In this document: positions 1-61,860 of the stretch, in pieces
Layout of the letters: each line of letters begins with the position of its first letter
Position numbering within the stretch: the stretch's first letter is position 1
Assembly: GCA_945905925.1 (NCBI GenBank)
Contig: CAMDQN010000021.1
Span: 1-61,860 of the forward strand
Length of the DNA: 61,860 bases
Origin: Singulisphaera sp. GP187
GTDB taxonomy: Bacteria > Planctomycetota > Planctomycetia > Gemmatales > Gemmataceae
Direction: 5' to 3'
Translations under genes and position numbers: made by a program
The notes under the pieces: generated by a model
Seen by the model: only the letters and a program-made list of their open reading frames with translations
Databases searched by the model: none
Told to the model about the DNA's origin: nothing

Positions 1-1431
1 GGTTATGAGATCATTAGCGAACTCGGGCGCGGCGGAATGGGCGTCGTGTACAAGGCCAAACAGGTCGCGCTGAACCGGACCGTTGCGCTGAAGATGCTAC
101 CGGGCAGCGCGTACGCCGAATCGCACGAACTGGCCCGGTTCCTGGCCGAAGCCGAAGCGGTCGCGGCCGTGCGCCACGCGCACGTCGTGCAGGTGTTCGA
201 GTCCGGGCAGTGCGCCGGCCGCCCGTACTTCGCGATGGAGCACCTCGGCGGCGGGTCGCTGGTGGAACTGATTCGTAAAACCGAGCGGCTCGCCCCGGCG
301 ACGGCCGCCGCGCTGTTGGAGAAGATCGCGCGCGGGGTCGCGGCCGCGCACGACCTGGGCATCGTCCACCGCGACATCAAGCCGCAGAACGTGCTCCTCG
401 ACGACGACGGCGAACCGAAGGTCACCGACTTCGGGCTGGCGAAGCGCGGCGGGCGCGCCGACCTGACCCAGACCGGGGCGGTCATGGGCACGCCGCACTA
501 TATGGCGCCCGAACAGGCCGCGGGGCGGACCAAGTTCGTCGGCCCCGCGGCCGACATCTACGCGCTCGGCGCGATCCTCTACGAGTGCCTGACCGGGCGC
601 ACGCCGTTCACCGCCGACGACACGGTGAGCCTGCTCGTCAAGGTGGTGGAGGACGAACCGCCGGCGATCCGCCGCCTGGCTCCCGGCGTGTCGCGCGACC
701 TGGAGGCGATCTGCTTGAAGTGCCTGCGCAAAGAACCGCACGCGCGGTACGCGACGGCCGAAGACCTGGCCGACGACCTCCGCCGGTTCCTGAACGGCGA
801 GTCGGTCACGGCCCGCGCCACGGGCGTGTTCGCGAAGATGGTCGGCGCGCTCGATCGCAGCGGAAAGGACATCGAGTTCACCGGGTACGCGAACGCGATG
901 TTTGGGTTCGCCGCCGTGACGCTGCTGGCGGCCGTCCTTCAAACGATGGCAACCGCGGGCGTGTTCCCCCTGTGGGTCGGACCCGCCGTTCAGCTCCCCC
1001 GGTTCGCGCTTTACATCGGAATCGTGTGGGTCGCGCGGCGCGGCGAGCTGCTGCCGCGCACCGCGACCGAGCGGCAGGTGTGGTCCATCGTTTGCGGCTA
1101 CGCGGTGGCTTGCTCCGGTGGGGCGATCGCGCTCCGCCTCGGCGCCGGCGCGAAATTGGGTGACGAGGTGGAATCGGTTCTGTACCTGCTCTACGCCACA
1201 CTCGCCGCGCTCACGTTCTTCGCTCTGGGCAGCGTGTCCTGGGGATGGTGCTACGGGTTCGGCGTGTTGTTCTTGGGCGCCGCGCTGCTCATCGCGGCCG
1301 CGCTGCCGTTCGCGCCGCTGGTGTTCGGCGTGACGTGGGCCGTCATCCTAGTGCTATTCGGGTGGCGCCTGCGCCGCCTCGCCCGCGGAGTGCAGCCTGC
1401 CGTCACGCGTACTTCTGAAACTCCGCCTTGA
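1..1431 (+). CDS. Ser/Thr protein kinase with C-terminal membrane segments (5' end outside window)
   Basis: The reading frame is open from base 1, so the N-terminus is missing. The first visible residues already form the glycine-rich loop (GRGGMGVVY), so only a short or regulatory N-terminal part can be lost. Numbering from the first visible codon, the ATP-binding lysine is K31 (VALK), the catalytic loop is HRDIKPQN with D125, the metal-binding DFG starts at D143, and the activation segment ends in GTPHYMAPEQ. All key residues of an active Hanks-type kinase are present. After about residue 270 the protein becomes strongly hydrophobic with several predicted transmembrane helices, so it is a membrane-anchored kinase. 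Its 3' end overlaps the convergent pckA by 29 bases. The substrate is unknown. Confidence 0.9.
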   Translation, partial: GYEIISELGRGGMGVVYKAKQVALNRTVALKMLPGSAYAESHELARFLAEAEAVAAVRHAHVVQVFESGQCAGRPYFAMEHLGGGSLVELIRKTERLAPATAAALLEKIARGVAAAHDLGIVHRDIKPQNVLLDDDGEPKVTDFGLAKRGGRADLTQTGAVMGTPHYMAPEQAAGRTKFVGPAADIYALGAILYECLTGRTPFTADDTVSLLVKVVEDEPPAIRRLAPGVSRDLEAICLKCLRKEPHARYATAEDLADDLRRFLNGESVTARATGVFAKMVGALDRSGKDIEFTGYANAMFGFAAVTLLAAVLQTMATAGVFPLWVGPAVQLPRFALYIGIVWVARRGELLPRTATERQVWSIVCGYAVACSGGAIALRLGAGAKLGDEVESVLYLLYATLAALTFFALGSVSWGWCYGFGVLFLGAALLIAAALPFAPLVFGVTWAVILVLFGWRLRRLARGVQPAVTRTSETPP

Positions 1432-2968
1432 AGCGGGCCGCCAACTCCTTCGCCTTCGCGTCGTAAGCGGACTTGTCGGTCCACGCGTCGCGCGGGCGGA
1501 GTACCGTGTCCGGTACGCCGGGACAGGTCGCGGGAACCGCCAAGCCGAACACCGGGTCCGGCGCGAACGGTACGTCCTTGAGTTGCCCCGTGAGCGCGGC
1601 CCGAAGCAGAGCGCGCGTGTGCGCGAGACTCATTCGCTTGCCCGTGCCGAACGCCCCGCCGGTCCAGCCGGTGTTCACCAGCCACACCGGGACGCCGTGG
1701 CGCTCCAGCTTCTCCTTGAGCATCGCGGCGTAGCGCTTCGGCGGGAGCGGCAGGAACGGCTTCGCGAAGCACGTGCTGAACTCCGGTGCCGGTTCCGTGA
1801 CGCCGACCTCCGTGCCCGGAATCTTCGCGGTGTAGCCGCAGAGGAAGTATTCCACCGCTTGATCCGGCGTGAGCTTTGCCAGCGGCGGGAGCACGCCGAA
1901 CGCGTCGCACGTCAGGAAGAACACGTTCTTCGGGTGCCCGCCGACGCCGGACAGTTCGCAGCCCGGGATGAAGTCCACCGGGTACGCGGCCCGCGTATTC
2001 TCCGTGTACTGCTTGCTGTCGAAGTTCGGCTTGCGCGAGAGCAGATCGACCGGCACGTTCTCCAGAACGCACCCGAACTTGATCGCGTTCCAGATTTGCG
2101 GTTCGCCCGCGAGCGAGAGCTTGATGGTCTTCGCGTAGCAGCCGCCCTCGATGTTGAAGACGCCGGTTTCGCTCCACCCGTGTTCGTCGTCGCCAATGAG
2201 CTTGCGTTCCGTGTCGGCGCTGAGCGTGGTCTTGCCGGTCCCCGACAGCCCGAAAAAGAGCGCGACGTCGTTGTTTGCCCCGACGTTCGCGGAGCAGTGC
2301 ATCGGGAACACGCCCTTCTGCGGGAGCAGGTAGTTCATCACCGTGAACACGGACTTCTTGATCTCGCCCGCGTAATGCGTGCCGCACGCGACCACCAGCT
2401 TCTGCTCGAAGCTGATCGCGAGGCACGTCTCGGACTTGGTGCCGTCGCGGGCCGGGTCGGCGTGGAAGTCGCACGCGTGCAGGATGGTCCATTCCGGCGT
2501 GAAGCCCCGCAGTTGCTCCGGCGTCGGCCGCAGGAACAAACAGCGTGCGAAGAGCGAGTGCCACGCCTTCTCGGTGACGACGCGAATCGGCAGCCGGTGT
2601 TTCGGGTCGGCTGCAGCGAACCCGTCGAAGACGAACAGTTCGCGGTTCTGGAGGTACGCTCGCGCAAGGTCGCGTAGGCGACTGAACGCTTCGGGCGCCA
2701 TGGGTTGGTTCGCGGTCCAGTCGATCTGATCCGCGACGAGCGGTTCCTTGACGGTGAACTTGTCTTTGGGGGAGCGCCCGGTGCGTTTCCCGGTGTACGC
2801 GACGACCGCGCCGAGGTCGGTGAGCAGCGCCTCTTCGCGCCGGACCGCGTGTTCGGTGAGCGCCGCAGGCGAGAGATTCGCCCAGACGCGGCCCAGATGC
2901 CCAATGCCAAGTGTGGCGGGGTCGAAGCCGGGTACTTCGTCGAGAGCGGTTTCGGCGGGAGAAGACAT
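1403..2968 (-). CDS. pckA: Phosphoenolpyruvate carboxykinase (ATP)
   Basis: This 521-residue protein should catalyse oxaloacetate + ATP to PEP + CO2 + ADP, the first committed step of gluconeogenesis, in the cytoplasm. It carries the phosphate-binding loop GLSGTGKTTLSAD near residues 240-252 and the downstream metal/substrate region GDDEHGWSETGVFNIEGG. The N-terminal segment TGKRTGRSPKDKF is characteristic of the ATP-dependent family. Length matches the family (about 520-540). The start at 2968 is supported by a GGAGG ribosome site 8 bases upstream. It is transcribed alone and converges on the kinase at its 3' end. Confidence 0.95.
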   Translation of the reverse strand: MSSPAETALDEVPGFDPATLGIGHLGRVWANLSPAALTEHAVRREEALLTDLGAVVAYTGKRTGRSPKDKFTVKEPLVADQIDWTANQPMAPEAFSRLRDLARAYLQNRELFVFDGFAAADPKHRLPIRVVTEKAWHSLFARCLFLRPTPEQLRGFTPEWTILHACDFHADPARDGTKSETCLAISFEQKLVVACGTHYAGEIKKSVFTVMNYLLPQKGVFPMHCSANVGANNDVALFFGLSGTGKTTLSADTERKLIGDDEHGWSETGVFNIEGGCYAKTIKLSLAGEPQIWNAIKFGCVLENVPVDLLSRKPNFDSKQYTENTRAAYPVDFIPGCELSGVGGHPKNVFFLTCDAFGVLPPLAKLTPDQAVEYFLCGYTAKIPGTEVGVTEPAPEFSTCFAKPFLPLPPKRYAAMLKEKLERHGVPVWLVNTGWTGGAFGTGKRMSLAHTRALLRAALTGQLKDVPFAPDPVFGLAVPATCPGVPDTVLRPRDAWTDKSAYDAKAKELAARFKAEFQKYA

Positions 2969-3043
2969 GGCGGTCCTCCGCGCCCCGCGGCTCGCTGGGG
3001 CAGAGCGGCATTGTAGCCAAATGAGGAAATTGGCGAACCGATG

Positions 3044-3461
3044 CTATTCGTCAATCAGTTCGCGCCAGGTGATGCTCAGAATGTGCAGCGCGGTCTCGTC
3101 CTGCGAGTACCTGAAAATAATGGTGAAGAACCAGTGCGTCCCGCCGAAGCCGACGGCGTTGAAGTGGAACAACTGACCACGGGGCGATCGGCTCGCTCCA
3201 CGAAGTCGGCGAGGCCGCCAGCGCGGACGGTTTCTTCCGGACGACATCAATGAACTCGTCCGGCAACTCGTCAAAGTGGCGGTTCGCCTTGGGGTGAGCG
3301 GCAGTTGGTAACTTACGACCGAGTTCGACCCGTTGGCCCGCGGTGAGTACGGCCCCGCTGCGCTGCGCAATGAACTTGAGCAGCGCGTCGGTCATCTCGC
3401 TCCACGTTGCGCCGTCCGGCAGCGCCTCGACCGCTTTCAGCAAGGTCTGCTCGTCGGACAT
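3044..3461 (-). pseudogene. Toxin/antitoxin-like locus, apparently frameshifted
   Basis: An ATG at 3461 is preceded by a good GGAGGA ribosome site and opens a frame starting MSDEQTLLKAVEALPDGATW that reads to 3051. Its first 80 or so residues look like a normal small protein. The tail in this frame is arginine-rich and looks out of frame. In another frame the segment 3180-3044 encodes a protein-like C-terminus (LFHFNAVGFGG, then FRYSQDETALHILSI) ending at TAG 3044-3046, which resembles the end of a RelE/ParE-type toxin. I infer an antitoxin-like N-terminus joined to a decayed toxin C-terminus through one or more frameshifts around 3180-3260. The family assignment is tentative; two overlapping intact small genes remain possible. 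Confidence 0.4.
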
Positions 3462-3520
3462 CGGAAGTCCTCCTGTCGGGATGCCCTTACGATACCACAC
3501 GCCACGCGCGTGCGGAAAGT

Positions 3521-3564
3521 GAAACGACGCGAGCCGGGGGCTCGTCCGCGGCTCGCGTCGTTTC
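3521..3564 (-). terminator. 15-bp perfect hairpin downstream of clpB
   Basis: The arms GAAACGACGCGAGCC (3521-3535) and GGCTCGCGTCGTTTC (3550-3564) are perfectly complementary with a 14-base loop. It lies 10 bases past the clpB stop codon. There is no long U tract, so the terminator role is inferred from position. Confidence 0.6.
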
Positions 3565-3573
3565 GCGCTCGTC

Positions 3574-6189
3574 TTACGCCATCGTTTCGGGGTTGGTCGC
3601 GATGAACGTGAGCGCGTCGTGCAACACGTCGTAGTCCACCATCACCGTGCCGCCGTCGGTGATCTCGCCCTTCAGCAGCATCCGTGCGAGCGGCGTTTCC
3701 ACTTTCTTCTGGATCGTGCGCTTCAACGGGCGCGCGCCATACGCGGGGTCGTAGCCGACGTGGACGACGTGCGCCTTCGCCGCGTCCGTCAGCGCCAGCG
3801 TGATCTTCCGCTCGGCGAGCCGCTTCCGCAGGTTGGTCAGTTGAATCTCGACGATCTTCGTGAGGTCCGCTTCGGTGAGCGTGTGGAACACGATGATCTC
3901 GTCCACGCGGTTCAGGAACTCTGGTCGGAAGCCCTTGCGGAGTTCTTCCAGCACTGCCGACTTCATGCGGTCGTACACCTCGCCGATGTGCGACCCCTTG
4001 TACTGGAGGATGCGCTGGCTGCCGACGTTCGATGTCATCACGACAATGGTGTTCTTGAAGTCCACAGTGCGCCCCTGTCCGTCCGTGAGCCGACCGTCGT
4101 CGAGCACTTGCAGCAGCGTGTTGAACACGTCTGGGTGCGCCTTCTCGATCTCGTCGAACAGCACCACGCTGTACGGGCGGCGCCTCACCGCTTCCGTGAG
4201 TTGGCCCCCTTCGTCGTACCCAACGTAGCCTGGCGGTGCGCCCACGAGCCGCGAAACGGTGTGCTTCTCCTGATACTCGCTCATGTCGATGCGGATCATC
4301 GCCTTTTCGTCGTCGAAGAGGAACTCCGCGAGCGCGCGAGCGAGTTCGGTTTTGCCGACACCCGTTGGACCCAGGAAGATGGAACTGCCAATGGGCCGGT
4401 TCGGGTCTTTCAGGCCGCTGCGCGCGCGGACCACCGCTTCGCCCACCGCTTGTACCGCTTCGTTTTGGCCGATCACGCGCTTGTGCAACTCGTCTTCGAG
4501 GTGAAGCAGTTTTTGCTTCTCGCCTTCCAGCAACCGCGACACCGGCACACCGGTCCACCGACTCACGACCGCCGCGATTTCTTCCTCGCCCACCTCCTCT
4601 TTGATAAGCTTGTTCGCCCGGTCGCGTGAGGAGTAAGCCTCCGCGCTCGCAAGCTTCTTTTCGAGGTCCGGTAACTTGCCGTACTGAAGCTCCGCAGCGC
4701 GTGTGAAGTCGGCGGCTCGCTGCGCCCGTTCGATGTCGAGCTTCGTCTGTTCGAGTTGTTCGCGCACGGCTTGCACTTGCTGAACGGCTTGCTTTTCCGC
4801 CTGCCACCGGGCTTTGAGGGCGTCGGCGTCGGCTTTCAGGTTGCCGAGTTCGTGTTCGAGCTTTTCGAGCCGGTCTTTTGACGCGCGATCGGTTTCTTTC
4901 TTGAGGGCTTCGCGCTCGATCTCTAATTGCATCACGCGGCGGCTGAGTTCGTCCAACTCCGTCGGCATACTGTCGATCTCGGTGCGCAACTTCGCGGCCG
5001 ATTCGTCCATCAAGTCGATGGCCTTGTCCGGTAGGAACCGGTCCGAGATGTAGCGGTTCGACAGCACTGCGGCCGACACCAGCGCCGCGTCTTTGATTCG
5101 CACCCCGTGGTGAACTTCATACCGCTCCTTCAGTCCGCGAAGGATGCTGATGGTGTCTTCGACCGACGGTTCGCCTACGAACACTGGCTGGAAACGGCGT
5201 TCGAGGGCCGCGTCCTTCTCGACGTGCTGCCGGTACTCGTCGAGCGTGGTCGCACCGATGCAGTGCAACTCGCCGCGCGCGAGCAGCGGCTTCAGCAGGT
5301 TGCCGGCATCCATTGCGCCTTCGCTCTTGCCCGCGCCGACGATGGTGTGCATCTCGTCGATGAACAGAATGATCCGGCCTTCCGAGGAAGTCACTTCCTT
5401 CAAGACTGCCTTGAGACGCTCCTCGAACTCGCCGCGATACTTCGCCCCCGCGATGAGTGCGCCCATGTCGAGCGCGACGATCATCTTTTCTTTCAGTCCT
5501 TCGGGCACGTCGCCGCGAACGATGCGCTGCGCGAGTCCTTCGACCACAGCGGTTTTACCCACGCCGGGTTCGCCGATGAGTACGGGGTTGTTCTTGGTGC
5601 GCCGCGACAGCACCTGCATGACGCGGCGAATCTCCTCGTCGCGCCCGATGACCGGGTCGAGTTTGCCGCGCTGCGCGAGTTGCGTGAGGTCGCGGCCGTA
5701 CTTCTCCAGCGCCTGATAGGTTTCTTCGGGGTTTTGCGACGTGACGCGCTGGCTGCCGCGCACTTCCTTCAGCGCCGTGATTAAGCGGTCGCGTGTGAGG
5801 CCGAACTCGCGGAGCGCATGGCCCGCGGTGCCGGTGTCGTCTGTCGCGGCGAGCAGCAGGTGTTCGACCGAGACGTACTCGTCCTTCAACTTCTTCGCTT
5901 CCGTCTCGGCTGCGTCGATGAGCTTGACGAGGCGCTGCGCGAGCCGCGGTTCGGCGTTCGTGCCGGTCACGCGGGGCAGTTTCTCCAACTCGCGCTGAAC
6001 CTTGATCGTGACGGCGTCGACCGACACGCCGGCCTTCGCCAGAATCGCCGCTGTCAGACCTTTCTCCTGGTCGAGCAATGACAGGAGGGCGTGTTCGACG
6101 TCGATTTGCTGGTGGTTGAATCGGGCCGCGAGTTTCCGCGCACCGGCGAGCGCCTGTTGCGCCTTCTCGGTGAACTGATTCAGGTCCAT
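3574..6189 (-). CDS. clpB: ATP-dependent disaggregase chaperone ClpB
   Basis: This 871-residue Hsp100 protein forms hexamers that pull aggregated proteins apart with DnaK in the cytoplasm. Domains in order: an N-terminal Clp repeat domain (starting [20 protein letters not shown]), first AAA+ module with Walker A GEPGVGKT near residue 206, a long coiled-coil middle domain (about 410-530) that separates ClpB from ClpA and ClpC, and a second AAA+ module with GPTGVGKT near residue 608. The arginine-finger region ([13 protein letters not shown]) and C-terminal D2 small domain are complete. Length fits the family. A ribosome site AAGGAAG precedes the ATG. No CIRCE-type operator was seen upstream. 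Confidence 0.97.
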
Positions 6190-6280
6190 GTGTTTGCTTC
6201 CTTTGAACTTGCCTCCGGGATATGTGGAGGCGGCCGTCGCACATTAGAGAGATGCGGGGCGGAATGGATTCTGGCTCGCA

Positions 6281-6367
6281 GAACCCCTCCCCAACCCCTC
6301 CCCTGAGAAGGGAGGGGCTAAATGCTGAAGCCCCTCCCTTCTCAGGGGAGGGGTTGGGGAGGGGTTC
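6281..6367. repeat. C/G-rich palindromic repeat, copy 1 (intergenic)
   Basis: Two perfectly complementary 39-base arms (6281-6319 and 6329-6367) flank a 9-base loop. Each arm contains CCCCTCCC and GGGGAGGGG blocks that can also fold locally. The right arm ends one base beyond the stop codon of the HD-domain gene, so it could act as that gene's terminator. The same arm core recurs at 23813, 34663 and 42924, with a variant core at 24738 and a solo arm at 49155. Confidence 0.9.
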
Positions 6368-6368
6368 T

Positions 6369-7019
6369 TCACCCGCCTTGCAATCGCGCCAACTCTTCGC
6401 GCAAGTTCGCCCGCGCGCGCTGTTCACCTTCCTCGAACAGAAGTTGCGAGTGGTACAACCGCGGCGCCGCGAGGAACTTCGTGAGGACGTTTGCACGGCC
6501 GACACGGTACTCCGCGTCCGGCACCCACGCGTATTCCTTGCGAATGTCCGTCGCGTAGCGGGCGTAGCGCTCTTCCGAGGCGCCCAAAATCGCGAGGTCG
6601 GTGTCGAGTAGCACGCGCGTGTCGCGATCCGCAGGTGGGTCGGCCGCGTGCGAAGTGGCCCAGATCATCCGCACGATGCGGTCGATCGCGGAAGCCGGCA
6701 CGCCGATCGGTCCGAGTAGATCGACCGCGAGTTCGCCACTGCGGTGTTCGTTGTCCTTCGCGCGCGAGTCGTACACCGCGTCGTGGAACCACACCGCCAT
6801 TTGTAACGCGTTCGGGTCTTCGATCGTCGCGGAAAGACGCTCAACCACGCGAAACATTTCGCCGATGTGTTCGAGGTTGTGGTAGAACCGCTCCGGGCTG
6901 GTGTACGCGGCTACGAGCACGTCGAACGCGGGGTACGCGTCCGCGGGGCCGACGCGATACCGCTCCAGGGTTCTCACCCAGCCCTTCTGCATCGACTCCA
7001 ACCGTTCGGGTGAGACCAT
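6369..7019 (-). CDS. HD-superfamily metal-dependent phosphohydrolase (COG4339-like)
   Basis: The 216-residue protein has the pattern of the predicted HD phosphohydrolases of the COG4339 type. The metal-binding motifs are YHNLEHI near residue 47, WFHDAVYD near residue 78 containing the paired His-Asp, and a later DTDLAILG aspartate near residue 146. The substrate is unknown; relatives are often described as nucleotide or pyrophosphate hydrolases. It reads away from the large membrane protein at 7137, sharing a 117-base divergent promoter region with it. Its stop codon abuts a long palindromic repeat. Confidence 0.8.
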   Translation of the reverse strand: MVSPERLESMQKGWVRTLERYRVGPADAYPAFDVLVAAYTSPERFYHNLEHIGEMFRVVERLSATIEDPNALQMAVWFHDAVYDSRAKDNEHRSGELAVDLLGPIGVPASAIDRIVRMIWATSHAADPPADRDTRVLLDTDLAILGASEERYARYATDIRKEYAWVPDAEYRVGRANVLTKFLAAPRLYHSQLLFEEGEQRARANLREELARLQGG

Positions 7020-7136
7020 GACGGGTTAACGGCTCCGGGTGGTGCTTGCCGCGGGCGGATGCTCGCGGGTATAGTTTAGTCACACTTTCGCGCGCGTCTC
7101 GCGGTATGATTCGGAAGCCGGTTCTTCGGAGCGCTG

Positions 7137-10100
7137 ATGGCCGTCGCACTCCCGCACGCCCTCGAACAGCGGCTCGCCGCACTGGTGCCGCGCGTCCGGA
7201 CCCAGCGTGTGGTCCGCGGACTGAGCCTGTGTATCATCGCGGCGGTCGTGGCCACCACGTTCGTTCTACTGCTCGACGCGCTCTTCACACTCCCCGCGAT
7301 CGCGCGCGGGCTGTTCATCGCGGTATGGGTCACGGCCCTCGGCGTCCTCGTGTGGCAGTTGGTCCTGCGCCCGTGGCACGCCGACATTTCCCTTTCCGAT
7401 GTCGCGGGTGAACTGGCAAAGCGGCTCCCGGAACTGGCGGAGCGTCTCGGGGCGGTCGTCGGTGAACCGCACGAGGGAACGTCAGACGCGGTGCGCGCCG
7501 CCCTTGCCGAAGACGCGAACCGGCGAGCCAAGGCGGTTGACTTCGCGCGGGCCGTACCCACCTACCCGGCCAAACTGCGCGTGTGCGGCTCTCTCATTGC
7601 CCTTCTCGGCTTTCTGATCGTCGCGGGTCTCGTTCCCAACGGCGCGGACCGGTTGCGGCGCGTGACGATGCCGTGGGCTCGCCCAGCATCCGTGGGTGTT
7701 CGCGTCATCGTCACGTCCGGCGAACCGGTGGTGAAACGCGGCGGCCCCGTTACGCTGACCGCCTACGCCGAGAAGATCGACTCGCGGGCGCTCGCACCCG
7801 ACGGCGCCGTGCTGATTTACCGCGACCGGCCCGACGCGCCCGAACACCGGCTCTCGATGAGCGCCGACGGTGCCGGGGCGTTGCACGTCACGCGCCCGGA
7901 GGTAAACGGCGACTTCGAGTACCGCGTGCAGATCAGCGGCGCGACGAGCGAGTGGTTCCGCGTGACCGCGCTCGACGCGGTCGAACTCGCCGACGGAACG
8001 CGAATCGAAATCATTCCGCCGGCGTACGCTCGGCGAGCGAAGTCGACGCGAGACTTCAGTCTTCTCGACAGTGTACTTGAGCACAGCGACATCACCCTTC
8101 ACCTGAAATTCACGCGTCCGGCGGCGTCCGTACATCTCGACTTCCAACCGAACAGCGACGCCAGAGCGTTCTCGCCGACACTTGAACTCAGCCCGGACCG
8201 CCTGAGCGCGACAGCGACGATCCGCGCCCTCCACAGCGGCGTGCTGCGGCTCGCGATGGTCAACGACGTTGACGGCAAGAAGCTCCGCACTGCGGCGGCT
8301 ATTGATGTGCGAGTCTGGCCGGACCGGGCGCCGTGGTTTGAAGAGGTGTCCGGTGTGTCGCCGCGCCCGCGAGACGCACGCCCGGGGGCGCGCGTTCCCA
8401 TCCGCATCGTCGCACGCGACGATATGAGTGTTTCCACAGTTGTTGTGGAATACGTCCTCGATTCGTTCGACTCGCGCACCGAGCAAATGCCGATTCCGCT
8501 GACAAACGCGGGAACCGTGCGCGCGACTGGCCGCCTCGACTTCGATCTCACAGGCAAAGGCGGTGAAGGCGCGACAGTCCGGGTCCGCGTGCGGATCACC
8601 GACAACCGCAGTGCGGACGATCCGAAACTCGCGCCGCAAGAAGCGTTCTACCCCGCGACCGGGTGGAGCGAACTGCGCATCTCCGCGACCGCGCCGCCGC
8701 TCGAAGAGCAAGACATCGCAGGTCAGCGCGACGCGTTCCACGAGAGCGGCGATGCCGCGCGGCGCGCGGTGCGCGAAGCCGCTGAGCTGGTTTTGGCGGT
8801 GTCCGCGCGCACCGTTGGGGGCGCGCTTGCGGTCGATGACACGGCGCGCCTGTACAACGCGCGCGAACGGATCAAGCGCGCGAAGGAGGTGCTGCACGAT
8901 CTCGGCCGCGACGCCGCGCTAGCGCCCGAACTGCGCCCGCTCGCGACCACGGTTCGCGAGATCGCCGACCGCGAGTTGAAGAGCGCCGAGGACGCGACAC
9001 TCAAGGTCGAAGCCGACGAAACCGGTCGCGCCGATGCGTTCGCGTTCGCGGTCAAGCAACTCGGGGAATCAGGCGACAAACTCGATGCGGTTCTCGTGCG
9101 CAACGCGAACCTCGCGCGCGCGCGCCTCGACCGCGCGAAGCTCGGCGCGCTCGCACGCGATCAGGACGCGCTCGCCGCTGCCGCGAAGACCGGTGGGAAC
9201 GAACTACTCGCGCGCCAACAAGAGTTACTCGCGCGCCAGCGAACGATTCTCGCGGAGAGCGAACCGCTCCGGCTCGCGGCGGAGGGCGCGAAGGGTAACG
9301 AAGCGCGTCGGCTCGCGCTCGCAATCACCGAACTTTCCGCGCTGCTGGGTGATCTGGACACCGCGACGAAGCGGACCGCGACCGACGCCCGTGACACGCT
9401 TGTCGCCGCCATCGCGAGCGATCAGGAATCGCTCACGGCCCGCGCCGTGAAACTGTTCGTTGCGCTCGATACTGCGGCGCGACTCGCAGGCGTTGCACCG
9501 CCGAAACTCGATGACTTCCGCCGCGTCGCGGACCTCGCCGCGGTCGGAAAGACGGTCGAAGCGCTCACCGAACTGGAGAAGCAGGCGCAGGCGCTCGAAC
9601 GGATCGCGGCCGAGTTCGACCTGTGGGCCACCGACCGCACCGACCCCAAGAAGGCCGCAGTGCAGCTCGCGCGCTGGCAAGACGACCTGCTCGCGCGGCT
9701 CCGCACGGCGACGAAGGCCACCGAGTTCGACAAACTCGCGGAAGAGTTGAAGACCGCATTCCGCACCGAGCAGAAGGCGCTTCACGCGGCGCTCGCGCTG
9801 CTCGCGATTCCACTCGATGTGGTGGTGAAGGCGGCGCGCGACAACGCCGCGATCCACACGGGCGCCGCGCACGGCTTCCTTTCCAACGACGGGAGCGGCG
9901 CGGAGACCGCGATGAAGTTCGCCGTCGATTCGCTGAACCGGCTCGCGGACAACACGCCTTCGGTCGCGGTCCGGCTCGCGGCGACCCTCCGCGCGTTCGA
10001 CAAGTTCAAATCGGATCAGGAAGGAATCACGAAGGACGCCGAGAAGGCTCTGCGCGGCCACGATGCACAGGCACCCGCGCCCGCGACGGTCGCCGGGTTC

Positions 10101-11573
10101 GCGAAGAAACTCGCGCCACTCGTCGAGCGCCAGCGGGCTTCGGGGGTCGCGTTTGCGGCGCTCGACCTGCCGGGGTTGGGCGAGCGCCGGGCTCGCGTCG
10201 TCGCGGCGCTGGCGGTCGCGGTCGCGGACCTACAGGACGTTACTTTGTTCGACGTGCTGGTGTCGCAGTCGGCGGTTCGGCGCGAAGTCGAGCGGCTCAA
10301 GTTCGTGCTTGAAGGGAACCCCACGCCGGACGCGAAGGCGGACGAGTTACACCGCAAACTCGCCGCGCTCGCCGACGCGCTCGACCTCCACGGCGCGAAC
10401 CTCACGGCAAAGTTTCTCGAACCGGGAACACTCGTGGTTCAGGACGTGCAGAAGCAACTCGAACGCGTCGTCGCACCGGAATCGCCCGCGATTGTAAACG
10501 ACGCGAAGATCGCACTTCAAGTTGCCGACTCCGGGTTCCGTGACGGGTCGAAGCCGGACGAGGCGCGCCGGCGAGTCCGCGCCGCGGCCGACGCGCTCGG
10601 TCGGTTAAGCGCCCGGCTCAACGGCACCGAAACCGACCTGGATCGCGTGTATCGGCTCGCGCACAACCGCCGGCTCGCGGCGGTGCGCGCGAAGGAACTC
10701 GCGGACATGAAGTCGCCCTTCAGCGCACCGGCATCCGACGAGGCGAAGCGTCAACTGGTGCGCGAAATGGATGAACTCGCACACACCCGCGTCGGCGCGG
10801 TGGGTCAGTTCAACAAGCATCGCGTGTTCGACCTTTACGCGAGGCTCCGCGTGAAGACCGAACCGGACCGCCTTGCGTCCGACCAGCGCGCGCTCGCGGA
10901 GACGCTGGACGAACTCGCGGCGAAGATGGCCGACATCGCGGACCTCGCTACACTCGCGCCAGCCGCCGAGCCACTCGCACCGCCCGAAGCTGACGCGTAC
11001 CTTCCTTCCCGGCCGCTCGCCGAGACGCTCCGCGGGCTGGTGAAACAGCAGCGCACGCTCCACGACGGCTTGACTAACTTCGCGCGCGCGCTGGCCGACC
11101 ATCTGAAGCCCGCGTCGAACGCCGCGGTCGCGCAACAGATCGCACGCGGAACGGAACTCGCGGCTCGTGCGGCAGAGTTGTCGCGCGTACTCGAACTCGC
11201 GGCGAAGGGACTCGACCCGCTCGACCCGCTCGCGAAGGCGCTTGTCAAGGCCGCGGCGCTCGTGAAGGACGCCGAGAAGCGGTTACTCGAAGCCGCACAG
11301 AAATCGGCAACGACCAACATCACGGAGGCCGCGCGGCTCCGAACCGAAGTCGCGGCGCTGCTCCAGACCGCGAGCGCTGGTGTTTCCGACGCGGCACCGC
11401 TTTCGCCCGCCGGCGCGAACGTGGTCACCGGCGAATCGCTGCGCGCGGCGGAACTCGCGATGCGCGCCGCAATCGACGATCTCACCCGCGACCCGCCAAC
11501 CCCTGCGGAAAAAGCAATGCGCAATGCCGCGAACGCGCTGACCACCGCGGCGAAGAACGTGGGTGAGCCATAA
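7137..11573 (+). CDS. Giant membrane-anchored alanine-rich coiled-coil protein (DUF4175-like)
   Basis: A 1478-residue protein with three hydrophobic segments in the first 175 residues (about 25-48, 55-80 and 148-166). A beta-rich extracytoplasmic-looking part of about 350 residues follows, then more than 900 residues of Ala/Leu/Arg/Glu-rich helix, probably coiled coil. The N-terminus (LEQRLAALVPRVRTQRVVRG, then paired helices) resembles the DUF4175-type proteins that often occur with MoxR/DUF58/VWA clusters. Here those partners are not adjacent, although a DUF58 pair lies at 58.2 kb. Function is unknown; a structural envelope role is only an inference. Confidence 0.7.
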   Translation: MAVALPHALEQRLAALVPRVRTQRVVRGLSLCIIAAVVATTFVLLLDALFTLPAIARGLFIAVWVTALGVLVWQLVLRPWHADISLSDVAGELAKRLPELAERLGAVVGEPHEGTSDAVRAALAEDANRRAKAVDFARAVPTYPAKLRVCGSLIALLGFLIVAGLVPNGADRLRRVTMPWARPASVGVRVIVTSGEPVVKRGGPVTLTAYAEKIDSRALAPDGAVLIYRDRPDAPEHRLSMSADGAGALHVTRPEVNGDFEYRVQISGATSEWFRVTALDAVELADGTRIEIIPPAYARRAKSTRDFSLLDSVLEHSDITLHLKFTRPAASVHLDFQPNSDARAFSPTLELSPDRLSATATIRALHSGVLRLAMVNDVDGKKLRTAAAIDVRVWPDRAPWFEEVSGVSPRPRDARPGARVPIRIVARDDMSVSTVVVEYVLDSFDSRTEQMPIPLTNAGTVRATGRLDFDLTGKGGEGATVRVRVRITDNRSADDPKLAPQEAFYPATGWSELRISATAPPLEEQDIAGQRDAFHESGDAARRAVREAAELVLAVSARTVGGALAVDDTARLYNARERIKRAKEVLHDLGRDAALAPELRPLATTVREIADRELKSAEDATLKVEADETGRADAFAFAVKQLGESGDKLDAVLVRNANLARARLDRAKLGALARDQDALAAAAKTGGNELLARQQELLARQRTILAESEPLRLAAEGAKGNEARRLALAITELSALLGDLDTATKRTATDARDTLVAAIASDQESLTARAVKLFVALDTAARLAGVAPPKLDDFRRVADLAAVGKTVEALTELEKQAQALERIAAEFDLWATDRTDPKKAAVQLARWQDDLLARLRTATKATEFDKLAEELKTAFRTEQKALHAALALLAIPLDVVVKAARDNAAIHTGAAHGFLSNDGSGAETAMKFAVDSLNRLADNTPSVAVRLAATLRAFDKFKSDQEGITKDAEKALRGHDAQAPAPATVAGFAKKLAPLVERQRASGVAFAALDLPGLGERRARVVAALAVAVADLQDVTLFDVLVSQSAVRREVERLKFVLEGNPTPDAKADELHRKLAALADALDLHGANLTAKFLEPGTLVVQDVQKQLERVVAPESPAIVNDAKIALQVADSGFRDGSKPDEARRRVRAAADALGRLSARLNGTETDLDRVYRLAHNRRLAAVRAKELADMKSPFSAPASDEAKRQLVREMDELAHTRVGAVGQFNKHRVFDLYARLRVKTEPDRLASDQRALAETLDELAAKMADIADLATLAPAAEPLAPPEADAYLPSRPLAETLRGLVKQQRTLHDGLTNFARALADHLKPASNAAVAQQIARGTELAARAAELSRVLELAAKGLDPLDPLAKALVKAAALVKDAEKRLLEAAQKSATTNITEAARLRTEVAALLQTASAGVSDAAPLSPAGANVVTGESLRAAELAMRAAIDDLTRDPPTPAEKAMRNAANALTTAAKNVGEP

Positions 11574-11678
11574 CACTGCGGCATCGCGAATTTTCAGTGA
11601 ATTGCAGCGAATTCGTTGCCGAGTCATTCATCTCGGCGTAATATTTCCTGTTGAGATCGTACGCAAAGCCCACCCTCT

Positions 11679-11739
11679 CTACTTTTCGCCCCTACTTTTC
11701 GCCCCTACTTTTCGCCCCTACTTTTCGCCCCTCATTTTC
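11679..11739. repeat. 13-bp tandem repeat upstream of the prepilin-like gene
   Basis: The unit CTACTTTTCGCCC is repeated four times without a mismatch (11679-11730), followed by a partial unit CTCATTTTC. The array ends 17 bases before the ATG of the DUF1559 gene. It is pyrimidine-rich on the plus strand. Confidence 0.95.
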
Positions 11740-11755
11740 TGCTTCGGAGTTTGCA

Positions 11756-12691
11756 ATGTCTCTCCCCACCGCACCACCCAAGCGGGGATTTACGCTCATT
11801 GAATTGCTCGTCGTGATCGCCATTATTGCGATCCTGATCGGGCTGTTGTTGCCAGCCGTCCAGAAGGTGCGTGAGGCCGCCGCACGCATGAGTAGTCAGA
11901 ACAACCTCAAGCAGTTGGGGCTTGCCGCCCACGCCGCCAACGACCAGGCCGGGCATCTTCCGGTTGCGTGGAACGCGTGGTGGATGCACGCGCCTCAGCG
12001 ATCCGGGGCGTGGGTCACCGGTGTGTACCGCGGCTCGTGGGGCAACGACACTACGATGGGCGACGTTACCGCGTTCTACCACTTGCTGCCGTTCATCGAA
12101 CAGAACGCCGCTTACCAGGCCGGGACCGGACAGAACCTGTTCAGTTATCCCAGCGGACTCCAGGCCTGGACCATCAAACTGAAGGTCTTCAAGGCGCCGG
12201 CCGATCCGAGTTCGGCGGACTTCAAGAGCATCCAGTACAGTTGGCTCGAAAGCAACGCGATGACCCCCTGGGCCGCGACCAGTTACGCGAGCAACTACCA
12301 GATCCTCGGACGCCGTGGCGGTAGCCCCTTCGACGCGGCGCAGTGGGACCAACCGCTCGCCATCCAAAATATCAGCGATGGCAGTTCCAACACGATTTTG
12401 TTCGCCGAGAAGCGGATGATCTGCGGGTCGTACGCGAACCTGGCGCTGCACGGCGGCTGGGATCTGAACTACGGTCCGTACTTCGCGGCCACTGGCACCG
12501 GTCTCAAGTTCCAGGTGCAGCCGACCGAGGCGAGTTGTGACCGGTACGCCGCGACTGCGTTCAGCGCTGGTGGGTGCCAGGTGGCCATGACCGACGGTAG
12601 CGTTCGCAACGTTTCCCCTGGTGTCCCCGCGGCCACGTGGGCGCTCGCGTGTGACCCGTCCGACGGGCAGGTTCTGCCCGGTAACTGGTAG
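11756..12691 (+). CDS. DUF1559 protein with type II/IV pseudopilin N-terminus
   Basis: A 311-residue member of the DUF1559 family, expanded in planctomycetes. The N-terminus has the prepilin cleavage and methylation pattern [15 protein letters not shown] followed by a long hydrophobic helix and [12 protein letters not shown]. This implies processing by a prepilin peptidase at Gly-Phe and assembly in the inner membrane or a pseudopilus. The C-terminal region has the family pattern ending in [13 protein letters not shown] and a few residues. I chose ATG 11756 because it has CGGAG upstream and places the prepilin motif at residues 8-22. An upstream in-frame ATG at 11651 would only add translated tandem repeats. 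It is followed by a lipoprotein gene 16 bases downstream. Confidence 0.9.
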
Positions 12692-12707
12692 CCTGAGGGG
12701 AACGCAC

Positions 12708-13193
12708 ATGAGCATCAACTTTCGACGCGCCGCGATTCTGGCGGGTTTGTTCGCACTTGTTCTCGCTGGATGCGGTGCCGGGGACAACGGGTTAAACAAG
12801 GGCGGGAAGCTCACCGGAAGGGCCACGATCGACGGCAAGCCGCTCAAGGGCGGGAACGTCATTGTCGTGTCCGAGAACGGGAAGTACTCGGTCCAGGGGT
12901 ACATCAACGGGGAAGGGATCTACACCGTCCTCGAACCACCGCTGGGCAAGGTGAAGATCGCGGTGCAGACCTCGCACCTGCGCGACTCGGTGGTGCCCAA
13001 GAACGACCCTGGTAAGGGGAAGGGCAAGGGCATCGATGGGTCGCGCGGCATGACACTCCCGGACCCGAAGGAACTCGGCCTGGGGTTCACGGCTATCCCC
13101 GCACGCTACGAGAAAGCCGAGACGGCGGGACTGACCACCGAAGTGAAGTCCGGCGATCAGGCCCACGATATCGAATTGACCAGCGCTCCATAG
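12708..13193 (+). CDS. Small lipoprotein, partner of the DUF1559 gene
   Basis: A 161-residue protein with a lipoprotein signal: positively charged start, hydrophobic stretch LAGLFALVLAGC and a lipobox cysteine near residue 22. The mature part (GKLTGRATIDGKPLKGGNVIVV) resembles the carboxypeptidase regulatory-like beta-sandwich seen in many planctomycete lipoproteins. A DUF1559 gene followed by such a lipoprotein is a recurring pair in this phylum, and here the gap is 16 bases, so an operon is likely. ATG 12708 is preceded by GAGGGG. A hairpin follows at 13211. Confidence 0.8.
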   Translation: MSINFRRAAILAGLFALVLAGCGAGDNGLNKGGKLTGRATIDGKPLKGGNVIVVSENGKYSVQGYINGEGIYTVLEPPLGKVKIAVQTSHLRDSVVPKNDPGKGKGKGIDGSRGMTLPDPKELGLGFTAIPARYEKAETAGLTTEVKSGDQAHDIELTSAP

Positions 13194-13210
13194 GATCGCT
13201 CAGGTGGAGT

Positions 13211-13250
13211 ACACGCGGGCCGGGGCGCCGAACGGTGTCCCGGCCCGTGT
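13211..13250 (+). terminator. Hairpin after the DUF1559-lipoprotein pair
   Basis: ACAC plus GGGCCGGG (13211-13224, with a 2-base bulge) pairs with CCCGGCCCGTGT (13239-13250). It lies 17 bases past the lipoprotein stop. There is no U tract; the role is inferred from position. Confidence 0.5.
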
Positions 13251-13359
13251 GCGTTCGGTCCACCGAAACCGGGAAAGCCGGCCAAAGCGTTTGCCTCAAT
13301 CCGGCACCCGGTTTAGCATGGAGTGAAGTCCTACCCGCTTTCCTCCGCTCACCTTTGCC

Positions 13360-15726
13360 ATGCCGAATCGCACGCACCTCATTTTCCCCGCGGTCGCGCT
13401 GCTGCTTGCCACGGCCGGCGCGGACGACAAGAAACCGGTGCCGAAACTCCCGCCTGCGGCTGAAGGCAAAATCGACTTCGACGCGGACATCAAGCCAATC
13501 CTCGCGGCGCACTGCGTGAAGTGCCACGGCCCGTTCCGGCAGCGGGGCGGGTTGCGGCTCGACAACGCCGCACACGCAAAAGAGGGCGGCAACACCGGCT
13601 CGGTGATCGCGCCCGGTAAGAGCGCCGAGAGCACGCTGATTCACGCGATCGCCGGCACCGACCCAAACTTGCAGATGCCGCCGAAGGACAAGCGACTCAC
13701 CGACGCGGAGATCGGCAAGTTCCGTGCGTGGATCGATCAGGGCGCGAAGTGGGGCGGCGCGATTGCGGTTCTCGACGCCGAGGGGAAGTCGAATCACTGG
13801 GCGTTCCAGCCCATCAATCGCCCCAAAATCCCGAAGGGGATCACGCACCCGATCGACGCATTCGTTCTCCTGCGACTGGACAAGGAAGGCTTGTCTCCTT
13901 CTGTGGAAGCAGATCGTGCGACGCTCATTCGTCGCGTGTCGCTCGACCTTACGGGGCTTCCGCCCACGCCAGAGGAAGTGGACGCGTTCCTGAAAGACAC
14001 CAGCGCGAACGCTTACGAGAAGGTGGTCGATCGGTTGCTCGCGTCGCCACACTACGGCGAACGGTGGGGCCGTCACTGGCTCGACTCCGCGCGCTACGCC
14101 GACAGCGACGGATACGAGAAGGACACCGGGCGCCCGTTCGCGTGGCGCTACCGCGACTGGGTGATCAACTCGCTGAACGCGGACATGCCGTTTGACCAGT
14201 TCACGGTCGAGCAACTCGCGGGTGATCTCCTTCCCAATTCGACCTCGCAACAGAAGACTGCGACCGGGTTTCACCGCAACACGCTGACCAACAAGGAAGG
14301 CGGCGTGGACCAGGAAGAGTTCCGCGTCGCGGCGGTGGTGGACCGCGTAAGCACCACGGGCAAGGTGTGGCTCGGCCTCACGGTCGGCTGTGCGCAGTGC
14401 CACGACCACAAGTACGACCCGGTTTCGCAGCGCGAGTTCTATCAACTGCTCGCGTTCTTCAACTCGGACAAGGAAGTAGACATCGCAGCCCCGCTGGCGG
14501 GCGAGGCCGAACGACTCAAGAAAGAACAAGCCGCGTTCGACATGGAGAAGGAGAAGTTGCAAACGGCTGTCGCCGAGGCGAAGGAGAAGAAACTTCCCGA
14601 CGCGGACCTGAAGAAGCGCGAGGCGGCGCTGGCGGCGCACTTGAAGAAGGCTCCGGCCGGCGCGAAGGCACCGACTCTCGCGCTCGGCCCGGCGCGCCCG
14701 ACGCACGTGATGCTCCGCGGCGACTTCCTCCGCAAAGGCGTGGAGGTGAAGCCGGGCACGCCGGGCGTGCTGCCGAAGTCCACGGGCGCGACGCGCCTCG
14801 ATCTGGCGAACTGGATCGTGTCGAAGGACAATCCGCTGACGGCGCGCGTCACGGCGAATTGGGTGTGGGCGAAGTTCTTCGGTCGCGGGCTGGTGAACAC
14901 GCCGGACGACTATGGCACGCAGGGCGAAAAGCCGAGTCACCCGGAGTTGCTCGACTGGCTCGCGAGCGAACTTCGCGATGGCGGTTGGTCACTGAAGAAG
15001 TTCCACAAACTCATCGTCACGTCCGCGACCTACAAGCAATCCTCCGCGGTGAAACCGGACGCGATCAAACGCGATCCGCTGAACGTGCTGCTCGCGCGCC
15101 AGCAGCGGTTGCGCCTCGAAGCGGAACTGATGCGCGACAACGCGCTCGCCGCGAGCGGCCTACTGAGCCGCACCGTGGGCGGGCCGTCCATTCGACCGCC
15201 GCAACCGCCGGGAATCTCGGAACTCACCTACGCGAATAGCGCGAAGTGGGTTGAGACGACCGGCCCGGATCGCTACAAACGCGGCCTCTACATCTGGTTC
15301 CAGCGCACCAGCCCGTACCCGATGCTGACCGCATTCGACTCGCCTGATTCCAATGTGTGCGTGGTTCGGCGCGAGCGATCGAACACGCCCCTTCAGGCGC
15401 TCACGTTGCTCAACGACGCGGTGTTCGTGGAAGCCGCGCAGGCGCTCGGCAAGCGCGTTCTGACTGAACAGAAAGACGCGACCGACGCGGATCGCATCAC
15501 GCGCACGTTCCGGTTGTGTTTCGGCCGCTTGCCGCTCGAAGCCGAATCCGAACGGCTTGCGAAGTTGCTCACACAGTTCCGCAAGTTGACCGCGAGCGAC
15601 CCCGACGGCGCCGCGAAGTTGCTCGGTTCGCACAAGCCCGCGGTCGTGTCCGCGCCCGAAGCCGCCGCGTGGGTAGCGCTCGCCCGCACGCTTATGAATC
15701 TCGACGAATTCGTGACACGAGAATAA
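13360..15726 (+). CDS. PSCyt1/DUF1549/DUF1553 cytochrome c-type protein
   Basis: A 788-residue secreted protein with an N-terminal signal peptide (HLIFPAVALLLATAGA). A single cytochrome c motif CVKCH at residues 52-56 should bind haem covalently. The following DUF1549 (PSCyt2) region includes LTGLPPTPEEVDAFL and HYGERWGRHWLDSARYADSDG. A DUF1553 (PSD1) C-terminus includes RLDLANWIV and ANRVW-like and ARQQRLRLEAELMRD stretches. The architecture is nearly restricted to planctomycetes and relatives and almost always precedes a DUF1501 gene, as here (5-base gap). The biochemical role is unproven; association with polysaccharide breakdown loci is common. Confidence 0.92.
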   Translation: MPNRTHLIFPAVALLLATAGADDKKPVPKLPPAAEGKIDFDADIKPILAAHCVKCHGPFRQRGGLRLDNAAHAKEGGNTGSVIAPGKSAESTLIHAIAGTDPNLQMPPKDKRLTDAEIGKFRAWIDQGAKWGGAIAVLDAEGKSNHWAFQPINRPKIPKGITHPIDAFVLLRLDKEGLSPSVEADRATLIRRVSLDLTGLPPTPEEVDAFLKDTSANAYEKVVDRLLASPHYGERWGRHWLDSARYADSDGYEKDTGRPFAWRYRDWVINSLNADMPFDQFTVEQLAGDLLPNSTSQQKTATGFHRNTLTNKEGGVDQEEFRVAAVVDRVSTTGKVWLGLTVGCAQCHDHKYDPVSQREFYQLLAFFNSDKEVDIAAPLAGEAERLKKEQAAFDMEKEKLQTAVAEAKEKKLPDADLKKREAALAAHLKKAPAGAKAPTLALGPARPTHVMLRGDFLRKGVEVKPGTPGVLPKSTGATRLDLANWIVSKDNPLTARVTANWVWAKFFGRGLVNTPDDYGTQGEKPSHPELLDWLASELRDGGWSLKKFHKLIVTSATYKQSSAVKPDAIKRDPLNVLLARQQRLRLEAELMRDNALAASGLLSRTVGGPSIRPPQPPGISELTYANSAKWVETTGPDRYKRGLYIWFQRTSPYPMLTAFDSPDSNVCVVRRERSNTPLQALTLLNDAVFVEAAQALGKRVLTEQKDATDADRITRTFRLCFGRLPLEAESERLAKLLTQFRKLTASDPDGAAKLLGSHKPAVVSAPEAAAWVALARTLMNLDEFVTRE

Positions 15727-15731
15727 TCACA

Positions 15732-17222
15732 ATGCACCCAGTTCACGAATCCATGTTGCAGTCCCGACGCGACTTCCTCGCGACCAGCGCCAACGGCGTC
15801 GGGTTGCTCGCGCTCGCGTCGCTCCTTCAAGGGGAAGGTCTGTTACAGGCGAGCGGGGGTGGGAAGCAGGGGGAGACCCCTGTTGCGGTATTAAAGAAGC
15901 CGCACTTCGCGCCTAAGGCCAAGAACTGCATCTGCATCTACCTTGAAGGCGCGCCGTCGCAACTCGACCTGTTCGACCCCAAGCCGAAGCTCAACGAACT
16001 GCACGGCCAGAAGTTGCCGGAGTCGCTCACCAAGAACGTGCGGTTCGCGTTCCTCCAGAAAGAGACCGCGCGCGTCCTCGGCAGCAATCGCACCTGGAAG
16101 AAGCACGGTCAGTGCGGGATGGAGCTTTCCGACTTGCTCCCGCGTCTCGGCACCGTTGCGGACGACGTATGTCTGATTCGCTCGATGCACACGGAAGCGT
16201 TCAACCACCACCCCGGCCAACTGCTGATGAACACCGGCAGCACGATGTTCGCGCGGCCGAGCATGGGCAGTTGGATGACTTATGGCCTCGGCAGCGAAGG
16301 GAAGAATCTGCCGGGGTACGTGGTGCTGAACGCGGGCCGCGGCACGTCCGGCGGCACGTCGAACTGGGGCAGCGGGTTCCTGCCGAGCACGCACGCGGGC
16401 GTTCTGTTCCGCAACAAAGGCGAACCGGTTCTCAATCTAAACAACCCCGGAGGGTTAACCGCGGCGATGCAAGGCGTGACCGTCGAAGCGGTGCGCGACC
16501 TCAACGGCATTCGCCACGCGACCGTTGGCGACCCGGAGATCAACGCGCGCATCTCGGCCTACGAGTTGGCTTATAAGATGCAGTCCGCCGCACCGGAGTT
16601 GATCGACATCAGCGGCGAAGACCGGAAAACGCTTGACGAGTACGGCCTCGACCGACCGGAACCCGAGATCAAAGCAGCCCGCGGGGGCGGCAAGGGCGAG
16701 TTCCGCGCGTTCGCGGCCAACTGCCTGCTCGCGCGCCGATTGGTCGAACGCGGCACGCGGTTCGTGTCGCTGTTCCACGCGTCGTGGGACCATCACTCGA
16801 ATCTCGACGTGGAGTTACCGCACAACTGCCTGATGGCGGATCAACCGGTCGCGGCGCTCATCACCGATTTGAAGCGCCGTGGGTTGCTCGACAGCACGCT
16901 GGTGTTGTGGCTGAGCGAGTTCGGGCGCACGCCGCTCGGCGAGAACCGCGGCGGCAGCACGAACGTGACGGGCCGCGATCACCACCCGTTCGCGTTCACG
17001 ATCTGGGCCGCGGGCGGCGGAATCAAGGGCGGTCAGGTGATCGGCAAGACCGATGATCTTGGCTGGAACGTGGTGGAAGACCCGATCCACGTGAACGACC
17101 TGCACGCGACCGTTCTGCACCTATTCGGGCTGGATCACCTGAAGCTGACGTACAAGTTCCAGGGTCGCGACTTCCGGCTCACCGACGTGGGCGGCAACGT
17201 GGTGAAGAAGTTGCTCAAGTAG
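15732..17222 (+). CDS. DUF1501 protein, Tat-exported sulfatase/alkaline-phosphatase-like
   Basis: A 496-residue protein with a twin-arginine signal (SRRDFLATSANGVGLLALASLL), so it is probably folded before export. The body has the DUF1501 pattern: YLEGAPSQLDLFDPKP, SMHTEAFNHHPGQLLMNTG, and WLSEFGRTP with a nearby DHHPFAFTIWAAGGG. These histidines and aspartates match the alkaline-phosphatase/sulfatase superfamily metal site. It follows the PSCyt gene by 5 bases and is surely co-transcribed. I chose ATG 15732; a second ATG at 15753, directly before SRRDF, is also possible. An earlier in-frame ATG at 15516 lies inside the preceding gene and is unlikely. Confidence 0.9.
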   Translation: MHPVHESMLQSRRDFLATSANGVGLLALASLLQGEGLLQASGGGKQGETPVAVLKKPHFAPKAKNCICIYLEGAPSQLDLFDPKPKLNELHGQKLPESLTKNVRFAFLQKETARVLGSNRTWKKHGQCGMELSDLLPRLGTVADDVCLIRSMHTEAFNHHPGQLLMNTGSTMFARPSMGSWMTYGLGSEGKNLPGYVVLNAGRGTSGGTSNWGSGFLPSTHAGVLFRNKGEPVLNLNNPGGLTAAMQGVTVEAVRDLNGIRHATVGDPEINARISAYELAYKMQSAAPELIDISGEDRKTLDEYGLDRPEPEIKAARGGGKGEFRAFAANCLLARRLVERGTRFVSLFHASWDHHSNLDVELPHNCLMADQPVAALITDLKRRGLLDSTLVLWLSEFGRTPLGENRGGSTNVTGRDHHPFAFTIWAAGGGIKGGQVIGKTDDLGWNVVEDPIHVNDLHATVLHLFGLDHLKLTYKFQGRDFRLTDVGGNVVKKLLK

Positions 17223-17278
17223 CGACAGGATTTTGAGAGGGTCGCGCGCTGGCTTCGGCCGCCCGAGGATTTCTTCTG

Positions 17279-17303
17279 TCCCTCTCCCACAAGGGGGGAG
17301 GGA
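17279..17303. terminator. GC hairpin between convergent genes
   Basis: TCCCTCTCCC and GGGGGAGGGA form a 10-bp stem with a short loop, followed on the plus strand by AAAAA. It lies 57 bases after the DUF1501 stop and 68 bases from the S9 peptidase stop, so it could serve both genes. It resembles the short core of the C/G-rich palindromes. Confidence 0.45.
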
Positions 17304-17370
17304 AAAACACCAGCGCAACTACGCTCTCACACAATTCGGCGTCATTCGCCAGGGCGCTTTGCTGGATCGG

Positions 17371-20300
17371 CTACGGCTTGGGACGCCCCTTCAAGTGGTC
17401 TTCCATCTTCAAGTGCGGGATGCCCTCACTCCACCAGTCCGGGGCCGGCTTGCCCATCAGGTGGTGGTCGAAGAACTCCCGCATCCGCCCCGCGTAGTCC
17501 TTGCGGTTTTCCGGCTTCAACAGCCCATGGTTTTCGCCTTTGTACTGTAGCATCACCACCGGCTTTTGGAGCCGGCGGAGCGTGTTGTAATATTCCACGC
17601 CCTGAGTGAAATCGACTGCCCCGTCCTTGTCGTTGTGCAACAAGAGTAGCGGCGTCTTCACCTTCTGCGCGTGGTACACCGGCGAGTTGCGGATGTACGC
17701 TTCTTGCAGATCCCAATACCCGGCCGTGAACCGGCCTTGGCTACTCTCGAAGATCGGTTGGTTCGCCATCCCGACGTTCCAGTACACGGAGCTGTACATG
17801 CTCACGAGGTCGGTGAGCGCGGCGCCCGCGATCGCGCACTTGAAGCGGTTCGTCTGCGTGACCAGGAACGCGGTCTGGTACCCGCCCCACGAGTGACCGT
17901 GAAGCGCGACCTTCTCGTTGTCCACGATCCCAGTTGCAACGGCCGCGTCGAGCGCCGGCAGAATGCACTCGACCGCTGACACGCCCGGATCATTTAAGCG
18001 GTACGTGATGTCCGGCGTGAGGACCGCGTACCCGGCCGACGTGTAGATGGAACCGATCGCCCACGTCGCGGGCGGCTGATAGCGGTGCATCCCCTGTGAG
18101 AGCTTCTCGTAGATGTACACGATGGTCGGGTACTTCTTGCCGGGTTCGTAGTCGGCCGGCAGGTGCAGCACGCCTTGCAGCTTTTTGCCGCCGACGCCTT
18201 TGTACTCGACCAGCTTCGTGCCCGCGGTCCACTTGTATTCCTTCTGCTGCGGGTTCGCGTCGGTCACCTTCTTCGCGTCCTTGAAGGTGCCGTCGGTGAT
18301 GTAGTAATCGGGGTACTGAACCGCGGTTTGCCGCGTGAACGCGAACACGTCGGCCTTGCGGGCCTTCAGCGGAACGCCGTAAGCACATTCGCCCCACAGG
18401 AGTTCGATCGCCGCGCCGTGCGAGTGGGACTCGCCGGGCTTGGTTGCGCTCGGTGTGGATCGCTGGCCCAAGCGGGCGAAACCGTCCATCTTCGTCCACT
18501 CCCCGTACACGCTCACGTACACCGGCTTTGTCAGGTCGGTACCCGGCTTGAACTCCGGTTCGAGGTTGCCGACGAGGCGGTAGCGAATGCCGTATGCCTT
18601 GCCGACCGTCGTCAGGCTCTCGCCGCCGGTGCCGTCGGCGGCCACCTTCCAGATGTCCCAGCCGTCGGAGAGCAGAACGGACTTCCCGTCGCGGCTCCAG
18701 CCGTAGGAAGGCGTCGCGGGTTTGTCGAAGTTGTGATCGTCCTCGGTGTCGATGAACGAGGTGCCGACCTTCTCGGTCACGTTGACGCTCTTCCCTGCGG
18801 CCATGTCGTGGACATGGTAGTGACCGTCCTTGTAGTAGAGGAAGTGCGTGCCGAGCGGGGACGTGCTGACGCTCGCGCCGCCGAAGAAGATGCTCGCGAG
18901 TTTCTCCACCACCTTCTTCTTCGCACCGGTCTTCGGATCGACGACGTAGATGTCGGTGAAGAGTTTGCCGTTGAGGTAGCTCATGTACTCGTAAGGCTTG
19001 GTGTCGCGGCCGATCGCGTACTTCTGTTTCTGGGCCAGCGTCACCGGCTTCAACTTGTCGTCGGAGAGGCGCACAAACTTCTTGTCTTTCGTCCAGTACA
19101 CGGCGCTGTAGGTTACGACGCGGTCGCTCGCGGCCTGCTTCTCCTGCATCGGTTGAAGACGCTCGTCTTTCCAGTGCCACACCACGAGGTCCGGCTTGGC
19201 TCCGTCGCTTGCTCCACTCGGAGGGAGCTTCTTGCCTTTCTTGCTCTCGTCTTTCGGGTCGGTCTTGGGGTCGGTTTTCACTTCCTTCGGTGCTGGGGCG
19301 ACTTCGCCCTTCTTCTTGCGCGCGGTGATGCTGAAACTGAAGCCGTCGAGCGCGTCGGTCCAGGTCGCCCCGCCGCTGATCGCCATGTCTTTCGGGAAGT
19401 CCTTGTCGTCCTTTGGGTCGTAAGTGGTCTTCGTCGATTTCGCTCCGAGTTCGGCGAAGCCGATCACGCTGATCCACTTCCCTTCATAAGCCGCGTCGTC
19501 GGTGGCTTTCGTCACGGTGAACGCGGTCGTGTCCTCGTTCCACGACAGCCCGCGATACGCGGCGCGGCCCGATTCGATCTGCTGAACCGCACCGGTCTTC
19601 ATGTCGCGCAGTTGGACTCCGTTCCCGATTTGCCCGGTCGCGTCGATCACCGTGACCATCCACACGCCCTTCTTGTCGAACTCGAAGTCCGCGACGTTCC
19701 CCAACACGAAGTCCGTCTTGGTCGCGAGTTCGTAGAGCACGAGGTCGCTTCCTGCGGGCGGAGGCGCCGCGCCGGGTGCCGGCGGTCCGGTCGGCGCGCT
19801 CGAAGGTTCCGCGACCTTGCGATACGCGATGTGGGTCGCGGCCTCTCCGTTGAAGCGGAACGACGCGGCGCCTTCGATCTCGGTCTTCTCGCCGCTGCCG
19901 AGATTCACGAGCACCACCTTCGCTTTCGGTCGCGCTGCGCCCGGCGCGCCGCCTTTCGTGGGCGGCGAGTAGGTGAACGCGAACCACTTGCTATCGAGCG
20001 AGAAGTTCAGCGCGCCGAAGCCACCGCCACCCGGGAACTTGGTTTCCTTGCCGTCGGCGTTGTTGCGCAAGACCAGATCGGTTTCGCCGTCGTTCGTGCC
20101 GACGCGGTGCGCGAACCATTTGCCATCGGGCGACAACGCGACGCCGCGGATCGCACGCCACGTGTCGGCTTCGGCGAGCGTGAGCGGCTTCTTCGCGGCC
20201 GGTGTTTTGCTTTTAAGTTCGTCGAGCTTCTTCTTGAGTTCGGCGAGTTGTTTTTCGATCTCCGCGACTTCTTGCTCGCGGGTCTTGGGCGGGTCTTCGG

Positions 20301-20469
20301 CGCGGAGTACGGCGACGAAGCCGCCGACGAGAACGAGCGCCGCGAAGCCGCGGCGGAATAGGAACGTGGAGCGCAGCAAGACCGGCCTCCGAGCGGAGCG
20401 GGTGCCGGCCCGACCCGTGAGCGGAAATTGCCTTCGCCGAGTTCGTGGCGGGTTGAGATGTTCCGTCAT
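17371..20469 (-). CDS. S9-family prolyl-oligopeptidase-like serine peptidase
   Basis: A 1032-residue protein with an N-terminal hydrophobic segment (FAALVLVGGFVAVLRAED) that acts as signal or anchor. A short Lys/Glu-rich coiled coil follows, then a large beta-propeller part, and an alpha/beta-hydrolase peptidase domain at the C-terminus. The nucleophile motif GHSWGG places Ser at about residue 860. The catalytic Asp lies in HNDKDGAVDF and the His in ENHGLLKP. The protein should cleave peptides outside the cytoplasm; specificity cannot be read. It is longer than typical S9 members (700-800 residues), partly through Lys/Pro-rich insertions in the propeller. The gene starts 84 bases downstream of structured RNA-like element A on the same strand. 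No strong ribosome site is visible. Confidence 0.9.
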   Translation of the reverse strand: MTEHLNPPRTRRRQFPLTGRAGTRSARRPVLLRSTFLFRRGFAALVLVGGFVAVLRAEDPPKTREQEVAEIEKQLAELKKKLDELKSKTPAAKKPLTLAEADTWRAIRGVALSPDGKWFAHRVGTNDGETDLVLRNNADGKETKFPGGGGFGALNFSLDSKWFAFTYSPPTKGGAPGAARPKAKVVLVNLGSGEKTEIEGAASFRFNGEAATHIAYRKVAEPSSAPTGPPAPGAAPPPAGSDLVLYELATKTDFVLGNVADFEFDKKGVWMVTVIDATGQIGNGVQLRDMKTGAVQQIESGRAAYRGLSWNEDTTAFTVTKATDDAAYEGKWISVIGFAELGAKSTKTTYDPKDDKDFPKDMAISGGATWTDALDGFSFSITARKKKGEVAPAPKEVKTDPKTDPKDESKKGKKLPPSGASDGAKPDLVVWHWKDERLQPMQEKQAASDRVVTYSAVYWTKDKKFVRLSDDKLKPVTLAQKQKYAIGRDTKPYEYMSYLNGKLFTDIYVVDPKTGAKKKVVEKLASIFFGGASVSTSPLGTHFLYYKDGHYHVHDMAAGKSVNVTEKVGTSFIDTEDDHNFDKPATPSYGWSRDGKSVLLSDGWDIWKVAADGTGGESLTTVGKAYGIRYRLVGNLEPEFKPGTDLTKPVYVSVYGEWTKMDGFARLGQRSTPSATKPGESHSHGAAIELLWGECAYGVPLKARKADVFAFTRQTAVQYPDYYITDGTFKDAKKVTDANPQQKEYKWTAGTKLVEYKGVGGKKLQGVLHLPADYEPGKKYPTIVYIYEKLSQGMHRYQPPATWAIGSIYTSAGYAVLTPDITYRLNDPGVSAVECILPALDAAVATGIVDNEKVALHGHSWGGYQTAFLVTQTNRFKCAIAGAALTDLVSMYSSVYWNVGMANQPIFESSQGRFTAGYWDLQEAYIRNSPVYHAQKVKTPLLLLHNDKDGAVDFTQGVEYYNTLRRLQKPVVMLQYKGENHGLLKPENRKDYAGRMREFFDHHLMGKPAPDWWSEGIPHLKMEDHLKGRPKP

Positions 20470-20553
20470 CGCTGGCGCGACCGGCCGGCACCGGTCGGTT
20501 ACAAGCTACCCAGTTTACCAATTGAAAAGCGCTGAGTCGAGAACTGGAAGTGT

Positions 20554-20806
20554 TGTGTCGGGCCGCGGTCTACTTCTCACCTGGCGCGTTGAAGGCTCAC
20601 AGGGCCGCTCTGTGGTACCGCGCAAGTGTGACGCAGCGGACTTCGGTTCGCGGGTCGAACCAGGCGCTGGGGCGCAGTTGCTTGGAACTACAGAGAGAAC
20701 GGCCCTGGAACAGCCTTCCCCGCGTCGCGTGTGGTAGCAAATGCTCGGACGACGCAACATCGTCCTTGCTGAAAAGATCAGCGAGCTAAACCAACGGCCC
20801 GACACA
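20554..20806 (-). ncRNA. Structured RNA-like element, copy A (leader of the S9 peptidase gene)
   Basis: A 253-base element on the minus strand, closed by a 12-bp helix between 20806-20795 and 20565-20554. It contains blocks identical to copy B: GGACGATGTTGCGTCGTCC, CGCGGGGAAGGCTGTTCCAG, GTGAGCCTTC and GAGAAGTA. Predicted fold: P1 closing helix; a three-way junction formed by GCUC/GAGC with a variable hairpin GCUGA/UCAGC and the invariant hairpin GGACGA/UCGUCC; helix P3 GAAGGCU/AGCCUUC; and a long variable P4 starting CAGGGCCG/CGGCCCUG. It starts 40 bases after the thuA stop. A mobile non-coding element is the alternative to a true regulatory RNA. Confidence 0.65.
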
Positions 20807-20845
20807 CCAAACACTTCTACTCGCGATCGCGTCGGACGCAAGCGG

Positions 20846-21730
20846 TTATTTCTTCGGCGGGGCCGGCTTCAGGTACTTGGGCAGCGCGTCAGGATCAAGT
20901 TCGACCTTCGCGCCATCCTTTGGCACTTCCACACCCGCGGACCACAGGATGCCGTTCACGAGCATCCGCCGGTAGCCTTCCTGTGCGAAGCTCGCGTGCA
21001 GGTGTGCTCCGGTGAACGTGAATGTGCGGCCCCCTTCGGCGCGGTCGTAGGCCCACGCGACCACGTCTTGCCCGCCGGTCGGCTTGACCGCGGATTTCGG
21101 ATTCCAGGTCCGCAACAGCGGCGTGACGCCCTTCATTTCGGGGACGAACTTGTTCTTGAACAGCCAGCCGTCGTCGATCTTGAATGTCTTCACGCCGTTA
21201 CAGATCGGGTGATCCGGGAACTTGTCGAACTCCGTGATCCAGTGCGCACGTTCGCCGATGCCCTTTTCCCACGCGCCGCCGGCCCAACCGCGTGCCTTGT
21301 CGCCGAAGTCCTTCGGGTAGTCCGCGGTCTGGTGGAGTTGCACCAGACCGACCTTCGCGTCCATCATCTTCTGCACCTTCGCGAGCCGGTCTTCCTTCAA
21401 CACTTGATGCTTCTCGGCCCCGTCGAAGAGGAACACGATCGCCTTCGCACCGGTGAAGGTGTCGGCTTTCTTGGGCCAGTCGAGCGCGAGAACGGGCGCA
21501 ACGTTCGGGGTCTGCTTCAGAAGGTCCATGAGGACCGCGCAGTTCCCGACGTATTCGTGTTCGCCCGCCTTGAAGAAGTTCGACCCGGCGATGAGGACGA
21601 TCTTCGTCGCCTTCGGGTCGGCGGGTGCCTGTTCGACCGGCGGTTCGTTCTTCGCGGGCGGATCGGCCGGCGCCGCGGTCGCGAGAGCGGCCAGTGCGAA
21701 CGCGCCGGTCAGGAGCGAGAGGAATCGCAT
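20846..21730 (-). CDS. ThuA-domain protein, secreted
   Basis: A 294-residue protein with an N-terminal signal peptide (LSLLTGAFALAALATAAPA). The rest is a ThuA-like, glutamine-amidotransferase-fold domain, with IVLIAGSNFFKAGEHEY at the start, KAIVFLFDGAEKHQVL, VGLVQLHQTADYPK and a conserved end containing RTFTFTGAHLHASF. ThuA proteins are linked to trehalose and other sugar utilisation, but no activity can be read from sequence alone. The start at 21730 has AAGGA eight bases upstream. Structured RNA-like copy B ends only 20 bases before the start codon, so this gene is the best candidate for control by it. Confidence 0.85.
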   Translation of the reverse strand: MRFLSLLTGAFALAALATAAPADPPAKNEPPVEQAPADPKATKIVLIAGSNFFKAGEHEYVGNCAVLMDLLKQTPNVAPVLALDWPKKADTFTGAKAIVFLFDGAEKHQVLKEDRLAKVQKMMDAKVGLVQLHQTADYPKDFGDKARGWAGGAWEKGIGERAHWITEFDKFPDHPICNGVKTFKIDDGWLFKNKFVPEMKGVTPLLRTWNPKSAVKPTGGQDVVAWAYDRAEGGRTFTFTGAHLHASFAQEGYRRMLVNGILWSAGVEVPKDGAKVELDPDALPKYLKPAPPKK

Positions 21731-21750
21731 GGTGGGTTTCCTTGAGAGAG

Positions 21751-22001
21751 CGTGTCGGACCGCGGTTTACTTCTCTTCCTGAATCGCGGAAGGCTCACGG
21801 CACCGCCGTTCTGGCCAGACCTTAATTCTGGCGGTGACGACGATCCGCGGCGTTGATCCAGAACCGCCAGAATTAAGGTCATGGCCAGAACGATAGCGGT
21901 GCTGGAACAGCCTTCCCCGCGCGGGGTGTGACGGCAGAAGCTCGGACGACGCAACATCGTCCTTGTGGGAGACCCACGAGCTAAACCCACGACCCGACAC
22001 G
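21751..22001 (-). ncRNA. Structured RNA-like element, copy B (leader of thuA)
   Basis: A 251-base minus-strand element with the same order of conserved blocks and predicted helices as copy A. The closing helix pairs 22001-21990 with 21762-21751; it contains two G-U pairs that would be A-C mismatches on the plus strand, which points to the minus strand as the RNA strand. The variable hairpin is GUGGG/CCCAC instead of GCUGA/UCAGC. P4 is GCACCGC/GCGGUGC followed by CGUUCUGGCCA/UGGCCAGAACG after a small bulge, unlike copy A in sequence but the same in shape. It ends 12 bases before the thuA ribosome site. Confidence 0.65.
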
Positions 22002-22047
22002 TTGGTGAGATGCTACGCGCGAAAGAAGTGGAACGCAAGGACCGGCT

Positions 22048-22365
22048 TCACGCGAACGGCGAACCTTCCAGCGCGACGAATTGATAAATCAAGACCACCG
22101 GTTCCACGTTATGCACCGCGTACACGACGCAAATGCCGGCCGGGAGTACGGCGCGCTGGAATGCCGTCAAGTTGAGGCCGCGGTAGTCGCGGAACGGATC
22201 GCCCCACTCCAGCGGGCGCGTCTTGAGCGTGCCGATGATGAGTTGGTAGACGAGGGCGAGCGCGTCCTGTAGGCCGAGTTCCTCGGCCCGTGCGGTCAGG
22301 CGGTCGAGTTGACCGACCGCATCGCCGATGAAATCGACGCGGAACGCAGGTGACGCGGGATTCAT
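22048..22365 (-). CDS. Small RelE/ParE-like protein, putative toxin
   Basis: A 105-residue protein (starts MNPASPAFRVDFIGDAVGQL) with helical N-terminus and a beta-rich end (LPAGICVVYAVHNVEPVVLI) of the kind seen in RelE/ParE toxins. The ATG overlaps the upstream gene's stop codon as ATGA, which suggests translational coupling to that gene. A strong GGAGGGGAG site lies upstream. Typical catalytic residues cannot be assigned with confidence, so the toxin call rests on size, fold-like pattern and gene pairing. Confidence 0.55.
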   Translation of the reverse strand: MNPASPAFRVDFIGDAVGQLDRLTARAEELGLQDALALVYQLIIGTLKTRPLEWGDPFRDYRGLNLTAFQRAVLPAGICVVYAVHNVEPVVLIYQFVALEGSPFA

Positions 22366-22616
22366 CTCCCCTCCAGCCGTCGGATGTGGGCCTCGAAAAT
22401 CGGTTCCGCGGGGACGGCGTTGGCGATGTCTTCTGCCGTCAGCTCTGGCAGGTTTCGCGCGAGTTCGTTCAGGAACCACTTCTTGTACTGGTCGCGCTCG
22501 TGGCGCGCGTCTTCCACCTGGCGGCTCAACCGCTCGTTCTCGCGGAACAGTTCCGCGATCAGTTGGCCTGGCGTCTTCGGCGTCGCGTTGGGCAGCGGAT
22601 TCTCGTCGGCAGGCAT
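22362..22616 (-). CDS. Small charged coiled-coil protein, putative antitoxin
   Basis: An 84-residue protein with a Pro/Asn-rich start and a strongly helical centre (LIAELFRENERLSRQVEDAR) that probably forms a coiled coil. It is followed without a gap by the putative toxin gene (4-base overlap). Antitoxin-before-toxin order with overlap is the usual design of type II modules. No DNA-binding motif is recognised, so the role is inferred from context. Confidence 0.5.
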   Translation of the reverse strand: MPADENPLPNATPKTPGQLIAELFRENERLSRQVEDARHERDQYKKWFLNELARNLPELTAEDIANAVPAEPIFEAHIRRLEGR

Positions 22617-22640
22617 GGCGTTCTCCGTAAAGGGGCGCAG

Positions 22641-22674
22641 GCGTGGTACGACTCGTTCTCGAATTGTACCACGC
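22641..22674 (-). terminator. 9-bp hairpin between the TolB-like gene and the small gene pair
   Basis: GCGTGGTAC (22641-22649) and GTACCACGC (22666-22674) are perfectly complementary with a 16-base loop. On the minus strand it lies 24 bases past the TolB-like stop and 25 bases before the antitoxin-like start, so it could end one transcript or be an operator for the next. Confidence 0.45.
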
Positions 22675-22697
22675 CACGCTCCGCGCTCGAAAGTGCT

Positions 22698-23729
22698 TCA
22701 CTCCTTCGGCGGCGTGAAGTCGGCGATGTACAACTGCGATGGGCTGCGCCCGTCGGGGCTGCGGGTCCACATCACCTTCGTGTAATCCGGGCTGAACACC
22801 GGCAGCACGTCGGCACCGGGCGCGAACGTGATTCGCGTCTTCTTGCCCGATTCGAGATTCATCCAGTGCAGGTCGTAGTTCGGTCGCACGAGTTCGTTCG
22901 AGTGGTCCGCACCCGTGTAGATGATGTTCTTGCCGTCCTTGTACCAGTACGGCGCCCAGAACACCCACTTGGCGTCGTCCGTCAGCGCCTTCTCACCGGT
23001 ACCGTCGCTGTTGATCACGTACAACTGGAGCCGGTCCTTTTCCTTGCGGTCGGCCCGGAACACGACCTTCTTGCCGTCCGGGCTGAAGAACGGGCCGCCG
23101 TTGTAGCAGTTCGGCGCGTCCGTGATGCGCTTCGCGTTCTTTCCGTCGGCGTCCATCGTGAACAGTTGCACGTTCCCCGCGTTGCCGGCGCTGTACACGA
23201 TCCGCTTGCCGTTGGCGGAGTAACTGCCCTCGGCGGTGTATACCTTCGCGTTCGGCGTGAGACACTTGATATCGGTGCCGTCGAGGTTCGTTTCGTAGAT
23301 CTTCATGTGTGGGTCGAAGTCCCACGTGTACCGGCGCCGCACGTTGTTCTTCTTGTCTTCCTCGCGCTGCTTGATTTCCGCTTCCTGCACTTTCTTCGTA
23401 TCGGGGTCTCCGTGGCTCGACGCGAAGATCACCTTCTTGCCTTCGGGATGGAAGTAGCCGCACGTGGTGCGCCCGTTTCCGGGGCTGACACGCGTGGCTT
23501 TTCCCGTCTTCAGATCCATGATAAAGATTTGATAGAACGGGTTGCCGGTGTCTTTCTCTTCCGCCTGGAAGATGATCTTGGTGCCGTCCGGCGAGAAGTA
23601 GCCTTCCCCGGCCCGCACGAAGTCGAAGGTAAGTTGCTTGATGTTCTTCAGATGCGATTCTTCGGCTTTCTTCCAGTCGTCCGGGTCTGCCGCAGGTGCG
23701 AAGGCGAGTGTGAGCAGAAGTGCATTCAT
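22698..23729 (-). CDS. TolB-like beta-propeller protein (PD40 repeats), secreted
   Basis: A 343-residue protein with a short signal peptide (MNALLLTLAFAPAADPDD) and repeated PD40/WD40-like strands: YFSPDGTKIIFQAEE, YFHPEGKKVIFASS, YSANGKRIVYSAG, FFSPDGKKVVFRAD and FSPDYTKVMWTR. These are the blades of a TolB-type propeller, probably periplasmic and used for binding. I chose the ATG at 23729 because it starts a signal peptide; a longer open frame to 24068 only reads through a palindromic repeat and part of the HNH gene. No enzymatic residues are recognised. Confidence 0.8.
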   Translation of the reverse strand: MNALLLTLAFAPAADPDDWKKAEESHLKNIKQLTFDFVRAGEGYFSPDGTKIIFQAEEKDTGNPFYQIFIMDLKTGKATRVSPGNGRTTCGYFHPEGKKVIFASSHGDPDTKKVQEAEIKQREEDKKNNVRRRYTWDFDPHMKIYETNLDGTDIKCLTPNAKVYTAEGSYSANGKRIVYSAGNAGNVQLFTMDADGKNAKRITDAPNCYNGGPFFSPDGKKVVFRADRKEKDRLQLYVINSDGTGEKALTDDAKWVFWAPYWYKDGKNIIYTGADHSNELVRPNYDLHWMNLESGKKTRITFAPGADVLPVFSPDYTKVMWTRSPDGRSPSQLYIADFTPPKE

Positions 23730-23812
23730 GGCGTGCGTGTCCTTTCGTGGGTCGGGCGCGAACCTATCGCGGTTCAGTGTATCATTCTTGGGAAGATTTC
23801 GAGGTTCCAACA

Positions 23813-23898
23813 GAACCCCTCCCCTAAAGAAGGGAGGGGCTAAAACAGTCGGGGTTTGAAGCCCCTCCCTTCTTAGGGGAGGGGTTGGGGAGGGGTTC
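23813..23898. repeat. C/G-rich palindromic repeat, copy 2 (intergenic)
   Basis: The right arm (23860-23898) is nearly identical to the right arm at 6329. The left arm (23813-23841) is shortened by about ten bases and has one extra A, so the hairpin is imperfect. It lies between the divergent TolB-like and HNH genes, 28 bases before the HNH start. Confidence 0.9.
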
Positions 23899-23925
23899 TT
23901 CTGGCGCCCCGCGTTCGGGTGAGAA

Positions 23926-24225
23926 ATGCACGAACTAAAACCGACGCCGTGCGGCCTGTGTGGTCGCGGGTTCGACAAGTCCGACCTCACGCAACACCAC
24001 TGTCTGCCGAAAGCCAAAGGTGGTACGTCGGAAGATGTCGTGCTGATCTGCTCGCAGTGCCACGGCATGGTCCACGCGACCTACACCAACGCCACGCTCG
24101 CTTCCGTGTACCCCACGATCGAAGAACTGCGGCGCGCGCCGGAGTTGACGGGGTTCATCAAGTGGGCGCGCAAGCAGCCGACCACGCGCCGGAAGCGAAA
24201 CAAGCAGCGGCGGCGAAGGATTTAA
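23926..24225 (+). CDS. Small HNH-type nuclease-like protein
   Basis: A 99-residue protein with a zinc-binding HNH pattern: CGLCGRGF, then QHHCLPKAKGGTSEDVVLIC and SQCHGMVH. The paired Cys-x2-Cys motifs and central His-His match HNH endonucleases. The C-terminus is a very basic tail (KWARKQPTTRRKRNKQRRRRI) likely to contact nucleic acid. Its target is unknown. The gene stands alone beside a palindromic repeat and overlaps the convergent aldehyde dehydrogenase gene by 4 bases. Confidence 0.8.
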   Translation: MHELKPTPCGLCGRGFDKSDLTQHHCLPKAKGGTSEDVVLICSQCHGMVHATYTNATLASVYPTIEELRRAPELTGFIKWARKQPTTRRKRNKQRRRRI

Positions 24226-25772
24226 CGCCGCTTCTTCCGCGCGCCTTTGATCATTTGCCAGAGTCCGCCGAGCCGCGCGAGGAAGCCACGTGCGTGTGTC
24301 AACCTAATGAGGCCGTTGAGAAGTTCTCCGGTCGCGGGGTCGGGTTTCACCGCGTCGTCGAGGTGCTGGCGGGTCGTGCCCTTGTGGACCGTCACAACCT
24401 GCGGTGACGTCATCGCGAGCAGTCCCTCCGGCCCTTGTGTCACGCCCCATCCGCTCGCGCCGCGCCCGCCGAACGGCGTGCCCGGGTGTGCCGTCGGAGC
24501 GAGCAAATCGTTGATGACGACGCTTCCCGACGGAATGCGCGCGGCGAACACTTCCGCGGCGGCGACATCCGCGCTGAAGACAGACGCGGACAGCCCGAAC
24601 GGTGACTGCTTCGCGAGCGAGAGTGCGTCTTCGAGTGTGTCGAACGGGATCACGGCCGCGACCGGCGCGAAACACGCTTCGCGACAGATCGCGGCATCGG
24701 CCGGGGTGTTGAGCAGCAGTGTGGGCGCGAGGGAAGGCAGACCCCCCCCCCAACCCCCTCCCTGCAGGGAGGGGGAGCCAGACGCGGACAAGCCGGGCGC
24801 ATCGGCGGCGCGAGAAGGTTCTTGCTCCCCTCCCTGCAGGGAGGGGTTGGGGGTGGGTTGCTTCGCCAGCACCGTCGCCCCGCGTTTCACCGCGTCCTGA
24901 ATCAGCCGCTCCGCGTGCGTTACCTGCGAAGCCATCACCAACCCCAGTGGTTCGGCGCGCTCGAACAGCGGCTTCAGCGCGGCGATGAGCGAGTCATACT
25001 TCGCGCGCTGTACGAAGATTCGCCGCACCGCGACGCACGTCTGCCCGCGATTGATGGTTAACCCGAACCAGATGCCTTTCGCGACCATTTCGATGTCGGC
25101 GTCCGCGAACACGAACATCGCGTCGCAGCCGGAGAGTTCGAGCGTCGACGGAATGAGCCGTTCACCGAGTCTTGCCGCGAGCTTCCGCCCGACCACGTCC
25201 GACCCAGTGAAAACAATGTGATCGACGTCGGCTTCGGCCAACTGCGGACCGGCTTCGCGCGTCGCCGGGAGCGTTTGAAGCAAGTCCGGCGGGAACCCGG
25301 CGTCGCGGAAGAGTTGGTGAACCACCTCTGCGGTTCGCGGAGTGTTCTCGCTCGGCTTCCACAGCACCGCGTTGCCCGCGACGAGTGCCGGCACGATCTG
25401 CCCGAGGTTCAGGTATAGAGGGTAGTTCCACGTGCCGATGACGCCGACCACGCCCCACGCTCGGTAATGCACCGCGTCGCGGCAGCCCACGAGCCACACC
25501 GGACGCCACGAGACGCGCCGCGATGCGAGAATGCGCGCCGCGTGCTTCTCCAAAAACTTGAGCGCCGCGGTCGTGGGAAGTACCTCGCTGCCGGCGATTT
25601 CAATCGCCGGTCGACCGATGTCGGCGTGGATCGCGGCGCCGATGTCGGCCATGCGTTCGACGAGCAGCGCACGCAGATTGCGAACGTGTCGGAGTCGGTC
25701 ATGCACGGTGCGATTCGCCCACGCTTCTTGTGCGACGCGCGCGGCCGTGACTTCCGCTGTGAATGGTGTCAT
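24222..25772 (-). CDS. Aldehyde dehydrogenase carrying an in-frame palindromic insertion
   Basis: A 516-residue NAD(P)-dependent aldehyde dehydrogenase superfamily protein. Visible motifs are GVIGTWNYPLYLNLGQIVPA (cofactor site), the catalytic glutamate region LELSGCDAM, the catalytic cysteine RGQTCVAVRR and the later SGSVVINDLLAPTAHPGTPF. Relatives are about 455-480 residues. The excess is explained by residues about 304-345 (PTPNPSLQGGEQEPSRA to GSPSLQGGGWGGGLP), which are the translation of a C/G-rich palindrome in a surface loop between ATVLAKQ and SLAPTLLLN. The frame stays open, so the enzyme may still be active. The natural substrate is unknown. Confidence 0.88.
   Translation of the reverse strand: MTPFTAEVTAARVAQEAWANRTVHDRLRHVRNLRALLVERMADIGAAIHADIGRPAIEIAGSEVLPTTAALKFLEKHAARILASRRVSWRPVWLVGCRDAVHYRAWGVVGVIGTWNYPLYLNLGQIVPALVAGNAVLWKPSENTPRTAEVVHQLFRDAGFPPDLLQTLPATREAGPQLAEADVDHIVFTGSDVVGRKLAARLGERLIPSTLELSGCDAMFVFADADIEMVAKGIWFGLTINRGQTCVAVRRIFVQRAKYDSLIAALKPLFERAEPLGLVMASQVTHAERLIQDAVKRGATVLAKQPTPNPSLQGGEQEPSRAADAPGLSASGSPSLQGGGWGGGLPSLAPTLLLNTPADAAICREACFAPVAAVIPFDTLEDALSLAKQSPFGLSASVFSADVAAAEVFAARIPSGSVVINDLLAPTAHPGTPFGGRGASGWGVTQGPEGLLAMTSPQVVTVHKGTTRQHLDDAVKPDPATGELLNGLIRLTHARGFLARLGGLWQMIKGARKKRR
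24738..24861. repeat. C/G-rich palindromic repeat, copy 3, inside the aldehyde dehydrogenase gene
   Basis: Left arm 24738-24779 and right arm 24824-24861 are complementary apart from small slips in the C/G runs. Each arm has the core CCCTCCCTGCAGGGAGGG, itself a palindrome and different from the TTCTTA-type core of the other copies. The insertion adds about 41 codons without breaking the frame. Confidence 0.88.
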
Positions 25773-25790
25773 GCAGGAACAGTACGAAGG

Positions 25791-25853
25791 CGAGCGGGGG
25801 GCGTAAGCCCCCTGTTAAACCTTGACGCAAAAGGTTGCGATGGGGTTTAACAG
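25791..25853. repeat. Mini-palindrome plus 10-bp hairpin downstream/upstream of genes
   Basis: Bases 25791-25812 contain GAGCGGGGGGCGTAAGCCCCC, nearly identical to the palindrome inside glpK at 57187. It is followed at once by a hairpin CTGTTAAACC (25812-25821) / GGTTTAACAG (25844-25853). The block lies between the divergent-side start of the aldehyde dehydrogenase gene (25772) and the stop of the thioredoxin-fold gene (25892), so it is both an upstream region and a possible terminator. Confidence 0.75.
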
Positions 25854-25891
25854 AGAGGCTCATCGCCCCCACGCGCCAAGAGTCGCTCGCG

Positions 25892-27787
25892 TTACTTGTC
25901 CAGCAGTTTCTTGAGGTCGTCTTCGAGCGTGAGGACGCCCGCGTTGCGGTTCGTCACCTTGCCGTCCTTGCCCGCGACGAACACGTGCGGCGGGGCCAAG
26001 ATGCCGTAGGTCGCGGCCAGCGGGCTGCGGTCCAAACCGCCCTCCGAGAACAGGTGTGTGCCGGGCAGTCCCGATGCCTTCACCGCGTCGGTCGCGGTCT
26101 TCGCATCGTGATCGAGGCTCACCGTCACCACCACCAAACCCTTCTTCTCGTAGTCCTTCACGAGCGATTGAAGTTTCTTCGCGTCCTCAGTCAGCGACCC
26201 GCTCCAACTCGCCCAGTAGTAGATCACCACGACCTTGCCCGGTTGCGCGGCGTTGAACTGCTGGTTCGTGCCGAGCACCTGACCGGTTAGTTCGAGCGGC
26301 TTGCCCTCACTGTCGAATCGTTTGAGTGCGCCGGCGCCTTTCACGCCCTGCGGGGTCGCGGGGAAGTTCTTCGCAAGCGTCTCGAACGCGGTCCGTGCCT
26401 TCGTCTCCGCGTCCTTTTCACCGGAGTGCTCGTAAGCCATCGCGAGTCGCCAGAAGGCTTCCGGTGAGTCGGCACTCTGCGGGAACGCTTTCGTGAACTC
26501 TTCAAGGCTTGCACGCCACTTCTCCTGAACCGCCGCGAACTGATTGCCCATGATGTTCGCCATAGCGACCGCGTTCTCGGCGTAGAGCAACCGGTACGCG
26601 GCGTAGGAGGCGATAGCCGGGTTCGCGCCCGGTTGCATGTACGCTTTCTTGAACTGCTCCAACCGAACCAAGTGCTTGTTCCCGGCCTTGCCGCCTTCCG
26701 CCGCGGACGCGTGGCTGTCGAGCAGCATCTTGATCCAGGTTTCCTTCTTGTCTTCCGGGAGGCGCGCGTTGATCTGTTCGAGAATGTCGGCGCGCTTCGC
26801 GTGGAACTCGGCGATCGCAGGGGGCGTTGTCGCGTTGACGGCGGTTTTGTCTAACTTGTTGAGTTCTTCGACGAGCGCCCGGATTGCTTCCGGCACTTCT
26901 TGGGTGTCGGGTCCGACGCCCAGCCCCTGTGGCGCGGCCGCGCCCGCGGCAGGACCGTCCACGATCTTCCACGCTCGGTCGATCTGCACCAATTCGCCGG
27001 TTTGAAGCGCGTGCCCCTTGCCGCCGTCCTCAACGAGTACGGTGCCGTTCTTGTACGCGGTGTAGTCCCCGCGCCCTCCGAACGAGTCGGCCGGGCGCGT
27101 GTTTGGGATGCCGTACTCGACGTGTAGCCACTTCGCCTTGTCGGACAGTTTCATCACCGCGGCGGCGTCGGTGACGCGCTTCGCTGCGCCCGCGGCCCGC
27201 GCCAGCACCTTGTCCGCGTCCGCCACCGGAAGCCCCAGCGCGCTCAGGTTCTCCTTCGTCACCAACAGAGCGCTAATGCGCTTCGGGTCGTTCGTGATGA
27301 TCGCCTGCGCGAGTTCCTGACTCGCCTCTTCCGGCGACATCACGACCCACTCGTCGATAACCCCGTCGCGGTTGCGATCGACCCCCCACTTGCTACCATT
27401 CGGTCCGAGCCAGCGGAATTGGAACGGTTCCTTCTCGTTCGGCGAGTACACCTCACGATACGCTTCGACCCCGCCCTCCGCGAAGTACACGATGATGTTG
27501 AAGTTCTTGTCGTCGTAGCTGACGAACTGCCGTACTGGGTGGCCGTCGGCACCGGTGACGATCGACCCCATCGACTTGCCCTGTGCCTTGGGGTCGGGGT
27601 TGGGGATCGGGGCGACCTTGCACGTTGCGGCCGGCGGCGTGTAGACGTTCACGCTCGGCTGACGCGGCTTCTGCTGGAGTGCCCACTCCGCTGTCACAGG
27701 TGCCGGCTGCGCGTTCGCGGCCGTGCCGAACCCGACCAACAGCGTGAACGCGGCGAGTGTCTTCACCGTTACCTGCGAAGTCGTCAT
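25892..27787 (-). CDS. Secreted thioredoxin-fold (TlpA/AhpC-like) protein without redox cysteines
   Basis: A 631-residue protein with a clear signal peptide (LAAFTLLVGFGTAANAQ). The N-terminal half has beta-strands and an EF-hand-like calcium loop DRNRDGVIDEW near residue 137. A helical TPR-like middle follows (for example SADSPEAFWRLAMAYEHSGE). The last 140 residues are a TlpA/AhpC-type thioredoxin fold (GKVVVIYYWASWSGSLTED, VVTVSLDHD, LAATYGILAPPHVFVAGKDG). The active-site CxxC is replaced by SWSGS, so classical disulfide chemistry is not possible. The start at 27787 has AGGAG upstream. A binding or scaffolding role in the periplasm is an inference. Confidence 0.82.
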   Translation of the reverse strand: MTTSQVTVKTLAAFTLLVGFGTAANAQPAPVTAEWALQQKPRQPSVNVYTPPAATCKVAPIPNPDPKAQGKSMGSIVTGADGHPVRQFVSYDDKNFNIIVYFAEGGVEAYREVYSPNEKEPFQFRWLGPNGSKWGVDRNRDGVIDEWVVMSPEEASQELAQAIITNDPKRISALLVTKENLSALGLPVADADKVLARAAGAAKRVTDAAAVMKLSDKAKWLHVEYGIPNTRPADSFGGRGDYTAYKNGTVLVEDGGKGHALQTGELVQIDRAWKIVDGPAAGAAAPQGLGVGPDTQEVPEAIRALVEELNKLDKTAVNATTPPAIAEFHAKRADILEQINARLPEDKKETWIKMLLDSHASAAEGGKAGNKHLVRLEQFKKAYMQPGANPAIASYAAYRLLYAENAVAMANIMGNQFAAVQEKWRASLEEFTKAFPQSADSPEAFWRLAMAYEHSGEKDAETKARTAFETLAKNFPATPQGVKGAGALKRFDSEGKPLELTGQVLGTNQQFNAAQPGKVVVIYYWASWSGSLTEDAKKLQSLVKDYEKKGLVVVTVSLDHDAKTATDAVKASGLPGTHLFSEGGLDRSPLAATYGILAPPHVFVAGKDGKVTNRNAGVLTLEDDLKKLLDK

Positions 27788-28006
27788 CCCTGACTCCTAT
27801 GGAAAAGGCGCGCCCGTCGCGACTCTGGGCGCATCTGTCACAACTGGTTTCGGCAGACCAGGTGGTCCGGGTTGACACTTGAGCCAAAAGAGCCAGCGGT
27901 ACGCGAAAATGCGCAAACGGCGTGAAGCGGCGAGGGCTGGGAAAAGGCCGTGCGGCGCGGTATCCTCAAAACGATACTGTCTGCTCCCGTCCCGGAGGCG
28001 ATTCCC

Positions 28007-28573
28007 ATGCTTCGCCCACTCTGCGCGCTCGCGGCCCTCGCGTTCGGCGCGGACTTCATCCACTCGGCCGACGACGTTCTGCCCGGCCCGCCGATCGAAT
28101 GGCCCGAAGTGAAGGGGTTGGATAAGCAGAAGCCCAATATCTACAAGGACAAGGATCTCGGCTACTCGGTGTCGTATCTCAGTGAGGGAATCGTCATCAC
28201 CGTGTTCGTGTACAACCTGGGTCTGGAGAAGATCCCGACCGGCCCGAACGCGGACGCGATCAAAGCCGAGATGTACGAGTCACTGCTCGCGCTGGAAGCG
28301 AACCGGAAGAACGGCAGGTACAAGAGCATCACGCCGGTCGACGAGCGCGTCATCCCATTCGGCACGAACAAGGCCGCGCCGGAACTCCGCCGCAAACGGT
28401 ACGAGGTGGAAGTGACCGACGAGGGCGAAGCCGTCACCGAGTTGTATGTCACCGGCTACAAGAACTACTTCCTGAAGATCCGGGCCACGTACCCGAGCCA
28501 GGAGAAGAAGCGCCCCGACGGCGAGAAGGCTGTGGCCGATGTGCTCAGCGCGCTGGGCAAGGCGCTGAAGTAA
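28007..28573 (+). CDS. Secreted hypothetical protein
   Basis: A 188-residue protein with a signal peptide (LRPLCALAALAFGADFIHSA). The mature part is a mixed alpha/beta protein (LGYSVSYLSEGIVITVFVYN, then YFLKIRATYP near the end) of unknown family. I chose ATG 28007 because GGAGG lies 9 bases upstream; a longer open frame starting at 27950 has no such support. It reads away from the thioredoxin-fold gene with a 219-base gap. Confidence 0.7.
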   Translation: MLRPLCALAALAFGADFIHSADDVLPGPPIEWPEVKGLDKQKPNIYKDKDLGYSVSYLSEGIVITVFVYNLGLEKIPTGPNADAIKAEMYESLLALEANRKNGRYKSITPVDERVIPFGTNKAAPELRRKRYEVEVTDEGEAVTELYVTGYKNYFLKIRATYPSQEKKRPDGEKAVADVLSALGKALK

Positions 28574-28615
28574 ATGGGGACAAATCGAAGAGGGGAATGG
28601 CCACAAAAAGGCGCA

Positions 28616-28757
28616 AAAGGCAGTATTAACCACAGAGCCACAGAGGACACAGAGGAAAGACAAACACCGAGGAAGACAGAATTCAATTGTGTTCAGCTCC
28701 TCTCTGCTTTGGTCTGTTCTCTGCGTCCTCTGTGACTCTGTGGTTAATACTGCCTTT
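28616..28757. repeat. Long inverted repeat of the CCACAGAG type upstream of htpG
   Basis: Arms 28616-28654 and 28719-28757 are 39 bases with two mismatches; both become G-U pairs if the minus strand is the RNA. The motif AACCACAGAGCCACAGAGGA is a widespread intergenic repeat in several bacterial phyla. The space between the arms contains CTTTGGTCTGTTC, related to the apical box of the hairpins at 31.4, 45.4 and 54.1 kb. It starts 43 bases after the preceding stop and ends 27 bases before the htpG start. Confidence 0.85.
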
Positions 28758-28784
28758 GTCCTCTGTCTTGTGGGGTTTTCAGAT

Positions 28785-30671
28785 ATGTCAGCCGAAACAC
28801 TCGAATTCAAAGCGGAACTGAAGCAACTTCTTCACCTCATCACGCACTCGCTGTACTCCGACCGCGAAATCTTCCTGCGCGAACTCATCTCCAACGCGTC
28901 CGATGCGATCAACAAGGTACGGTTCGACGCGCTCGCCAACGCGGACAAACTCGAAGGCAACACCGACTGGAAGATCAAGCTCACCCCCAACGTGACCGCT
29001 GGCACGCTGACGCTCTCCGATAACGGCATCGGCATGTCGCGTCAGGAAGTGATCGACAACCTCGGCACGGTAGCGCAGTCCGGTACGAAAGCCTTCCTCG
29101 AAGCCGCGAAACGCGCCGGCAAGACCGGCGACGCACCCGGCTTAATCGGGCAGTTTGGTGTCGGCTTCTACTCCGCTTTCATGGTCGCGGACAAGGTGGA
29201 CGTTCTCACACGCGCCGCCGGTGCGCCTTCCGACGCAACGAAGTGGGAATCGGACGGGCAAGGGAGTTACACGCTCGAAGCGACCGAGAAACCGACTCGT
29301 GGCACGGATGTGATCCTTCACCTGAAGGACGACGCGAAAGACTTCCTCGAACCGTGGCGGCTCCGCTCGTTGGTGCGGAAGTTCTCCGACTTCCTCGAAC
29401 ACCCCGTCGTGATGGACGTGGAAAAGGAAGTCGGCGAAGGCGAGGAAAAGAAAAAGGAAGTCACTGAGGAAACGCTGAACTCGCGCAAGGCGATCTGGCT
29501 TCGCGGCAAGTCGGAAGTGAAGCCGGAGGAGTACGAGGAGTTCTACAAGTCGCTCGCGCACGACACCGACGCGCCCGCGGATGTGATCCACTACACCGCC
29601 GAAGGCAAAACCGAGTTCAAGGTGCTGTGCTTCGTGCCGGCTCACAAGCCGTTTGGCTTCGATTACGAAGAACCGGTCGCGGGGCTGCGCCTTTACGTCC
29701 AGCGCGTTCTCATTATGGACCGGTGCGAACAGGTGCTTCCGCAATACCTGCGATTTGTGAAGGGTGTGGTCGATTCCGCCGACCTGCCGCTGAACGTGTC
29801 ACGCGAACTGCTCCAACAGAACCCGATCCTCGACACAATTCAAAAGAGCGTGGTCAAGAACATCCTCGATTCGCTCGCGGGCATGAAGAACCTGGAGTAC
29901 GAGAAGTACCTTGAGTTTTACCGCGGCTTCGGAACGGTGCTCAAAGAAGGGCTGACGCGTGACTGGAGCAACCGTGAGAAGATCGCGGACCTGCTCCTCT
30001 TCGAGAGCGCGAACACCGAAGCTGGCAAATTCACCACGTTCGCGGAGTACGTCGAGAAGATGCTCACCGACCAGACGGAGATCGCTTACCTGATCGGCGA
30101 ATCGGCGGAGCAACTACGCCACTCGCCGTACCTCGAAGCGTTCCGCGCGAAGGGGCAGGACGTGCTACTGCTCACGGACCCGATTGACGAGTTCGCTATT
30201 CCGCAGTTGGGGAAGTACAAGGACAAGCAACTCTCCGCGGCGGACCGTGGAGAAGCCGCCGGTGTGGGCGAAGTTCCGGCCGGCGACAAGGAGCGGTTCG
30301 CCGGTCTGCTGAATTCGCTTAAAGAGAAGTTGCCCGATGTGGCTGCGGTGCGACTCACGAACCGGCTCACGGAGAGCGCCGCGTGCCTCGTCGCCGACTC
30401 GCACGGCATGTCCGCGCACATGGAGCGACTTATGGAGCGCATGGGCCGCGACGCGAGCGCGCCCAAGCGCGTGCTGGAGTTGAACCCAAACCACGCGACC
30501 GTCGAAGCTCTTCGAGCATTGCACGAGAAGAACGCGACCGACCCGCGACTCGACGGCTACGCACGCCTGCTGTACGAGCAAGCGGTGATTGCGGAGGGGT
30601 CGAAGGTGAGTGACCCGGTTGCGTTCGCCAAAAGAGTGAACGACCTCATCGTTCGCGACGCGCAGGCGTAA
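28785..30671 (+). CDS. htpG: Molecular chaperone HtpG (Hsp90)
   Basis: A 628-residue cytoplasmic Hsp90 homologue. The N-terminal GHKL ATPase domain is recognised by LISNASDAINKVRFDAL, LSDNGIGMSRQEVIDNLGT and IGQFGVGFYSAFMVAD. The middle domain has the catalytic-arginine region LPLNVSRELLQQNPIL, and the C-terminal dimerisation domain is complete. Length fits bacterial HtpG (about 620-640). ATG 28785 begins MSAETLEFKAELKQLL, the typical family start; an upstream in-frame ATG at 28689 would only translate the palindromic repeat. A hairpin follows the stop codon. Confidence 0.96.
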   Translation: MSAETLEFKAELKQLLHLITHSLYSDREIFLRELISNASDAINKVRFDALANADKLEGNTDWKIKLTPNVTAGTLTLSDNGIGMSRQEVIDNLGTVAQSGTKAFLEAAKRAGKTGDAPGLIGQFGVGFYSAFMVADKVDVLTRAAGAPSDATKWESDGQGSYTLEATEKPTRGTDVILHLKDDAKDFLEPWRLRSLVRKFSDFLEHPVVMDVEKEVGEGEEKKKEVTEETLNSRKAIWLRGKSEVKPEEYEEFYKSLAHDTDAPADVIHYTAEGKTEFKVLCFVPAHKPFGFDYEEPVAGLRLYVQRVLIMDRCEQVLPQYLRFVKGVVDSADLPLNVSRELLQQNPILDTIQKSVVKNILDSLAGMKNLEYEKYLEFYRGFGTVLKEGLTRDWSNREKIADLLLFESANTEAGKFTTFAEYVEKMLTDQTEIAYLIGESAEQLRHSPYLEAFRAKGQDVLLLTDPIDEFAIPQLGKYKDKQLSAADRGEAAGVGEVPAGDKERFAGLLNSLKEKLPDVAAVRLTNRLTESAACLVADSHGMSAHMERLMERMGRDASAPKRVLELNPNHATVEALRALHEKNATDPRLDGYARLLYEQAVIAEGSKVSDPVAFAKRVNDLIVRDAQA

Positions 30672-30683
30672 CACCCTTTCTTT

Positions 30684-30715
30684 GCCGCTTGTGGCTTCGC
30701 GAAGCCGCAAGCGGC
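30684..30715 (+). terminator. 15-bp hairpin downstream of htpG
   Basis: GCCGCTTGTGGCTTC (30684-30698) pairs with GAAGCCGCAAGCGGC (30701-30715) with one wobble and a 2-base loop, 13 bases past the htpG stop. The remaining 350 bases up to the next gene (31067) show only weak, low-support open frames. Confidence 0.6.
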
Positions 30716-31066
30716 AGAAGAATGCCCCACCCAACAGTTCCAGCACCGTTTTCGCAATCCTTCCGACTCGGGAGTCCGTTACCTCGTCGACTTTTGGGCC
30801 TGGAATAATGGACGAAGGTGAAGCGGGCGACCCTCGCCGGCCGATTCGCTTCGGTGGAACAAGGTGTCTGCTTTTCCAGCGTTTCGAGCGAGGGAGAGCT
30901 TCACCGGAATGGAGCCTCGTATCTGCCGATTCGCGCCCACCTTCACATATTTACCCTGGTGTCGGAGCATTCCGATTTTCCGGCCCATTTTCCGGTGCCC
31001 TGCGGACTTCCTGTTCTACAATTCCGCTACATCGAAGTTCCGCACGATTTGAGGAACACGAACATC

Positions 31067-31366
31067 ATGCTCGCCTTCCTGACGCTCACCGGTGTTTTGC
31101 TCGGGATGATGGCGGTTTACGTCCTCACCCCGAAGTCGGAAGAAGTGGTCCTCGCGGGCGAGAACACGGTCGTCGGCCTCGCGGACCCGTCCGCCGACAC
31201 GCTTGCCTCCGGCCATCACCAGACGACCGGCACCGACTGGCACCTCACCACCGTGACCTCGCTGCACGACGCGGAAGAACTGCTCGACCTACTCGAATAC
31301 CAGGGCTACACGGAACGCGAGTTGGTTGTTCTCGGCAATTCGTCTTTCGTCGTTCGGTGGCGTTGA
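31067..31366 (+). CDS. Small single-span membrane protein, unknown
   Basis: A 99-residue protein with an N-terminal hydrophobic helix (MLAFLTLTGVLLGMMAVYVL) and a soluble C-terminal part (HDAEELLDLLEYQGYTEREL). The ATG has GAGGAA about 12 bases upstream. No family is recognised. Its stop is four bases before a 91-base palindrome, so it converges on the FAD oxidoreductase gene with that hairpin between them. Confidence 0.6.
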   Translation: MLAFLTLTGVLLGMMAVYVLTPKSEEVVLAGENTVVGLADPSADTLASGHHQTTGTDWHLTTVTSLHDAEELLDLLEYQGYTERELVVLGNSSFVVRWR

Positions 31367-31369
31367 AAG

Positions 31370-31460
31370 AGTTCCACGTCATCAAGTCGCAAGTCCCAAG
31401 TCAAAGACCTTCACTGTTGAGGTCTTTGACTTGGGACTTGCGACTTGATGACGTGGAACT
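31370..31460. repeat. 41-bp perfect hairpin filling a convergent gap (AAGTC family)
   Basis: Arms 31370-31410 and 31420-31460 are perfectly complementary; the loop is TCACTGTTG. The arms contain the repeated unit CAAGTC and an apical AAAGACCT/AGGTCTTT. The element starts four bases after one stop codon and its last base is the first plus-strand base of the TAA stop triplet of the FAD oxidoreductase, so it probably works as a two-way terminator. Confidence 0.9.
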
Positions 31461-32596
31461 TACTGAACGGTCCACCAGTCCTCTGCGATGGCGAACGACA
31501 TGGTCATGCCCAGCCCGCCGGGGGCGACGCCGATCACGCAACCCGGTTGCGGTTCGGCCGTCACGAAGTGCTTCTCCGGGTGCTTCGCGTAGATACCGTG
31601 CCAGCGCGCACCGATCGTCCAATCGGGTAACACAACCAATCGCTGCAATTGCTTCAAGATGAGGTCGTCGATCTCGACCTTGTCGAACGGGCTGATGTCC
31701 GCGTCGTACTCGTGTGAGTCGCCGATCACCACTTCGCCACGATCGTTCTGCGCGGCCATTACGTGAATGCCGTACTTCACATATTCGGGCATTTGCTCGC
31801 CGATCCGCCGCCGCAGCGCGGGCAGCGCCGAACACATCTCGAACGCCTTGTAATGACAAAGCGTCAGCCCGCCGGCGAGGTGCGTGCCGAGCCGCCACTG
31901 GTTCGGCTGCGGGTGGGTCTTCATCATCTGGAGTTTGCACCGGCGGATGCCGCTGGACGCGAACACTTCGGGGAACAGCGTCTCGAAGTCGGCCCCGGAG
32001 CACACGAACACGCGGTCCGCGCGCCACGTCTCGCCGCTTGCGGTGCGAACGTGCGGCATGGTGATGTTCGTCACCGTTTCGCCGAGCCTGAGTTGAACGC
32101 CATAAACTTCCGCCAGGAATCGCGGGAGGCGGGCGACGGCGTCCGGGGGATTGACCGCCAGTTCCGTTGGGCTGTGCAGCGCGCCACGCAGTCCTGTGGG
32201 GTTCACCGCGGGGAAGCGGGTCAGCGCCTCCGTACGCGACAGGTACTCGCATTTCACGCCGAGCGGGGCGGCCAGCGCCGCGAACTCTTGTAACAGATCG
32301 TCTTCGTCTGCTTCGTGCGCGACGTGGAGCGACCCGCACTCCGCGACCCACAGCCCCGCTTTCTCTTTCAGTTCGAGCCAGCGGGAACGGCTGCGTATCG
32401 CGCGGTCGTAGGATTCGCCCGGAAGTTGGCCGATGGGCCAGACCATGCCGAAGTTGCGAACGGACGCACCCTGCGGCTTCGCGGTGCGGTCGAAGACGAC
32501 GACCGAGTGCCCCCGGCGCGCGGCTTCCGACGCGAACGCGAGGCCCACGATCCCCCCGCCCACCACCGCCACGTCTGCCCGCCGCTCGGTTCCCAC
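31460..32596 (-). CDS. FAD-dependent oxidoreductase (DAO family, TIGR03364-like)
   Basis: A 378-residue flavoprotein with an N-terminal Rossmann dinucleotide motif VAVVGGGIVGLAFASEAARR, the second strand VVVFDR, and the C-terminal FAD contact GVAPGGLGMTMSFAIAEDW. The overall pattern (SVRNFGMVWPIGQLPGESYD) is that of the TIGR03364 D-amino-acid-oxidase-like group, which is often linked to phosphonate breakdown; no phosphonate genes are visible here. I chose GTG 32596 because GGAGG lies six bases upstream; a TTG at 32602 would place the start directly against the ribosome site. Confidence 0.82.
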   Translation of the reverse strand: MGTERRADVAVVGGGIVGLAFASEAARRGHSVVVFDRTAKPQGASVRNFGMVWPIGQLPGESYDRAIRSRSRWLELKEKAGLWVAECGSLHVAHEADEDDLLQEFAALAAPLGVKCEYLSRTEALTRFPAVNPTGLRGALHSPTELAVNPPDAVARLPRFLAEVYGVQLRLGETVTNITMPHVRTASGETWRADRVFVCSGADFETLFPEVFASSGIRRCKLQMMKTHPQPNQWRLGTHLAGGLTLCHYKAFEMCSALPALRRRIGEQMPEYVKYGIHVMAAQNDRGEVVIGDSHEYDADISPFDKVEIDDLILKQLQRLVVLPDWTIGARWHGIYAKHPEKHFVTAEPQPGCVIGVAPGGLGMTMSFAIAEDWWTVQ

Positions 32597-32697
32597 GGTC
32601 AACCTCCGCCGGTGCGCTGGGCGACCGCGCTGCCCGAACTCTCGCGAACGAGCATGTGCCCGGGACGACTACCTACAGCGGACGCCGGTTAGCAACG

Positions 32698-32724
32698 TAG
32701 CACAGTATTACGCACTGCGCTACC
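32698..32724 (-). terminator. Hairpin after the metallophosphoesterase gene
   Basis: GTAGCACAGT (32698-32707) and ACTGCGCTAC (32715-32724) form a 10-bp stem; the one A-C mismatch becomes G-U on the minus strand. It lies 10 bases past the stop codon at 32734, on the strand of that gene. Confidence 0.6.
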
Positions 32725-32733
32725 GAACGCGAG

Positions 32734-34617
32734 TCACTCCTTCTTGATTGTGAACTGGTCGAACGGGTGCCCTTCGTGGTCGAACGCCTTCAGGTTGAGT
32801 GTGCCTTGGTGAACTGTTACGTAGCAGAAGTGGTAGTCGGAACGAAACTGATCCTTGAAGAACGGCGAAGTCGGGGCGAAGTTCTCCAGTCGCCCGCCGC
32901 CGCCGCCGCTCGTGAGGTACACGATGCCGTTCTGCTGGTCGATTTTGCCGTCGCGGATCGGCCACGTGCGCTCGTACACGTGAACGTGCCCGTTGAACAC
33001 CATGTCCACCTTGTACTTCTCATACAGCGGCACGAAGTTACGGACTCTTGTGTCGCCGTAGGTACTCGACCCCTTCCACGTGTTGCCGTAGTCGTCGTCA
33101 TCGGAGCAGTACGCGGGGTGATGGTGGTAACAGATTTTCCACTTCGCGGTGGAAGCGGCCAGAGCCTTGTCGAGCCACTTGTACTGCTCACCGTCAGCTT
33201 TCAGGTTGCGCTTGGAGTTGGTGTCGAGCACAAAGAACTCGGCGTTGCCGTAGGTGTACGAGTAGTAGTATTCCGGCTTCGGGAGTGCGAAGTACTTGTA
33301 GTAGTGCGGGTGATCCTTCTCGTGGTTCCCGATGCACGGGAACACCGCGACCCGCCCGAACAGTTCCGCGCACGGCTTGAACAAATCGCCGGTCCACTGT
33401 GCCTTCGATGCGCCGTCATCGACCACGTCGCCACAGTGGACGACGAAGTTCGGACGGCGCTCCCACATCAGTTTCGCGACCTTTCCCGTGATGACCGGGT
33501 TCCGCTGCGTGTCGCCGATCACCGCGAAACTGTACGCGTCGGTTGCGCCCGGCGCAGTCATGAACGTCATAGGCTTGCTGGCGAGTTCGCGCCCCTGCGC
33601 GTCTTTGCAAACGACGCGGTAGAAGTACTTCGTGTTTGGTTCAAGGTTCGTGAGCGAGACTTCGCCCATCGTCTCGGCCTTCTCGACCTTCGCCTGTTGC
33701 TTCGGCGGGAACGTGGTGCCGTACTCCACCACAGTGGTGCCGGCTTCTTCGGTTTCCCACATGATGGTGATGCCGGTCCGAGTGACGTACTGCAGGTACG
33801 GCTCGACCACGAACTTCGGGCCTTCGGGAACCGCGGAAGGCGCCGCGGCCAGTGCCTTATCCGGCTCGAAGTGCGCCGCGACCTGCTCCGGCGAAACGGC
33901 GTGCGGGCACAGCATCACTTCCTTGAGTGCCCCGTGGAGCGGGAAGTCTTCGTCGTCGTCCTTGTAGCGCCCGATCACGAGCGGAGCGGCCTTCGCGTAC
34001 CGAACCGTGCCCGATTGCGCGTCGGATGTCGCGTCTAACCGTCCGTTCACGAACAGGCGCATTTGTTTGCCGTCGTAGACGGCCGCGACGTGGTACCACT
34101 TCCCGCGTGCGTATTCGGTCTTCGATTCGAGGTAGGTCATCTTCTTCACGGTGTCGGTTGCGAGGCCGAAGAAGAACTTCTTCTTGTTGGAGCCGACGAC
34201 AAAACCGTACTCAAGCGGTCCGTTGTCTTGGAAGCACCCCAGGATACCGGCCCACTCGGTCGGTTCATCGACACGCACCCACGCGACCACCGCGAGCGCC
34301 TCTTTCGGGAGGAACGCGGCGTCGGGTGTGACCTTTTCTTTGAGCATCACGCCATCGTCAGGGCCGGTAAGATGGAGGTGTGGCACCGGTCCTTGCGCGA
34401 CGAACTTCGGTGAACCGAGCAGCGTGCCCGGGAGCGTGCCGGTTTTGTCCGGTACTGTTTTGCTGGTCACGCCGTTGGCGTCGAAGGCCCAATGCGCTGA
34501 AGGATTTAGGTCGGCCCGCGGCGCGGCCGATGTCGGCTCGTCCCGCAGGAACGCGATCGCCAGCACGGTGAGAGTGCACGCACTGGCCCCGCCGACTTTT
34601 GCCCACGTTTTGGCCAC
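32734..34617 (-). CDS. Exported LamG-fibronectin-metallophosphoesterase (purple acid phosphatase-like)
   Basis: A 627-residue protein with an N-terminal hydrophobic signal/anchor. It has a LamG/concanavalin-like domain (about 40-250: WAFDANGV, WVRVDEPTEWAGILG, WYHVAAVYDGKQMRLFVNGR). A fibronectin III-like purple-acid-phosphatase N-domain follows (about 265-355: PYLQYVTRTGITIMWETEE). The metallophosphoesterase domain has the metal motifs GDTQ, GDVVDDG, GNHE, HHHPAY and GHVHVYER. All five metal-binding blocks are intact. It probably removes phosphate from extracellular substrates, perhaps while bound to polysaccharide. The start codon is GTG. Confidence 0.9.
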   Translation of the reverse strand: MAKTWAKVGGASACTLTVLAIAFLRDEPTSAAPRADLNPSAHWAFDANGVTSKTVPDKTGTLPGTLLGSPKFVAQGPVPHLHLTGPDDGVMLKEKVTPDAAFLPKEALAVVAWVRVDEPTEWAGILGCFQDNGPLEYGFVVGSNKKKFFFGLATDTVKKMTYLESKTEYARGKWYHVAAVYDGKQMRLFVNGRLDATSDAQSGTVRYAKAAPLVIGRYKDDDEDFPLHGALKEVMLCPHAVSPEQVAAHFEPDKALAAAPSAVPEGPKFVVEPYLQYVTRTGITIMWETEEAGTTVVEYGTTFPPKQQAKVEKAETMGEVSLTNLEPNTKYFYRVVCKDAQGRELASKPMTFMTAPGATDAYSFAVIGDTQRNPVITGKVAKLMWERRPNFVVHCGDVVDDGASKAQWTGDLFKPCAELFGRVAVFPCIGNHEKDHPHYYKYFALPKPEYYYSYTYGNAEFFVLDTNSKRNLKADGEQYKWLDKALAASTAKWKICYHHHPAYCSDDDDYGNTWKGSSTYGDTRVRNFVPLYEKYKVDMVFNGHVHVYERTWPIRDGKIDQQNGIVYLTSGGGGGRLENFAPTSPFFKDQFRSDYHFCYVTVHQGTLNLKAFDHEGHPFDQFTIKKE

Positions 34618-34662
34618 GAGTCACCTTTGGGAAGAAGCGGTTGGTGTTTCGAGTCGGCCGAA

Positions 34663-34802
34663 GAACCTCTCCCCCCAACCCCCTCCCCTAAGAAGGGAGG
34701 GGGAGCAAGAGAGGAAGGCCCGCCATCAGAAGCCGCGAGCGCGAGCGAGCCAGCTCTGTCTCCCCTCCCTTCTTAGGGGAGGGGGTTGGGGGGAGAGGTT
34801 CT
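34663..34802. repeat. C/G-rich palindromic repeat, copy 4 (intergenic)
   Basis: Left arm from 34663 to about 34705 and right arm from about 34760 to 34802 are complementary except for one or two bases near the inner end. The core TTCTTAGGGGAGGG is the same as at 43011. The spacer is longer (about 55 bases) than in copy 1. It lies 46 bases upstream of the metallophosphoesterase start. The remaining 258 bases up to pilM hold no gene and probably carry the pilM-operon promoter. Confidence 0.9.
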
Positions 34803-35060
34803 GCCGCGCGACCCGAGACGAATTCAGGTGAGTATAACGAACCGAGTGCGTGGAACGGGTGAAATTGGGTAACGCGCCTAACCGCAAGACTTGCGCCAAC
34901 ATTTCGCTAACGTGTCCGTTCAGTTCGTTGACAGCACCGGTGTGGGGGTGATACCGTGAATCCCACGGGGCGCTCGCACCCTCGAATTGACCGCGCGCTC
35001 AATTGACCGATGAAACTGGAGTCCGCGGGCGATTCCGTCCGCACCCGGAGAACCGCTATC

Positions 35061-37454
35061 ATGGTCGTCGCGAAAGGCGTTTGGGGTATCGACATTGGCC
35101 AGTCCGCGCTCAAGGCGCTGCGGCTCGAAATGATCGATGGGAAGCCCACCGCGACCGCGTTCGACGTAGTCGAACACGCGAAGTTGCTCTCGCAACCCGA
35201 CGCGGACATGGACATGCTCATTCGCGAGGCGCTCGAAAAGTTCCTCTCGCGCAACAACGTCAAACTCGACGACGTCGCCATCGGCATCGCCGGGCAATCC
35301 GGTCTGGCCCGGTTCGTTAAACTCCCGCCGGTCGAAGAGAAGCGGATCCCCGAGATCGTGAAGTTCGAGGCGAAACAGCAGATCCCGTTCCCGCTTGAGG
35401 AGGTGGAGTGGGACTTCCAGAAAATCGGCGGTGGCGAAACCATCGACGGGTTCGCGCTCGAAACCGAGGTCGGCCTCTTCGCCATGAAGAAGGACGTGAT
35501 CTCCCGCTACATGGGCTACTACACCGGGAGTCGCGTCGAGGTTCACCTCATCCAGATGTCGCCACTAGCACTGGTCAACTTCGCGACCTACGAACTTCTG
35601 AAGCCGAAGACCGAGCCGGTTGAGGGCGAGGAACCCGCCGAGGACGATACCCCACCAGGCAAGAAACGCTGTACCGTCGTGATGGATGTCGGCACCGACG
35701 CCTCCAACCTCATCATCACCGACGGCGGGAAGATCATCTGGCAGCGGCCGATTCCGCTGGGCGGGAACAACTTCACCCGCGCGCTTACCAAGGAATTGAA
35801 GCTCACGTTCGCGAAAGCCGAACACCTGAAGCGGAACGCCGCGAAAAGCCCGGACATGGCCAGCATTCTGAAAGCGATCAAGCCGGTGCTTACCGACTTC
35901 GTCGGCGAGGTGCAACGGTCCCTCGGTTACTTCACCAACACACACCGCGACGCGCACGTCGCGCACATGGTCGGGCTGGGCAGCGCGTTCAAGCTCCCGG
36001 GCCTTCAGAAGTATCTCGCGGACAAGCTCTCGCTCGAAGTGAAGAAACCGACGAAGTTCGCGAAACTGAGCGGCGAAGCGGTTCTGAGCGACCCGCTGTT
36101 CCAGGAGAACCTGCTCACGTTCGCGGTTGCTTACGGACTGGCGCTCCAAGGGTTGGGTCAGGCACGGATTGCGACCAACCTGCTCCCGAAGGGAATCATC
36201 GTTGATCGACTGATCCGGTCCAAGAAACCCTACGCGGCGGCGGCGGCGGCGGCGCTGCTGGTTGGGTTGGGCGGGATGGCGATGGGCTTCTCCGGCCCGT
36301 ACTCCGCCATCACCGACAAGAACATCGACAAGGGCATCCAGATGACCAAGGACGCGGGCGCCGCGTACTCCGGTCAGGAGACCAAATACACCGAGAAGCT
36401 CCGGGGTTCGCAGGAGAAGCAGGACAAGACAAAACTCATCATCGCCGGGCAGGAGGAACGACTGAACTGGCCCCGGTTCACCGAAGTGTTCACCGCTGGC
36501 CTCCCGCGTCCTGGCACCGCGAAGGAAGGCGGCAACCTCACCGAAGTCGGCACGCGGGTCAACGGCAGCCCCGAACTCCCGGTGATCGATCAGGTGAGGC
36601 TGTGGCAGGGTGAGGGAAAGGCCGGGCAGGAAGCCTACGACTGGTTCCTCCGCCGGATGAGCGAGGGCGTCCCGGTCGAGCGCGTCGTCGAAGACTTCAA
36701 CTCCGAGAAGCCGAAATCGCTCGCCTACGCCAACATCGAAACCGTTCACACGCGGTGGGTCACCAATGCCAACTCGTTCCTGACAGCCGCCGACCAGCAG
36801 GTGCAGACCAGGTTCAACGTGGCGATCGCGGACTGGATGACGGACCAGGAGCGCGAGAAGGACGCGGCCAACGGCGACCGCTGGAAGCCGAAGACGGACG
36901 ATCGCGGAGCGTGGGTGATCGAGGTCCGCGGATACACGGACCACAAGGGCGGGCGCCGCTTTATCGAGCAGTCGCTGCTCCGCAACCTTCAGCGAAGCAA
37001 TGATTTCGTGAAGCGCGATGACAAGGTCGGCCAATACATCGTCGGCGTGCAAGACCCGGTGAAGGGGAAGATCAGTCACGCGTTCGTGTATGCCGTGTGG
37101 CCCGACTACGCGCCCCAACCAGGCATTTTCCAGCACATTGGCCGGGGCAAATCGTACCTCGACGGACTGCTCGGCGGCACCCCGGGCGCTCCCGGCGGTT
37201 TCAAAGACGGTCGTCCCGGCGTCGGAATGCCGCCCGGAATGCCGCCCGGAATGCCGCCTGTGGGCGAGATGCCCTCGCCCACCGAATCGCTCGCGACTCC
37301 GTGGGACGGTCTGGGCACCACCGGGGGCGCGGCACAACCGATGCCCGGCGGCAAACGAGATCCCGACAGCACCAAGACGCGGTTCGAGTTCGTCGTAATG
37401 ATCCTCTGGCGCGAGCCGACCCCGTCCAGCCCGGTTGTGGCGCCGACGCCGTAA
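35061..37454 (+). CDS. pilM: Enlarged PilM-like type IV pilus assembly protein
   Basis: A 797-residue protein whose first 375 residues are an actin-fold PilM/FtsA-type ATPase: GVWGIDIGQSALKALRLE at the start, VVMDVGTDASNLIITDGGK in the second phosphate region and HMVGLGSAFKLPGLQKYL near the adenosine site. PilM normally ends near residue 350. Here a hydrophobic helix follows (PYAAAAAAALLVGLGGMAMG, about residue 390), then some 400 extra residues ending in a Gly/Pro/Met-rich tail with a three-fold GMPP repeat. The extra part may replace PilN or another inner-membrane partner; this is inference. ATG 35061 has GGAG upstream. It heads a three-gene operon. Confidence 0.8.
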   Translation: MVVAKGVWGIDIGQSALKALRLEMIDGKPTATAFDVVEHAKLLSQPDADMDMLIREALEKFLSRNNVKLDDVAIGIAGQSGLARFVKLPPVEEKRIPEIVKFEAKQQIPFPLEEVEWDFQKIGGGETIDGFALETEVGLFAMKKDVISRYMGYYTGSRVEVHLIQMSPLALVNFATYELLKPKTEPVEGEEPAEDDTPPGKKRCTVVMDVGTDASNLIITDGGKIIWQRPIPLGGNNFTRALTKELKLTFAKAEHLKRNAAKSPDMASILKAIKPVLTDFVGEVQRSLGYFTNTHRDAHVAHMVGLGSAFKLPGLQKYLADKLSLEVKKPTKFAKLSGEAVLSDPLFQENLLTFAVAYGLALQGLGQARIATNLLPKGIIVDRLIRSKKPYAAAAAAALLVGLGGMAMGFSGPYSAITDKNIDKGIQMTKDAGAAYSGQETKYTEKLRGSQEKQDKTKLIIAGQEERLNWPRFTEVFTAGLPRPGTAKEGGNLTEVGTRVNGSPELPVIDQVRLWQGEGKAGQEAYDWFLRRMSEGVPVERVVEDFNSEKPKSLAYANIETVHTRWVTNANSFLTAADQQVQTRFNVAIADWMTDQEREKDAANGDRWKPKTDDRGAWVIEVRGYTDHKGGRRFIEQSLLRNLQRSNDFVKRDDKVGQYIVGVQDPVKGKISHAFVYAVWPDYAPQPGIFQHIGRGKSYLDGLLGGTPGAPGGFKDGRPGVGMPPGMPPGMPPVGEMPSPTESLATPWDGLGTTGGAAQPMPGGKRDPDSTKTRFEFVVMILWREPTPSSPVVAPTP

Positions 37455-37548
37455 CCTCGACCCGACGGCCCAAGAAGCACGTGTGCCGCGGCACCGCCCG
37501 CGGTTCTTACCGACGCCGAACACGAATACCACGAGCCGGGTTCCAACC

Positions 37549-39486
37549 ATGAAGAGCAATAGTCCCGTCAAAAAGCACCACTTCTGGATCCTGTTCGGAC
37601 TCGTCCCGTTGTTCACGCTGATCGCCGTGTTCATGGTCAGTGCGCGGGTCGGCGGGAAAATCGCGGCGCGGCAGAAAGACATCGCGGACGCGACCAAGGG
37701 ACTCGAGGGCAAGACATCCCCGAAGCCGGACGACCTGCTGCGCGAACTAGACAAGGTCGCACTGGAGGTGGAGAAGAAGCAGGTGGTGCTCCACAAGGAG
37801 AACTGGGATCGGCAGAAGACGTTGTTCGTGTGGCCCGGGAGCGCGCGTCCGGGTACGTCGAAGGTGTTCTCGGAACTGGAACAGAAGGGTCTGAAGTTCG
37901 GGGACGCGATCCCGGACCTGACGGCGGTTTTCGGCGAGTTCCAGCGTGCGGAAACGTACCAGCACGAGTTCTCGTCGCTCAAACTCAACAAAGACGGCAC
38001 CTGGACCGGCACCGGGACCGGGATGGCCGACCTCATGACCCCGACGCAGTTCGACGGCGGGTGGCAGAACGTCCTCCGCCACGTGAACGACTTTGAAACC
38101 AAGGTCGTTACCAAGGATCAGACGTGGCTGATCCTCGAAGACATGTGGGTCCAGCGTTCGCTGTTGTCGGGCCTGCGCTCGGTGAACACCGAGGTGGGCA
38201 CCTTCGATCGCGTCAAGTACGAGAAGAACGGCACCGTGATCGACGACCCGGCCTCGAAGACAGCGCAGAACAAAACTCAGCGACTGTTTCGCAGTCGCAC
38301 CTGGGAACTGGCGCTGGAGTTGGTGAACGAGGGCGCCAGCGTGCGGATCACTGGGAAGTTGACCAACATCACGGACCGGCTCCAACTCATGGGTACTGGC
38401 AACGTGATGACACTCAACGTCTGGCTCGCGCCGGGCGGTCAGCCGGTTCCGTTCAAGATCGGGAACGAGTACCTGCCCGGGAAGGGGTCGAAGAAAACCA
38501 TCAAAGACGCGGCGGGCAACCCCCTTGTTGTGGACGCGAACGTGCTCGACATCGTCCCGACCGCCGAACACGTTTTCCAGGCGGGCAGTTTCGACCCGAG
38601 CAAGTTGGAACTCGCACGTGTCGAGCAGGTGTTCGACATCCGCACGGTGCCGATCAAGCGGATCGACGCGCTCGTGTTGGGTGAACAAGGCGTTGATGCG
38701 CGGAGTAAAGGTCGGCCGCTGCTCACGCCGCTCTTCGTTAAGGAACCGGAGGTGCCGACCGGCGACGGCATGGGAATGGGGACGCTGCCCGGAGGACCCA
38801 TGATTCAACCGCGACCGACCGATCCCGACGGCACAATCGGCGGGACGGGAGGGGGGCGAAAACAGGCAGGACCGCTCGCCGTGGTGGTGTCCGACGGGAA
38901 CAAGAAGCGATACCTCGGGGTGACCGAACAGGTTCGCCGGATGCCGGTGGGCTTGGTAGTGGTGGTCGATCAGGTGCATATGCAGGACGTGCTGCTCGCG
39001 CTCTCGAACTCACCGCTCCGATTCCAAATCACACAGGTGACGTGGACCCGGTTCCGCGGCACGCTCGCCGGCATCGGGAACGTCTCGGGCGGTGGCCCCA
39101 ACGACAACATCAGCATCGGCCCCAGGATTGGATCGATCGGCGGTGAGTTTAGCCGCCCGTCGGACCCGGACGACCGCGGCCCGCGCGGCGGGCGCCCGGT
39201 GGGGCCGTCACTCCCGCCACCGGGCGGGACCGGGTTGCCGGTTGGCCCTTCCGGTTCTGGGAACCCGGGCGGTGACGCCCCTGCCGCCGTGTCCGATTCG
39301 CAGGTCACCTCTGGGCTGGTCGAGTTGACCGTGTACGGGGTCGTCTCGCTCTACGAGAGATACGAGGCTCCGAAATCGGCCGACGCGCCGGGCACGCCGC
39401 CGGTGGTGCCGCCGAACCCCCCGGTTCCCGCCCCGAACCCGAACCTCCCCGTGACCCCGAAAACGCGCCGCCGTATTCGCGCGTAA
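37549..39486 (+). CDS. Membrane-anchored hypothetical protein of the pilM operon
   Basis: A 645-residue protein with one N-terminal transmembrane helix (ILFGLVPLFTLIAVFMVSA), a short coiled coil, and a long extracytoplasmic part with low-complexity Gly/Pro stretches (about 415-455 and 540-585) and a Pro-rich tail. Single N-terminal helix plus periplasmic domain is the topology of PilN/PilO proteins, but no diagnostic motif is seen. It follows pilM by 94 bases in the same direction. The assignment to a secretion or pilus platform is from context only. Confidence 0.65.
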   Translation: MKSNSPVKKHHFWILFGLVPLFTLIAVFMVSARVGGKIAARQKDIADATKGLEGKTSPKPDDLLRELDKVALEVEKKQVVLHKENWDRQKTLFVWPGSARPGTSKVFSELEQKGLKFGDAIPDLTAVFGEFQRAETYQHEFSSLKLNKDGTWTGTGTGMADLMTPTQFDGGWQNVLRHVNDFETKVVTKDQTWLILEDMWVQRSLLSGLRSVNTEVGTFDRVKYEKNGTVIDDPASKTAQNKTQRLFRSRTWELALELVNEGASVRITGKLTNITDRLQLMGTGNVMTLNVWLAPGGQPVPFKIGNEYLPGKGSKKTIKDAAGNPLVVDANVLDIVPTAEHVFQAGSFDPSKLELARVEQVFDIRTVPIKRIDALVLGEQGVDARSKGRPLLTPLFVKEPEVPTGDGMGMGTLPGGPMIQPRPTDPDGTIGGTGGGRKQAGPLAVVVSDGNKKRYLGVTEQVRRMPVGLVVVVDQVHMQDVLLALSNSPLRFQITQVTWTRFRGTLAGIGNVSGGGPNDNISIGPRIGSIGGEFSRPSDPDDRGPRGGRPVGPSLPPPGGTGLPVGPSGSGNPGGDAPAAVSDSQVTSGLVELTVYGVVSLYERYEAPKSADAPGTPPVVPPNPPVPAPNPNLPVTPKTRRRIRA

Positions 39487-39617
39487 GACCGCCTTTGTTC
39501 GAGCTGGCCTCCGAGGCCGGCGATCGGAAGCATCATAATACCAACGCCGCGTGCCGCGAACCGTTATCCCGGTAGTGGCAGGTGACCACCGACCAGACGC
39601 TCGAAGAGGGACAAGCC

Positions 39618-41924
39618 GTGGCCAAAGTGAAGATCAAGGTCAACGTGATGGACTTCCTGCTCCGCAAAGGGGAACTCCTCGCCATGGGCGGCGCCGGGTT
39701 CTGCTTGGTCGTGCTCCTCATCTGGGGTGCGTCCAAGTGGACCAGCGCCAAGAACCCCAACGACATCGCGACGGGGCTCGCGAACAGGTCGAGAGGGATC
39801 ACGGACAGCATCGCCGCTGACCGGGCGACCGACGAGCAAAAGAACGAGATCAAGCCGGCAAAATTCATCACCGAGACCACGATCAACAAGCCGGCGAAGA
39901 CTAGCGACTTCCCGGTCAGCGTGCCGTTCTTCGACCCGACCGGCACGCCGAACACGAAGCGCGAGAATCCGATCGTGTTCGTGATCGAGGACTACCAGGT
40001 GGATCTCACGCGGTCGGCGATGCCCGGTTACGACATCATCTACGATGGCGACGGCGAACCGCTGATCGCGGTCCTGACGACCAAGAACGTAACCAAACTC
40101 GACCAGGCCAAGGTGGACGCCGCCGCCGCGGCAATCAGGGCCAGCGCCAATCGTGGCAGGCCGGGTGCCAACAAGAATCCGCCGCCGAAACAACCGCCCG
40201 GCCCGGCCGTGGGTCCGGGCGGGCCGCACGGGCTGGCGGGCGCCGGCGAGTTTGACGCCAACGTCCGGCGCGACGACAAGGTCATCAAGTACGTCCCGCT
40301 CAAGGACATCGACAAGGCGGTTACTGAAGGCAACACACCCGCGCTGACCGTCATCCCGGTCCGACTCGTCACCATGCACGCGGTCGTGCCATACAAGAAG
40401 CAGGTCGAGGAGATCAAGCGGGCGCTGCGCCTCGCGACCGACGTGGACGCCAAGCAGTGGGGGCCGTGGTACGACGGGTTCGAGATCCAGCGCCGCGAAA
40501 CCCGAATGTTGCCCAACGGTCAGGAGCAGATCATCCAGGGGTGGTTCGACCTGCCGAAGGACGTGAGGAGTACCGAGGGCAACTACAAGTTCGAGGAGAA
40601 GTACATCGAGGCGATCGACACACGCAAGATCGGCGACACCTTCGACGCGGGGTTCCTTCCGTACTTCCTGAAGCCGGACCTACTTCTCTCGATGCCGCTG
40701 CCGCTGCTGGCGCCCGACCTGAAGGTCAAGTACCCGGAGATTCGGCTCAAGGCGATCCTCGACAACATCGAGAAGCTTCGGAAAGCCTCGCAACCGGAGA
40801 TCTCCGCGTCGGAACTCGCCAAGCAACTCGCCGGTGGGACGCGCGAGACCATTTACAAACCGCGGCTGGACCAGAGTGGGAACATCGGCGTCGATAGCGG
40901 CGGTTTCGGCGGTCAGCGCCCGACCGGTCCGGGTGGCATGCCGATTATCCCGAAGATCAACCCGCCGATGGGAACGCCGCCGAGCGGCCCCGGCGCGCCG
41001 CGCCGGCCCGACGGCTTCGACACCGGCACGCCCCCGCCGGAGGTCGAGAACTTCCTGCTCCGGTTCGTGGACTGTAACGTGAAGCCCGGCCACACCTACG
41101 AGTACCGCGTCCGGCTCCGGATGTTGAACCCGAACTACAAGCAGGACAAGTTGGTGGCCAACCCGGAGTTCGCCAAGGAAACGTACAAGATGTTGTACAG
41201 CAAGTGGCTGCAACTCGGGCAGTCGATCTCCGTGCCGGCCGAGTCGTTCCTGTACGCCTACGACACGAAGTCCTACCGCGACCGGACCGCCGCGGCTTAC
41301 TCCGGACCGGAGAACACCTCCTTGTTGAACCGGCTCCAGATCAAGGATAACCAGGCGGTGGTGCAGATGGCGGCCTGGATGCCGCAGGTGCGGACCGACG
41401 CGGGCACCAAGCACGAGCCGGTCGGCGCGTGGGTGGTCACCGAGATCCCGGTCGGGCGCGGCGAGTACGTCGGCCGCAAGCAGTACGTCAAGCTCCCGCT
41501 CTGGTCCTCCGAGACGCAGCAGTACCTGCTCCGCGAGGTGGCCGACAAGATCGTGCCCCCGAAGGGCGGTAAGGAACAGCCGCAACCGAAGGGGTGGCTG
41601 GTGGACTTCTCCACCAAGTCGGTCCTCGTGGATTTCGAGGGCGGCAAGGTGAAGACCAAAGTCAACGTGACGTTCGACGCGAAGGGCAACGTGGTTCCGC
41701 AGACGTCGTCCCGGATGGTCGAGGAAGAGGCGGCGACCGAGATGCTCATCGTCCGCCCGGATGGTAAGCTCGTGGTCCGCAGCAGCCGGTCGGACGACGC
41801 CGACGAGAACCGCAAGGACGTGGAATTGAGGTGGCTAGAGTGGCTCAAACAGGTCGAGGCACGCAAGGCTGCTCTGACCACCGGAATGGGCGACCCGAGC
41901 GAGTTCGCTCCCAAGAAACCGTAA
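39618..41924 (+). CDS. Membrane-anchored hypothetical protein, third gene of the pilM operon
   Basis: A protein of about 768 residues with an N-terminal cytoplasmic stub (MAKVKIKVNVMDFLLRKGEL), one transmembrane helix (AMGGAGFCLVVLLIWGASKW) and a long extracytoplasmic region with two Pro/Gly-rich linkers. A fibronectin-like stretch (FVDCNVKPGHTYEYRVRLRM) follows. The topology parallels the preceding gene, suggesting a PilO/PilP-like partner. I chose GTG 39618, which has GAGGG nine bases upstream; GTG 39582 in the same frame has no ribosome site. A strong terminator follows at 41941. Confidence 0.65.
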   Translation: MAKVKIKVNVMDFLLRKGELLAMGGAGFCLVVLLIWGASKWTSAKNPNDIATGLANRSRGITDSIAADRATDEQKNEIKPAKFITETTINKPAKTSDFPVSVPFFDPTGTPNTKRENPIVFVIEDYQVDLTRSAMPGYDIIYDGDGEPLIAVLTTKNVTKLDQAKVDAAAAAIRASANRGRPGANKNPPPKQPPGPAVGPGGPHGLAGAGEFDANVRRDDKVIKYVPLKDIDKAVTEGNTPALTVIPVRLVTMHAVVPYKKQVEEIKRALRLATDVDAKQWGPWYDGFEIQRRETRMLPNGQEQIIQGWFDLPKDVRSTEGNYKFEEKYIEAIDTRKIGDTFDAGFLPYFLKPDLLLSMPLPLLAPDLKVKYPEIRLKAILDNIEKLRKASQPEISASELAKQLAGGTRETIYKPRLDQSGNIGVDSGGFGGQRPTGPGGMPIIPKINPPMGTPPSGPGAPRRPDGFDTGTPPPEVENFLLRFVDCNVKPGHTYEYRVRLRMLNPNYKQDKLVANPEFAKETYKMLYSKWLQLGQSISVPAESFLYAYDTKSYRDRTAAAYSGPENTSLLNRLQIKDNQAVVQMAAWMPQVRTDAGTKHEPVGAWVVTEIPVGRGEYVGRKQYVKLPLWSSETQQYLLREVADKIVPPKGGKEQPQPKGWLVDFSTKSVLVDFEGGKVKTKVNVTFDAKGNVVPQTSSRMVEEEAATEMLIVRPDGKLVVRSSRSDDADENRKDVELRWLEWLKQVEARKAALTTGMGDPSEFAPKKP

Positions 41925-41940
41925 ATAGTTCTCCACCGCA

Positions 41941-41974
41941 CACGAACGCCGCCGGAAAACCGGCGGCGTTCGTG
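41941..41974 (+). terminator. Strong hairpin terminator of the pilM operon
   Basis: CACGAACGCCGCCGG (41941-41955) pairs perfectly with CCGGCGGCGTTCGTG (41960-41974) across an AAAA loop and is followed by CTTTTC. It lies 16 bases past the last stop codon of the operon. It is the most convincing intrinsic terminator in the window. Confidence 0.85.
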
Positions 41975-42062
41975 CTTTTCTCGTCGTTCGGTACGTGCCG
42001 TCAATTCAGCTTCCGCGATTGCCCCGGTCCGGCTACCATCCCGGCCCTGGAGGAAGTCGCGC

Positions 42063-43865
42063 ATGTCCGAACGATACCGAGATTACGCCGTCCTTGTGGC
42101 TGTGTGCGCCGTTCTCACCCTTCCGAACCTCGGCGCCCCGAGCCTGTGGGACGTGGACGAGGGGGTGAACGCGGAGGCGGCGCGCGAAATGCGCGAGAAC
42201 GACACGTGGGTGATCCCGACGTTCAACTACCAGTTGCGCACCGCCAAGCCGGTGATGCTGTATTGGGTTCAGCGCGCGAGTTACTTCGCGTTCGGGGTGA
42301 GCGAGTGGTCCGCACGGCTCCCGTCGGTGTTGGCGGTCTGGCTCACCGTACTGCTCGTGTATGAACTGGCGCGGCGCATGTTCGACCGGGCCACCGGGCT
42401 GCTCGCGGGCGTGGTGCTGGTTTCGGCGCTGGAGGTGTGCGTCCTCGCGCACGCCGCCACACCCGACGCGACCCTTCTGCTGTTCACCGTTCTCACGTAC
42501 TACTTGTTCTGGACGCGCCACGAAGGTGACTCGCGGAAGTGGTGGATCGCGACCGCCGCGGCGTGTGGGCTGGCGGTGCTCACGAAGGGTCCGGTTGGGG
42601 TCGCGCTGCCGGGACTTGTGATCTTGCTCTACTTCGCGTGGAACCGCGAACTAGGCCGGTTGCTTGACCGCAAGCTGATCTGGGCGGCGCTGGTGTTTTT
42701 GCTGGTCGCCGGGCCGTGGTACGGATTGGTGACGGCCGAGACGCGCGGTGCATGGGCGAGCGCGTTCTTCGGGCGTGAAAACCTGCAGCGGTTCGCGACC
42801 CCGATGGAGAACCACCGCGGGCCGTTTTTCTACCACGCGGCGGCGCTGTTGGTGTTGTTCGCCCCGTGGAGCGCGTTTCTGCTTGGGGCGCTCTGGTATG
42901 GGGTGAAGGGGGCGCGGCGAGAAGAACCTCTCTCCCCAACCCCCTCCCCTAAGAAGGGAGGAGGAGCAAGAGCAGTAGAATGCTCGTCTTCTCTTTCTCC
43001 CCCTCCCTTCTTAGGGGAGGGGGTTGGGGGGAGAGGTTGCCTTTCTTCCCACCGCGCGTTCCGCTTCCTGATCTGTTGGTTCGCCGCGTACCTCGTGTTC
43101 TTCTCCGCGGCGGCGACCAAACTCCCGAACTACATGCTGCCGGTGTACCCGGCGCTCGCGGTCCTCACCGCGCGGTTCCTGACGCGGTGGCGCAGCGGCG
43201 AACTTGTGCTGCCCAAATGGGTGATGCCGGTGGGCGTCGCGGCGCTGGTGTTCACGGCGGTCGCAGTCGGCGGCGGGTTGCTCGTCGCGGGCGACGCGGT
43301 GAAGGTGCTGCCCGCGGGCGCGCGGGTGTTCCCCGGGTTAGGCGCGTGGGCGGTGATCGGCCTGATACCGCTCACGGCGGCGGTCGTGATGGGCCTCGCG
43401 CTGCGGGCAAACGACCGGCCCCGGTTCGTGCGCGCGATGGCGGTCGGCGCGGTTGCGTTCACCGGGCTGGTGGCCGCTTTCCCGGCGATGAAAATGGATG
43501 CGTACAAGGCGCCGAAGGAACTGGTGCGGGCCAGTGGGGTAGACGACTCGTCACGCGACTTGCGGCTCGCGCACCTCGACTGGTTCCAGCCAAGCGTGGT
43601 GTTCTACGCGCGCCGCGAGGTGGCGGACCTGAAGTCGGCGGAGCAGGCCGCGGAGTTCCTCGCGGTGCCGACGCCCGGCTACCTGTTCGTCCCCGCGAAG
43701 ACTTGGGAACAGTCTGTGGAAGCGAAGGTCGCGGTGCCGACGCGGATCGTCGCGCGACACTACGACTTCTACCGGAACTGCGAGATCGTCGTGGTTACAA
43801 ACGAAGTGTCGCAAGTCTCAAGTCGTCACGTCCCAAGTCGTAAAGTCGAAGACCCAGGTGGCTGA
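42063..43865 (+). CDS. GT39/ArnT-like membrane glycosyltransferase with in-frame palindromic insertion
   Basis: A 600-residue polytopic membrane protein of the dolichyl-phosphate-mannose/ArnT (GT39-like) type. The first extracytoplasmic loop holds the catalytic-acid pattern LWDVDEGVNAEAAREM, followed by many transmembrane helices and a KLPNYMLPVYPALAVL motif typical of ArnT relatives. It should transfer a sugar from a polyprenyl-phosphate carrier to an unknown acceptor. Residues 288-326 (39 codons, EPLSPTPSPKKGGGARA to GEGVGGRGC) are the translation of a C/G-rich palindrome placed in a loop between helices. The last 19 or so residues (VSQVSSRHVPSRKVEDPGG) come from another palindrome. A GGAGGAAG site precedes the ATG. 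Confidence 0.85.
   Translation: MSERYRDYAVLVAVCAVLTLPNLGAPSLWDVDEGVNAEAAREMRENDTWVIPTFNYQLRTAKPVMLYWVQRASYFAFGVSEWSARLPSVLAVWLTVLLVYELARRMFDRATGLLAGVVLVSALEVCVLAHAATPDATLLLFTVLTYYLFWTRHEGDSRKWWIATAAACGLAVLTKGPVGVALPGLVILLYFAWNRELGRLLDRKLIWAALVFLLVAGPWYGLVTAETRGAWASAFFGRENLQRFATPMENHRGPFFYHAAALLVLFAPWSAFLLGALWYGVKGARREEPLSPTPSPKKGGGARAVECSSSLSPPPFLGEGVGGRGCLSSHRAFRFLICWFAAYLVFFSAAATKLPNYMLPVYPALAVLTARFLTRWRSGELVLPKWVMPVGVAALVFTAVAVGGGLLVAGDAVKVLPAGARVFPGLGAWAVIGLIPLTAAVVMGLALRANDRPRFVRAMAVGAVAFTGLVAAFPAMKMDAYKAPKELVRASGVDDSSRDLRLAHLDWFQPSVVFYARREVADLKSAEQAAEFLAVPTPGYLFVPAKTWEQSVEAKVAVPTRIVARHYDFYRNCEIVVVTNEVSQVSSRHVPSRKVEDPGG
42924..43040. repeat. C/G-rich palindromic repeat, copy 5, inside the GT39 gene
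   Basis: Left arm 42924-42967 and right arm 42996-43040 are complementary with few mismatches and share the TTCTTAGGGGAGGGGG core with copy 4. The full element is 117 bases, exactly 39 codons, and begins on a codon boundary of the host gene. Confidence 0.9.
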
Positions 43866-43907
43866 GGTCTTCGACTTTACGACTTGGGACGTGATGACTT
43901 GAGACTT
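43813..43907. repeat. 42-bp hairpin overlapping the GT39 and glgC 3' ends (AAGTC family)
   Basis: Arms 43813-43854 and 43866-43907 differ at one position, which is a G-U pair on the plus strand. The arms have the CAAGTC unit and an apical GAAGACC/GGTCTTC. The left arm encodes the last residues of the GT39 protein, whose stop TGA is in the loop. The right arm overlaps the TAA of glgC by two bases. Confidence 0.9.
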
Positions 43908-45198
43908 AAACGACAGCCCCGTCGGGGATGATCGCGCTGCGGGGCACGCAGATGATGCCGTCGCGGATGTGGTACGAGCCGTTCGGCCCGTCCGCTTCCA
44001 GCGTGTTGTTCTGGTTGATCAACTTCACGCCGCGCCCGACGCGGCAGTCCTTGTCGAGAATCGCTCGCTCGATCACGGATCCGTCGCCGACGTTCAGATC
44101 CGGGCGCCCGACCTTGCGGTTCTCGGCGCGCTGTGCGTCGGTCTCGAACTTATCCGACCCGATGATGATCGTGTCGCGCACGGTGCAACTCACCCCGATG
44201 CGGCTGCGGACCCCGATCAGACTACGCTCGACGCGCGAGTCCGGGCCGATCACGCACCCGTCGGCCACGATGCTCTGCGCCATCGCGACCCCGTTGATTC
44301 GGCTGGCCGGCAGGTTCCGCATTCGGGTGTAAATCACACCGTCGGGTGCGAAGAAGTCGAACGGCGGGTTCGGCCCGGCCAGCGCCAGACTTGCCTCGTG
44401 GTAGCTCTTGATGGTGCCCAGGTCTTCCCAGTACCCGTCGAACAGGTGGGCGCTGATGGTCTTGGACTTGTAGTTCCGCGGGAACACCTCTTTGCCGAAG
44501 TCGGTCGCGAGCGGCTTCGCGTGCAGCACCTCGAGGAGCACGCTCGTTTTGAACAGGTAGATGCCCATGTTCGCGAGGTAGTGGCGCCCGTTGCACGCGA
44601 TTCCGCGGCGCTCGATCCACTCGGCGGAAGTGTGGTATGGCTGGCGCTCCTCGGGCGTCTTGGGCTTCTCCACGAACCCGGTGACGCGGCTCTGCGCGTC
44701 CATGCTCAACAGGCCGAACCCGCTCGTGTCCTTTTCCGGCACCGGGATCGCCGCGAGCGTGATGTCGGCGCGGGTCGCGCGGTGCGTCTCGAACAGGTGG
44801 CGGAAGTCCATGCGGTAGAGCTGGTCACCGGACAGGATGAGTACCTCGTCGGGATTCTCACGCTCGATGTACGAGAGGTTCTGACGCACCGCGTCGGCCG
44901 TTCCCTGATACCAGTCGGCCGACTCGTTCGTCTGTTGCGCGGCCAACACTTCGACGAACCCCTTGCTGAACATGTCGAACTTGTACGTGTTGGCGATGTG
45001 CCGGTGCAGGCTGACGCTGAGGAACTGCGTGAGGACGTAGATGTTGTGCAGTTCGCTGTTGATGCAATTCGAGATGGGGATATCGATGAGCCGGTATTTG
45101 CCAGCGACCGGAACCGCGGGTTTGGAGCGTGCCTTCGTGAGCGGGAATAGCCGAGTGCCACGGCCGCCCCCCAAGATGAGGGCCAGGACGGAACGCAT
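43906..45198 (-). CDS. glgC: Glucose-1-phosphate adenylyltransferase
   Basis: A 430-residue enzyme making ADP-glucose from ATP and glucose-1-phosphate, the regulated step of glycogen synthesis. The N-terminal nucleotidyltransferase motif ALILGGGRGTRLFPLTKARS, the KPAVPVAGKYRLIDIPISN block, GTADAVRQNL and the substrate loop GYWEDLGTIKSYHEASL are all present. The C-terminal part has the hexapeptide-repeat beta-helix (IGVRSRIGVSCTVRDTIIIG). Length fits the family. The start has GAGAGG upstream. No other glg genes are next to it. Confidence 0.95.
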   Translation of the reverse strand: MRSVLALILGGGRGTRLFPLTKARSKPAVPVAGKYRLIDIPISNCINSELHNIYVLTQFLSVSLHRHIANTYKFDMFSKGFVEVLAAQQTNESADWYQGTADAVRQNLSYIERENPDEVLILSGDQLYRMDFRHLFETHRATRADITLAAIPVPEKDTSGFGLLSMDAQSRVTGFVEKPKTPEERQPYHTSAEWIERRGIACNGRHYLANMGIYLFKTSVLLEVLHAKPLATDFGKEVFPRNYKSKTISAHLFDGYWEDLGTIKSYHEASLALAGPNPPFDFFAPDGVIYTRMRNLPASRINGVAMAQSIVADGCVIGPDSRVERSLIGVRSRIGVSCTVRDTIIIGSDKFETDAQRAENRKVGRPDLNVGDGSVIERAILDKDCRVGRGVKLINQNNTLEADGPNGSYHIRDGIICVPRSAIIPDGAVV

Positions 45199-45321
45199 GG
45201 GAAGAGCCTCTCGGGCTTGAAATGAACCGGCCAGGGCGAAATTAGAGAGCCGGCCGCATGTTTAGGGATGCTAACAGGGTGCTGCAACGTGTGAAAGCAG
45301 CGAGATGCAAAAAGTGTGAGT

Positions 45322-45437
45322 GCGAGTGTGAGTGTGAGGTAACAAACAGAAGAAGTGGAAGACGAGAACCAAAGCAACAGTGACTTTGGTCTTCCGTCTT
45401 CCACTTCTTCTGTTTGTTACCTCACACTCACACTCGC
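45322..45437. repeat. 53-bp hairpin between glgC and the pseudokinase gene
   Basis: Arms 45322-45374 and 45384-45437 are complementary except for a small slip near the tip. The stem contains GTGAGTGTGAGG and AACAAACAGAAGAAGTGG. The apical part is GAAGAC...GTCTTC with a 9-base loop CAACAGTGA, the exact reverse complement of the loop at 31411. It lies 8 bases past the pseudokinase stop codon. Confidence 0.9.
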
Positions 45438-45445
45438 GGTTCTCC

Positions 45446-47440
45446 TCACGCCTTGCGCGGGAGTACGTACAACGCGAACTCGACCTTGCCCACGCGAACG
45501 TCGTTTAGTCCCACGGAAACCAACCCCGGCGAACGGCCCTCGGCGCTTTCCCAAGGGATGTGCAGGTCGAACCCGAGTTTTTGCGGCTGACCACGCCACA
45601 CAAACTTCATCAGCGTCGTTGCGATGCCGGCGTTCGCGACCGACACATGCACGGCCGGTTCCGCCCCGCGTGAAACCTCGCGCAACAGATATCCGGTGCC
45701 GATCAGTTCTGCGTCGTGCTGGAATGCTCGCGACAAGGTGCGCACGTTTGCGGCTGTGTCGGGCGTGTGCAGGAAGATGGTGAGTCGCACCGTTTGTCCG
45801 GGGTTCGTGGCCGACGGGCCGAACACGCTCACCTGAACTGCGTCTCGCGGAGACTGCCAGAACAACAGGTTCCGCCGTAGTTTCTTCCAGACGACCGAGT
45901 TCGCGGGCGGACCCTCCGCGGTGGCGGGTTTCGTTCGCGTGCCCGAAGGTTCGTCCGGTGGCGTGTCTTCCGCGTCGGTCGTGTGCCACTGCACAGGGGT
46001 CGGTGCGGAGAGCCGCGGGTCGGGCGGCGGGGGCGGGCAAGTTGCGCCGTCCTCGTTCAGCGCGCCGAGAAGCCGATTCGCCATGACCGGTTGTCCTGAA
46101 CGAGCGGGCGACGGTGGCAGACTGGGCGCGGGCGTGTGAGCGGGGCACAGCGGGGACGAGACGCCGCCCAGCGCCTCCGCGGGGACGCGGGTCCGGTCGG
46201 GGATCGCGTCGGGCACGGTTTCGGCCGCGTCGGGCAGGTCGAACCTGACCGACGCGTCGGAGTCGTCGCGCGCGGCGGGGCGCAGCGCCCCGGATCCGGT
46301 CGCGGTCCACGAGACCGACCCGCTCGTGTCGCGCCCCTTCTGGAGGCGCGAAAGCATCAGCGATTCCGGCTCGTCCGGTTCGGCGAGCGGCAGCGGACCG
46401 GAAATGGTCAGCGCCGCCAATTGCTGTTCCAACTCGCCGAGCGACGCGAACCGATCGGCTGGGTCTGGAGCCATCATCCGGTCCAGAACGGCGGCGAGTT
46501 CGGGCGGCACGTCAGGGTTCACAACCGCGACCGACGGCGGCGGTCCGAGCCGCTTCGCGCGGAGCTGTTCGGACAGCGCCGGGTGCGGGTATGGAGGCAG
46601 CCCGGTGAGCGCGAAGTATCCCAACGCGCCGAGTGCGTACTGATCGGCCGCTGGGGTGGGCACCAGTGGCGACACCGCGAGTTCGGGCGCGGCGAACGCG
46701 AGCACACCGGCCGAGGCGAACGCGGTCGACATCGTATCGAACAGCGACTCGTCGGCGTCCAGGTTCTGCGCGAGGAGCGCCCCGGCGCCGAGTTCGAGCA
46801 GGAGCGGCAGACCGTTCGGCGCGAGGCTCACGCAACTCGGGGTGATCGCACCGTGCGCGACCCCGCCCGCGTGACACGTCGCGAGCGCGTTCGCCAAGTG
46901 CCCGAGCATCGCGACCGCGTCACCCGCGGGCATCGGCCCGCCCGCGTCCACACTCTCGGAGAGCCGCATGCCCGCGTCTTGTGGCCAGACGAGGTAGTGG
47001 AACCCGTTTGCCGAATCCACTTCGACCAGGGGAACGACGGCGGGGTGTGCGACCCTGGCCGCGAGAGTACGCGCGAGTTGCTTCGCCTGCCGAGCCTTCC
47101 ACAAACTGCGGAGTGGTATCACGCGAACCGCGAACGTGCCTGGCTTGGTGGCGTGTCCGGCGGTGAACAACGGCCCGAACGTGCCCCGTCCCGCGACCCC
47201 CGTGAGCCGGTACGGGCCGAGAACCAGAAGTGCTGCTTCGCCCACGCGTGCGTGCCTGGCCTGGAACGCGGTCAACGCGCCGTGCTGAACGAGGTGGTCC
47301 GCGAGGGCTTCCGCGTTCCCACCTGGGAACTCGGCCAGCAACTCGTTGAGTTTCGTCGGGTCAACGACGCGATAACGGGCCAACTCGTCGGCGAGGGCTG
47401 TAGCATCGCCCACGGAGTTCGCGACGAGCGGAGGTGGCAT
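45446..47440 (-). CDS. Pseudokinase (Ser/Thr kinase fold lacking catalytic residues)
   Basis: A 664-residue protein with the planctomycete N-terminal helical region (LADELARYRVVDPTKLNELL, LVQHGALTAFQARHARVG) followed by a kinase fold. The glycine loop GRGTFGPLF is recognisable, but the ATP lysine is replaced (FAVRVIPL), HRD becomes HGA in AHGAITPSCVSL, and DFG becomes ELG. ADQYALGALGYFALTG and the C-lobe are kept. After a Pro/Ser/Asp-rich linker (about 380-510) there is a C-terminal beta-rich domain (LLFWQSPRDAVQVSVFGPSA onward). Catalysis is therefore unlikely; it may bind phosphoproteins or nucleotides as a scaffold. I chose ATG 47440; the frame is open to 47932 but upstream it looks like non-coding. 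Confidence 0.8.
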   Translation of the reverse strand: MPPPLVANSVGDATALADELARYRVVDPTKLNELLAEFPGGNAEALADHLVQHGALTAFQARHARVGEAALLVLGPYRLTGVAGRGTFGPLFTAGHATKPGTFAVRVIPLRSLWKARQAKQLARTLAARVAHPAVVPLVEVDSANGFHYLVWPQDAGMRLSESVDAGGPMPAGDAVAMLGHLANALATCHAGGVAHGAITPSCVSLAPNGLPLLLELGAGALLAQNLDADESLFDTMSTAFASAGVLAFAAPELAVSPLVPTPAADQYALGALGYFALTGLPPYPHPALSEQLRAKRLGPPPSVAVVNPDVPPELAAVLDRMMAPDPADRFASLGELEQQLAALTISGPLPLAEPDEPESLMLSRLQKGRDTSGSVSWTATGSGALRPAARDDSDASVRFDLPDAAETVPDAIPDRTRVPAEALGGVSSPLCPAHTPAPSLPPSPARSGQPVMANRLLGALNEDGATCPPPPPDPRLSAPTPVQWHTTDAEDTPPDEPSGTRTKPATAEGPPANSVVWKKLRRNLLFWQSPRDAVQVSVFGPSATNPGQTVRLTIFLHTPDTAANVRTLSRAFQHDAELIGTGYLLREVSRGAEPAVHVSVANAGIATTLMKFVWRGQPQKLGFDLHIPWESAEGRSPGLVSVGLNDVRVGKVEFALYVLPRKA

Positions 47441-47707
47441 GGGAATCGAGCGGGGTAGTCGGTTTGTGTCGTGCCTAACAACCGCGACGGGGGCGTAACC
47501 TCGCCTGCCACGGCGCGACACGTATCCCAGTATAGAACACGTTTCCGGTCGTGCCGGTCCTGACGAGCGGGGCGACGCGGGAGAGTTTAGCGACCCGCCT
47601 CGCGACGCGGCGTTTCGCTTGTCGCGGACACGTTCGCGCGGTAGGAAAACACCACGCCGGCCCCGGAACAACCCCGGGGCCGTTCGCATTGTGTTTAGGA
47701 GAGTCCG

Positions 47708-49015
47708 ATGCCACCGGCGCCGCTGTCGCGGTCGGGGAAGTCCCGCCGCACCACCGATTCGCCCATCAGTTACTTCATCCAGAAGGCGCTCGACACGCCA
47801 GGCCTCATCTCGTTCGCCGCGGGGTTGGTCGATGAAGGCTCGTTGCCGGTGGACGAAGTTGGCATTGCGGTCGCGGAGATCGTATCCGACCCGACTTCGG
47901 GCCGCGCCGCGCTCCAGTACGGTTCCACGCAAGGCTCAACGGAACTGCGCGAACAGGTGCTGAACTTGGTGTGCGACGCCGACGGCGTGCGCCCTTCGGA
48001 CGTGAACCTCACTGCCGCCGACGTGTGTATCACAACCGGGTCGCAACAACTGCTGTACCTGCTCGGTGAAGTGCTGTTCGACCCGTGCGACATTGTGATA
48101 ACCGAAGCCCCGTCGTACTTCGTGTTCCACAGCCTGTTGCAGTCGCACGGGGCGAAGGTGCTGACGGTGCCGATCGACGCCGGCGGCATGAAGATGGACG
48201 CGCTGGAATCGCTGCTCGAACGGCTCCGCCGTTCTGGTGAGTTGTCGCGCGTGAAGGTGATCTACACCGTCGATTACTTCCAGAACCCGACCGGGTTGAC
48301 GCTCGCGGTGGACCGCCGCGCGAAGTTGGTGGAACTGGCGCGGCGGTTCAGCACGGATCACCGCATCATCATCCTCGAAGACGCTGCATACCGCGAACTG
48401 CGGTTCACCGGGCCGGATCTTCCGAGCGTGAAGCGGTTCGACCTGACGAACGAGTTCGTTGTGTACACCAGCACATTCTCGAAGCCGTGCGCGCCCGGTC
48501 TGAAGACCGGTTATGCGCTCATGCCGCCGGACATGATGAAACCGATGATGCACCTGAAGGGGAGCCACGACTTCGGCTCCGCGAACCTGTCGCAACACAT
48601 CGCATCGCGGCTGATAGCGTCCGGTGCATACGCAAAGCACGCGGAGGAACTGCGGAACGTGTATCGCAAGAAGCGCGATCTGATGCTCAGCGCGCTGGAC
48701 GCGGAGTTCGGGGATTTCCCGGCCGCGAGTTGGACCGTGCCGGCGGGCGGGTTCTACGTGTGGCTGACCCTCGACGGCATCGACACCGGTCCGAATGGCG
48801 AGTTGGTGTTGGCGGCGCTGGAAACCGGCGTGATGTACGTTCCAGGCGAGTTCGGCCACGTGCCCGACGAAGCCGGGCGCGTGCCGAACAACGAGTGCCG
48901 GTTATGTTTCGGCGTGGCAACGGAAGAGCAAGTGACGGAAGGCATCCGCCGCTTGCGGAAGGCGTGCGCCGCTCTCAGCGAAGGGAATCGCACGAAGGTG
49001 AAGACTGGTGTGTGA
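47708..49015 (+). CDS. PLP-dependent class I/II aminotransferase (2-aminoadipate aminotransferase-like)
   Basis: A 435-residue fold-type I aminotransferase. Visible blocks are ISFAAGLVDEGSLPVDE, LQYGSTQGSTELREQV, ITTGSQQLLYLLGEVL, the aspartate region YTVDYFQNPTGLTL, and the PLP lysine in YTSTFSKPCAPGLKTGY. The FNNP-like variant QNPTG and N-terminal pattern match LysN/2-aminoadipate or multi-substrate aminotransferases. The exact donor cannot be told. AGGAGAG lies upstream of the ATG. A GC hairpin in the leader (47658-47682) may affect expression. Confidence 0.88.
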   Translation: MPPAPLSRSGKSRRTTDSPISYFIQKALDTPGLISFAAGLVDEGSLPVDEVGIAVAEIVSDPTSGRAALQYGSTQGSTELREQVLNLVCDADGVRPSDVNLTAADVCITTGSQQLLYLLGEVLFDPCDIVITEAPSYFVFHSLLQSHGAKVLTVPIDAGGMKMDALESLLERLRRSGELSRVKVIYTVDYFQNPTGLTLAVDRRAKLVELARRFSTDHRIIILEDAAYRELRFTGPDLPSVKRFDLTNEFVVYTSTFSKPCAPGLKTGYALMPPDMMKPMMHLKGSHDFGSANLSQHIASRLIASGAYAKHAEELRNVYRKKRDLMLSALDAEFGDFPAASWTVPAGGFYVWLTLDGIDTGPNGELVLAALETGVMYVPGEFGHVPDEAGRVPNNECRLCFGVATEEQVTEGIRRLRKACAALSEGNRTKVKTGV

Positions 49016-49154
49016 TCTCACTCGGTCGGGGGCTTTGCTTCTAATCGTTTCTTCCGCCGTGCCAACGCTTTCTTGAGTGGCGTGTCTGGCGACGGCGGAT
49101 TGTCCAAGAGCGACAAGAGCAACGCCCGTTTTTGTCTATTCTCCGACTTTATTT

Positions 49155-49190
49155 CTCACTTAGGTGAGGGGGTTGGGGGAGAGGTTCTTC
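49155..49190. repeat. Solo right arm of the C/G-rich palindromic repeat
   Basis: Bases 49155-49190 match the right arm of the family (TAGGTGAGGGGGTTGGGGGAG, ending GAGGTTCTT) but no left arm is present. It lies about 100 bases upstream of the kinase-FGE start codon in the 276-base gap after the aminotransferase gene. Confidence 0.75.
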
Positions 49191-49291
49191 CGCCGACCGC
49201 CGGGCTTGTGGACTGCTCTCACCTCGCTTACACTCTATTCGTAACTTGCATTTTTGCGGCCAATCATATTCTCCGTTCTGGAGGCGTCGTT

Positions 49292-51520
49292 ATGCCTCGT
49301 TTGCAGGCTCTGTTGGAGTGCGTCGGCCAGGCGTTCTCTGAAAAGGGCCGTAAGGCTCTCCTGGGCCAGTGGGCTTTCGCAGACCTGTTGCCCGATATCG
49401 CGCGGGTCGCGCTCGACCACGCGCACAGGAAACTCCCCGGCGCGGACCTGCCCGCGGCGATCGCCGACTGCGCCGCTGTCGATGCGCACGAGTACGAGCG
49501 GCGCCTGGGCGAACTCATTACCGACCTCGCGACCTTACACCCCGTTCCCAAGGTCGAACTCACGGCCTACCTCCGCGCGCTGCCGGTCGCGATGCGCCAG
49601 AACCTGCGCCGCCCGTCGGACCCCGAGGGCCATACAGTCCCGGAGAAGTTCTCACCGAGCAAGCCGGAAGAGTTCGCGTTGTTTCTCCCACCACGGATTC
49701 CGCGATTCCGCCCCGGCGACAAGCCCGCCGGCCTTGACAACTGGACCCTCATCGAACTCCGCGCTCTGGGCCGGAACTCCGAACTCTGGCGTGCCGAAGA
49801 CACGGAACAATCCGAACTCTCGCCCACCGCCCTCAAATTCGTGACCGACCCCGACTCGCGTGACCGCGTGAAGGCCGGCGCCGAGGAATTCGCACGCGCG
49901 TTCGACCTTAACGACGTGGCTGGCGTGCTGCCGCTGCGATCGGTGTACCAGGAAACGGACCCGCCGTGCCTCGAAATGTCCTTCGTGAGTGGCTACGACC
50001 TCGCGGGCCTGATGTTCGACTGGAAGTGGCGCTACGATGGCGCCAAGCCGGAAGCGGCGCTGAAACTGATCCGACGGCTCGCGTCGATCGTCGCGAAGGC
50101 GCACGAGAAGCACGTGATCCACCGCGACCTGAAACCGAGTAACGTGCTCTTGCACCCGATCGAGGGAGGCAAGTTCACCATGTCGGTGAGCGACTTCGGC
50201 TGGGGCCAACTCGAGAGCGCGGGGGCGATCGAACGCGCCAAGAGCGGGTCGCGGAACGAGCAGCAGCGACTCGCCCAGCGCGGCGCCGCGACGAACCTCT
50301 ACGCGTCCCCGCAACAGGCGAAGAAAGAACCCGCCGCGCCGACCGACGATGTTCACGCGATTGGCGTCATCTGGTATCAGTTGCTCCGGCGTGACCCCAC
50401 GGCCGCGGTCCCGTTCGGTTCGGAATGGATCGAGGAACTCAGGCCCGCCGGGTTCACCGATTCGCAGGCGCGTGTCCTGCAAGCGTGTCTCAGCACGCGC
50501 GCCGACAAGCGGCCCAAGAACGCGGCGGCGCTCGTCGAGGCGCTAACGGGCGTGACGGTGGCGCCACCCGACCCCGCCGGGCCGCCCGCCGGGTCCAAGT
50601 TGCCCTCGCTGAAGAACCCCAGTTCCGCCATCCTCGGACCCACAGCGACATCGCTCACGACACCGCGAGCGAAGGAAAATCCTTCCACATCAGGCGGCGC
50701 AGCGGCTGCCGCGGGCGCAGCGGCCGCGCTGCTCGCAGCGGCGGGCGGGGGGCCGCTCACTGCCGGAGGTCCCAATACGTCCAACGCCGGCACCATCCGG
50801 CTCCTGAGGAACTCCGTCGGCATGACGTTCGCGCGTGTCCCCGCAGGCTTGTTCCGCATGGGCGACGACGCTTCCGGTCGGCCCCACGAGGCTCCGGTTC
50901 ACGAGGTCAGGATCGCGCGCCCGTTCTACCTGGCCGTGACGCCGATTACGCAGGCGCAGTACGAGGCGGTGAACGGCAAGAACCCGAGCAAGTTCACCCG
51001 CTCCCGCGGCGGCGCCGACCACCCAGTCGAACACGTGAGCTGGGAGCAGGCGCTCCAGTTCTGCGAAAAACTCGCGCAGTTGCCCGACGAACAGGTTCAC
51101 CGGCGCAAGTACCGGTTGCCAACGGAAGCCGAGTGGGAGTACGCGTGCCGAGCCGGAACCACCACCGATTTCTCGTGCGGGGACAAGATCACCGGCAAGG
51201 ACGCGCTGTTCGCCGGGTCCGGCCACAAACTCGCCGGGAAGAGCACCTGTCCGGTCTCGCAGTTTCCTCCCAACGCGTTCGGTCTCCACGACCTGCACGG
51301 GAACGTGCAGGAGTGGGTGAACGACTGGTTCGACGAATACTACTATTTTGAAAGCCCGCCCGTGGACCCGACCGGGCCGAAGCACGGCCAGTTGCGCGTG
51401 GTCCGCGGTGGTGCGTGGAGTCTGCCCGCGATCGAGGCCCGCAGTGCCGCCCGGCGCGGTCACGCCCCGGACTCGGCGTCCGAGGTTATCGGCTTCCGCG
51501 TCGTGCTGGAAGTGGGGTAG
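49292..51520 (+). CDS. Ser/Thr kinase fused to a formylglycine-generating-enzyme (FGE/SUMF1) domain
   Basis: A 742-residue protein in three parts. Residues 1-130 are a helical domain (LQALLECVGQAFSEKGRKAL) of unknown family, perhaps a recruitment domain. A kinase domain follows at about 150-420 with a weak glycine loop, ALKF lysine, HRDLKPSNVLL and SDFGWGQ; its activation-loop end is NLYASPQQ instead of APE. After an Ala/Gly-rich linker, the last 230 residues are an FGE-sulfatase domain (RMGDDASGRPHEAPVHEV, YRLPTEAEWEYACRAG, GLHDLHGNVQEWVNDWF, RVVRGGAW, IGFRVVLE). Cysteines typical of active FGE are not evident, so this may be a binding module. ATG 49292 has GGAGG upstream. Confidence 0.87.
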   Translation: MPRLQALLECVGQAFSEKGRKALLGQWAFADLLPDIARVALDHAHRKLPGADLPAAIADCAAVDAHEYERRLGELITDLATLHPVPKVELTAYLRALPVAMRQNLRRPSDPEGHTVPEKFSPSKPEEFALFLPPRIPRFRPGDKPAGLDNWTLIELRALGRNSELWRAEDTEQSELSPTALKFVTDPDSRDRVKAGAEEFARAFDLNDVAGVLPLRSVYQETDPPCLEMSFVSGYDLAGLMFDWKWRYDGAKPEAALKLIRRLASIVAKAHEKHVIHRDLKPSNVLLHPIEGGKFTMSVSDFGWGQLESAGAIERAKSGSRNEQQRLAQRGAATNLYASPQQAKKEPAAPTDDVHAIGVIWYQLLRRDPTAAVPFGSEWIEELRPAGFTDSQARVLQACLSTRADKRPKNAAALVEALTGVTVAPPDPAGPPAGSKLPSLKNPSSAILGPTATSLTTPRAKENPSTSGGAAAAAGAAAALLAAAGGGPLTAGGPNTSNAGTIRLLRNSVGMTFARVPAGLFRMGDDASGRPHEAPVHEVRIARPFYLAVTPITQAQYEAVNGKNPSKFTRSRGGADHPVEHVSWEQALQFCEKLAQLPDEQVHRRKYRLPTEAEWEYACRAGTTTDFSCGDKITGKDALFAGSGHKLAGKSTCPVSQFPPNAFGLHDLHGNVQEWVNDWFDEYYYFESPPVDPTGPKHGQLRVVRGGAWSLPAIEARSAARRGHAPDSASEVIGFRVVLEVG

Positions 51521-51733
51521 GGCGCAAAACCTCCCTCCGCTAACAAGGAAGGGTGAAGCCGCGAGCGTTCAGGTGCCGCGACTCGCGAAGCCGCGAGCGG
51601 CATTCCTTCCCTTCGAGGAAGGGTTTGGGGACCGAAACCCCGAAAAGACCACCCTGCGGTTGCCCTTGACGCACGCCGCTTCCGCCGGTTCTACTCGCAG
51701 CAGAACGCTCGCGCCCTCAACCGGGACACGCTT

Positions 51734-54067
51734 ATGGCCACGGACACGGCCGTTGCTTCTTCCACGACTCCTGTCGATCCGACTCGCCACCTGTGGCAGT
51801 TGCCGGCGCTGCTGCTCGGGGTCGGCGTGTTCGTGTCCGCATGGCAGGGGTGGCTGCCGACAGGCCGGAACGACCCGGCGGCGGTGTTTGCGCGGGATGT
51901 CACGGACCTCAAGATCAATTACGAGAAACTGACGCCGGACCCGGTTGAACTGAAGGCGCAACTGAACAAGGTCGCGAGCGGCGTGGAGACGTACGCGGGC
52001 ACCGAACATGCGGCGCGTGCGCGATTCCACTTGGCCAGCGGCTACTCTAGGCTCGCGGAGATAACCCCCGCACTGGACGAGTCCCGCGGATACTGGGCAC
52101 TCGCTCGGCAGCACTTCGCACTCGTTACTCCAGAACATCTACGCGACGCGGCCGACGTGCCCAGGCTCTCGTTTCGTGCGGCGAAGTCGGGCGCTGCGGT
52201 CGGGCTACCCGCCGACGCGCCCGCCGCCGACATCGCGCTGTTGCTCCAGGTTTTGTCTGCGCCACCGCCCGGCGAAGAAGGGGGAGAAACGCGGCGCCTG
52301 ATCGCGGACATCGCGATGCGCCAGACTCCGCCGAACCCGCACCATGCGAAGCTTTCCCTCGCTCTGTACCTCACGGCGGCGGGCATCGCAACGCCACCGG
52401 CGGCGCTGGCGCGCGCCCGGCTCCGGCTCGCTAACCTCCATCTGGACGCCCGTGAGTACGAGGACGCCCGCAAGTGGCTCGCGCAGATCGGCGGGGACGC
52501 GCCCGCCGACGTCCTCTCGCCCGCGAAGGCGGCACTGGCTCGCCTCCTGTTGGCCGACGGAGACCATGTCGGCGCCGCGAAGGAGCTGGAGGTGCTCCGC
52601 ACCGCGCCTGGCGTTCCGACCCAGTTCCGCACGGCCGCTGCCTACAACCTCGGGATGTGCAAACTGAAGGCGCGCGACCCGGCCGCCGCGACCAAGTTCT
52701 TCGAGGAGGCTGTGAAGGGAACCGGCGACGAGGTGCCGGCCGCCTCACTTCGGCTCGCGGACCTGCATCTGAGCAGCACGGACCCGGCCCGCCACAAACT
52801 CGCCGCCGAACTCCTCGCGGACGCGGTGAAGGGCGTGAACGCACCCGGCGAGTACAAGAACGAACACGTACCCGTCGCGGAGGTACAGGCCGCGTTCGAG
52901 TTCGCCATGACCGTGCTCCTCGCGGACCGCGCGTTCGAGCCGGCGCTGAAGGTCGCGGATGCCTATGCCGTGGTGTCGGCCGCCGGGCGGAACCGCGAGA
53001 AGCGCGCCGAGGTTCTTGCCGCGTGGGCCGCGGTGCCCAAGACCAACAACGCGCAATCGCTCTTCAAGCAATCGGCCGACGAGTTCGCGGCGCTGGCCGC
53101 GTTCCAACCGAAGACCGACGGCAAGCTCGAAATGCTGCGCCGCGCCGCCTCGCTTTACCGGCAAGCGAACGAACCCGCGTCGGCCGTGTTGCGCTTGAAA
53201 GAAGCTGCGAAGCTCCCAGGCATCCCGGAACCGTTCGTCGGGCCGGTCTGGGTCGAACTCGCCGATGCGATGCTCGCGGCCGGGCAGACCACCGAAGTGT
53301 GGAAGATTTTCAACGAGGTTCTGGCGTCCGGACCGCCCGCGTCCACCGCGACGCGGTATCGGATCGCGAGGCAGTTCGTGGACTCGCGGCACCCTGGACT
53401 GGTGCCTGTGGGGCGCGCGTTGTTCGAGCAGATCGCGAAGCAGCAGAACGTGGACGCTAGCGAGCGCGAGTACCACGAGCGGGCGCTCACCGAACTTGCG
53501 AACGACCTGATCCGGCAGGGGAACTTCGCCGACGCCGAATCGCGCTTGCGGTCACAACTTCAGTACTACCCGACCGGGCCGGAGGTGCAACTGGCCAAGC
53601 TGTTGCTGGGCGTGTGCCTACTCCAGAAAGCTGCGGCCCCCAGCACCACGACCGCGAGCGCGACGGAGATGCGGCTCGAAGCCGTGGCGCTGTTCAAGAA
53701 GATCGTCGCCGAGTGCGACGCGGTCGAAAATCGCAACGGTAAGTTGCTCGATCGCGAGGCGTGGCTGCGGCTTCAGGCCGCGCTGCGCGTGCTGCAAACG
53801 TACCAGCAGTTGAAGAAGCCCAACGACCTGTTAGCCGAGGCCGACAAACTTCTCGACCGGTACAAGGACACGGTCGAAGAACTGATCATTTTCAGCCTCA
53901 TGTACCACGCGTTCAAGCAGTTGAACGAGCCGGGCAAGGCGCTGACCATTCGCGACCGGATGCGGGACGTGTTCGACAAGCTACCGCCGTCCGCGTTCCC
54001 ACAGCAGACCGGCGAGTACAGCCGCGACTACTGGCTGAAGGTCTGGTTCGTGCCTGAACAGAAATAG
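51734..54067 (+). CDS. Membrane-anchored TPR-repeat protein
   Basis: A 777-residue protein with one hydrophobic helix near residues 22-42 (WQLPALLLGVGVFVSAWQGW) and a long helical region of tetratricopeptide-like repeats, for example RARLRLANLHLDAREYEDAR, YNLGMCKLKARDPAAATKFF and ELANDLIRQGNFADAESRLR. It probably faces the periplasm and acts in protein-protein contacts. No enzyme domain is seen. The preceding 213 bases contain a decayed GC hairpin region around 51540-51625. Its stop is followed within six bases by a palindrome shared with the convergent kinase gene. Confidence 0.75.
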   Translation: MATDTAVASSTTPVDPTRHLWQLPALLLGVGVFVSAWQGWLPTGRNDPAAVFARDVTDLKINYEKLTPDPVELKAQLNKVASGVETYAGTEHAARARFHLASGYSRLAEITPALDESRGYWALARQHFALVTPEHLRDAADVPRLSFRAAKSGAAVGLPADAPAADIALLLQVLSAPPPGEEGGETRRLIADIAMRQTPPNPHHAKLSLALYLTAAGIATPPAALARARLRLANLHLDAREYEDARKWLAQIGGDAPADVLSPAKAALARLLLADGDHVGAAKELEVLRTAPGVPTQFRTAAAYNLGMCKLKARDPAAATKFFEEAVKGTGDEVPAASLRLADLHLSSTDPARHKLAAELLADAVKGVNAPGEYKNEHVPVAEVQAAFEFAMTVLLADRAFEPALKVADAYAVVSAAGRNREKRAEVLAAWAAVPKTNNAQSLFKQSADEFAALAAFQPKTDGKLEMLRRAASLYRQANEPASAVLRLKEAAKLPGIPEPFVGPVWVELADAMLAAGQTTEVWKIFNEVLASGPPASTATRYRIARQFVDSRHPGLVPVGRALFEQIAKQQNVDASEREYHERALTELANDLIRQGNFADAESRLRSQLQYYPTGPEVQLAKLLLGVCLLQKAAAPSTTTASATEMRLEAVALFKKIVAECDAVENRNGKLLDREAWLRLQAALRVLQTYQQLKKPNDLLAEADKLLDRYKDTVEELIIFSLMYHAFKQLNEPGKALTIRDRMRDVFDKLPPSAFPQQTGEYSRDYWLKVWFVPEQK

Positions 54068-54072
54068 ATGAG

Positions 54073-54148
54073 TTCAAAAGTGATGCGTGATGAGTAACAG
54101 AAGACCAGTGAAAGCACCTTTGGTCTTCTGTTACGCATCACTTTTGAA
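54073..54148. repeat. Hairpin between convergent TPR and kinase genes
   Basis: Left arm 54073-54114 and right arm 54118-54148 pair as two stems (TTCAAAAGTGATGCG and TAACAGAAGACCA with complements), with a 7-base extra stretch TGATGAG in the left arm. The tip is AAGACCA/TGGTCTT as in the hairpins at 43.8 and 45.4 kb. The right arm covers the last codons and stop of the kinase gene (54138). Confidence 0.85.
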
Positions 54149-55385
54149 AACACAGTGCGAGCGCGAACGCGAGCGACACAAGCCCGAACACTACACCCGC
54201 GATCATCCCCCGCATGGCCAGGCGCGCCGTTCGCTGCGCCCGGACGAGCGCGTCGGCGGCAGCGAGCGAGTCGCGAACGGCGGTCGCTTCGAGGGTCGCG
54301 GTACTCTCCTGCACAAGCGCGACCGCGAGCGGAGGGAGTTTCCCGGACGCACGGCCGCTGCGGTCCGGCGTGTGGACGAACGGCAACAGCAGTTGCACCA
54401 CCTCAGCCGCCGTCTGGTAGCGGTCGGCCGGATCCTTCGCCAGCATCTTCTCGACACTGTCGGACAGCGCCTCGGGAACGTCGGGGCAACGGTCGCGCGC
54501 CGGCGTGACTGCTGACAACTGGTGCGCGAGTATCTTCGCCGCGGTGGTGCCGGTGAACGGTGGGCGCCCCGTGAGCAGGTGGTACAGCGTCGCGCCCAAG
54601 TTGTAGATGTCGGCGCGGTGGTCGGCGGCGGCACAGCCGCGGAGTTGCTCCGGGGCGATGTAGTCGGTCGTGCCCCGCACGTCGCTGCTGTCCCGCGAGA
54701 GTTTCGTGCTGGAATCCTCGAAGAACTCCGCGAGGCCGAGGTCGAGAATCTTCACGATTCCGTCGCGGCCGATGAGCAGGTTCGCGGGCTTGATGTCGCG
54801 GTGGGCGACGCCCTTGTCGTGCGCGTGTTGCAACCCGGCGGCGACCTGCACCGCGTAACTCACCGCTTCGCCCACGGGCAGTTGACCGCGGGTCGCGAGC
54901 GTGCGGTCGAGCGTGTCGCCGTCGATGTATTCAAGAACGAGGAAGTGCGTGCCTTTGTCGCAGGCCACGTCGTAAGCGTGAACGATGTTCGGGTGGTCGA
55001 GCGTCGCGGCGGCGCGGGCTTCCTTGTAGAAACGGTCCACGTTCGCTGGGTCGAGCGCCTGCTTGACCGGTAGCACCTTGAGCGCGACGCGGCGGCGGAG
55101 CGCGGCGTGTTCGGCGAGGTAGACGGTGCCCATACCGCCGGCGCCGATCTGGTTCAGGATGCGGTACGGACCGAGTTTGAAGCCCTTGTGCTTGCCTTGC
55201 AGGATGAGCCGCGCCTGGAACGGCGTGATGATGCCGGCCTGGATAAGGCGGGTGGCAGTGTCGGGCGCGGTTGGTGGAACCGTCCCGGACCGGGTGACGA
55301 ACCCGGCCAGGACGTCGTCGTCGGCAATCTCGGCGCGCCGTACGAGTTTGAGAACGGCATCACCGGTACGTGGTGGTTCGGGCAT
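54138..55385 (-). CDS. Ser/Thr protein kinase with C-terminal membrane anchor
   Basis: A 415-residue Hanks-type kinase. The N-terminal 60 residues form the helical leader common in planctomycete kinases (TATRLIQAGIITPFQARLIL). The kinase domain has IGAGGMGTVYLAEH, VALKVLPV, HRDIKPANLLI, an ILDLGLAE in place of DFG (a common variant in this phylum), GTTDYIAPEQ and a complete C-lobe. A final transmembrane helix (MIAGVVFGLVSLAFALALCF) anchors it with almost nothing outside the membrane. ATG 55385 was preferred to an upstream start at 55481, which adds an unconserved-looking basic stretch. Confidence 0.9.
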   Translation of the reverse strand: MPEPPRTGDAVLKLVRRAEIADDDVLAGFVTRSGTVPPTAPDTATRLIQAGIITPFQARLILQGKHKGFKLGPYRILNQIGAGGMGTVYLAEHAALRRRVALKVLPVKQALDPANVDRFYKEARAAATLDHPNIVHAYDVACDKGTHFLVLEYIDGDTLDRTLATRGQLPVGEAVSYAVQVAAGLQHAHDKGVAHRDIKPANLLIGRDGIVKILDLGLAEFFEDSSTKLSRDSSDVRGTTDYIAPEQLRGCAAADHRADIYNLGATLYHLLTGRPPFTGTTAAKILAHQLSAVTPARDRCPDVPEALSDSVEKMLAKDPADRYQTAAEVVQLLLPFVHTPDRSGRASGKLPPLAVALVQESTATLEATAVRDSLAAADALVRAQRTARLAMRGMIAGVVFGLVSLAFALALCFQK

Positions 55386-55762
55386 TTCGGGGCACTGTGA
55401 GGTGACATCCGCCGCGCGAGTGGCGTTCCGATTTCGCGCCTGTGGGAGATGGTAGGACCGGAGCGAAATCCGCCAATCCACGAAACGCTGTAAGTGAGTA
55501 TTGGTGGGCCAAGTGTAAGACCCATAGAGAGAGTCAGGATGACAGAACCGCGGGCCGGTGTCAAACGTTAGATGTGGGAACGCGCGATTTCATATTTGGC
55601 GTCCGGCGAGCGAGATGCCGGAACCCGGCAACCGTCGAGACGGTGGTGCAAAACCGGCCGTCCAGGTCACCCGGTATCCGCTCCCGACAATGCACACGAT
55701 AACCCTGCCAGTTGCCGCATCGCGCCCTCTGTGGCCTGACTTGTGCGTATCCCGACACGCGT

Positions 55763-55803
55763 TGCGAGTTCGGGCCAACCACCTTGGTCAGCCCGAACTC
55801 GCA
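55763..55803. repeat. 13-bp hairpin in the kinase-glpK intergenic region
   Basis: TGCGAGTTCGGGC (55763-55775) and GCCCGAACTCGCA (55791-55803) are perfectly complementary, with an inner CCAA/TTGG. It lies in the 606-base gap 55386-55991, the longest in the window without a gene. I see nothing else definite there: no tRNA, no conserved small frame. Confidence 0.7.
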
Positions 55804-55991
55804 CGCCGGTTTTCGTATCACGCAAACTAACCGGCCCACTCTTCGCACGCACCACCTCGCCGAAACATCCAAACTCCGACCGGACACACCGTCATCGTTC
55901 CCCTACCCCAGCGGCGGCAGCGGCTTCTTGAACGAGTCGGATCAGTAACAATACCATGAGCTGCAGCCGCCTTCACCCGCCGGAGCCGTGC

Positions 55992-57506
55992 ATGTCCTCT
56001 CCCGTCATTCTCGCCATCGATCAGGGCACCACCAGTTCGCGCGCCGTCGTCTACGACGCGAAGACTTTTGCCGTCCTCGGCGTGGCCCAACAGGAGATCG
56101 AACAGCACTACCCGCAAGACGGCTGGGTCGAACACGAGCCGGAAGACATCTGGTATTCCGTCGCGCGGACCGTGCGCGAGGCGCTCGCGAAGTCCGGGCG
56201 CGACGCGACGACCATCGCCGCGATCGGGATCACCAACCAGCGCGAAACGGTGGTCGCGTGGGACCGCGCGAGCGGGCGCCCGGTTCACCGCGCGATCGTG
56301 TGGCAGGACCGTCGCACCACCGACTTCTGCCGAACGAACGCGGCTGACCAGCCGATGCTGGCCGTGAAGACGGGTCTCGTGCTCGACCCGTACTTCTCCG
56401 GCACGAAGCTCCGCTGGCTACTGGAACGAACGCCGCTGTTGAAGGTCGTCGCGGACCGTGGCGAACTCGCGGTCGGCACAGTCGATTCATTCCTCATGTG
56501 GCGGCTCACCGGCGGCGCGGCCCACGCCACCGACGCGACCAACGCGAGCCGCACGCTGCTGTTCAACATCCACACGATGCAATGGGACGACGAGTTGCTG
56601 CGCTACTTCGGTGTGCCGCGGGCCGCGCTGCCGGAAGTGAAGCCGAGCGTCGCGGAGTTCGGCGTAACGAAGGGTCTGGACTTCCTCCCGGACGGCGTGC
56701 CGATTCGCGGCATCGCGGGCGATCAGCAAGCCGCGCTGTTCGGGCAAGGTTGCTTCGCGCCAGGCGAAGCGAAATGCACTTACGGCACGGGCGCGTTCTA
56801 CCTGCTCCACACCGGTGACACCGCGGTGTCATCGAAGCACAAGTTGCTCACCACCGTGGCCGCGATGACCGACGCGAAGCCGAAGTACGCCCTGGAAGGC
56901 GCGGTGTTTGTCGCGGGCGCGGCGGTGCAGTGGCTCCGCGACGGGCTTCACCTGTTCAAGTCGTCGGAGGACGTGGAGCAACTCGCGAAGGCGTCGAACC
57001 CGGCGGAACCGGTTCTGTTCGTGCCGGGGTTCGTGGGGTTGGGCGCACCCCACTGGGTTCCCGAAGCGCGCGGCGTGATCTTCGGCCTGACGCGCGCGAC
57101 TACCGCCGCGGACCTGGGGCGTGCGGCGCTGGAGGGCGTCGCGTTCCAGGTCGCGGACCTGATCGACGCGGCGAACTTGGACTTGGCGAGCGGGGGGCGT
57201 CAGCCCCCCGAGTCTTCCCTGCGAGTCGATGGCGGCATGGCGCGCAACGACTGGTTCTTGCAGTGCCAGGCGGACGCGCTCGGGCGCGCAGTGGCGCGCG
57301 CCGCGCACAGCGAATCGACCGCGCTCGGTGCGGCGTTCCTCGCGGCTGTGGGCGCCGGACTCGCGGACGAATCCGCGCTCGGTGCGCTGGTATCCGCCGC
57401 GACGCGGTTCGAGCCAAAGCTACCAGCGCCCGACCGCGAGCGGAAGCTCGTCGCGTGGCGCAAGGCCGTGCGCGCCGTGATCGGGTTCTATTCCGTCGGC
57501 GGATGA
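55992..57506 (+). CDS. glpK: Glycerol kinase with a mini-palindrome in frame
   Basis: A 504-residue FGGY-family kinase making glycerol-3-phosphate in the cytoplasm. It has the first phosphate loop AIDQGTTSSRAVVYD, GITNQRETVVAWDRASG, the glycerol-contact region VWQDRRTTDFC, GIAGDQQAALFGQGCF and the adenosine motif LRVDGGMARNDWFLQ. Just before this motif, about nine codons (SGGRQPPES) are the translation of a GC palindrome shared with an intergenic site at 25791. ATG 55992 begins MSSPVILAIDQG with GGAG upstream; an upstream in-frame ATG at 55956 adds an unlikely leader. Confidence 0.94.
   Translation: MSSPVILAIDQGTTSSRAVVYDAKTFAVLGVAQQEIEQHYPQDGWVEHEPEDIWYSVARTVREALAKSGRDATTIAAIGITNQRETVVAWDRASGRPVHRAIVWQDRRTTDFCRTNAADQPMLAVKTGLVLDPYFSGTKLRWLLERTPLLKVVADRGELAVGTVDSFLMWRLTGGAAHATDATNASRTLLFNIHTMQWDDELLRYFGVPRAALPEVKPSVAEFGVTKGLDFLPDGVPIRGIAGDQQAALFGQGCFAPGEAKCTYGTGAFYLLHTGDTAVSSKHKLLTTVAAMTDAKPKYALEGAVFVAGAAVQWLRDGLHLFKSSEDVEQLAKASNPAEPVLFVPGFVGLGAPHWVPEARGVIFGLTRATTAADLGRAALEGVAFQVADLIDAANLDLASGGRQPPESSLRVDGGMARNDWFLQCQADALGRAVARAAHSESTALGAAFLAAVGAGLADESALGALVSAATRFEPKLPAPDRERKLVAWRKAVRAVIGFYSVGG
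57187..57214. repeat. Mini-palindrome inside glpK
   Basis: CGGGGGGC (57191-57198), GTCA loop, GCCCCCCG (57203-57210). The flank GCGAG before it is the same as at 25790. It encodes SGGRQPPE in frame. Confidence 0.8.
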
Positions 57507-57549
57507 AGTATCATCGCCCCATTCCAACCCCGCGGCGCCTGGGCACCCG

Positions 57550-58155
57550 ATGGACACCGAAGGCATCGACATCGCACTGTTCGACATGGACGGCTCCCTC
57601 GCCGATTACGACGGGGCGATGGTCCGCGATCTCGAATCGCTGCGCGCACCGGAAGAGCCGGCGGTCTCGCGTGAAAACTTGTGGCGGACCGAGACGGGGG
57701 AACACATTCTGGCCCGGATGAGGTTGATCAAGGGGCAGCCGGGGTGGTGGCTGAACCTGGACCCGATCCCGGCGGGTATGACCGTTCTCGCCCTCTGCCA
57801 GCAACTCGGCTTCGACGTTCACGTCCTGACCAAAGGACCGAAGCGGCACTCGCAGGCGTGGGACGAAAAGGTCCAGTGGTGCCAGCGGCACGTCGGGCCA
57901 GACGTGGACATTCACGTCACCAGCGACAAGGGTCTCGTGTACGGCAAACTGCTGTACGACGACTACCCCGAGTACATGCTCCGCTGGCTGAGACACCGCC
58001 CGCGCGGTCTGGGGATCATGCCGGTCGGCCCGCACAACCGAGACTTCGCGCACCCGAACGTCGTGAAGTGGGACGGGACCAACATCGACGAAGTGGCGCG
58101 AGCGGTGACCGCCGCGAAAGGCCGAAGCCCGGGCGAAACCCTGGTGCTGGGATGA
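57550..58155 (+). CDS. HAD-family 5'-nucleotidase-like protein (NT5C type)
   Basis: A 201-residue protein with the HAD nucleophile motif FDMDGSLADYD near residues 11-20, a WLNLDPIPAGMTVL stretch, second motif VLTKGPKRHSQAWDEKVQW with the lysine, and the late acidic region YDDYPEYM. This pattern resembles 5'(3')-deoxyribonucleotidases, which remove phosphate from (deoxy)nucleoside monophosphates. Note Ser in place of the usual Thr after DMDG. It follows glpK by 43 bases in the same direction and may be co-transcribed. The true substrate is not known. Confidence 0.75.
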   Translation: MDTEGIDIALFDMDGSLADYDGAMVRDLESLRAPEEPAVSRENLWRTETGEHILARMRLIKGQPGWWLNLDPIPAGMTVLALCQQLGFDVHVLTKGPKRHSQAWDEKVQWCQRHVGPDVDIHVTSDKGLVYGKLLYDDYPEYMLRWLRHRPRGLGIMPVGPHNRDFAHPNVVKWDGTNIDEVARAVTAAKGRSPGETLVLG

Positions 58156-58260
58156 GCGGGCCGACACCTCGCGGCAACGGGCCCGTTAGCTCGTAGGGCG
58201 TTGGGCGTCGCTAAAATACCGTCACTCGGGGCCGACCAACGATTCTGGAGCTTTGGTCTC

Positions 58261-59145
58261 ATGCTTCCCGCCGATGTGCTTCGCCAAGTGCGCCGACTGC
58301 ACCTCCGCGCCCGCCGGCTCGTGCAGACGCTGCTCGGCGGCGAGTACCATTCCGCATTCAAAGGCGCCGGGCTGTCGTTCGAGGAGGTACGCGAGTACCA
58401 GCCCGGCGACGACGTGCGGACCATCGACTGGAACGTGACCGCGCGTGTTGGGCACCCGTTCATCAAGCGTTTCGTCGAAGAACGCGAACTCACGATGATC
58501 CTCGTCGTGGACGTGTCGGCGAGCCAAGGGTTCGGCACGCGACAGTTAACGAAGCGATCGGCCGCAGCGGAACTCGCGGCGCTGCTCGCGCTGTGTGCGG
58601 TGAGCAACAACGACCGCGTCGGACTGCTCGCGTTCTCGTCGGAAGTGGAGCGCTACGTCCCACCGAACAAGGGGCCGCGACACGTACTCCGGCTCCTGCG
58701 CGACATTCTCGCGTTCGACCCGAAGCACCAGGGCACGGACCTCGGCGCCGCCCTCGATTACCTCAACAAGGTCCATCGCCGGCGTGCGATTGTGTTCTTC
58801 ATGAGCGACTTCATGGGGAACGACTTTGAAGCGCCGTTCCGTCGGGCGGCGCACAAACACGACCTGATCGCGGTACGCACCAGTGACCCGCGCGAGCGCT
58901 CGTGGCCCGCAGTGGGGCTGGTCCGGTTGCAGGACGCGGAAACCGGCCGGCAGGTGCTCGTGGACCTGAACGACCGACGCGTGAGAGAAGAATTCGCCGC
59001 GCGCGCAAAGGCGCGCGACGAAGCATTCGCCAAACTCGCTCGCGGGTGTCAAGCCGATCTCATCGAAGCCGGAACCGACGGTGACCACTTCGACGCGCTG
59101 TTGACGTTCTTCCGCAAGCGCGACCGCCGCCGGAGGCACGGATGA
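58261..59145 (+). CDS. DUF58 protein (VWA-like, MoxR-partner family)
   Basis: A 294-residue protein with the DUF58 signature: GEYHSAFKGAGLSFEEVREY, QPGDDVRTIDWNVTARVG, FVEERELTMILVVDVSASQ and a VWA-like metal motif DVSAS. In most bacteria DUF58 proteins lie in an operon with a MoxR AAA+ ATPase; here MoxR is absent from both sides, though the next gene is a BatD/DUF4381-like protein. ATG 58261 has GGAG upstream; the frame is open from 58201. The stop overlaps the next start by 4 bases (ATGA). Confidence 0.88.
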   Translation: MLPADVLRQVRRLHLRARRLVQTLLGGEYHSAFKGAGLSFEEVREYQPGDDVRTIDWNVTARVGHPFIKRFVEERELTMILVVDVSASQGFGTRQLTKRSAAAELAALLALCAVSNNDRVGLLAFSSEVERYVPPNKGPRHVLRLLRDILAFDPKHQGTDLGAALDYLNKVHRRRAIVFFMSDFMGNDFEAPFRRAAHKHDLIAVRTSDPRERSWPAVGLVRLQDAETGRQVLVDLNDRRVREEFAARAKARDEAFAKLARGCQADLIEAGTDGDHFDALLTFFRKRDRRRRHG

Positions 59146-60077
59146 AGCCCACGCTCGCCGCTCTTGCCTTCCTCCTTCTGCCCGCAGCGATTCGCGCGCA
59201 GCCGGCTGTCGGGTTCTCGAACGCTGAACCGAAACAGGTGAAACTGTCGCAATCGAGCCGCCTCACGCTCGCGATCGAAGGACCGGCGCCGATGCGCGGT
59301 GCCGTTCAGTTGCCGGAACAGTTGCTCACCGCCGACGCGAACAAGAACTGGCGTATCCGCCCTGACCCGCGCGATGGGGCGGTCGAGGTGAAGCCCGCCG
59401 GACCCGGGCGCGAGCGCTGGCAACAGGTGTATCGGCTCGATCCCTACATCGAGAAGGAACTGGTGGGCCGACCGCTACGCGTGACCTTCAACCCGGTGAA
59501 GGTGAACGGCCACCCGGTGACCTGGGACCCAGTCGATGTGACCGTGATCCGAGCGGGCGGCAAGGACGCCCCGCTGCCGGAACCGCACGCGGTCACACCG
59601 GTCGAAGAGCTTCCCGATCGCCTGCCAACGCCGATTCCGCAAACGCCGTGGCTGCTGGTCGCGCTCGCTCTGGCAACAGCGTTCGCGCTCGCGATACCGT
59701 TCGTCGTGGTGTGGCTCCGCTCGCGCCGCGCCGCGCCGGTGCCGCCGGGGGAGTGGGCGCGAACGGCACTCGCGAAACTCGAAGCGAGCGGCGGAACCGG
59801 CGGCGCGATCGCGGAACGGGTCGCGGCGATTCTGCGCAAGTTCGTGGAACGCCGCTTCGCCATCCCCGCGACGAAGTTCACCACCGCCGAACTTTCAGCG
59901 GCGACGATCGAGCAGGGGTGGCCGGTCGAAGAAGCCGAGTCGCTGCGGGCGCTGCTCGACGAGTGCGACCTCGCGAAGTTCGCCGGGGACGCTCCCGACG
60001 ACGACCGGTGCCGGCGGCTGATTTCGGCTGCCGTAGACTGGGTAGACAACATCAGCCGGCCCCGCGGGCCAAACTGA
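59142..60077 (+). CDS. BatD/DUF4381-like membrane protein
   Basis: A 311-residue protein with a signal peptide (TLAALAFLLLPAAIRAQPA), a beta-rich extracytoplasmic part, one transmembrane helix (LLVALALATAFALAIPFVVV, about 168-190) and a cytoplasmic helical tail with the DUF4381-like end RALLDECDLAKFAGDAPDDD. It is translationally coupled to the DUF58 gene (ATGA overlap), the usual Bat-type arrangement. The last 183 bases overlap the convergent YiiX-like gene. Confidence 0.78.
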   Translation: MKPTLAALAFLLLPAAIRAQPAVGFSNAEPKQVKLSQSSRLTLAIEGPAPMRGAVQLPEQLLTADANKNWRIRPDPRDGAVEVKPAGPGRERWQQVYRLDPYIEKELVGRPLRVTFNPVKVNGHPVTWDPVDVTVIRAGGKDAPLPEPHAVTPVEELPDRLPTPIPQTPWLLVALALATAFALAIPFVVVWLRSRRAAPVPPGEWARTALAKLEASGGTGGAIAERVAAILRKFVERRFAIPATKFTTAELSAATIEQGWPVEEAESLRALLDECDLAKFAGDAPDDDRCRRLISAAVDWVDNISRPRGPN

Positions 60078-60869
60078 CGGCGGCTTCGGCACTTCCTTCC
60101 CCTTGATCGACCATCCCACGACCGGCGTCCATTGCCCCGGCGGCGCCCATCCACCGAGAAGCGGCGGGTGCCGGTCGATGTACGGGTTCCGCGACCGGTC
60201 GTAGAAGAGGTCTTGCGGGTACGTCGCCGTCGGGCGTGTGGTACTGGGGTCAATGAGGCCCGCGTAAGCCGCGCTTTCGAGAACGGCTTCCGTGCAGAAC
60301 AACCGGCGCCCCGGTCCGTGCGGCCCGCTTGCGAACGCCGTGCGCAGTGGCCCACGCGGGCTTAACGGCGTGATCTGCACCACAAATGTGGTGACCGCGT
60401 ACCGCTTGCCCTCCGCCGCGAGCGCGAACGCGGTGAGCCTGGCGTCCTGCTCCGCGGTGAGTGGCAAACGGCGCTGCCGAACCCAGATGTAACCCGAGAA
60501 TTGCGCGAGCCGGTAATCGAGCGGCGTGATCCGCGTCCAGATGCTGTCGTTGAAGCCGGCTTCGAGGACGCCGAGACGCCCGTCCGGCATCGTTACCACG
60601 ATGCCGCAGTGACCCGGGCGCCCCGTGAACGCGAGTCGGTACAGCGCCGTCCAGAACGGGTTGGTGTCACTCAGTAACAAGACATCGCCGGCCTTCGGCG
60701 CGTACTGTGTGGTGGGCAGGCGCACCGCAGTGTGAACGTTGTAGGTCGGTTGATAGAGGTAGCCAAACGGCGCTTCGACCGGGATGTACACTGGCGGGTA
60801 CGTCTTCGGTCCGACCGGGTCGCCGATGCCTGGAGACAGCACGAGCGACAGCGCGACGGCCTGAAACAT
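59895..60869 (-). CDS. YiiX/C92-like permuted papain-fold protein
   Basis: A 324-residue protein with a short signal peptide (MFQAVALSLVLSPG). The core matches NlpC/P60-like permuted papain enzymes of the YiiX type: AGDVLLLSDTNPF, the catalytic His in PGHCGIVV and the later catalytic Cys in LFCTEAVLESAAYAGLI. These hydrolyse amide or ester bonds, in some members in lipids or peptides. The Pro-rich C-terminal 61 residues lie wholly in the antisense overlap with the BatD-like gene and are probably not part of the fold. An open frame continues upstream to 61112, but ATG 60869 starts the signal peptide. An insertion sequence begins about 90 bases upstream. Confidence 0.75.
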   Translation of the reverse strand: MFQAVALSLVLSPGIGDPVGPKTYPPVYIPVEAPFGYLYQPTYNVHTAVRLPTTQYAPKAGDVLLLSDTNPFWTALYRLAFTGRPGHCGIVVTMPDGRLGVLEAGFNDSIWTRITPLDYRLAQFSGYIWVRQRRLPLTAEQDARLTAFALAAEGKRYAVTTFVVQITPLSPRGPLRTAFASGPHGPGRRLFCTEAVLESAAYAGLIDPSTTRPTATYPQDLFYDRSRNPYIDRHPPLLGGWAPPGQWTPVVGWSIKGKEVPKPPSVWPAGPADVVYPVYGSRNQPPAPVVVGSVPGELREVALVEQRPQRLGFFDRPPLLDRRR

Positions 60870-60957
60870 CGGCGACTCCGTGAACTTGGTTCGGCGGTTA
60901 CTCCTCAGTATGTTGCGGAAGGTGTCGCCGGCCATCTGTCTTGCGTAACACTTATTA

Positions 60958-61860
60958 GAGTCGCTGCACAATAGGTCCGGTGGGCATAGGTTGTGTGTAC
61001 GAGCCACACGAGCCGTTTGAAGCGGATGCCGGACACGTTCCGGCAACTGACGGGGATCACACCCGCGGCGTTCGACCAACTGCTGGCCGAACTCGAACCC
61101 CGATACCAGCAAGCCGACGCCAAGCGGAAGACCCGGCGACCGCGTCAGCGGAAGCCGGGCGCGGGACGCACGTTCACGCTCCCCTTGGCCGACCGGTTAC
61201 TGATGCTTTTGATGTACTACCGGACGTACACCACGCACGCGTTCCTCGGGTTCCTGTTCGGCATCGACCAGAGTTCCGTGTGTCGCAACATCAACCCGCT
61301 CCAACCTCTGTTGGCGGGCATCTTCCGGATCCCCGAGCGGCGAGTGGAACTGGAACCCGACGAGATCCGCGAGCTTTTCTTCGACGCCACCGAGCGGGCC
61401 ATTCCCCGGCCGATTCGGGGGCAGAAGCGGTTCTACTCGGGGAAGAAGAAGCGGCACACCCTCAAGCACCAGATCGTGGTCGTGCGGAAACGCAAGAAGC
61501 CCGGTCGCGGGGGCCAGAAGCGCCGGGTGCGGATCGCCGCCGTGTCCCGCGTGTTCCCCGGCAAGACGCACGACAAGAAGGTGTACGACGCCACTCGCGT
61601 GGTGTGCCCACGCGGGGTGCCGAGAACCGGGGACACGGCCTACGTCGGGACCGGGCTGTGCACCCCGAAGCGCCGCCCGCCCAAAGGCGAGTTGACGGCC
61701 CGGCAGAAAGCGGGCAACCGGCGTGTGTCGCGTCGCCGGATCGTGGTGGAGCACGGGATCGGGAAGATGAAGGTGTGGCGCATCGCGGCCGAGCGGTATC
61801 GGAACCCGCGTCGCCGGCACACCCTCATCATCAAGAACATCGCCGGACTCCACAACCTCA
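60958..61860 (+). mobile_element. IS5-family-like insertion sequence, left part only
   Basis: The transposase gene at 61026 runs off the window. A likely left end is near 60958, where GAGTCGCTGCACAATAGG resembles the outer ends of IS5-type elements. The right end and the target duplication are outside the window, so the borders are not proven. Confidence 0.6.
61026..61860 (+). CDS. IS5-type DDE transposase (DDE_Tnp_4/HARBI-like), 3' end outside window
   Basis: The open frame covers 278 residues with no stop. The N-terminus (MPDTFRQLTGITPAAFDQLL) is the helix-turn-helix domain of this group. Then LLMLLMYYRTYTTHAFLGFL and FGIDQSSVCRNI, a second DNA-binding helix. The DDE triad is visible as FFDATERAI, GDTAYVG and VVEHGIGKMK. 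A GTG at 60993 in frame could be the real start, adding 11 residues; ATG 61026 is listed. The many Lys/Arg residues (RGQKRFYSGKKKRHTLKHQ) fit DNA binding. Confidence 0.88.
   Translation, partial: MPDTFRQLTGITPAAFDQLLAELEPRYQQADAKRKTRRPRQRKPGAGRTFTLPLADRLLMLLMYYRTYTTHAFLGFLFGIDQSSVCRNINPLQPLLAGIFRIPERRVELEPDEIRELFFDATERAIPRPIRGQKRFYSGKKKRHTLKHQIVVVRKRKKPGRGGQKRRVRIAAVSRVFPGKTHDKKVYDATRVVCPRGVPRTGDTAYVGTGLCTPKRRPPKGELTARQKAGNRRVSRRRIVVEHGIGKMKVWRIAAERYRNPRRRHTLIIKNIAGLHNL

What the first reader, a model, noticed from the sequence alone, without database searches (positions are those of the whole stretch)
20554..22001. Two copies of a covarying structured RNA-like element on the minus strand
Seen directly: 22001-21751 (251 nt) and 20806-20554 (253 nt) share identical blocks (GGACGATGTTGCGTCGTCC; CGCGGGGAAGGCTGTTCCAG; GTGAGCCTTC; GAGAAGTA) in the same order. 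Other parts differ but keep pairing. The hairpin GCUGA/UCAGC in A is GUGGG/CCCAC in B (three of five pairs covary). P4 is CAGGGCCG/CGGCCCUG in A and GCACCGC/GCGGUGC in B, both followed by a small bulge and a second helix. In B the closing helix holds two G-U pairs that would be A-C on the plus strand, which fixes the RNA strand. Fold: closing P1, a three-way junction with an AA linker, then P3/P4. I know no named RNA family with this consensus; novelty is inferred.
Basis: partly seen in the sequence, partly recalled or inferred. Interest (0 to 1): 0.9.

Follow-up and report, generated by a model that had tools for sequence, protein, structure and literature searches.

The report
Dispersed retron RNAs with swappable stems
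The two look-alike RNA elements belong to a family of scattered copies of the template RNA of a bacterial retron (a reverse transcriptase system of the anti-virus type), and nearly every intact copy carries a different, perfectly paired hairpin that is either kept or replaced as a block, which suggests a repertoire of DNA sensors.

Summary
The genome holds 18 copies; 17 of 19 genomes of the genus hold 7-36 (291 matches at E<=0.01), and 13 genomes of other Gemmataceae genera 1-6. One copy stands before a type XIII retron operon (HEAT-ARM, HEAT-ARM, SWIM, RT) in 13 of 13 testable genomes of the genus; in 9 of 13 others one lies about 12 kb upstream of the RT. Of 95 genomes, 30 of 39 with a type XIII RT have the element, 0 of 56 without. 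Closing helix, AGC motif and long hairpin fit a retron msr-msd. New: the copies are dispersed, and each hairpin, usually 29 bp (105 of 156), is almost wholly Watson-Crick, hardly conserved in sequence between copies and rich in palindromes. At corresponding loci the stem is mostly either near-identical or unrelated, while the scaffold stays similar. Best explanation: trans-acting ncRNAs of one retron RT that yield many different msDNA hairpins, perhaps sensor baits. B is a decayed copy. msDNA, trans action and function are untested.

The parts
21752..22000 (-). Element A: dispersed copy of the type XIII retron-like ncRNA (249 nt)
   Evidence: 106.8 bits; 21 nt lie between it and the ThuA start codon
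21982..22000 (-). A: 5' strand of the closing helix P1 (retron a1-like), GTGTCGGGTCGTGGGTTTA
   Evidence: pairs with 21752-21769; holds a G-U and a U-G pair
21752..21769 (-). A: 3' strand of P1 (a2-like), TAAACCGCGGTCCGACAC
21980..21982 (-). A: AGC beside P1, candidate priming guanosine at 21981
   Evidence: (T/C)AGC upstream of P2 in 134 of 156 copies; priming G in a conserved AGC in known retrons (PMC6868368, passages)
21940..21981 (-). A: msr-like three-way junction P2/P2a/P2b (GCTCG..CGAGC; GTGGG/CCCAC; GGACGATGTTGCGTCGTCC)
   Evidence: Covariation on 102 matches
21800..21902 (-). A: msd-like hairpin, GCACCGC..GCGGTGC, with a copy-specific 29-bp stem and one bulged base
   Evidence: the arm piece searched has no second match in 19 genomes at up to 3 mismatches
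20555..20805 (-). Element B: copy with intact scaffold (94.6 bits) and largely unpaired variable stem; probably decayed
20785..20787 (-). B: AGC beside P1, candidate priming guanosine at 20786
   Evidence: inference as for A
20602..20705 (-). B: decayed msd-like hairpin, GGGCCGT..GCGGCCC
20846..21730 (-). ThuA-domain gene lying between A and B (neighbour, not part of the system)
   Evidence: Pfam ThuA 53.1 bits

Best explanation
A and B are dispersed copies of the msr-msd ncRNA of a type XIII retron whose RT operon lies elsewhere in the genome (G000:C50). Shown by sequence: the family, its structure, the operon-head copy, co-occurrence with the RT, copy numbers, stem statistics, and stems that are kept or replaced as a block. 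Inferred: the RT recognises the shared scaffold (P1, the AGC beside it, P2a/P2b, P3/P4) in trans, primes at the AGC guanosine and copies the hairpin of each copy into msDNA, so one RT makes many different DNA hairpins of about 29 bp. Inferred and less sure: each hairpin is a bait that shows a different palindrome-rich DNA duplex to invading DNA-binding or DNA-modifying proteins, and the HEAT/SWIM partners respond when a bait is bound, cut or modified. Keeping many different baits, and replacing hairpins at conserved loci, would widen and renew what the retron can sense.
For: Operon in G000: HEAT-ARM_XIII 1154 bits, HEAT-ARM_XIII 2093, SWIM_XIII 628, RT_XIII 528, with the element immediately upstream on the same strand. 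The same downstream flank in 13 of 13 testable genomes of the genus; an element about 12 kb upstream of the RT on its strand in 9 of 13 genomes of other genera (genes between not read). Co-occurrence over 95 Gemmataceae genomes: 30 of 39 with a type XIII RT at E<=1e-100 have the element, 0 of 56 without. Retron anatomy: P1 pairs with its own partner; (T/C)AGC in 134 of 156. Stem: exactly 29 bp in 105 of 156; in the 129 stems of 25 bp or more, 3693 of 3722 pairs Watson-Crick, 4 G-U, 25 mismatches; folded by one method, 6 G-U of 3701 in stems against 198 of 1462 in P1. Palindromes: z 9.9 and 10.1, coding control -0.3. Of 22 pairs of corresponding copies, arms 56-58 of 58 identical in 10 and 6-32 of 58 in 12. 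No two stems alike (22 or more of 29) among the hairpins located in G007, G012 or G000. A second RT clade has its own scaffold with the same habit.
Against: No msDNA, transcript or phenotype was measured; trans action is inferred from the shared scaffold. In G085 the only element is not on the RT contig. G050, G051 and G062 have the full-length RT type but no element hit; nine genomes with a type XIII RT lack the element. A has no terminator seen, so it could be part of the ThuA 5' UTR. The palindromes have no fixed centre or single motif, and the upstream-flank control was itself mildly raised (z 2.2). Arms also carry a coding-like codon signal (z 5.3), which the bait idea does not predict. 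G-U pairs in P1 are partly a product of the folding method: wrong partners gave 198 of 1174. Two corresponding pairs are intermediate (21 and 24 of 29). Perfect pairing could partly reflect templated repair of inverted repeats rather than selection.
Confidence: 0.72

Rival explanations
1. The dispersed copies are retrotransposed or duplicated by-products (selfish or dead) of one retron ncRNA; hairpins stay perfect only because DNA repair or replication corrects inverted repeats.
For: Decayed copies exist (B; low-scoring copies on C47 and C89; 27 of 156 stems short or interrupted); precedent by title: msDNA-like repeats in Nannocystis exedens (reference list of PMC6868368).
Against: P1 pairs better with its own partner than with one from another copy, the scaffold covaries, 38 of 67 copies have terminator-like hairpins, the stem length is mostly fixed, and in 10 pairs the arms are 56-58/58 identical while flanks range from 42 to 96%.
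Confidence: 0.15
2. The stems are captured from foreign (phage) coding DNA: a memory-like or antisense system.
For: Coding-like signal in 90 arms (z 5.3); exact IMG/VR hits for 2 of 3 arm pieces tested (1 contig, 5, none) and for 0 of 2 reversed controls; the hit and 3 of the 5 fall in the frame read from the arm within a long open frame; arms L079 and L187 differ at three sites, all synonymous in one frame (read by eye).
Against: No arm matched a viral contig over its full length (21-23 of 29). Three of the five hits are one related protein, and in the other two the longest open frame is another one. Common codons alone may explain this. Palindrome enrichment is not expected of random coding pieces (coding control z -0.3).
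Confidence: 0.07
3. Cis-regulatory leaders (riboswitch-like) of the neighbouring genes.
For: A ends 21 nt before ThuA; no terminator is seen between them.
Against: 38 of 67 copies are followed by a terminator-like hairpin; presence follows the RT.
Confidence: 0.03
4. Decoy binding sites for the host's own transcription factors.
For: Palindrome-rich arms.
Against: The arm of A has no second match in its own genome at up to 3 mismatches. The other arm searched has none outside an element in 19 genomes, but its own genome, G012, was not among them. Stems differ at corresponding loci of close genomes.
Confidence: 0.03

Closest known systems
Retron type XIII (PADLOC-DB names RT_XIII, SWIM_XIII, HEAT-ARM_XIII)
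   Same: The protein set lies in one array in G000, with the ncRNA-like element at its head.
   Different: 7-36 copies of the ncRNA per genome in this genus, mostly away from the RT, with hypervariable stems replaced as a block.
Canonical msr-msd retron ncRNA (e.g. Retron-Eco1/Ec86, Mxa1/Mx162; PMC6868368, passages)
   Same: Closing inverted repeat, AGC beside it, msr stem-loops, long msd hairpin.
   Different: There the ncRNA sits in one cassette with its RT; here most copies are far from the RT.
msDNA-like chromosomal repeats of Nannocystis exedens (Lampson & Rice 1997; only the title seen, in the reference list of PMC6868368)
   Same: Repeated msDNA-like sequences in one chromosome.
   Different: That paper was not read, so a closer likeness is possible. 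Its title suggests retrotransposition; the copies here look constrained and carry distinct stems.
Diversity-generating retroelements (recalled)
   Same: A reverse transcriptase linked to sequence diversity.
   Different: Diversity here lies in RNA hairpins; a template/variable gene pair was not searched for.

Membership tests
Retron (msr-msd ncRNA plus retron RT) | Retron-type reverse transcriptase in the genome | tested here: met
   C50 RT: RT_XIII 528.4 bits; C46 RT: 361.9 bits
Retron (msr-msd ncRNA plus retron RT) | ncRNA in the same cassette, upstream of the RT | tested here: inconclusive
   Met for the operon-head copy (13 of 13 testable genomes by flank; 9 of 13 others by distance and strand). 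Not met for the dispersed copies, A and B included
Retron (msr-msd ncRNA plus retron RT) | Closing inverted repeats a1/a2 | tested here: met
   67 copies: mean 21.8 pairs and -29.0 kcal/mol, against 17.5 and -18.5 with a partner from another copy
Retron (msr-msd ncRNA plus retron RT) | Priming G in a conserved AGC beside a1 | tested here: met
   TAGC 126 and CAGC 8 of 156; 4 other forms, 18 not found; motif described in PMC6868368 (passages)
Retron (msr-msd ncRNA plus retron RT) | msr stem-loops followed by a long msd hairpin | tested here: met
   not met for the stem of B
Retron (msr-msd ncRNA plus retron RT) | Branched msDNA with a 2'-5' link | not testable with these tools
   Needs biochemistry
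Retron type XIII | SWIM and HEAT/ARM accessory proteins | tested here: met
   628, 1154 and 2093 bits, scanned in G000 only; similar ORF layout in four other genomes
Retron type XIII | Match to a published type XIII ncRNA model | not testable with these tools
   No such model at hand; the classification paper is not held
Rfam families | Score at the curated threshold | tested here: not met
   0 matches in the window at gathering
Virus-borne element | Scaffold present in viral contigs | tested here: not met
   0 exact matches of one scaffold pattern in IMG/VR

The most novel reading that the evidence does not exclude
A bacterial immune repertoire built on a retron: one reverse transcriptase, in trans, turns dozens of dispersed ncRNA genes into different palindrome-rich DNA hairpins, each a separate bait for invader proteins, and the genus renews this non-redundant repertoire by replacing whole hairpins at otherwise conserved loci, possibly from captured foreign DNA.
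Probability: 0.25. Interest if true: 0.95.

Novelty: new variant of a known kind. Interest (0 to 1): 0.86.

Why it matters
Retrons are described as one RT with one ncRNA in one cassette (PMC6868368, passages). A single RT serving 7-36 ncRNA genes with different, exchangeable DNA hairpins would be a new layout for this kind of system and could explain how a retron senses many invaders. The mostly fixed 29-bp length, the near absence of G-U pairs and the all-or-none replacement make the question testable. A scaffold that tolerates almost any perfect stem of about 29 bp is also of interest for making single-stranded DNA in cells.

Tried and rejected
Virus-borne element: no exact IMG/VR match to one scaffold pattern. 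Transposon end: not favoured; no Rfam match, and many copies share flanks with copies in other genomes; transposase genes were not searched for. Small protein-coding gene: rejected; the three frames are open to the hairpin end in 81, 100 and 86 of 129 copies, and in the 25 translations printed the MLRRP frame stops at CCGTGA in the copies with a 102-nt hairpin. Host antisense targets: none for the arm of A in 19 genomes, own genome included, nor for a second arm in 19 genomes that did not include its own; in 1.8 Mb of fetched DNA 6 hits outside recognised elements, of which 4 are the elements themselves, against 3 for shuffled arms. Phage-gene origin of stems: suggestive, not established. Fixed palindrome centre or one recognition site: not found.

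Corrected on checking: I had read the tandem pair of G069 as sharing one hairpin, because the script showed the same element twice; the two hairpins differ. drop identical elements, so I repeated the within-genome comparison without dropping any. I also added the like-for-like G-U count and the wrong-partner control for P1.

Literature: searches (CC-licensed PMC only; listings and starts of abstracts seen) showed no description of dispersed type XIII ncRNAs or of retrons in Gemmata. PMC8867640 and PMC6868368 were seen by passages, PMC12548924 by term counts only.

Full report
What is in the window. Two copies of one element lie on the minus strand, at 22000-21752 (A) and 20805-20555 (B), on either side of a ThuA-domain gene. 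Rfam has no match at gathering score, and below it only unrelated families.

A dispersed family. A BLAST of A in its own genome and a covariance model of the 5' domain (R1, built from 16 copies of this genome) give 18 copies in the genome. In 41 genomes, own included, 17 of 19 of the genus have 7-36 matches at E<=0.01, 291 by my addition, and 0 of 22 others have one. A search of 95 Gemmataceae genomes at E<=1e-4 finds 30 with the element in 9 of 39 genera; the 13 genomes outside the genus have 1-6. Both searches used stricter filters, and draft assemblies can break at the hairpin, so counts are lower bounds. One scaffold pattern has no exact match in IMG/VR.

Structure. RNAalifold on 14 full copies gives P1, a three-way junction P2/P2a/P2b, P3, and P4 running into a long hairpin; 37 of 69 pairs show two-sided change, most of them in that hairpin. 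On 102 matches (100 distinct rows) the P2 domain pairs in 99.5% of cells, with 177 two-sided changes against 47.6 in shuffles and 3-17 when slid; this alignment was fitted to the model and leans towards it. In 67 of 129 copies both ends of P1 could be located. Its strands fold with a mean of 21.8 pairs and -29.0 kcal/mol, against 17.5 and -18.5 with a partner from another copy. Of these 67, 38 have a terminator-like hairpin within 75 nt downstream, 0 of 67 after shuffling.

Identity. The motif GTTTAGCTCG beside P1 recalled the retron priming site; PMC6868368 (passages) describes a priming guanosine in a conserved AGC. (T/C)AGC is present in 134 of 156 copies, 18 gave no match to the pattern. 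The genome has three matches to RVT_1, two of them of retron type XIII. The C50 RT ends an array of HEAT-ARM_XIII, HEAT-ARM_XIII, SWIM_XIII and RT_XIII (protein profiles scanned in G000 only), and an element stands directly before the first gene, as it does in G001, G007, G012 and G016 by ORF layout. In 13 genomes, G000 included, a fetched element has this downstream flank (in G002 the RT is on another contig). In the other four element-bearing genomes of the genus (G003, G005, G006, G015) the RT contig ends before that point (coordinates). Outside the genus an element lies about 12 kb upstream of the RT on the same strand in 9 of 13 genomes (the genes between were not read). Of the other four, G053 and G048 are undecided for contig ends, G063 is borderline, and in G085 the only element is on another contig. 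Three genomes have a tandem pair there (G045, G069, G105).

Co-occurrence. Of 95 genomes, 39 have RT_XIII at E<=1e-100; 30 of these have the element, 9 do not, and 0 of the 56 others have it. If I count only RTs whose match begins at profile position 16 or less (my own cut, made after seeing the table), it is 30 of 33 against 0 of 62 (Fisher p 1.2e-21; relatedness not corrected). A second RT clade has a different scaffold: L313:175-405 finds 14 of 41 genomes, namely the 13 of the genus with that RT (my reading), 1-3 matches each, plus one weak match in G000; G022 has an RT of this kind but no match. L314 carries two such copies with different stems.

The hypervariable stem. From the fetched loci I took 156 different elements (101, 55 more; identical ones dropped; 8 of 80 named loci lacked a 3' half). 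The stem is exactly 29 bp in 105 of 156. In the 129 stems of 25 bp or more, 3693 of 3722 pairs are Watson-Crick, 4 G-U and 25 mismatches, and 112 stems have no mismatch. The scoring stops at runs of mismatches and does not bridge bulges; the 27 others include B, broken, and A, interrupted only by a bulge. In 93 independent arms, positions 3-27 carry 0.02-0.45 bits. Folded by one method, stems hold 6 G-U of 3701 pairs and P1 198 of 1462; with wrong partners P1 gives 198 of 1174, so part of its G-U comes from the method, while stems with a partner from another copy fall from 28.7 to 6.0 pairs. The lack of G-U suggests that paired DNA rather than RNA is what matters (inference). Ten hairpins of the same length, in eight genomes of other genera, were read; of the 20 loci there, 5 were not located (one of these, L355, shows a perfect stem), 2 hold N, 2 are short and 1 is longer.

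Palindromes. Independent arms are more palindromic than dinucleotide shuffles: z 9.9 for 72 arms and 10.1 for 85 arm cores. Controls: coding 25-mers z -0.3, upstream flanks z 2.2. Perfect 10-mers: 30 against 6.3 expected. There is no fixed centre and no single motif.

Kept or replaced as a block. Among the pairs with similar flanks the arms match at 28-29 of 29, or at 18 or fewer, except two pairs: 21 (L186/L188) and 24 (L156/L179, whose stems are broken). I measured 22 pairs further. In 10 the arms are 56-58 of 58 identical, with msr identity 76-99% and flanks 42-96%; one of these, L082/L163, shares the stem but not the flanks. In 12 the arms share 6-32 of 58, with msr identity 81-100%. I chose these pairs, some have flank support on one side only, and a few flanks are repeated within G007, so they show two classes, not frequencies. 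L146/L166 has a compensatory change inside the stem. At the operon head of G007 and G009 the sequence downstream is 97% identical and the arms are unrelated. In G069 two tandem copies have the same loop and different stems. Without dropping any copy, no two stems agree at 22 or more of 29 among the hairpins located in G007 (35, from 36 loci of which 3 gave none), G012 (20 from 24 loci) and G000 (19) (some locations may be spurious). Related stems occur at different loci of different species.

How it probably works. Shown: an RT operon headed by one copy, and many ncRNA-like copies with a common scaffold and private stems. Inferred: the RT copies each hairpin into msDNA in trans. Inferred and uncertain: the hairpins are baits for invader proteins, and the HEAT/SWIM proteins respond. 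Two facts stay unexplained: a coding-like codon signal in the arms (z 5.3; true coding pieces z 10.1), and exact IMG/VR matches for 2 of 3 arm pieces against 0 of 2 reversed controls. No full-length target was found, and the numbers are too small for a claim.

Novelty. The proteins and the class are known. Dispersed ncRNAs with a replaceable hypervariable stem did not turn up in eight searches of the held literature (listings only). That library lacks most subscription papers and the retron classification paper. A precedent by title only is the 1997 report of msDNA-like repeats in Nannocystis exedens.

Noticed in passing
L313:175-405; L314:9600-9990 and 12230-12530; L308 near 4804-4871: A second type XIII RT clade has its own ncRNA scaffold with perfect variable stems; 1-3 matches per genome in 13 genomes of the genus.
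   Followed up: partly
L342:1527 and 1886 (G069): Tandem copies about 360 nt apart upstream of the RT: same scaffold start, same loop, different stems.
   Followed up: partly
L034, L076, L152, L340, L343: Short copies whose stem collapses to an inner palindrome; looks like deletion (or assembly collapse) between palindromes that are direct repeats in the two arms.
   Followed up: no
L031 (C41 end) and L047 (C127 end); N runs in L075, L339, L352: Two halves of one element at contig ends, and gaps inside hairpins: the perfect hairpin probably breaks assemblies, so copy numbers in drafts are lower bounds.
   Followed up: no
G000:C46:23576-24694: A second retron RT in the genome (RT_XIII 361.9 bits) with a weak N-terminal HEAT match; no R1 match within the 18 kb read around it.
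   Followed up: partly
L333:4387-4406: A 20-mer shared by two arms lies in frame in an open frame of a viral contig (VEQYLRLA).
   Followed up: partly
window 20846-21730 and L067 (G001): A pair of elements about 1.2 kb apart, with flanks matching those of A and B on the ThuA side, occurs in another species with different stems, so the pair looks ancestral.
   Followed up: partly
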